From a virus: a stretch of 22,593 nucleotides of DNA. A program made the translations under genes and the position numbers. The stretch spans positions 1 to 22,593 of the IMG/VR virus record IMGVR_UViG_3300034404_000005; one strand, given 5' to 3'. Numbering within the stretch: position 1 is the first letter of the stretch; every line of letters begins with the position of its first letter. The notes under the pieces are model-generated. The model had not been told where the DNA came from, made no database searches, and was given only the letters and a program-made list of their open reading frames with translations. Of the stretch, positions 1 to 22,593 are shown piece after piece.

Positions 1-1
1 A

Positions 2-607
2 AACGAGAACTTTGATATACTGGCACGGGCTTTTTTAAACAATGACCCAACTACAGGAGTTTTAAAAAGCGATGTTTATACGTTTCGCAGAGTTGATTTG
101 ACTAATGCGACGAGTGATTATGATTTACAGCTTGGAGAAGAGGCTTATTATGTATGGGATACAGAGATAAGCACTTCTTTGCCTTTAAGTATTAAAGTGA
201 GTGGAATGTTGTATGAGTTGATTGTTGTTGTTCCAAACAAAGCAACTAGTGGAATAGACTTAAGGTTATATCCAAATAATACGACTTATTCATCGGCTTT
301 TGAAAGGACTTCGATATATCCAGAGTCTGATGGGGCGAATGTTCATAACTGTAAGGACACGAATCCCGCTTTTCACTACGAATATGTAGGTGGAGGTGGG
401 ATATTAATTTCTTGGTTGCAAACCACAACAACAAATAAAGGAGAAATGCATCACCTTACTATACAGAGTAGTAATAACTCGGTTTCAGTTCATATACAAG
501 CAGCACACAGATGGAATGATACTACTACTGTTTGGTCTTCGCTCGGAACTTTGATTATTGCGGATTCAAATGGGACTTTATATGTTTCGGTCAGGAGGTT
601 AGTATGA
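2..607 (+). CDS. Tail fibre/appendage protein, C-terminal part (5' end outside window)
   Basis: The reading frame is open from the first bases of the window, so this is the 3' part of a longer gene. A TTG at 98 could be read as a start, but nothing favours it: the frame continues upstream without a stop and no ribosome binding site precedes it. About 201 residues are visible. They are rich in Thr, Ser, Asn, Tyr and Gly, with alternating hydrophobic residues typical of beta-structure, and lack coiled coil or membrane segments. This composition fits the distal part of a tail fibre or receptor-binding appendage. The next gene, a tail-fibre-assembly-like protein overlapping by four bases (ATGA), supports this because such chaperones usually follow the fibre they fold. 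The function is inferred from composition and position; no specific family was recognised. Confidence 0.6.
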   Translation, partial: NENFDILARAFLNNDPTTGVLKSDVYTFRRVDLTNATSDYDLQLGEEAYYVWDTEISTSLPLSIKVSGMLYELIVVVPNKATSGIDLRLYPNNTTYSSAFERTSIYPESDGANVHNCKDTNPAFHYEYVGGGGILISWLQTTTTNKGEMHHLTIQSSNNSVSVHIQAAHRWNDTTTVWSSLGTLIIADSNGTLYVSVRRLV

Positions 608-1035
608 TGAAAGTCTATGCTTTTATTCACCCAGACTTGAAAATTCTTTGTTGTGCCTTATTACCCGAGGCAGTTCCAGAAGGCGTTGAAGCTGTAGAAC
701 TTGATGTAGAAAGTATTGATGATGTTGTATATGATAACGGACAAATCAGGCTAAAAACAGAGGCAGAAAAACTCGCAGAAGAAAAGCAAAAGAAACTTAC
801 AGAACTGAAAAGTTATGTAGCAAGCATGCTTGAACCGACTGATTATGTGATTGTTAAAATCGCAGAAGCGCAAGCGCTTGGAGATACAGAAAATGTAGAA
901 CAGCTTAAGCAAAAATACGCAACACAGCTTCAGCAAAGACAAGCAATCAGGCAATGGAACGAACAAATGAAACAAGCAATCAAAAACGCACAGACTTTAG
1001 AAGAACTAAGAAGCTTGAAGATTAGATATGGTTAA
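604..1035 (+). CDS. Tail fibre assembly-like protein
   Basis: A 143-residue protein. The start at 604 overlaps the preceding stop (ATGA) and lies 5 bases after AGGAGG at 593-598; the ATG at 607 is an equally usable alternative. An upstream in-frame extension exists but lacks support. The N-terminal third is a small acidic beta domain. The rest is a charged helix, then a segment with the pattern LKSYVASMLEPTDYVIVKIAE and a Gln-rich helix ending in AQTLEELRSL. That arrangement (Leu-rich helix, P-T-D-hydrophobic, then a helix closing with a T-x-E-E-L motif) is characteristic of C-terminal domains of many phage tail-fibre-assembly or fibre-associated proteins. It probably helps fold or attach the fibre encoded just upstream. 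The family resemblance is from memory and not alignment-tested. Confidence 0.6.
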   Translation: MMKVYAFIHPDLKILCCALLPEAVPEGVEAVELDVESIDDVVYDNGQIRLKTEAEKLAEEKQKKLTELKSYVASMLEPTDYVIVKIAEAQALGDTENVEQLKQKYATQLQQRQAIRQWNEQMKQAIKNAQTLEELRSLKIRYG

Positions 1036-1366
1036 GGCTTTGTTTTCTATTAGCACAATCACAGCTTTGTTGTTGTTTGGTGCTTGGCTTTATGAACGCA
1101 AGACACACTTTCAGACAATAGAAAAGCTTTCTATGTGCAAAGCAGAACTTCAAGCTACACAAGAAAACTTACTCAAATACACGCAACTATACACAGACCT
1201 ACGGAACAAATGTGAATTGAACAAAAAGCAAATAGAACAAAAATACACCACACTCTTGCAAAAATCACTTGAACCCTTACCTCAAATTACAATACCGAAA
1301 ACTGAAGATGAATGTCAAGCTTTGGAGGAGATGATAGATGAAGCGTCTTCTTATTTTAGCAAGTAG
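1028..1366 (+). CDS. Inner-membrane spanin (Rz-like i-spanin)
   Basis: A 112-residue protein with one N-terminal membrane helix (about residues 4-22), an N-in signal-anchor topology, and then a long charged helical periplasmic region (about 25-90) with heptad-like Leu/Ile spacing. This is the standard architecture of Rz-type inner-membrane spanins, which with an outer-membrane lipoprotein fuse the two membranes in the last step of Gram-negative lysis. Three Cys lie in the periplasmic part (MCKAEL, NKCELN, DECQAL) and might form disulfides, as lambda Rz does. The gene overlaps the fibre-assembly gene by 8 bases and its own 3' end contains the start of the outer spanin. No clear Shine-Dalgarno precedes the ATG, so translation may be coupled. 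Spanins diverge rapidly; the call rests on architecture and pairing. Confidence 0.8.
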   Translation: MVKALFSISTITALLLFGAWLYERKTHFQTIEKLSMCKAELQATQENLLKYTQLYTDLRNKCELNKKQIEQKYTTLLQKSLEPLPQITIPKTEDECQALEEMIDEASSYFSK

Positions 1367-1577
1367 TTTTACAGTTTTTGCTTGTGCACCAAAACCTCAG
1401 ATAGTAGAAAAAGAAGTGTTTGTGCGGTGTCCTGTGCCTGATGTTCCTAAGACAGAAAGACCAGTAATCAAGCAAGATGCGACTTATCCAGAAAAGCTGA
1501 AAACCTTGTTAGACTATATGTTCAAGCTTGAAAGAGAAAACGAACTATTGAGAAGCATTTTAGATATTTGCAGATAA
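1338..1577 (+). CDS. Outer-membrane spanin lipoprotein (Rz1-like o-spanin)
   Basis: A 79-residue protein starting inside the 3' end of the inner spanin gene in another frame (29-base overlap). It begins with MKRLL, a short hydrophobic stretch and VFAC, a lipobox with Cys16 as the predicted lipidated residue. The mature part of about 64 residues is Pro-rich at first (PVPDVPKTERPV) and ends in a short amphipathic helix. A lipobox, small size, proline content and overlap with a type II membrane protein together define Rz1-type outer spanins. A purine-rich site (GGAGGA, 1324-1329) lies 8 bases before the ATG. The partner is the product of 1028-1366. Extra Cys (RCPVP, DICR) could allow disulfide-linked dimers. 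Phe at -2 makes the lipobox slightly non-canonical. Confidence 0.8.
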   Translation: MKRLLILASSFTVFACAPKPQIVEKEVFVRCPVPDVPKTERPVIKQDATYPEKLKTLLDYMFKLERENELLRSILDICR

Positions 1578-1595
1578 AACAGAACGGTTTAAAAT
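1568..1595 (+). promoter_or_regulatory. Weak sigma70-like promoter candidate
   Basis: TTGCAG (1568-1573), 16 bases, then TAAAAT (1590-1595), lying across the end of the outer spanin gene and the 39-base gap before the next gene. The -10 box matches 5 of 6 consensus positions but the -35 only 3 of 6. It could add transcription of the holin-like and endolysin genes, but chance is likely in AT-rich DNA. Confidence 0.2.
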
Positions 1596-1616
1596 AATCT
1601 AAAAGGAGGTAAAAAC

Positions 1617-1946
1617 ATGCTTGGTCTTCTTGAAACGCTACTTAATGAAGATGTTTTAATCTTTGAAGAGGATTTAAGCAAGGTGGATGTTTTACTTAAA
1701 GACTATCCAGACCTTATTACAGACATAATTAAAGTGCATAGTTTTGCTAAAGATAATGAAGATGTTATAATAGCTGAATACATTTATCCAACAGAAGACA
1801 ACAAACTTATTTATGAACTCGGCACGTTCGGTGTAAAAGAGGCAGTGCGTTTATCTATGGCAATTGATATGCTTGGAGTAAGGTCTAAAAATCTCATTGT
1901 CAGCGTAACATATCCGAAGGAGGATATAGAAGATGAAGGCGATTAA
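1617..1946 (+). CDS. Unknown acidic protein in the lysis cassette
   Basis: A 109-residue acidic protein with no membrane segment or signal peptide and no family I recognise. The start is well supported: AAGGAGGT at 1603-1610 lies 6 bases before the ATG, one of the strongest ribosome binding sites in the window. The sequence is a mixed alpha/beta soluble protein with an acidic tail (KEDIEDEGD). It sits between the spanin pair and a holin-like membrane protein and overlaps the latter by 14 bases, so it is co-expressed with the lysis genes. A role in lysis timing, for example an antiholin-like or cytoplasmic regulator, is possible from position only. Confidence 0.75.
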   Translation: MLGLLETLLNEDVLIFEEDLSKVDVLLKDYPDLITDIIKVHSFAKDNEDVIIAEYIYPTEDNKLIYELGTFGVKEAVRLSMAIDMLGVRSKNLIVSVTYPKEDIEDEGD

Positions 1947-2202
1947 GGATTTTCTTACTTACTACTGGTTTGTGGTTTTATTTTTGCCTCTTGCACTGTA
2001 TCTTTACTATGCAAACTCCTTTGACCCACAGCTAATACCAGACCTTGTATTTCGTAAGCTATCCATTGCATTAGCAAGTTTAGGTTTTGGCTATTTAGCA
2101 AGGCGGTTGATAGTAGGCAGAGTTGATTGGCAAGGAGTGTGGCAGTATGTTTATGCGATTGTTCTTCAGCTTATTGTTGCTCTTTCTTTCATCTTTGGTT
2201 AA
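1933..2202 (+). CDS. Holin-like small membrane protein
   Basis: An 89-residue protein with hydrophobic segments at about residues 10-27, 42-57 and 68-88, a charged N-terminus (MKAIKD) and a basic loop (ARRLIVGR). AAGGAGG at 1917-1923, inside the previous gene, lies 9 bases before the ATG. Small size, two or three membrane helices and position directly before the secreted endolysin fit a holin, which permeabilises the inner membrane and sets lysis time. The middle segment, with its R-K-L-x-I-A-L-A-x-L-G-F-G-Y-L-A-R pattern, resembles some phage holin families with two or three helices, but I cannot confirm this by alignment. The endolysin gene starts inside its 3' end (56-base overlap), a sign of coupled expression. 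Confidence 0.6.
   Translation: MKAIKDFLTYYWFVVLFLPLALYLYYANSFDPQLIPDLVFRKLSIALASLGFGYLARRLIVGRVDWQGVWQYVYAIVLQLIVALSFIFG
2132..2137 (+). promoter_or_regulatory. Ribosome binding site that sets the endolysin start
   Basis: AAGGAG at 2132-2137 lies 9 bases before ATG 2147. It selects the ATG, which places a clean hydrophobic signal peptide at the N-terminus, over an in-frame TTG at 2123. Confidence 0.7.
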
Positions 2203-2737
2203 TGCGCAATCTCTTGAAGCTTGTATTCGTATTGCAGACAAAACCAAGCTTGCTACGACTAAATTCTTTGGCTCCGATTTTCCGTATTGGTATAACATAG
2301 GCTTAGCCCATACAGAAACGAAGTGCAGGTTTGTTGTAAGCAAAGATGGGCATGGTTCTGTAGGCTACTTTCAGCTTACACCAAAATTTTTAGACCCGAT
2401 GCTTAGACCTTACTTTCCCAAATATACAGAAAATCATATGCACCACTTTTATGCCTTTGCGTATTATTTACGCAGTTTATACAAAGAACCACTTTGGATA
2501 ATGTATCAACGGTATAATGGCGGTGATTTAGTTTTGAAAGAGTGTAGCAGGGCTAATAGTGTGCGATGGGAAGATTGTAAAGCACAGTGCAGGCGTAAAG
2601 ATGTGTGCGTGTGGTTTGACGGTTTGACTTGCAGACAATACAGAAATGCTTGTGATATAAACTACAGCTATTCCAAAAAAGTTTATCAAAACGGACAATA
2701 TTACCGCACTGGTGAAGATAAACTGAAATTTTGGTAA
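2147..2737 (+). CDS. Secreted lytic transglycosylase endolysin (SLT-type fold)
   Basis: A 196-residue protein. Residues 1-20 form a signal peptide (MFMRL, a Leu/Phe-rich core, then VNA with predicted cleavage before QS), so it would be exported by the host Sec system without needing the holin for passage. The mature part carries the marks of the SLT/goose-lysozyme-like fold: HTETKC with Glu57 as probable catalytic acid, GSVGYFQ (70-76) as the G-x-x-Q motif, and YNGG (123-126). It would cleave the glycan strands of peptidoglycan. The C-terminal half is Cys-rich (KEC, EDC, AQC, DVC, LTC, NAC); with the two upstream Cys there are eight, enough for four disulfides in the periplasm. The gene sits after the spanins and holin-like gene and before portal. 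An in-frame TTG at 2123 would spoil the signal peptide and is rejected. Confidence 0.85.
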   Translation: MFMRLFFSLLLLFLSSLVNAQSLEACIRIADKTKLATTKFFGSDFPYWYNIGLAHTETKCRFVVSKDGHGSVGYFQLTPKFLDPMLRPYFPKYTENHMHHFYAFAYYLRSLYKEPLWIMYQRYNGGDLVLKECSRANSVRWEDCKAQCRRKDVCVWFDGLTCRQYRNACDINYSYSKKVYQNGQYYRTGEDKLKFW

Positions 2738-2758
2738 GGTTGTGTTATATTTATTTGT

Positions 2759-4540
2759 ATGATTGTTTTAAATGACTATACCAATACCCCATTTACTGTT
2801 GAAGAAGGTGAGTTAGAAAATTTTGCGGTTAGTATATACAATGAATTGAAAAGTTTGAATGAGCCTCGTCATGCGAAAGTCCGAGACTACATTAGAGAAT
2901 TAAACGGAAACTCAGCAATTCCAGAACCAGAACTGGATTGGCAAAGCAATATCAAGTCAAGCTTATTTTTTCAAAAACTTGCTTTTGCTTATTACTACTT
3001 TCGCTCTCTTGTAGATAGAGCAAGTAAAAACTTGCTCACCTTTTACGCATCAGACCCATACAGCAAAATGCCGTCCATTCTGAAAAAATGCTACGACCTT
3101 GCGATTTATAAATCTGATTTCTTTCAAGAAATAGGGCTTACTTTGTTTTATGGTCTTTTGTCTGGACACCTTGCTTTGCTTATAGACACAGATTTTGAAA
3201 TAGACCAATTTGGCGAAGTTGAAAAGAAGCTTGTAGTGAAGGCTTTGCACCCTCTTGATTTTTATGTCTCAAACGATGGTTCCTTTTATGCGTATGATGT
3301 GTATGTCCCATTTGAGAAAGCCTACAGACTTCAAAAGTTCTGGATGATGAAACCAGAGAAACTTGAGCCGTATAACATATCTACATCAAAAGAAACAGTA
3401 GAATATTTAGTGAAAAGTTCTCGCAAGCGGGCTTTTGTGAAGCTTACTTACATCTATGGACGGTATGTCAATAACGATGTAGTATCTACACCAATCAAGA
3501 TAACTCTTTTGAACGATACCAAGCTTGTTGATGTAGAACAAATCAATCATGCGGACAATCTGATGCCAATTGTTCATACTTATTTCTATGCTTCTGATTT
3601 TCAGCTTAGCTACGCAGACCTGATATGGGATTACTACAAAGAAGACACAAGACTTTTGCGGTCTTTTATTGATAGAGTTTTGCTTAGCACAGCGACAGCT
3701 TTTGAGATTTACGTGGATGCTATTAACCAAGAAGATAAAGAAGAGCTTGAGATAGCGCCTTATATGGTGTTTAAAACAACTTCTCCTGACCAAGCGGTTA
3801 GAACCTTTCAACTCGCAAGTATTGACCCGAATGCTTTACCGTTCAGACAAATGATACTAATGGAAGTGCAAAATGTAAGTGCGATGTCTGAGATACTTGA
3901 AGGCAAACCAACTTCAAAAGGCAGACCGACGGCAAAGGAAATACTCATTAAATCTCAACTGAACGCACAGTATGTAAATACTCTCATCAACAGAATTGAA
4001 GAAGAGTTTATTGCAAAAACGGTTCGTAAGATGCTTGCGGTGTTTATTCAGACATTTATAGATGAAATACCAGCAATACTTACTCCAGAAGAGGCTCAAG
4101 AGTTTAACATGTTTGTTAATAAAGCAATTATAGAGGACAAGCCTAAATATTACTATCTTGTCAAAAACATTTACAAAGGTATTACGATTAGAGTTGAAGG
4201 TTTAAGCGGTGTTGTGAGGCAGAAAGAAGAGCTTGAAAGCTTGTTATCAGTGCTTGAGTTATTTAGCAATCTTGGTGCTTTACCATTCCTCAATGTGCCT
4301 ATCATAGTGAAGAGAATAGCTGATATTATGCAACTACCTTCTGAGCTTGTGCGGATACCTACACCAGAAGAAATGCAAGCGATGGCACAAGCGCAAAAAG
4401 TTAAAGAAGAGAACATTAAACAGTTTATCCAGCAAATTCTTTCTGATGAAGAAATGTTGCAAAAGATTGCCCCTAAGTCTAAAGACCTTTTAACATACTT
4501 AAACCTTGCAATAGGAGGTGATAATAATGCAGTTGAATGA
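2759..4540 (+). CDS. Portal protein
   Basis: A 593-residue protein, the usual size for podovirus-type portals. The N-terminal region (about 1-110) is helical with an aromatic stretch (FAYYYFRSLVDRASKNLL), followed by a core with the LFYGLLSGHLALLI helix-strand, a mixed alpha/beta clip/stem-like region (about 150-380), and long C-terminal helices (about 385-590) with a Gln/Met/Glu-rich segment resembling a portal barrel or crown. Portals form the twelve-membered ring at one capsid vertex through which terminase pumps DNA. The call rests on length, fold-like pattern, and the absence of any other portal candidate near the terminase, capsid and adaptor genes. No good Shine-Dalgarno precedes the ATG, unlike most genes here. 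It lies about 4.6 kb upstream of terminase, further than usual. Confidence 0.75.
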   Translation: MIVLNDYTNTPFTVEEGELENFAVSIYNELKSLNEPRHAKVRDYIRELNGNSAIPEPELDWQSNIKSSLFFQKLAFAYYYFRSLVDRASKNLLTFYASDPYSKMPSILKKCYDLAIYKSDFFQEIGLTLFYGLLSGHLALLIDTDFEIDQFGEVEKKLVVKALHPLDFYVSNDGSFYAYDVYVPFEKAYRLQKFWMMKPEKLEPYNISTSKETVEYLVKSSRKRAFVKLTYIYGRYVNNDVVSTPIKITLLNDTKLVDVEQINHADNLMPIVHTYFYASDFQLSYADLIWDYYKEDTRLLRSFIDRVLLSTATAFEIYVDAINQEDKEELEIAPYMVFKTTSPDQAVRTFQLASIDPNALPFRQMILMEVQNVSAMSEILEGKPTSKGRPTAKEILIKSQLNAQYVNTLINRIEEEFIAKTVRKMLAVFIQTFIDEIPAILTPEEAQEFNMFVNKAIIEDKPKYYYLVKNIYKGITIRVEGLSGVVRQKEELESLLSVLELFSNLGALPFLNVPIIVKRIADIMQLPSELVRIPTPEEMQAMAQAQKVKEENIKQFIQQILSDEEMLQKIAPKSKDLLTYLNLAIGGDNNAVE

Positions 4541-4835
4541 TTATCTGCTTACAAGTGTTGTGGTGATTAATGTTGTATTTTTGTTTGCTTTTGTTTTTGT
4601 GGTGTTTAAGTTGATAAAACTTCAGGCAAAACTGGAGCTGATGGAAACAAAGTTTGAAATCTTGCACGAGAGCTTACAAGATTTGATAGAGCGTATGCAG
4701 AAGCTTGACGATAAGATTGACATAATTAAGGAGATAGAAAAGCTTGTAGAACGTATTCAAGTTAAGCGTGAGGAGGATAAAGATAAAGTTAAGCAGTTTT
4801 TGATTAGGAAGTTCAGCCATGATATGGCAGGATGA
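4527..4835 (+). CDS. Small membrane-anchored coiled-coil protein
   Basis: About 102 residues, starting at ATG 4527 rather than the in-frame GTG at 4518, because AGGAGG at 4513-4518 is 8 bases before the ATG and overlaps the GTG. Residues 5-30 form one strongly hydrophobic membrane helix. The remainder is a highly charged continuous helix with heptad Leu/Ile spacing, probably a coiled coil. It overlaps the portal gene by 14 bases. There is no catalytic motif and I do not recognise a family. The same plan (N-terminal membrane helix, then coil) recurs in the gene at 20657. Possible roles are membrane docking during assembly, a component delivered to the host membrane on infection, or exclusion of other phages; none is shown by sequence. 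Confidence 0.8.
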   Translation: MQLNDYLLTSVVVINVVFLFAFVFVVFKLIKLQAKLELMETKFEILHESLQDLIERMQKLDDKIDIIKEIEKLVERIQVKREEDKDKVKQFLIRKFSHDMAG

Positions 4836-5247
4836 TGCGATAACTTTTCAACAGGTGATGGAGAAAGAAACGAAGTTTATAAAGTTTGTTTTTCTGGATG
4901 GAGTGTATATAGGCAAAAAGCTTGGAAATGAATTATTCTGCGATTTTCATCCAACGATTGAGACAGCAAAACTTTTGAAGCAAGCCATAAAGGTTTATAA
5001 ACCAATTGTAGTGCCAGACCCTTATAAACCTACAAGAGAAGGCTTGCTAACCAACACAGGGCAATACATCTACTTCAGACAGTCAATTGTTTATTACGAT
5101 GGTATTATCAGACCAGTTTTCTTTAGCAAGATGTATTCTTCTGATGTGTTTGATGTGCAACCTTTTTCACTGCTTGCAAGAGCTTGGAACGGCGAGTTTG
5201 ATTTACAAACAGCGCAGAAAAAATATTTGGAGGCAATGACGCCATGA
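4819..5247 (+). CDS. Unknown protein before the ATP-grasp gene
   Basis: A 142-residue soluble protein of unrecognised family. AGGAAG at 4806-4811 lies 7 bases before the ATG at 4819, which overlaps the previous gene by 17 bases. Secondary structure looks mixed, with many aromatic residues (YYDGIIRPVFFSKMY) and a PDPYKPTREG loop. The stop overlaps the start of the ATP-grasp gene (ATGA), so the two are likely translated together and might act together. Position between portal and a putative ligase suggests either a minor structural protein or an accessory or substrate protein for the ligase; both are guesses. Confidence 0.75.
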   Translation: MIWQDDAITFQQVMEKETKFIKFVFLDGVYIGKKLGNELFCDFHPTIETAKLLKQAIKVYKPIVVPDPYKPTREGLLTNTGQYIYFRQSIVYYDGIIRPVFFSKMYSSDVFDVQPFSLLARAWNGEFDLQTAQKKYLEAMTP

Positions 5248-6455
5248 GGGTGCTTGTGTTTGGGACAGGAATTGAATTTAGCCACGTGCTTGGTTTAGCT
5301 ACTGCGGGACATGAGGTGTATTATTACACCGATTACATCTCTCCATATCCGAGCTTTGATGATTTTGCCACAGGGTTTGGTTTTGAAAACATCAAAAAAG
5401 TGCATAATTTCTTTGCCTACATAGACAAAGTAGATAAGATTGTCGGCTTTGATGTGTATGGTGGAGATTTGTTTTCTTTCTTAGCGAACAAAGGATATAA
5501 AACTTTCGGTGGTGGGATAGCTACGGAGCTTGAGTTAGACAGAAAGTTTCTTAAAGTTATGTTGAAATCAGCTGGTGTTCCTGCTCCAGAATACAAAATT
5601 GTAAGAGGTTTTAAAAATATCAAACCACCTTGTGTAGTGAAACTTTCTATCTTTAGAGGTTCAGCAGAAACTTTCTTTATCAACAACGAAGCAGAAAAAC
5701 GCAACTACGAAGCAAAACTGAGAAAAGAGTTCGGAGAATTTCTTGACCAGATGGAGTTTATCGTAGAAGAACAGCTTGAGCTTGATGATAGATATGTTGA
5801 AGCTGGAATAGATGCAGTATATGACTATGAACAAGGTGGTTTTCTCTTTCCAATGCTCTGCGGAGTAGAGTATAAAAAAGGTGTATATATCGGTAGAGTA
5901 TGCAATAGCTTGTCTGAGTTGCCAAAACCTTTGCAAGAAACACTGATAAAGCTTGACCCTATTTTTAAAAAGTTTAAGTATAAAGGTTTTATAAGCACAG
6001 AAGAGTTTATCAATACACGAGGCACAGACCACTACTTCCTTGATATAACAGTTAGGTCTCCTTACCCGCTTGGACTTGGTTATAGATACGCAATGATAAA
6101 TTTTGCAGATGTAGTGCTGAACGGAGCAAGACCTGTTTTCAGAGATAAGTTTTATGTAGCTGTGCCTATGAAGATTGAAGAGGCAAAAGAATTCTTTGTG
6201 TATGTTGATACACCCGACCCAGAAAAAGATACAAGATATAACTTTGAAGCTTTGATGAAAGTCAAAGGTGAGTATTACATACCAAAAGGCGAAGGTGTAG
6301 AAGCTTGTGTGTGTGAGTGTTTCTCTTCTCTTGACGAGGTTAAAATAATAAAAACTATGGAACAGTTAGTGAAGAAGGTTTCGGCAGTATCAATGCAGGA
6401 TGATTTACCTAACTTACCTCTTGCTTTGCGAGAGGTGAAAAAACTATGGAGATAA
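5244..6455 (+). CDS. ATP-grasp ligase-like protein related in pattern to glycinamide ribonucleotide synthetase
   Basis: A 403-residue protein with the domain order of ATP-grasp carboxylate-amine ligases. Residues 1-90 resemble the pre-ATP-grasp nucleotide-like fold (MRVLVFGTGIE, AGHEVYYYTD, GFDVYGGDLF). Residues 89-118 hold GGGIATELELDR and SAGVPAPEY, close in pattern to the PurD segment where a lid helix precedes the ATP-grasp domain. Lys133 (CVVKLS) is a probable ATP ligand, FIVEEQLEL (172-180) the adenine-binding strand, and GFISTEEF with YFLDITVR (248-271) the metal-binding strands. The usual E-x-N metal motif reads D-I-T (267-269), so chemistry may differ from PurD. A CVCEC cluster occurs at 355-359. 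Known family members join a carboxylate to an amine using ATP through an acyl-phosphate; substrate here is unknown. GGAGG at 5229-5233 is 10 bases before the ATG. Its place among virion genes is unusual. Confidence 0.75.
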   Translation: MRVLVFGTGIEFSHVLGLATAGHEVYYYTDYISPYPSFDDFATGFGFENIKKVHNFFAYIDKVDKIVGFDVYGGDLFSFLANKGYKTFGGGIATELELDRKFLKVMLKSAGVPAPEYKIVRGFKNIKPPCVVKLSIFRGSAETFFINNEAEKRNYEAKLRKEFGEFLDQMEFIVEEQLELDDRYVEAGIDAVYDYEQGGFLFPMLCGVEYKKGVYIGRVCNSLSELPKPLQETLIKLDPIFKKFKYKGFISTEEFINTRGTDHYFLDITVRSPYPLGLGYRYAMINFADVVLNGARPVFRDKFYVAVPMKIEEAKEFFVYVDTPDPEKDTRYNFEALMKVKGEYYIPKGEGVEACVCECFSSLDEVKIIKTMEQLVKKVSAVSMQDDLPNLPLALREVKKLWR

Positions 6456-6823
6456 TGAAATACGCAAGACTTGAGGAGTTGTTAAAAGAGTACGAGCAAG
6501 TGCAGTCTATCAATCAGAAAAGTCTTGATATTATGTCTATTGAAGTTCAGTTTCAAGGATATAGAAAACTGCTTGAAGAAATAGAACGGGAAAAACGCAA
6601 TCTTGAAAAGCTTGAAAGACAAGCTGACGTGCTTGGTATAAAGAACCCAGTTAGAACGAAAAACGAAATTGCAATGGTTAAAGCGAGATTACTTGAGCTT
6701 GAAAAAGCGATTTACGATGCGTTTAAATCATTTCGTGCTAAAGAAGAAGCAACACCAACTACAGCTATACAGATTAACATTATGACCTCTTCTCCTGATG
6801 CACCAATTGTGGAGGAAGAGTGA
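6446..6823 (+). CDS. Coiled-coil protein, possible small terminase subunit
   Basis: A 125-residue protein with GAGGTG at 6432-6437, 8 bases before the ATG, overlapping the ATP-grasp gene by 10 bases. Residues 5-60 and 75-100 are charged helices with heptad spacing, joined by a loop (QADVLGIKNPVRT). The tail has a short beta-like stretch (TAIQINIM), then DAPIVEEE. An oligomerising coiled core with a short beta-rich, acidic C-terminus resembles some small terminase subunits, and none is otherwise seen in the window. However, no N-terminal helix-turn-helix is evident and large terminase is 2.4 kb away. It could equally be a scaffold-like or tail accessory protein. Confidence 0.7.
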   Translation: MEIMKYARLEELLKEYEQVQSINQKSLDIMSIEVQFQGYRKLLEEIEREKRNLEKLERQADVLGIKNPVRTKNEIAMVKARLLELEKAIYDAFKSFRAKEEATPTTAIQINIMTSSPDAPIVEEE

Positions 6824-7521
6824 TGAGTGAGGTAAAGCCGACACTTGTTTTTTACGATGATAGAACACTACCTTTAAACTCTTGGTTAAGCCTTTTTCCA
6901 ACAGGTAAATGGATAGATGCTCAAAATAGGAACTGGTGCTGGGTTATAACAAATGTTGTTGCTTTTGTTAGTGCTTATGAATACAGAATAAAGTTTGATA
7001 ATTCTACAGAGAATACTACATTAATTTTCCCGTTTGTAGTTAAAACCTCAGATAAAGGTATTAAAAAAGTTTTTATTGACAGTGTGGAACATCAAGTAAG
7101 AAATAAAGAAAATTACGGTAATATGTTTGTGGTGTCTGGGCAGGAGTTTAAGTTTAAAGTAGCGACAAATTATAAACTAAGAAAACAGACAGTTCCAATT
7201 TTAGCAGTTGAGTATAAACAAGCTATTTTCAAGAATGTAGAGTTTTTAGATTTGAGCTATATTAGGTTAAGATCTACTTCTGGCAGTTTTTACACAACAA
7301 ATAAAATAACTACAGACTATATCACAATACGAACTTTTTATCCTAATTTTATTGCATCTAACTTCATAGCTTGCGGTTGTATTATGATACGCACTACTTC
7401 AAGCGTATTTAACAATGTTAATAGCTTTTCTGTTTCAGTTATAGCTAACTGCAGAGACACATCTTGGACAAGGTTTGGAGGTATATGGAGTTCATGCGAC
7501 ACGTGGATACCATTGACTTAA
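6823..7521 (+). CDS. Beta-rich probable tail structural protein
   Basis: A 232-residue protein. The ATG at 6823 is preferred over the GTG at 6820 because GGAGGA at 6811-6816 is 6 bases upstream; stop and start overlap by one base (TGATG). The sequence is dominated by alternating hydrophobic/polar strands with many Thr, Ser, Asn, Phe and Tyr and few helices. From about residue 145 it has repeating strand-turn patterns (SYIRLRSTSG, DYITIRTFYP, GCIMIRTTSS) that may form a beta-solenoid or stacked sheet. There is no recognised family. Composition and the run of similar genes up to 9180 suggest a virion tail or decoration component. Confidence 0.65.
   Translation: MSEVKPTLVFYDDRTLPLNSWLSLFPTGKWIDAQNRNWCWVITNVVAFVSAYEYRIKFDNSTENTTLIFPFVVKTSDKGIKKVFIDSVEHQVRNKENYGNMFVVSGQEFKFKVATNYKLRKQTVPILAVEYKQAIFKNVEFLDLSYIRLRSTSGSFYTTNKITTDYITIRTFYPNFIASNFIACGCIMIRTTSSVFNNVNSFSVSVIANCRDTSWTRFGGIWSSCDTWIPLT
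7477..7482 (+). promoter_or_regulatory. Ribosome binding site for the 7494 gene
   Basis: GGAGGT at 7477-7482 lies 11 bases before ATG 7494 but only 2 before ATG 7485 and after the TTG at 7464, so it supports the start at 7494. Confidence 0.5.
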
Positions 7522-8639
7522 CTAAACTACCAATTGTGAATATGAAAGGTGATGCGGTTTATTTGTCTGAAGAGGAGTTTATTGTCTTTCCTCAGGTAGT
7601 GCGTCAAAGATATTTAGAAATAAGCACTTTAGCAAACAACTTTGTAGAAGGTTTTGTTCTAAACGATAAAGTGTTTTTGGTTTTGAGTAGAGACACTTTT
7701 TACGATATCTTTTACGAAAATACACTTAGAACATACAGTAAATTTGTTGGTGTAGTAGTATTCGGCGATGTGGTTTTTTGTTTTGTAGATACTAACAGAT
7801 GCTTGGTTATAAACACAGCAACAAATGAAGTAAAGACTATAACCATCTCAGAACCGTCAAACATTGTTTATGTTTATCAAATTTCAGCTTATTTGTTTGC
7901 GGTTATTACTACTCCTCCCACGACTGTTTATATATACAGCATGGATGATGCTGGGAGAATTGCAACAGCAACTGATGAAAGCACGATAACACTTCCAGCT
8001 TATTCGTATGGTGTGTTTGCTAATCCGAAAATTAATCCGAGACTTATAAAGAAAAACGATTTACTCTATCTCATTGGAGATGATGCCACCGTTTTGCTTA
8101 GTCTTCAAGTTTCAGACTTGATTTACTTACGAACTAAAGAGACTTTTTTGCAAAGAGTTTGTCCATTTCCAGAATTTGAAGAACAAGGTATTGAGTTTGT
8201 AAGAGAAACGCAGAATTTCTATCTTTTCAGAAACTCATTATTTAACAGTTTTATGTGGATTAGCAAAGGCAACAAGCGGATTTACTTCTCAACAAACTAT
8301 TTATATTTGTCTCAGTATTATGTAGTGTATGACAGAAACCTTTATACGTTGCAAGATACAATAGACCCAGACAAACCACATATTTTGTTTCAGAAAGAAT
8401 TTACAGTAAAGTTTAAGAAAAACTGGTTAAATCGTATAAACTTAGAAGTGCTTGAAACAACTGACTACGATATAGGGCACATGGTAGTGCTTAATAGGTT
8501 TCTTGATTTTCAAAACTTTTTTAACTACACAGTTAGAGCAACACGAACAAATTACAGACTTGCTTTGCGTGGTGAAGAGTTTGTAGTGTCTTTATACACA
8601 GACCAAGCTTGCAGGATAAGGAGTTTTCAAGCATGGTGA
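7494..8639 (+). CDS. Large beta-rich tail protein, possible nozzle/propeller
   Basis: About 381 residues from ATG 7494; the ATG at 7485 and TTG at 7464 are in-frame alternatives disfavoured by ribosome-binding-site spacing. After a short N-terminus the protein shows a succession of four-strand-like units with repeated patterns of a hydrophobic strand, a polar turn and another strand (GFVLNDKVFLVLSRDTFY, VVVFGDVVFCFVDTNR, AYLFAVITTPPTTVYIYS, KKNDLLYLIGDDATVLLS). Such spacing recalls beta-propeller blades, found in nozzle proteins of T7-like podovirus tails. This is pattern reading, not family recognition. It overlaps its neighbours (28 and 7 bases) and belongs to the tail gene block ahead of terminase. 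Confidence 0.65.
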   Translation: MRHVDTIDLTKLPIVNMKGDAVYLSEEEFIVFPQVVRQRYLEISTLANNFVEGFVLNDKVFLVLSRDTFYDIFYENTLRTYSKFVGVVVFGDVVFCFVDTNRCLVINTATNEVKTITISEPSNIVYVYQISAYLFAVITTPPTTVYIYSMDDAGRIATATDESTITLPAYSYGVFANPKINPRLIKKNDLLYLIGDDATVLLSLQVSDLIYLRTKETFLQRVCPFPEFEEQGIEFVRETQNFYLFRNSLFNSFMWISKGNKRIYFSTNYLYLSQYYVVYDRNLYTLQDTIDPDKPHILFQKEFTVKFKKNWLNRINLEVLETTDYDIGHMVVLNRFLDFQNFFNYTVRATRTNYRLALRGEEFVVSLYTDQACRIRSFQAW

Positions 8640-8818
8640 GGATTATTAAAGCTGGAAGAACTGTAAGAGTGGAAAAAGGTGTGGTGATTTTTGTAAAGCA
8701 TGATTTGACTGTTGAAGCAAAATTGGTAGAACGACCTCAAAACATTTATGTTGATGAAAGTCTATTTTCTTGTGCTATATTTATATCTGAGGAGGATGAA
8801 AAATGGCGACAACGATAA
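8633..8818 (+). CDS. Small unknown protein in the tail block
   Basis: A 61-residue protein starting at ATG 8633, 9 bases after AAGGAG at 8618-8623; an in-frame TTG at 8609 precedes that site and is rejected. The sequence begins MVRIIKAGRTVRVEKG, a strand-turn-strand pattern typical of small beta barrels, and ends in an acidic then basic tail (EEDEKWRQR). It overlaps the upstream gene by 7 bases and the downstream one by 16. It is probably a minor virion or tail component by context; no family is recognised. Confidence 0.65.
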   Translation: MVRIIKAGRTVRVEKGVVIFVKHDLTVEAKLVERPQNIYVDESLFSCAIFISEEDEKWRQR

Positions 8819-9180
8819 GTGTAGCTTATGCGCAAGCTGTTGCCACAAATATACTCCAAAACAGTTATATTGGTTTAATAAGACAAGATGGTTCCGAATG
8901 TCCGATAGATAGAGTAGCTTTTGGTTCTATTGTTATAAACGCAACTTCTGACCCAGATTATATTGTGCTTTCAAACCTAAACGATATTACATTTCCTATA
9001 GCCTCTGTTGATGTAGCACCAACGAGTAATCCAGTTGTTCAAGTAGCTTTGTATGATGCAAGCAGTGGTGGAAACCTATTAGCTAAAGCGGATGTAGTAG
9101 CTAAACCCTACCTTGCAGGAGACCAGTTTAAAATACCAACTGGTTTTTTGCAGTTTAAGATACAAAAAGTTGTCGGATGA
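8803..9180 (+). CDS. Small phage structural protein of the DITFP/DAxSGGNLL type
   Basis: A 125-residue beta-rich protein with GGAGGA at 8791-8796, 6 bases before the ATG. It carries a pattern seen in many tailed-phage proteins: LNDITFP, then VVQVALYDASSGGNLLAKA, then AGDQFKIPTGFLQFKI. In those proteins the strand, the D-A-x-S-G-G-N-L-L turn and the final A-G-D-x-F-K-I-P-x-G strand pair form a compact beta domain, usually annotated as a tail or head-associated minor structural protein. The call for the family is from memory of the motif. The stop overlaps the start of large terminase (ATGA), so it is co-translated with it. Confidence 0.7.
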   Translation: MATTISVAYAQAVATNILQNSYIGLIRQDGSECPIDRVAFGSIVINATSDPDYIVLSNLNDITFPIASVDVAPTSNPVVQVALYDASSGGNLLAKADVVAKPYLAGDQFKIPTGFLQFKIQKVVG

Positions 9181-10637
9181 AAGATATAGTTCTTACACCT
9201 AAACAAGAAGAAATAATCAAAGCGTTTTTTGAAGGAGACAGACTCTGGGTAATGTCTGTTGGAGGTAAAGGTTCTGCAAAGACTACAGCTACTTTGTTTA
9301 TTCTTTTGCGTTTGATGTTTGACCGAAAATATGAACGGAGTAAGATACTCGTAGCACGGGAAAGTCTTAGAGACTTGAAAAACACGTTGATTGACGAGTT
9401 TATCAGACTTTGCACAGAGAAAGGCATCAAGCTTGGTATAGACTACGATGAAAACAAGCAACTTCAGAGGATTTATTCGTATGTAAATCAGTCCGAGATA
9501 TTTTACCTAAGCTTGTCCGATAAAAATGAGCAATACAAAACAGTCCGAAGCTACGAGTTTAATGTTGTGATTATTGATGAGTTAGACAGACTTAGTCAGA
9601 AAGCTTTTGTTGAAGCGTCTGAAAGGCTCAGGTATCCTCACAAGTTTATTCGTGGTCTTGTAAATTTGAACCCAGTCCCAGAAACACATTGGATTTATAA
9701 AGAGTTTGTAGAGGAAAGCGGAGCCTTTACTCCTTTTACACAAATTATTAAATCAAGCGTGTATGACAACTTTGTGTATGTTAAGTTGTCAAAAGACTTT
9801 CTTGCTACGGCGGATACTTACATTTATGATAACAAAGTCTTTTACGTTATTAACAACAGGCGGTATGAGATAGTTTCAGAGAAAGATGGAGAAGTGATAG
9901 CTAAACGGTATAATCCACCCCACAGCTACCTTGCTCAAATGGAGCATAGACCTTATTACTACAGAAGAGTTATGCTTTATGGTGAGTGGGGCAATGCTTA
10001 TTTTGAAGGCAACGGTATTTACACAGAATACTTCTCTGAAGAGAACATTTACTCCGATTGGAACCCAAATGCAACAATGCCTTTCTATTACAACTTCTAT
10101 GCAGGAATAGACTTTGGTTTGAGAAGACCAGCATATGTTCTGCTTGTTGAAGATGAGCTTGGTAGATTGATTGTGATGGATGAGCTACTTGGTGAGAATG
10201 AACCTTTGGTTATGTTTATAGAGAATGTGGCGAAGCGGTTGAGAAACAATTTCGGTATTACCATTCACGATGTAGAGTGGTGGGGCGATATAGCTGGAAG
10301 ACAAAGAGACCAGTATGAAGGTTTGTCTTTACTTAAGAAAATTCAAGATGAATTCAGGATAAGTATTAAAACCATGCAAGTTCCACAACTTCAGAGCATA
10401 GAAGCGATACGAGATATGCTTATTACTGACATTCAAGGTAAAAAATGGTTGCGTGTTTATCAAAACTGTCATATAACTATGAACGGTCTTTTAGGCGAGT
10501 TTCAAGTTGATGAGAGAGGTAAATTACTAAAAGACGGCTACTACGAACATATTCATGATGCATTGCGTTATGTTTGCTACCCACTTTACAGAAAAGCAAA
10601 AACCTCAAAACTTGTAATAAAAACACCAAAATATTGA
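9177..10637 (+). CDS. terL: Terminase large subunit (packaging ATPase and nuclease)
   Basis: A 486-residue protein with both functional domains of TerL. The ATPase has Walker A GGKGSAKT (29-36), Walker B VVIIDE (130-135) with Glu135 as catalytic acid, and the coupling-type NLNP segment (163-166). The RNase H-like nuclease has Asp312 in AGIDFG, Asp371 in WWGD, and Asp461 in HIHDALRY, three acids expected to bind metal. LYGEWG (267-272), followed by YFEGNGIY, is the usual linker before the nuclease domain. The enzyme docks on the portal, pumps DNA into the prohead and cuts concatemers. Between YDN (196-198) and HSYLAQ (249-254) there is roughly 45 residues of extra beta-hairpin-like sequence. 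The start overlaps the preceding stop. Confidence 0.95.
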   Translation: MKDIVLTPKQEEIIKAFFEGDRLWVMSVGGKGSAKTTATLFILLRLMFDRKYERSKILVARESLRDLKNTLIDEFIRLCTEKGIKLGIDYDENKQLQRIYSYVNQSEIFYLSLSDKNEQYKTVRSYEFNVVIIDELDRLSQKAFVEASERLRYPHKFIRGLVNLNPVPETHWIYKEFVEESGAFTPFTQIIKSSVYDNFVYVKLSKDFLATADTYIYDNKVFYVINNRRYEIVSEKDGEVIAKRYNPPHSYLAQMEHRPYYYRRVMLYGEWGNAYFEGNGIYTEYFSEENIYSDWNPNATMPFYYNFYAGIDFGLRRPAYVLLVEDELGRLIVMDELLGENEPLVMFIENVAKRLRNNFGITIHDVEWWGDIAGRQRDQYEGLSLLKKIQDEFRISIKTMQVPQLQSIEAIRDMLITDIQGKKWLRVYQNCHITMNGLLGEFQVDERGKLLKDGYYEHIHDALRYVCYPLYRKAKTSKLVIKTPKY

Positions 10638-10661
10638 CAAATTTTTCGCACTATCTATATT
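10634..10661 (+). promoter_or_regulatory. Sigma70-like promoter for scaffold and capsid genes
   Basis: A perfect TTGACA (10634-10639) and TATATT (10656-10661; 5 of 6 matches to TATAAT), separated by 16 bases, overlap the terL stop codon in one of the few non-coding gaps. Transcription would start near 10668, just before the GGAGG of the scaffold gene. It would raise output of capsid proteins over terminase. The -10 box lies inside a short palindrome at 10654-10667 (5-base arms, TCTAT and ATAGA, 4-base centre). Confidence 0.6.
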
Positions 10662-10683
10662 AATAGAGCAACGGAGGTAAATA

Positions 10684-11298
10684 ATGAGCGACAGGCTTGA
10701 AGATTTGATTAAAGAGGTAGAGGCTTTGCTTGGAAAAAACGAAGAGAATTCTTTTGAGCAAGAGAGCCAGCCAGAACAAAATGTAGCTAACCAGCAAATG
10801 AGCTACGAAGCAGATGAGCAAGAACAAAACGATTATCAACAAGTGTATCAGCAACTGTATTTGGAAAATTTGAAAAATCTCGGAAGAAGTATATTTCTTA
10901 GCAGACATGCTAATTTACCAAACATTGGTAAGTATCTACCGTTCATAGAGCAACGGGCAGAACAGAAGCTCCAAATAGACCTTGCACAAGGTAAAGCAAA
11001 AGACAGCTACGATAAATATTTGGAAGAGGCTTTTAGAGAGGTTCTTGAAGAGTTGAAAGTTATAAGTAAAGATTATGTAGATATAAACAAAACTGTAGCT
11101 TGGCAAGAAAGCTTAGCTAAGCAAACTACCGAAAAGCCTTACACTATCAAAGATTACAGAAACGACTACAAGAAGATGCTTGAGTATGCTACTTACAGAG
11201 GTGTAGCAGATATAGTCTATAAAGATGGCTCTGAAAGAGGTAGATATGGCGAACCTAAACTTAAGCTTGGCGAAACAATTGATGAAATTAATATTTAA
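10684..11298 (+). CDS. Probable capsid scaffolding protein
   Basis: A 204-residue protein with ACGGAGGT at 10671-10678 before the ATG. Its N-terminal 60 residues are acidic, Gln/Asn-rich and probably disordered (EQESQPEQNVANQQ), followed by charged helices (about 55-140) and a basic C-terminal part with many Tyr and Lys (KDYRNDYKKMLEY, GRYGEPKLKLGE). Acidic helical proteins of about 200 residues with a basic C-terminus, directly upstream of the major capsid protein, are usually scaffolds whose C-terminal end binds the coat protein inside the prohead. It is the first gene after the promoter at 10634. No sequence motif proves the role, and no protease motif was seen. Confidence 0.65.
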   Translation: MSDRLEDLIKEVEALLGKNEENSFEQESQPEQNVANQQMSYEADEQEQNDYQQVYQQLYLENLKNLGRSIFLSRHANLPNIGKYLPFIEQRAEQKLQIDLAQGKAKDSYDKYLEEAFREVLEELKVISKDYVDINKTVAWQESLAKQTTEKPYTIKDYRNDYKKMLEYATYRGVADIVYKDGSERGRYGEPKLKLGETIDEINI

Positions 11299-11316
11299 AT
11301 AAAGGAGGTGTAAAGC

Positions 11317-12402
11317 ATGGCGATATTTTGGCAACCAACTTTAACACCTATGAGCCAATTAGGTTTTAGTGATGAGGAGTTTTTTTCTTACACCACTGAG
11401 GTAGGAACCTATAGGCTTAGCAGAGCGTCTATAAGCAAGGAGATAATGAAGAGAGCAATGCCCGAGCTGACGTTCAGGAAGTTCGTTTCCAAATGGACTG
11501 ACTTTAGAGCGGGAACAGACAGATACTTTGAAATGTGGAAGAAAACTACTGCACCGTATAGCCAATATTGGCAACCTGTAGGAGAATTTGACCCTCTGCC
11601 TACTGTAATGCCTGCTTACAAAAGATATTCAGTAAGCGTAGAAGAAAGAGGTGCTCAGATACCTTGGACAGAAAGAGCACAAATCTTTTCTGCAATAGAC
11701 ATAGAAAGCGAAATCAGGAAGCACCTTGAAGAAGTAGTTGTTGGTTCTATAGAAAGAGACTTAATAAAGAATGCGTTCATGTATCTTGACGTGCTCGGTT
11801 TATATACCACAAGTGGTCTTGAACTGCAGGTAGGAGTATCTCTTAATCAAACAAAAACCTTTGCTGAAGAAAGCGGTTTTCCTATCACAATCAACCAATA
11901 CTCCATACCCGCAGGAACAACTTTTGCACCACTAACACTTAGTGCAATAAGACAATTTGTGATGGAATTGGCAAGACAAAACTGTCCAAGCTATGACGGA
12001 AGAGGTTTTGGTAGGTATGTAATAATCATGAATGCACAAGCAAAGAACAGGATATATTCAGACCCAGAGTTTCAAACGATATTCTCAAGGTTGCAAGACG
12101 CAAGAGCATTCAAAGAAGGCTACATCGGAACTTACTACGGACAAGAGGTTGTTGAGGATAACGGTAGATGGATAGAGTTCGTATTTGGTGAAGTCAATCC
12201 AAGCTTGCTTGACAAGTCAATTTGTATCTTCCTTGGAAGAGATGCTATCAGAGAAGCTATTGTAAAACCTGAAGAATTTATGCACCAAAAAGGAGACTTC
12301 AACAGGTTCCGTGCGATAGGTGTGAATACTTATAGAGGCGAGCAACCTACTTGGTTCGCAAAAGAAGGTCAAGCAGTAGGTGGTATTTTGATAGCAGGTT
12401 AA
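11317..12402 (+). CDS. Major capsid protein (HK97-fold type)
   Basis: A 361-residue protein with a very strong ribosome binding site (AAAGGAGGTG at 11302-11311) 5 bases before the ATG, as expected for the most abundant virion protein. The sequence shows an N-terminal arm, the long helix region (IESEIRKHLEEVVVGSIERDLIKNA type) and a C-terminal portion with IIMNAQAKNRIYSDPEFQ, GYIGTYYGQEVVEDN and FLGRDAIREAIVKP. That order (NAQAKNRI-like helix, then G-x-I-G-x-Y-x-G-x-x-V strand, then a strand giving the capsid P-domain) is characteristic of N4/P22-like major capsid proteins with the HK97 fold. Position after the scaffold and before the adaptor agrees. An alternative is another shell protein, but no competitor exists nearby. 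Confidence 0.88.
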   Translation: MAIFWQPTLTPMSQLGFSDEEFFSYTTEVGTYRLSRASISKEIMKRAMPELTFRKFVSKWTDFRAGTDRYFEMWKKTTAPYSQYWQPVGEFDPLPTVMPAYKRYSVSVEERGAQIPWTERAQIFSAIDIESEIRKHLEEVVVGSIERDLIKNAFMYLDVLGLYTTSGLELQVGVSLNQTKTFAEESGFPITINQYSIPAGTTFAPLTLSAIRQFVMELARQNCPSYDGRGFGRYVIIMNAQAKNRIYSDPEFQTIFSRLQDARAFKEGYIGTYYGQEVVEDNGRWIEFVFGEVNPSLLDKSICIFLGRDAIREAIVKPEEFMHQKGDFNRFRAIGVNTYRGEQPTWFAKEGQAVGGILIAG

Positions 12403-12408
12403 TAAATC

Positions 12409-13044
12409 ATGACAAATGAGGAGCTGGTTAGGTTTGTTATAGAAGACCGCAAGGTTCCATATAACGACCAGCTCCTCAATCTTGCTTTTCAATATTTCAA
12501 GCTCGTAATAGAAGATTTAGAAAAGCGCAACAACTTTAACTATATGCGCAGAACCTCTCTCTTCACTCTTCTTAAAGACAGTTTTTCTGTTAATTTTACT
12601 GAAGATATCAAGCAGTTCAACGAGATTGTAGATAAAAAACGCAAGATGAAGCTAACAGGTGATGAAAATGTAAAAATGCTTTTTGCTTATGCGACGGATA
12701 TAAAAGGCATACCGTCAAGATTTTTGTATATCCCGAACACAAACTCAATTGGTGGAACACTTTACTTTGATTGCCCAGCAATAGACAACATAGACTATAT
12801 AGCAGACTATTATGTTTATACTTACAGAAGCAACCTTGTGGAACCCACCCAATTACATCCTTTGATTTTTGAAAATAAAACCTTGCTAATTCACGCATTG
12901 AGTTTCTGGATTGAAAGATACTTTACTGCAGATATTAGTCTTGAAGCGCAAGCAAAAGCAGTTCAGGAAGCGCTTGAAAGAGGTGTTCAGTCAATGCAGA
13001 GGTTTAAGAAGGCAAAGCTTAAATTTTACTTTAGGAGGTATTAA
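12409..13044 (+). CDS. Head-tail adaptor (connector) protein
   Basis: A 211-residue mostly helical protein immediately after the major capsid gene. It opens with an ordered helical domain (EELVRFVIEDRKVPYNDQLL) and ends with a long helix pair (ISLEAQAKAVQEALERGVQS) and a basic tail (RFKKAKLKFYFRRY). A small helical protein of about 200 residues in this position in podovirus genomes normally forms the adaptor ring between portal and tail nozzle, like P22 gp4 or T7 gp11. The match is by position, length and helix pattern; no signature motif was identified. There is no obvious Shine-Dalgarno before the ATG, which follows the capsid stop by 6 bases. Confidence 0.6.
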   Translation: MTNEELVRFVIEDRKVPYNDQLLNLAFQYFKLVIEDLEKRNNFNYMRRTSLFTLLKDSFSVNFTEDIKQFNEIVDKKRKMKLTGDENVKMLFAYATDIKGIPSRFLYIPNTNSIGGTLYFDCPAIDNIDYIADYYVYTYRSNLVEPTQLHPLIFENKTLLIHALSFWIERYFTADISLEAQAKAVQEALERGVQSMQRFKKAKLKFYFRRY

Positions 13045-13046
13045 GA

Positions 13047-14132
13047 GTGGGTTTTAAATTTAAATTTAATTTCGGAAAAGCAGTCAGAAATATAGTAAGA
13101 GATGTTAGTAAAGTTGCTCCAATTGCTCTTCCAATAGCTGGAGCGGTGTTTGGTGCTGGTGTGGGCGGTGGGTTATTAGGTTCTGTTTTAGGAAAAGTTG
13201 GCGGTGGGTTATTAGGTTCTGTTTTAGGAAAAGTTGGCGGTGGGTTATTAGGTTCAACTCTTGGTAGGGTAGCTGGGGGATTGGTTTTAGGTGGTTTAGC
13301 TGGTTCTTTACTGTCTGGAAGGTCAGGACTTAATCTTACAGACAAAACATCAATCCAAACTATAATACCTCCTCACGCACAAAAAGGCGCAGAAATTTTA
13401 GAAGGTTTGCTTGGTCAATCTTCTCAATATGCACAGACTGTAGCGAGCATAAAACGACCTTACTTATACCAAGCGGAAGCTTCTTTTGAAAATTTGCAGA
13501 GACAAATCCCAGAATTATTTGATAGAGCTAAAGGAGAAATTTCAAGTTTTTATGACAAATCTTATAGCGATATTTCTTCGTTGTTTGGTAAGGCTAAAGG
13601 AGAGATTTCAAGTCTTTACGATTACTTGCTCGGTCAAACAAAAAATATTATAACATCAGAACAAGCGAAACAAAACGCAAGGCTTGGAGCTTTAGGGTTG
13701 CTTAATACTCAAGCTCAGCAATGGACTATGTCTGATATTTTAAATAGAACAGCTCTCCCTATACTGGAAAGAAAGACTGAAGCATTGGCTGGTCTTGTAG
13801 GTTCGGAAACTAGAGCTCTAACTAATCTCATCGGAGAGAAGACAAGAAAACTAACTGGTCTTTCTGAAGCACAAACTGATACAATGTTGAAGTATCTGTT
13901 TGCAAAACCCGACTTCTACGTAAAGTTTGCTAATGAAATGGTATCTACAAACCCTTATCTTCTTGAGCAACAGTATAAACTTGACATAGCTAAAGCTATG
14001 ATGAGCATACCTACAATCGTGCAACCTACTTATAAGCAAGGGCTGTTAGGTTCTTTAGCTTCTTTAGTGGGTTCTGGTATTGGGCTTTATAAATTAAATA
14101 ATTATAAATTAAATAAATTAAAATTATTATAG
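13047..14132 (+). CDS. Probable internal/ejection protein with Gly-rich repeat
   Basis: A 361-residue protein starting at GTG 13047, 8 bases after AGGAGG at 13033-13038. Residues 1-20 are basic (GFKFKFNFGKAVR); 25-95 are a hydrophobic Gly-rich tract with the 12-residue unit GGGLLGSVLGKV, two full copies plus a partial third, resembling a membrane-inserting segment. A second part (about 145-200) has two related coiled-coil units (AKGEISSFYDK, AKGEISSLYDY). The end is Lys/Asn/Leu/Tyr-rich (YKLNNYKLNKLKLL) and encoded by almost pure AT sequence. Gly-rich, membrane-active, helical proteins after the connector in podoviruses are ejected into the host to build the DNA channel (as P22 gp7/gp16/gp20). 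The role is inferred. Confidence 0.65.
   Translation: MGFKFKFNFGKAVRNIVRDVSKVAPIALPIAGAVFGAGVGGGLLGSVLGKVGGGLLGSVLGKVGGGLLGSTLGRVAGGLVLGGLAGSLLSGRSGLNLTDKTSIQTIIPPHAQKGAEILEGLLGQSSQYAQTVASIKRPYLYQAEASFENLQRQIPELFDRAKGEISSFYDKSYSDISSLFGKAKGEISSLYDYLLGQTKNIITSEQAKQNARLGALGLLNTQAQQWTMSDILNRTALPILERKTEALAGLVGSETRALTNLIGEKTRKLTGLSEAQTDTMLKYLFAKPDFYVKFANEMVSTNPYLLEQQYKLDIAKAMMSIPTIVQPTYKQGLLGSLASLVGSGIGLYKLNNYKLNKLKLL
13164..13255 (+). repeat. 36-bp tandem repeat, 2.6 copies, in frame
   Basis: Copies lie at 13164-13199 and 13200-13235, with a third identical for its first 20 bases (13236-13255) before diverging. Each encodes the 12-residue unit GGGLLGSVLGKV. The two full copies look identical at DNA level, synonymous positions included, pointing to recent duplication or a homogenising process. 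Confidence 0.9.
14088..14130 (+). repeat. AT-only imperfect direct repeat at the end of the 13047 gene
   Basis: The 14-base TATAAATTAAATAA occurs at 14088-14101 and 14103-14116 (15-base period) and is followed by a further A/T run. It encodes the protein tail YKLNNYKLNKLKLL. It is coding, but its pure A+T make-up differs from the flanks. Confidence 0.75.
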
Positions 14133-14150
14133 CTAAATAGGAGGTGAGAA

Positions 14151-15704
14151 ATGGCTAACATCGTCGTTTTACCTACTATTGAAATTCCTAACCCGTTTGG
14201 AGTTTTGGCTGAGGTTTTAGGAAAAGAAGTAATACCTTTTATCACAGAACTTTCAAGAAGTAAAGAACAGATAGCTTTGTTTTCAGATAAAGAACTAACT
14301 GACCACATACCTGTCCTCAAACGATTTGCTTCAGATTTACTTACACAAGACGGTAAGATAGACTGGAATAAAGTTGAAGAGTATGCTAAGTCTGAAGACC
14401 CGTTTAAACAAGAAGTAGCAAGTTATCTAAGCAACGTTAGAAAAATGAGAGAAGAGTTTGCAAATCTCCCTGTTGGAGAAAAGTTGGAAAAACTGAGTTT
14501 TTACGCTACAGCAACTAACCCCAAGATTTTAGAGAAAAGTTTTAAAGTTAAAATCATTACAGAAAAATATAACGAAGCTTTAGACAAAGCTGATATACCT
14601 GAGGAGTTAAAGCTTTTCTTTCGTGCTTATGCTCCAGAACTTGCAGAGAAAATAGCAGAAAGACCAGAACTTTTCAGCTCCTACATAAAGCTTCTTGAGA
14701 ACCTTAGCAAGAGGAAACAAGGAAATACTCAGCAAGGAGGTGGGACTGGTAGCTGGAGGTTGAGTTTAGATGGACAAAACAAAAAGCAGTTTAGTATTAG
14801 GTTAGAAGAGCCTCAGCTTACTCCTCCACAAGTTAGCCCTCCGCAAATACCTAAAGTATTAGCACCACAACCAGTTTCTCCGCAAACACCTAAAGTAGTT
14901 AAACAAAAGCCTGTTGTTCAGAGAGGACAAACAGGTAATATTGGTAGAGAAGAACAAGTTAAGCAAAATGATAAAATAAAAACTACCAAAGAACAAAAAC
15001 CACAACAATCTTCTGTAATGACTTTTTGGCGTGATGGTGTGTTGTGGGAAATGAGAAGAGGAAAAGATGGAAAAGTTGAGTATATACCAAGAGAAGTTCC
15101 GCTTATAGAACAAGATATGGACCCGCTTACTACTTCTTTTCTACCAAGCGTGCTTTCTAACGCTGGAAAATTTATTAGCAATGTTTTTGGTAGAGTATCA
15201 AAAACTTTAGGAAGAGGAGCACAAAAAACTGCAGAAAAAGTAGTAGAAAACGTAGCAAAAGAAACCGCAGAAAATACAGCATCTAAGCAAGCTACATCAC
15301 CTGAGGCAGAAACTAAACAAACTGTCCTTACACCTATCAAAAAGTTGGAAAGCCTTGTTAAAGAAATACCTAATGAAGCAAAGAATGACCCAAAAATCAG
15401 ACGAAGGCTTGTAGAAATTACAAGAGACTTAAAGAAGATTTCACGTGAAGCTCCATTTAGAGATGTGTCCGATGATTTGAGAGTTTTGGATGCAAAAGTA
15501 GATGAGCTTAAAGCTTTTCTTAAAAAACAGTATGGAGAAACTAAAACAACAACAGAAAAACCAACACCAAAAACTAAGAAGCAATCTAAAGAAAAACCAA
15601 CACCAAAAACTAAGAAGCAATCTAAAGAAAAACCAACACCAAAAACTAAGAAGCAATCTAAAGAAAAACCAACACCAAAAACTAAGAAGCAATCTAACAA
15701 ATAA
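14151..15704 (+). CDS. Probable internal/ejection protein with C-terminal Lys-rich repeats
   Basis: A 517-residue protein with AGGAGG at 14139-14144, 6 bases before the ATG. The first 190 residues form a helical domain (VLPTIEIPNPFGVLAEVLGKE, then charged helices). Residues 195-290 are a Pro/Gln-rich linker (QVSPPQIPKVLAPQPVSPQ). A short FWRDGVLWEMRRGKDGKVEYIPRE hairpin is followed by helices and, at the end, four copies of EKPTPKTKKQSK. The repeat tail is strongly basic and disordered, suggesting DNA binding inside the capsid. With genes on both sides it is assigned to the internal/ejection protein group of a podovirus. I recognise no family; the role is inferred. Confidence 0.65.
   Translation: MANIVVLPTIEIPNPFGVLAEVLGKEVIPFITELSRSKEQIALFSDKELTDHIPVLKRFASDLLTQDGKIDWNKVEEYAKSEDPFKQEVASYLSNVRKMREEFANLPVGEKLEKLSFYATATNPKILEKSFKVKIITEKYNEALDKADIPEELKLFFRAYAPELAEKIAERPELFSSYIKLLENLSKRKQGNTQQGGGTGSWRLSLDGQNKKQFSIRLEEPQLTPPQVSPPQIPKVLAPQPVSPQTPKVVKQKPVVQRGQTGNIGREEQVKQNDKIKTTKEQKPQQSSVMTFWRDGVLWEMRRGKDGKVEYIPREVPLIEQDMDPLTTSFLPSVLSNAGKFISNVFGRVSKTLGRGAQKTAEKVVENVAKETAENTASKQATSPEAETKQTVLTPIKKLESLVKEIPNEAKNDPKIRRRLVEITRDLKKISREAPFRDVSDDLRVLDAKVDELKAFLKKQYGETKTTTEKPTPKTKKQSKEKPTPKTKKQSKEKPTPKTKKQSKEKPTPKTKKQSNK
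15555..15698 (+). repeat. Four tandem 36-bp repeats, in frame
   Basis: Copies at 15555-15590, 15591-15626, 15627-15662 and 15663-15698. The first three look base-for-base identical; the fourth differs only at its last base, changing the final Lys codon to Asn. Each encodes EKPTPKTKKQSK. No spacers separate them, so this is a coding tandem repeat, not a CRISPR array. Confidence 0.95.
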
Positions 15705-15721
15705 GGCATATATTTATCCAT

Positions 15722-16693
15722 ATGCTACCAGCATTGGCTAAGTTTTTAACAAACAAAAAAGCTTTAGCGACTTTGGGAGGTGTTGGCGCTTTAGGTAGTA
15801 TCTATCTTTTAGGAAGAGGTTCAAACAGTGGAGAAAAGTCTGAGGATATAAAACTCAAAAATGAAACTCCACAACCTAAACAATCTGCTACTCCTACTGT
15901 CAAAACCAAGTCTCGTAAAGCAACAGCACCTCAAACTGAGCAAATTCAAAACGAGAAACAACAAGCTACTCCAACTGTGGGAGCATTTTTACCTGAACTG
16001 TTGAAACTATACGAATTGTCAAACCTGCTTGCTCATCAATACGAACAAGACGCAAAAGCTTATTATCAAGTCTTTCAAGAGTATTCAGAGAAACTTGAAA
16101 AGCTTGTGCCTTATATTGCCTTAGGTCTTTCCAAAACTCCGCTTGGCATGAAAACTGGCTTGGATTTGCCTGAAATAATACACAATTTTCTCAAATATTA
16201 TCCATGGGATTTTGTAAAGCAGAACTTTCCAAAACTTTTAGCAGGCTACTACATCCTCAAAGCAAACGGGCACGAAAATTTATCTAAATATACAGTAGAA
16301 GATTTAATCACAGTAGCAGACAATCCTGCACTTGCGCAAGCTACAGACCAGAACTGGTTAAACTTAATTTCAAACTACGCAGAGAACTACAAACTTGTCA
16401 TGCAGTCAGTTCTTGACCAAGTAGGCAAGTTGAAAGATTTTTATACATACAGGTTGAATGTCTTGAAAGCACAAGCAGATATGATAGAAAGTATAGTTGA
16501 TGCTATAATGAAAGAGGAAAAGTTTAACTTTGAAAAGTGGTTAAAGACATTCAATGCTTATAGTCAGCATTGGAAAAGAGTGCAAGATGTTGCACGGGGT
16601 TGGGCAAGCTTAGATTTAAGAAGACAGCAACTTGAATTAAAAAAGCAACAACAATCTGAGCCTCTTATTCAAATAAAAACTAAGGAGAAATAA
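15722..16693 (+). CDS. Probable internal/ejection protein
   Basis: A 323-residue protein. Residues 1-33 hold a basic start, then an Ala/Gly-rich hydrophobic segment (ALATLGGVGALGSIYLLGRG) that may enter membranes. Residues 34-85 are a disordered Lys/Thr/Gln/Pro linker (TPTVKTKSRKATAPQTEQ), and the remainder is long amphipathic helices with a PWDF turn near the middle and a Gln/Lys-rich end. The plan echoes the neighbour at 13047 (Gly-rich hydrophobic start, then helices), as in groups of phage ejection proteins. There is no clear Shine-Dalgarno before the ATG at 15722, 17 bases after the previous stop. Confidence 0.65.
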   Translation: MLPALAKFLTNKKALATLGGVGALGSIYLLGRGSNSGEKSEDIKLKNETPQPKQSATPTVKTKSRKATAPQTEQIQNEKQQATPTVGAFLPELLKLYELSNLLAHQYEQDAKAYYQVFQEYSEKLEKLVPYIALGLSKTPLGMKTGLDLPEIIHNFLKYYPWDFVKQNFPKLLAGYYILKANGHENLSKYTVEDLITVADNPALAQATDQNWLNLISNYAENYKLVMQSVLDQVGKLKDFYTYRLNVLKAQADMIESIVDAIMKEEKFNFEKWLKTFNAYSQHWKRVQDVARGWASLDLRRQQLELKKQQQSEPLIQIKTKEK

Positions 16694-16694
16694 G

Positions 16695-19600
16695 ATGGAC
16701 TGGGACAAGATACTCAAACAAGCCAGTGTGTCTATTGAGAAAAGTATTTCGGACTTGTTTGATGCTACACATCAACTAACTCGTGGCATTGTTCCGTCAG
16801 CTAAACAAATCAACGATATCACTAAAAAACATTTCGGTTTCAAAGTCTTTGCTTATGCTCCTTCAAGCTACGATACACCGCAAGAACTTGCAAAACAAAC
16901 TAAACAAATGATAAATCTCGGATTTTCAGGTTATGCTTTAGACTTTGTCAAAACTCTCAAAGAAACTGGCGATACAAATACTTTGCAAGATGTTGCAAAC
17001 TTTCTATCAAAGAAGCTACAAAATGCTATTGCAAATAGAAAGTTTGACCAAGTCGTGTATCTCTCTGCGGTAGCTGAACAGCTTGACCCGAATTTTAGAG
17101 ATAATTTGAAAAAGTATTTGACTACCACAAAGCAAAACGGCGAGTTGTTGTATGAAGCTATAGAAAAAGCAAGAGAAAAAATCAATTCTATAGAACATGC
17201 AACTCTGGTTCTAAACTTAGCATCACTTGGTTTTGGTATAGGCAGTGTGCTATCAAGACCTTTCTTAACTCCGTTAGTAAGATTAGCACTGCTGGAAACA
17301 CCCACTATTCTCTCTCTTGCTGGAAGTGTTGGTGGAGAAATGGTAAAAGCACAAGCACAAGGCAGGAACCCGCTTACTGCTTTATTTGACTTACCAAACC
17401 TTGCTGTTGCATATGATTTAGTAAAATCTGTCAGAACAGCGCCAAAGGCTATACAAAGCACAACTGCAAAACTTATTCTTGATAAACCTACAGAAGAACT
17501 TATTCCAGAAATCATAGCTGATATGATGCCCTCTTTTAAAACAAAACTCCAAATTTCACAAGACCTTGAGCAAGTCAAATCTGCTTTGACTTTTGTAAAT
17601 AAGTCTTTTGCTACTGGAGAAAAACTTAACGATAACATTCTTCAAGCTTTTTATAAACATGCTGGATTGAAATCAGCGGTTGCGTTTCATAGAATGGTGT
17701 CTGCGTTTTCTCACGATATGAAGCTTGTGTCTGAGTTTTCAGCTGTAGCAAAATACATTTATAACAAAGAAAACGTAAAAGAAGCTTTGAAAAGATACAT
17801 AAGAGAAGATGGTTCTATCAAAGTTAATGCCAACGAGGTAGAGAGAATTTTGTTAGACTTATCTAAGCAAGACCGTGAAATTTACAACTACCTTACTTTA
17901 CAAAGAACAACAAGCTTGCTACATGCTATCAACAGAGCTTTAGAAGACGGAGCTGAAGTAATACACATTAGAAGAGCTGGAGAACGTGAAATAATTCATT
18001 CCATCAATGTGTTAGAAACAAAAGTAGATGAAATCATTAAACCACTCTTTGAAGAGCTGGACAAAGGACACAAGCTTGTTTTAACTTGGTCTAACAAAGT
18101 AGAAAACAAACCTGCATATATGATACTCAAGCCTGCATATCATCCAAGTTATGACAACTTCGTAATTCTCAAGGCGGAGCCTCTGATTGTTGCTACAGAA
18201 GAAGGCAGAACTTTTGATGAACTTCTGCCACAACTGAAGAAGTTTTACACAGATGAGGAGCTTGAGGAATTGCGAAAGTTTGTTGGAGACAGAAAAATAG
18301 ATTTACTTGAAGATGAATACTTCAGTATTCCGAACCACAACATTACCACAAGTAGAGAGTTTGTAAATGGTATTCTGAAGGACAAGCTTGGGGATGATAA
18401 AGCAGAATTTATACATGGTAAATTCACTATCTATGACAACGCTACACTCTTTCCACACAAACTTGAAAAAGAGGCTGAAAGACTTGAGGAACTGAAAAGC
18501 ATATTAGAAAACGAACTAAGAGCTAACATAACAAAAATAATTGAAACAGCTGACAAGCTTGATGATAAGACTGTTCAAAAAATTATGGAAGCTTTACAAA
18601 GAGCTGAACATGTGGAAACAAAGCTTACAAACATTGCAGGAACTTTGGAAGAACTGGCATTCAAGCAGGGACCAGAAATGCATAGAGAAGGTAAAGGTTT
18701 TGCAATACTGTTCAAAGATTACGACAGCTTAGTAGATTATACATCTTCAAAGGTGTGGAGCAGATTGTATTCAAACCTTGCTGGTATAAAAAGCATACGA
18801 ATATTGAAGTCTTTTATAGAGAATAGAAAATTTAGTGGACAAATGACTGATTTACAAAGAATTGTTTATGACTTCATAAAAACGCTTGAATACAAGACTG
18901 GTAATGAGCTGGTTGATGCTTTAAAAACATTTAGCAGATATGTTGGTTCCGCTTATACAATGTTTAACATTCCTATTACTGTTGCAAACTATGGACAATA
19001 CCTTGCTATAGCATCCGCACTGTTTCCAAGCTTGAAGCTGTTCTCTTCCGCATCATTAAAACATTTAATAGATGAAATAAAAATAGCTTACAGAGAAGCT
19101 GGTGTAAGACACGGACTATACAAATACCATGCTTTAAACCCATTTGTGCCCTTAGTTGAAGGTCTTATCCGTTCATCAATTAGAGCAACTATTGAAGATG
19201 AAGCTGGGTTTAAAGCTGTGATAGATGACTTGGCAAGATTTATTACAAAATTCAATCAGAAAGATGTTGAAGCAGTAGCGAAAGAGTTGTATGACTTTTA
19301 CAAGTTGAACAAGGAAATGCTTGTAAATGACTTGGAGAGAATGATAATTGGAGGAGACTTACGAACACTAAACAATTTGTTTGTAAGGCTTGGTCCTTTT
19401 AGCGCTAACACGCTTGAGGCTGTGATTTCATGGTATAGATTTGTATTTTCTCCTCTTTCACTTGGTTTGCAATCTGCCTACAAGCTACTTTCAGACTTAA
19501 GCAGAGGCGATATTAAATCACTCGGCAAAGGTCTTACAATGTCTTCACTACTTGCTTTTACTGTTGGAACTCAAGCAGTTCCTTACTTTACTCCTGCTGA

Positions 19601-20660
19601 AGTAGGATATAGTTTAGCAAAGGATGTGGCAAACCTAATAGCAAACACACTTGGCGTGGAAACTCCAGAGATACTTGATGAGAAAAACTTAGGTTATGCT
19701 ATTACAAAGAGGATTTTAAGTTCATTCGGCATAGAAGTGCTTGACCCGAAATCAAAGTATTATCTTTTTGAAGCGTCTGGAAGAGAAGTAGCTAAGTATC
19801 TTGCTGGGCAAGAGCTTATTGGAGACAGCGGAGCATGGAATATTGTAGAAAGAGGTTTAAACATTCTGCATATGCTAACGAACGTGAGTGAAGCTGGACT
19901 TGTGTCTCCAAGTGCTATGGCGTATGATTTGACTTTGTTTTCACCAGTAATAGAACTTGGTAAGAACCTCATTAAAGAATTGTGGTCTGTAAGTCGTGGA
20001 GACAAGACTTACGGTGATGTGTTTTTGAGAATGCTTCCTAACCTCATTCCAGCAGGTCGTAGAATGCTTGCTTTGATAGAGGGTAAACCACTTGTAAAGA
20101 GCAATTACGGTGATTTGCGAGAGTTTTACGGAGAAGCTAAACATCTATCTGAACAAGATTTTTATACTACACTCGGACTTAGCTGGTATCTCGGATACTT
20201 GGCTACATTCTTTGACGGCGTTTATACAAACTTCTTCTTTGACAGTCTAACTAACTGGTTTGATATTGAACCTGAAAAGTTCAAAAGACCAAAAGAGGCT
20301 GAGTATTACAAAGTTATAAACCTACGTGATACAAAACAGTTGCAAGATGCTAACGAGTTAAAGTATATGATTGCGATGTTTAAGCATGCTGATGATGAAG
20401 GAAAGAGGTTTATTCTTGATAGGATGCACAGACTTGTTGAAAATAGTTTGTTGAGTAGGTCAAAGAACTTGCAGACTATTTTGAAGAACTTTAATAAACA
20501 GTTTGAAAAGAAAGAAGAGATATTGAAGAACTATGTAGAATTTTACAACTTCGCAAGACAATATCTTACTCCAGAAAGCCAAGCATACCTTGACCAACGA
20601 GTTAAGTTGCTTATAAATATATACAGAATAGCTAAACAGCAACGAGGTGATGAGGAATGA
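16695..20660 (+). CDS. Very large internal virion (ejection) protein
   Basis: A 1321-residue protein, the largest in the window, with AAGGAG at 16682-16687 placed 7 bases before the ATG. It is predominantly helical. Hydrophobic segments occur near residues 170-205 (LVLNLASLGFGIGSV, LAGSVGGEMV), 745-780 (VGSAYTMFNIPITVANYGQYLAIASALF) and 920-960 (FSPLSLGLQSAYKLL, SLLAFTVGTQAV). Charged coiled-coil-like stretches follow, including one at 590-650. Proteins over 1000 residues at the end of podovirus late operons are usually the large ejection protein (compare T7 gp16), which crosses the host envelope and pulls in DNA. I see no lysozyme or transglycosylase motif of the kind T7 gp16 carries, and no polymerase motif. 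Function is inferred from size, context and composition. Confidence 0.7.
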   Translation: MDWDKILKQASVSIEKSISDLFDATHQLTRGIVPSAKQINDITKKHFGFKVFAYAPSSYDTPQELAKQTKQMINLGFSGYALDFVKTLKETGDTNTLQDVANFLSKKLQNAIANRKFDQVVYLSAVAEQLDPNFRDNLKKYLTTTKQNGELLYEAIEKAREKINSIEHATLVLNLASLGFGIGSVLSRPFLTPLVRLALLETPTILSLAGSVGGEMVKAQAQGRNPLTALFDLPNLAVAYDLVKSVRTAPKAIQSTTAKLILDKPTEELIPEIIADMMPSFKTKLQISQDLEQVKSALTFVNKSFATGEKLNDNILQAFYKHAGLKSAVAFHRMVSAFSHDMKLVSEFSAVAKYIYNKENVKEALKRYIREDGSIKVNANEVERILLDLSKQDREIYNYLTLQRTTSLLHAINRALEDGAEVIHIRRAGEREIIHSINVLETKVDEIIKPLFEELDKGHKLVLTWSNKVENKPAYMILKPAYHPSYDNFVILKAEPLIVATEEGRTFDELLPQLKKFYTDEELEELRKFVGDRKIDLLEDEYFSIPNHNITTSREFVNGILKDKLGDDKAEFIHGKFTIYDNATLFPHKLEKEAERLEELKSILENELRANITKIIETADKLDDKTVQKIMEALQRAEHVETKLTNIAGTLEELAFKQGPEMHREGKGFAILFKDYDSLVDYTSSKVWSRLYSNLAGIKSIRILKSFIENRKFSGQMTDLQRIVYDFIKTLEYKTGNELVDALKTFSRYVGSAYTMFNIPITVANYGQYLAIASALFPSLKLFSSASLKHLIDEIKIAYREAGVRHGLYKYHALNPFVPLVEGLIRSSIRATIEDEAGFKAVIDDLARFITKFNQKDVEAVAKELYDFYKLNKEMLVNDLERMIIGGDLRTLNNLFVRLGPFSANTLEAVISWYRFVFSPLSLGLQSAYKLLSDLSRGDIKSLGKGLTMSSLLAFTVGTQAVPYFTPAEVGYSLAKDVANLIANTLGVETPEILDEKNLGYAITKRILSSFGIEVLDPKSKYYLFEASGREVAKYLAGQELIGDSGAWNIVERGLNILHMLTNVSEAGLVSPSAMAYDLTLFSPVIELGKNLIKELWSVSRGDKTYGDVFLRMLPNLIPAGRRMLALIEGKPLVKSNYGDLREFYGEAKHLSEQDFYTTLGLSWYLGYLATFFDGVYTNFFFDSLTNWFDIEPEKFKRPKEAEYYKVINLRDTKQLQDANELKYMIAMFKHADDEGKRFILDRMHRLVENSLLSRSKNLQTILKNFNKQFEKKEEILKNYVEFYNFARQYLTPESQAYLDQRVKLLINIYRIAKQQRGDEE

Positions 20661-20857
20661 GTGATATTTTAAGTATTTTTAATTCTGTATTCAACGTAAT
20701 AAGTTTTGTGCTTGTCGTGTTGCTTATACCTTTGATAAGATTTTTGATAGACCTGCGGTTGAAGATAGAGCGCATTGATGTTTTGCTTGATATAATTATA
20801 AAAGACATTGATAAACTAAAAAAGGAGGTTTGGAATGGAGAAGAAAGTGAGGATTAA
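20657..20857 (+). CDS. Small membrane protein with C-terminal coil
   Basis: A 66-residue protein starting at an ATGA overlap with the previous stop; GAGGTG at 20644-20649 is 7 bases upstream. Residues 8-32 are one hydrophobic helix (IFNSVFNVISFVLVVLLIPLI), followed by a charged helix with Ile/Leu heptads (IERIDVLLDIIIKDIDKLKKE) and an acidic end. The layout matches the larger protein at 4527: N-terminal membrane helix and then a cytoplasm-facing or periplasm-facing coil. No family recognised. It could be a second holin-like or antiholin-like protein, a membrane partner of the large ejection protein, or an exclusion protein. Confidence 0.75.
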   Translation: MSDILSIFNSVFNVISFVLVVLLIPLIRFLIDLRLKIERIDVLLDIIIKDIDKLKKEVWNGEESED

Positions 20858-21086
20858 GATTGGTAATGTTGTGGTGGAAATGCCAGAAAATGTAGCTTTA
20901 CAAAATCCGTATTATCGGGCACTGCTACAACAAGGTAGCAAGGAAACGCCTCAGACAGAAACTCAAACGCCTTCTTCTGATACGGAGACAGCAGAGAAAC
21001 AGGATTTTGCGGTATTTTCTGAACAAACTTTACCTCATAGAACCCAGCAGAGAGGTAGGAGGAGAAAGGAGGTTGAAGAGAAATGA
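20835..21086 (+). CDS. Small unknown protein overlapping an antisense nuclease gene
   Basis: An 83-residue protein with a strong AGGAGG at 20823-20828, 6 bases before the ATG, overlapping the previous gene by 23 bases. The first 30 residues (MEKKVRIKIGNVVVEMPEN) look like real beta-strand protein. The rest is low complexity: Thr/Gln/Ser/Pro-rich, then basic (RTQQRGRRRKEVEEK). From 20854 onward the DNA also encodes, on the other strand, the end of the VRR-NUC-like nuclease. The strong ribosome binding site argues that it is translated, but its unstructured C-terminal half may reflect constraint from the antisense gene. Function unknown. Confidence 0.55.
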   Translation: MEKKVRIKIGNVVVEMPENVALQNPYYRALLQQGSKETPQTETQTPSSDTETAEKQDFAVFSEQTLPHRTQQRGRRRKEVEEK

Positions 21087-21225
21087 CAATAAAATCTGGA
21101 AAACCTTTGAACACCGTGCTATAAATTTTAATTGACTTTGCAAAAACTTTATACTTAAGCAGTTTATAGATGTCTTTTTCCTTCTTCGCTTTGAACTTAA
21201 ATTCTGCTTGATAAACTTCTTTCAA
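20854..21225 (-). CDS. VRR-NUC-type PD-(D/E)xK nuclease
   Basis: A 123-residue protein read leftward from a TTG at 21225, with AAGGAG (21240-21235) 9 bases upstream. The sequence has the VRR-NUC arrangement: a helix with Glu16, KGFPDFIVI with Asp44, YEVK with Glu64 and Lys66, then LSPYQKKAFEFL with Gln83 and the closing strand CYLVVAV. These are the expected metal-binding and catalytic residues of small phage-type nucleases of this superfamily, which resolve or nick branched DNA. The usual VRR-NUC length is about 100-150 residues, so this appears complete. It overlaps the helix-turn-helix gene by 29 bases and is the last gene of the leftward operon with methyltransferase and polA, suggesting a role in replication, recombination or DNA trimming before packaging. 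Its end lies antisense to two rightward genes. Confidence 0.8.
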   Translation of the reverse strand: MKEVYQAEFKFKAKKEKDIYKLLKYKVFAKSIKIYSTVFKGFPDFIVISLQPPFSSYLSAGFYEVKFVQKIPQNPVSLLSPYQKKAFEFLSEAFPCYLVVAVPDNTDFVKLHFLAFPPQHYQS

Positions 21226-21499
21226 GCTTCTTCACTCCTTTTGGGTCTACATCAAGCACTTTTGCTATAATTTTGTAAGGTATGTTGAGTTCTCTTGCTC
21301 TATGAACATACTCCACTTTCTGTTCCTTAGGTAGTTGTCTAAGTCTTTTTCTAACTACTCTGCTTTGTGCTGGAGTTCTGATTATCTTAAGACGCCAAAG
21401 TGTGCTATATACTTTGTGGTGAGATAACTTAGTAATGTGTGCTATTTCATCTACGCTTAAGTAAAATTCAGTATAAAGCTTTGCTATAAGTTCTTCCAT
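21197..21499 (-). CDS. Small helix-turn-helix DNA-binding protein
   Basis: A 100-residue basic protein starting at ATG 21499, with GGAGG (21511-21507) 7 bases upstream, and overlapping the methyltransferase gene by 16 bases. Two helix-turn-helix-like units are visible: residues 14-39 (LSVDEIAHITKLSHHKVYST, ending WRLKI) and residues 73-96 (IPYKIIAKVLDVDPKGVKKL). A basic Arg/Lys/Gln linker (VVRKRLRQLPKEQK) joins them. It could be a transcription regulator of the early/late switch, or a DNA-binding partner for the nuclease that it overlaps. No specific family recognised; no operator could be assigned. Confidence 0.75.
   Translation of the reverse strand: MEELIAKLYTEFYLSVDEIAHITKLSHHKVYSTLWRLKIIRTPAQSRVVRKRLRQLPKEQKVEYVHRARELNIPYKIIAKVLDVDPKGVKKLERSLSSRI
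21235..21240 (-). promoter_or_regulatory. Ribosome binding site for the TTG start of the nuclease
   Basis: On the minus strand AAGGAG lies 9 bases before TTG 21225. It supports the non-ATG start of the VRR-NUC-type gene, inside the end of the helix-turn-helix gene. Confidence 0.6.
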
Positions 21500-22344
21500 A
21501 GCTTATCCTCCTGTTTAGTTATATCATAATTTGCCCACAAAATTTCAACTGTTTTTGGTCTTTCTTGTCTTTTGTTTTGTTTCGTGATAACATAAGAATG
21601 TTTTGTAGCTGGGATTTCAAGTTTATAAAAGTCCTTTAATTCTTCATTATAAAGAGGGTTTGCATATCCAGATAAAAGCCACTTTGCTTTTGTTTGTTTG
21701 AGAATATTAAGCAGGTCTTTATGGTCTTGTTCTGTAAAGTCGGGGTCATAGTAATGTTCCGCACTATAATAAGGCGGGTCTAAGTAGATAAAAACGTTGT
21801 CTCTGTCAATTACTTTATTGAGTAATTGACGAAAATCTAAACATTCTATATGAACGTTCTTTAATCTGTTGTGTATTAGGTGCAAAGTTTCTAAACTATT
21901 AAAAAACTGTTTGGTCTCTGATTTTGTAAAAGAATAAGCCCAACCACCAGAATTATGTTTGCCACCAAAACAAGTATAAAACAAATAGTAAGTTTTCACA
22001 GCCAAATCCACATCTCCTAATTCTTGTATTTCAGTTTTACGATAATCTTCTAAAAACTGTTTCCTTAAAGCACGAGAATAGACAAGCCATTTTACTTTTT
22101 CGTAAAACTCCTCAAACTTAAAAGCTACAACATAAAATAAGTTAGCAATTCGCTTGTCGTAATCATTATATATCTCTATCTTAGATGGTGATTTATTCAA
22201 AAGCACTTTAGCTGAACCGCCAAACGGTTCAACATAAATTTCATGCTTTGGTATTAGCTTCAAAATCACATCAAGCATGTAAAACTTACCTCCTATGTAT
22301 GGAAAAAAGCTTAACTTACCCTTTCTCCCAAACTTCGCTGACAT
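21484..22344 (-). CDS. D12-class (Dam-like) adenine-N6 DNA methyltransferase
   Basis: A 286-residue protein starting at ATG 22344, 6 bases after GGAGG (22355-22351); the in-frame TTG at 22362 precedes that site and is rejected. Motifs follow the D12 order: FPYIGGK (14-20) binding the S-adenosylmethionine region, YVEPFGGSAKV (37-47) as the F-x-G-x-x motif, IYNDYD (58-63) as the acidic ribose-binding motif, a long recognition segment, and LDPPYY (188-193) as the catalytic DPPY. It transfers a methyl group to adenine in a short DNA site that cannot be read from sequence. The usual length of D12 enzymes is 260-300 residues, so it appears intact. It overlaps polA by 29 bases. It may protect viral DNA from host restriction or mark it for a viral nuclease. 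Confidence 0.93.
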   Translation of the reverse strand: MSAKFGRKGKLSFFPYIGGKFYMLDVILKLIPKHEIYVEPFGGSAKVLLNKSPSKIEIYNDYDKRIANLFYVVAFKFEEFYEKVKWLVYSRALRKQFLEDYRKTEIQELGDVDLAVKTYYLFYTCFGGKHNSGGWAYSFTKSETKQFFNSLETLHLIHNRLKNVHIECLDFRQLLNKVIDRDNVFIYLDPPYYSAEHYYDPDFTEQDHKDLLNILKQTKAKWLLSGYANPLYNEELKDFYKLEIPATKHSYVITKQNKRQERPKTVEILWANYDITKQEDKLWKNL

Positions 22345-22593
22345 TTGGCACCTCCACTTCAAGTTTTATTTTAGCAACTTTATTACCAAACTCTTCTGCT
22401 TTCTCAACACACCAGTCCCACGCCTCTTCCATCTTTTCCTTGATTAGCTTAGCTAAGTCTTGTGCATCCTTGCTGTCTGCTTCTACTACTATCTCGTCAT
22501 GCACAAGATTAACTATCTTCAAGCTCGGTTCCTCCTGCTTCAGCAATATTATAGCTTTTTTGAAGAGTTCTGCACCACTGCCTTGTATTTGAT
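22316..22593 (-). CDS. polA: Family A DNA polymerase, C-terminal part (5' part outside window)
   Basis: The leftward frame is open to the right edge, so only the last 91 residues of a longer protein are visible. They start IQGSGAELFKKAIILL, matching the family A helix that follows the O-helix region (usual form N-x-x-I-Q-G-T-A-A-D). They continue with NLVHDEIVVEA, the palm motif C with the His-Asp-Glu triad where Asp binds catalytic metal. The closing residues give a normal polymerase C-terminus. The protein would copy viral DNA; a 3'-5' exonuclease domain cannot be judged here. Gly-Ser-Gly replaces the usual Gly-Thr-Ala. Its position at the head of the visible operon with methyltransferase and nuclease indicates a viral replication module. 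Confidence 0.93.
   Translation of the reverse strand, partial: QIQGSGAELFKKAIILLKQEEPSLKIVNLVHDEIVVEADSKDAQDLAKLIKEKMEEAWDWCVEKAEEFGNKVAKIKLEVEVPNVSEVWEKG

Follow-up and report, generated by a model that had tools for sequence, protein, structure and literature searches.

A PurD-fold ATP-grasp ligase of an unnamed phage family in the packaging and structural gene block of a pyrovirus-like genome

The gene located between portal and terminase of a pyrovirus-like genome encodes an ATP-grasp ligase with the fold of PurD, and as far as computation allows both fold and superfamily are settled. The window analysed here is a complete IMG/VR virus record of 22,593 bases, the relevant features of which are listed in Table 1. 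Tentatively, and at somewhat less than an even chance, we read the protein as a catalytically competent carboxylate-amine ligase that acts late and whose product, a small-amine amide, would be used within or on the particle during its maturation. The fold, the conserved catalytic residues, the family, purifying selection, the position in the structural block and the linkage to a SpeD-like gene in a sister clade were computed; activity, timing and class of product are what we infer.

The gene order of the window is lysin, portal, small genes, terminase, capsid and long internal genes, and on the opposite strand the window closes with the C-terminal part of a family-A DNA polymerase. Gene order and polymerase end seemingly fit the uncultivated viruses of hot-spring Aquificae designated 'Pyrovirus' (PMC7689252), a study whose main text does not mention an ATP-grasp gene. 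Several other observations concern this genome type. By sequence, the overlapping genes at 1028-1577 look like a spanin pair, the first of inner-membrane type and the second a small lipoprotein, and are a possible lysis cassette. From the translation, a tandem repeat at 15440-15700 encodes KEKPTPKTKKQS units at the end of the 14151-15704 gene. A Dam-like adenine methyltransferase gene (21484-22362, minus strand) adjoins the polymerase; its place is held by a different small gene in an Octopus-type contig (L021). Moreover, one end of a pyrovirus contig (L022:1-1750, contig of L006, 40,321 bp) resembles host branched-chain aminotransferase and peptidase genes, suggesting either a chimeric assembly or a provirus that has integrated.

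Table 1. Features of the window that bear on the ligase, with the evidence for each.
Feature	Position	Strand	Evidence
Portal protein (SU10/head-tail-adaptor type)	2759..4540	+	PF23899 2e-6, phrog_332 2e-5
Small gene between portal and 4819 gene	4518..4835	+	N-terminal hydrophobic stretch, read from sequence
142-aa gene overlapping ligase start, pyrovirus-specific partner candidate	4819..5247	+	ORF, conserved neighbourhood
PurD-fold ATP-grasp ligase, 403 aa	5244..6455	+	ORF, profile, AF2, Foldseek, dN/dS
K133, R138-G139, Lys/Arg-Gly, nearly invariant in family	5640..5660	+	Family alignment
E186-x-G-x-D190, E and D invariant	5799..5813	+	Family alignment
Acidic E253, invariant, expected metal ligand (PurD: Gly)	6000..6002	+	Profile, alignment
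D267-I-T-V-R271, counterpart of E-x-N-x-R	6042..6056	+	Profile, alignment
C355-V-C-E-C359, pyrovirus-only, predicted beta-strand	6306..6320	+	AF2 model, alignment
125-aa coiled-coil-like gene overlapping ligase end, pyrovirus-specific	6446..6823	+	ORF, conserved neighbourhood
Large terminase	9177..10637	+	PF04466 7e-14, phrog_3717 8e-15
Major capsid protein	11317..12402	+	PF05065 8e-5, under curated cut-off

The ligase ORF is real and under strong purifying selection. As described in the initial annotation, it is complete with 403 residues and shares an ATGA with the gene before it. It lies on the plus strand; its ATG start and the stop codon of the 4819-5247 gene overlap, and the coiled-coil gene begins inside its 3' end (overlap of ten bases). 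It had also been placed between portal and tail genes. Pfam and PHROG matches support the portal; the downstream genes at 6820 and 7464 are candidate tail genes at most. Homologues with 79-95% identity occur in six IMG/VR contigs, and the contig L081 holds one of 64% identity with the same neighbours; its portal and terminase are 64% and 63% identical to those of the window. In all eight pyrovirus-like contigs that cover the ligase it is kept between portal and terminase/capsid genes, so the absence from close relatives that had been named as counting against the earlier proposal was not found. The shared order is portal, small gene, 4819 gene, ligase, coiled-coil gene, terminase, capsid, whereby the L004 contig ends within the small gene and its portal lies outside its sequence. 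Compared with the window, dN/dS is 0.06-0.08 for the ligase and 0.03-0.07 for the terminase. Searches based on the terminase led to distant phages, and the ligase was not found within the stretches covered.

The fold was assigned with the help of relatives. Alone, the ligase has no match in Pfam; it retrieves PurK from the PDB (3ax6, E 0.01, phmmer) and purD from NCBIfam (E 0.04), and the single-protein searches in Pfam, PHROGs, NCBIfam and PDB went no further than such hints of PurD and PurK. A first AF2 model built from 7 near-identical sequences reached a pLDDT of 43.8. With this model Foldseek gave sub-threshold PDB matches, PylC and PurK being on top, and meaningless matches to viral models. 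The motif DITCRxGSPP of phage proteins served as a pattern for a search of viral contigs and yielded five stretches. The proteins encoded there align with the window ligase over 300+ residues, with E values of 4e-24 and 6e-23 in the pair that was compared, and their alignment led to 55 non-redundant family members, 53 of which make up the family profile and the residue counts given below. This profile matches PurD in the PDB in two colinear stretches (3.3e-11). The AF2 model obtained with 53 relatives has a pLDDT of 94.9 and a pTM of 0.92. Its best PDB match in Foldseek is PurD of Aquifex aeolicus (E 2.7e-18, TM 0.73), followed by PurK, PurT and biotin carboxylases, with ATP-grasp enzymes accounting for 50/50 top matches. 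The initial annotation had called a PurD-like ATP-grasp protein and proposed a structure search as a check. This assignment is not obtainable from one sequence; it is firm with the family profile and the model, and the structure search indeed ranks PurD first.

The catalytic residues are well conserved. E97, R138, E186, D190, G207, E209, E253, R271, P275 and N286 are invariant in 53/53 members, and K133, G139, E142, T143 and D267 are nearly so. The residues by which an ATP-grasp enzyme was judged (K133, E253, D267 and R271) are kept in 52-53 of 53. K133 and R138-G139 presumably belong to the ATP-binding half. At the counterpart of E-x-N-x-R the family follows the rule D-x-[C/T]-x-R; the Asn place is taken by Cys or Thr in 52/53 members and by Asn in 0/53. 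Here the universal Glu253 is expected to supply another acidic metal ligand. This place is acidic in other ATP-grasp enzymes as well, including PurK, PurT and biotin carboxylase.

The earlier interpretation is right in its direction, but two of its reasons fail: the motifs to which the substrate had been linked are located as described and have lost the meaning given to them. D-I-T at 267-269 is no mark of a new substrate, because the whole family shares the D-x-[C/T]-x-R rule, and it was rejected as a substrate signature. CVCEC at 355-359 was likewise discarded as a conserved metal site since it occurs in pyroviruses only and the model places it in a beta-strand; one Cys is absent even from L081. 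R255 and E278 are kept by most other members and missing from the pyrovirus members, which may indicate a different substrate.

The ligase is assigned to an unnamed family separate from PurD, with about 50 members, all of them from uncultivated tailed phages. No family model of Pfam or PHROGs covers the members. With six members as queries none was found in 50,697 records of named phages, and none turned up in two scans of cellular genomes that reached only sequences sharing a short exact motif. The tree groups the pyroviruses into one clade with full support, and the long-branched viruses L085 and L078 stand beside it. A large clade shows the order TerS, TerL, in some phages a Wzy_C-type gene, small gene, ligase, P22-type portal and capsid gene. 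The earlier placement of the ligase among virion genes is upheld: in pyroviruses it is fixed in the virion and packaging gene block, and in unrelated phages its kin adjoin terminase and portal. Elsewhere in the family the gene is often preceded by one for a very long protein, and several to tens of kilobases separate it from the portal; wherever both could be placed, they share a strand. Very long proteins preceding the ligase comprise 1,400-3,200 aa (L067:17-9718, L052:3617-7903, L077:26-9427), and those of L067 and L052 matched no PHROGs family.

Two small genes recur beside the ligase. The first one is located directly upstream in phages with a P22-type portal and is SpeD/AdoMetDC-like (21 loci, including L035:9610-9987); it is found in 19/20 members of one large tree clade. 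Its profile matches the AdoMetDC 2iii of the PDB around the pyruvoyl site (2.6e-5). Ser72 and Cys92, 20 residues apart, are invariant, which marks the proteins as AdoMetDC-like. The position of the AdoMetDC processing His, five residues past the Ser, holds Asp in the majority of members and His in some. In Microcystis phage MaAM05 a homologue carries the annotation AdoMetDC. The second recurrent neighbour is a small protein with an invariant H-E-x-x-E and a later His, found at 16 loci in several clades (e.g. L067:11254-11952, L040:9502-9975, L045:9272-9631) and without a match in the PDB. In one subgroup its C-terminal part weakly matches Erv1/Alr.

In the pyroviruses no SpeD-like gene was found in the stretches covered. 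The 4819 gene, which the initial annotation had put forward as a partner, is kept beside the ligase in pyroviruses, but only there; in the sister clade its place is taken by the SpeD-like gene. Among the family neighbourhoods compared, the 4819 and 6446 genes were found in pyroviruses only, neither shows homology to neighbours in other clades, and the 4819 protein has no match in the PDB. A SpeD role for the 4819 gene was rejected; it has no homology to the SpeD-like gene.

The pairing with the SpeD-like gene, together with the place between terminase and portal in that clade, suggests a late carboxylate-amine ligase that uses a small amine. According to this preferred reading, the ligase would bind ATP and metal ions (Glu253, Asp267) and turn a carboxylate into an acyl phosphate, from which the acyl group would be transferred to an amine. 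The enzyme would probably act late because its gene is located in the packaging and structural block. The product would most likely be the amide of a small amine of polyamine or amino-acid type and may serve the maturing particle, e.g. by neutralising packaged DNA or by tagging a virion protein; small amine and particle role are both suggested by the gene position together with the SpeD pairing in the sister clade. Virion proteins and packaged DNA had been proposed as targets in the initial annotation, and they are putative targets here as well. Phage SpeD homologues assayed by others are ornithine or arginine decarboxylases (PMC9992855, PMC10407285), which supports the preferred reading; neither of the two studies mentions an ATP-grasp neighbour. 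For the pyroviruses such an amine and a particle-serving product are only moderately likely. In the stretches covered they show no SpeD-like gene, and they lack the R255 and E278 that the SpeD-linked clade possesses; their substrate may therefore differ. The large distance between ligase and portal in other clades also speaks against the preferred reading, and the Wzy_C-type gene nearby in some phages would rather suit a role in the envelope.

Such an envelope modification, in which the amide would end up in a compound of the cell wall or surface and help to control lysis or exclude other phages, is doubtful on the whole. At six loci (e.g. L049:8049-9236) a Wzy_C gene of the O-antigen ligase type stands between TerL and ligase, and for the amidoligase/GATase set of phiEco32 an envelope-type role was proposed by others, as cited in PMC10580990. 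However, no Wzy_C-type gene was recognised in pyroviruses, and the SpeD-like and H-E-x-x-E genes are the commoner neighbours.

A more specific version of the preferred reading is somewhat less probable still. Here the SpeD-derived pyruvoyl decarboxylase would supply putrescine or agmatine, and the ligase would couple this amine to a carboxylate of the virion or of a DNA counter-ion; pyroviruses would draw on host amines and, in SpeD's stead, on the 142-aa protein as partner.

It is improbable that the ligase acts on DNA before it is packaged, linking an amine or amino acid to an already modified base. The contact with terminase and portal would agree with DNA hypermodification, as would a thymidylate-kinase-like gene and some methyltransferases in related viruses (PMC7689252), but among the selected neighbours scanned no base-hypermodification gene was recognised beside the ligase in any clade.

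An auxiliary metabolic PurD, i.e. a diverged GAR synthetase that boosts purine supply in infection, is likewise given little weight. PurD provides the nearest solved structures, and the NCBIfam purD model matches 25/53 members weakly (best E 3.9e-9). Yet the window ligase scores 12.7 bits against the purD model TIGR00877 with its curated cut-off of 288. The PurD stretch E-x-N-x-R-x-G-D-P-E is not present: the window reads D-I-T-V-R-S-P-Y-P and most other members D-x-[C/T]-x-R-x-[GP]-S-P-P. Score and replaced signature bear out the earlier view that the protein is not an ordinary PurD orthologue. Moreover, the Gly of PurD is replaced by an invariant Glu253, and the gene is located among packaging and structural genes. 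A purine function was dropped as first choice. Nine window proteins scanned against Pfam included no purine gene. Finally, a non-catalytic structural or assembly protein that retained an old enzyme fold would suit the position among structural genes but is highly improbable, given that the residues expected to hold metal and phosphate vary little or not at all across a very diverse family.

Taken together, the data describe a coherent phage ATP-grasp family that has kept its catalytic machinery, is not covered by Pfam, PHROGs or named phage records, and occurs within or close to packaging and portal genes in several lineages of phages. Enzymes of this class make covalent bonds, and one that is kept among structural genes under a constraint like that of the terminase points to a so far undescribed chemical step during infection or maturation of the particle. 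Because one clade pairs the ligase with a SpeD-like gene, its substrate class can be tested directly with two small proteins.

Among known enzymes PurD (2yw2, Aquifex aeolicus) has the whole-length fold, all domains and the ATP-binding residues in common with the ligase. In contrast, identity is about 16%, and the ligase differs in Glu253, in the replaced R-x-G-D-P-E and in its apparently non-purine context. PurK, PurT and biotin carboxylase share the ATP-grasp fold but rank below PurD in structure and show no orthology at sequence level. The phage SpeD/AdoMetDC homologues resemble the neighbour gene in one clade of the family; in the pyrovirus stretches covered no such gene was found. Amidoligase/GATase/ATP-grasp sets of the phiEco32, LUZ24 and UFV-P2 type are a further case of phage-borne ATP-grasp (PMC3890496, PMC10580990). 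The ATP-grasp gene of UFV-P2 encodes 291 aa and lies in an early block with amidoligase and GATase, whereas the ligase has 403 aa and resides in the structural block without such partners: neither amidoligase (PF12224) nor GATase was found among the scanned neighbours in the window or among representative neighbours in other clades. The R2K (CDC123) ATP-grasp peptide ligases of phages, predicted protein modifiers (PMC4431377), are a divergent clade with a lysine signature of its own, whereas the ligase described here is PurD-like in its fold.
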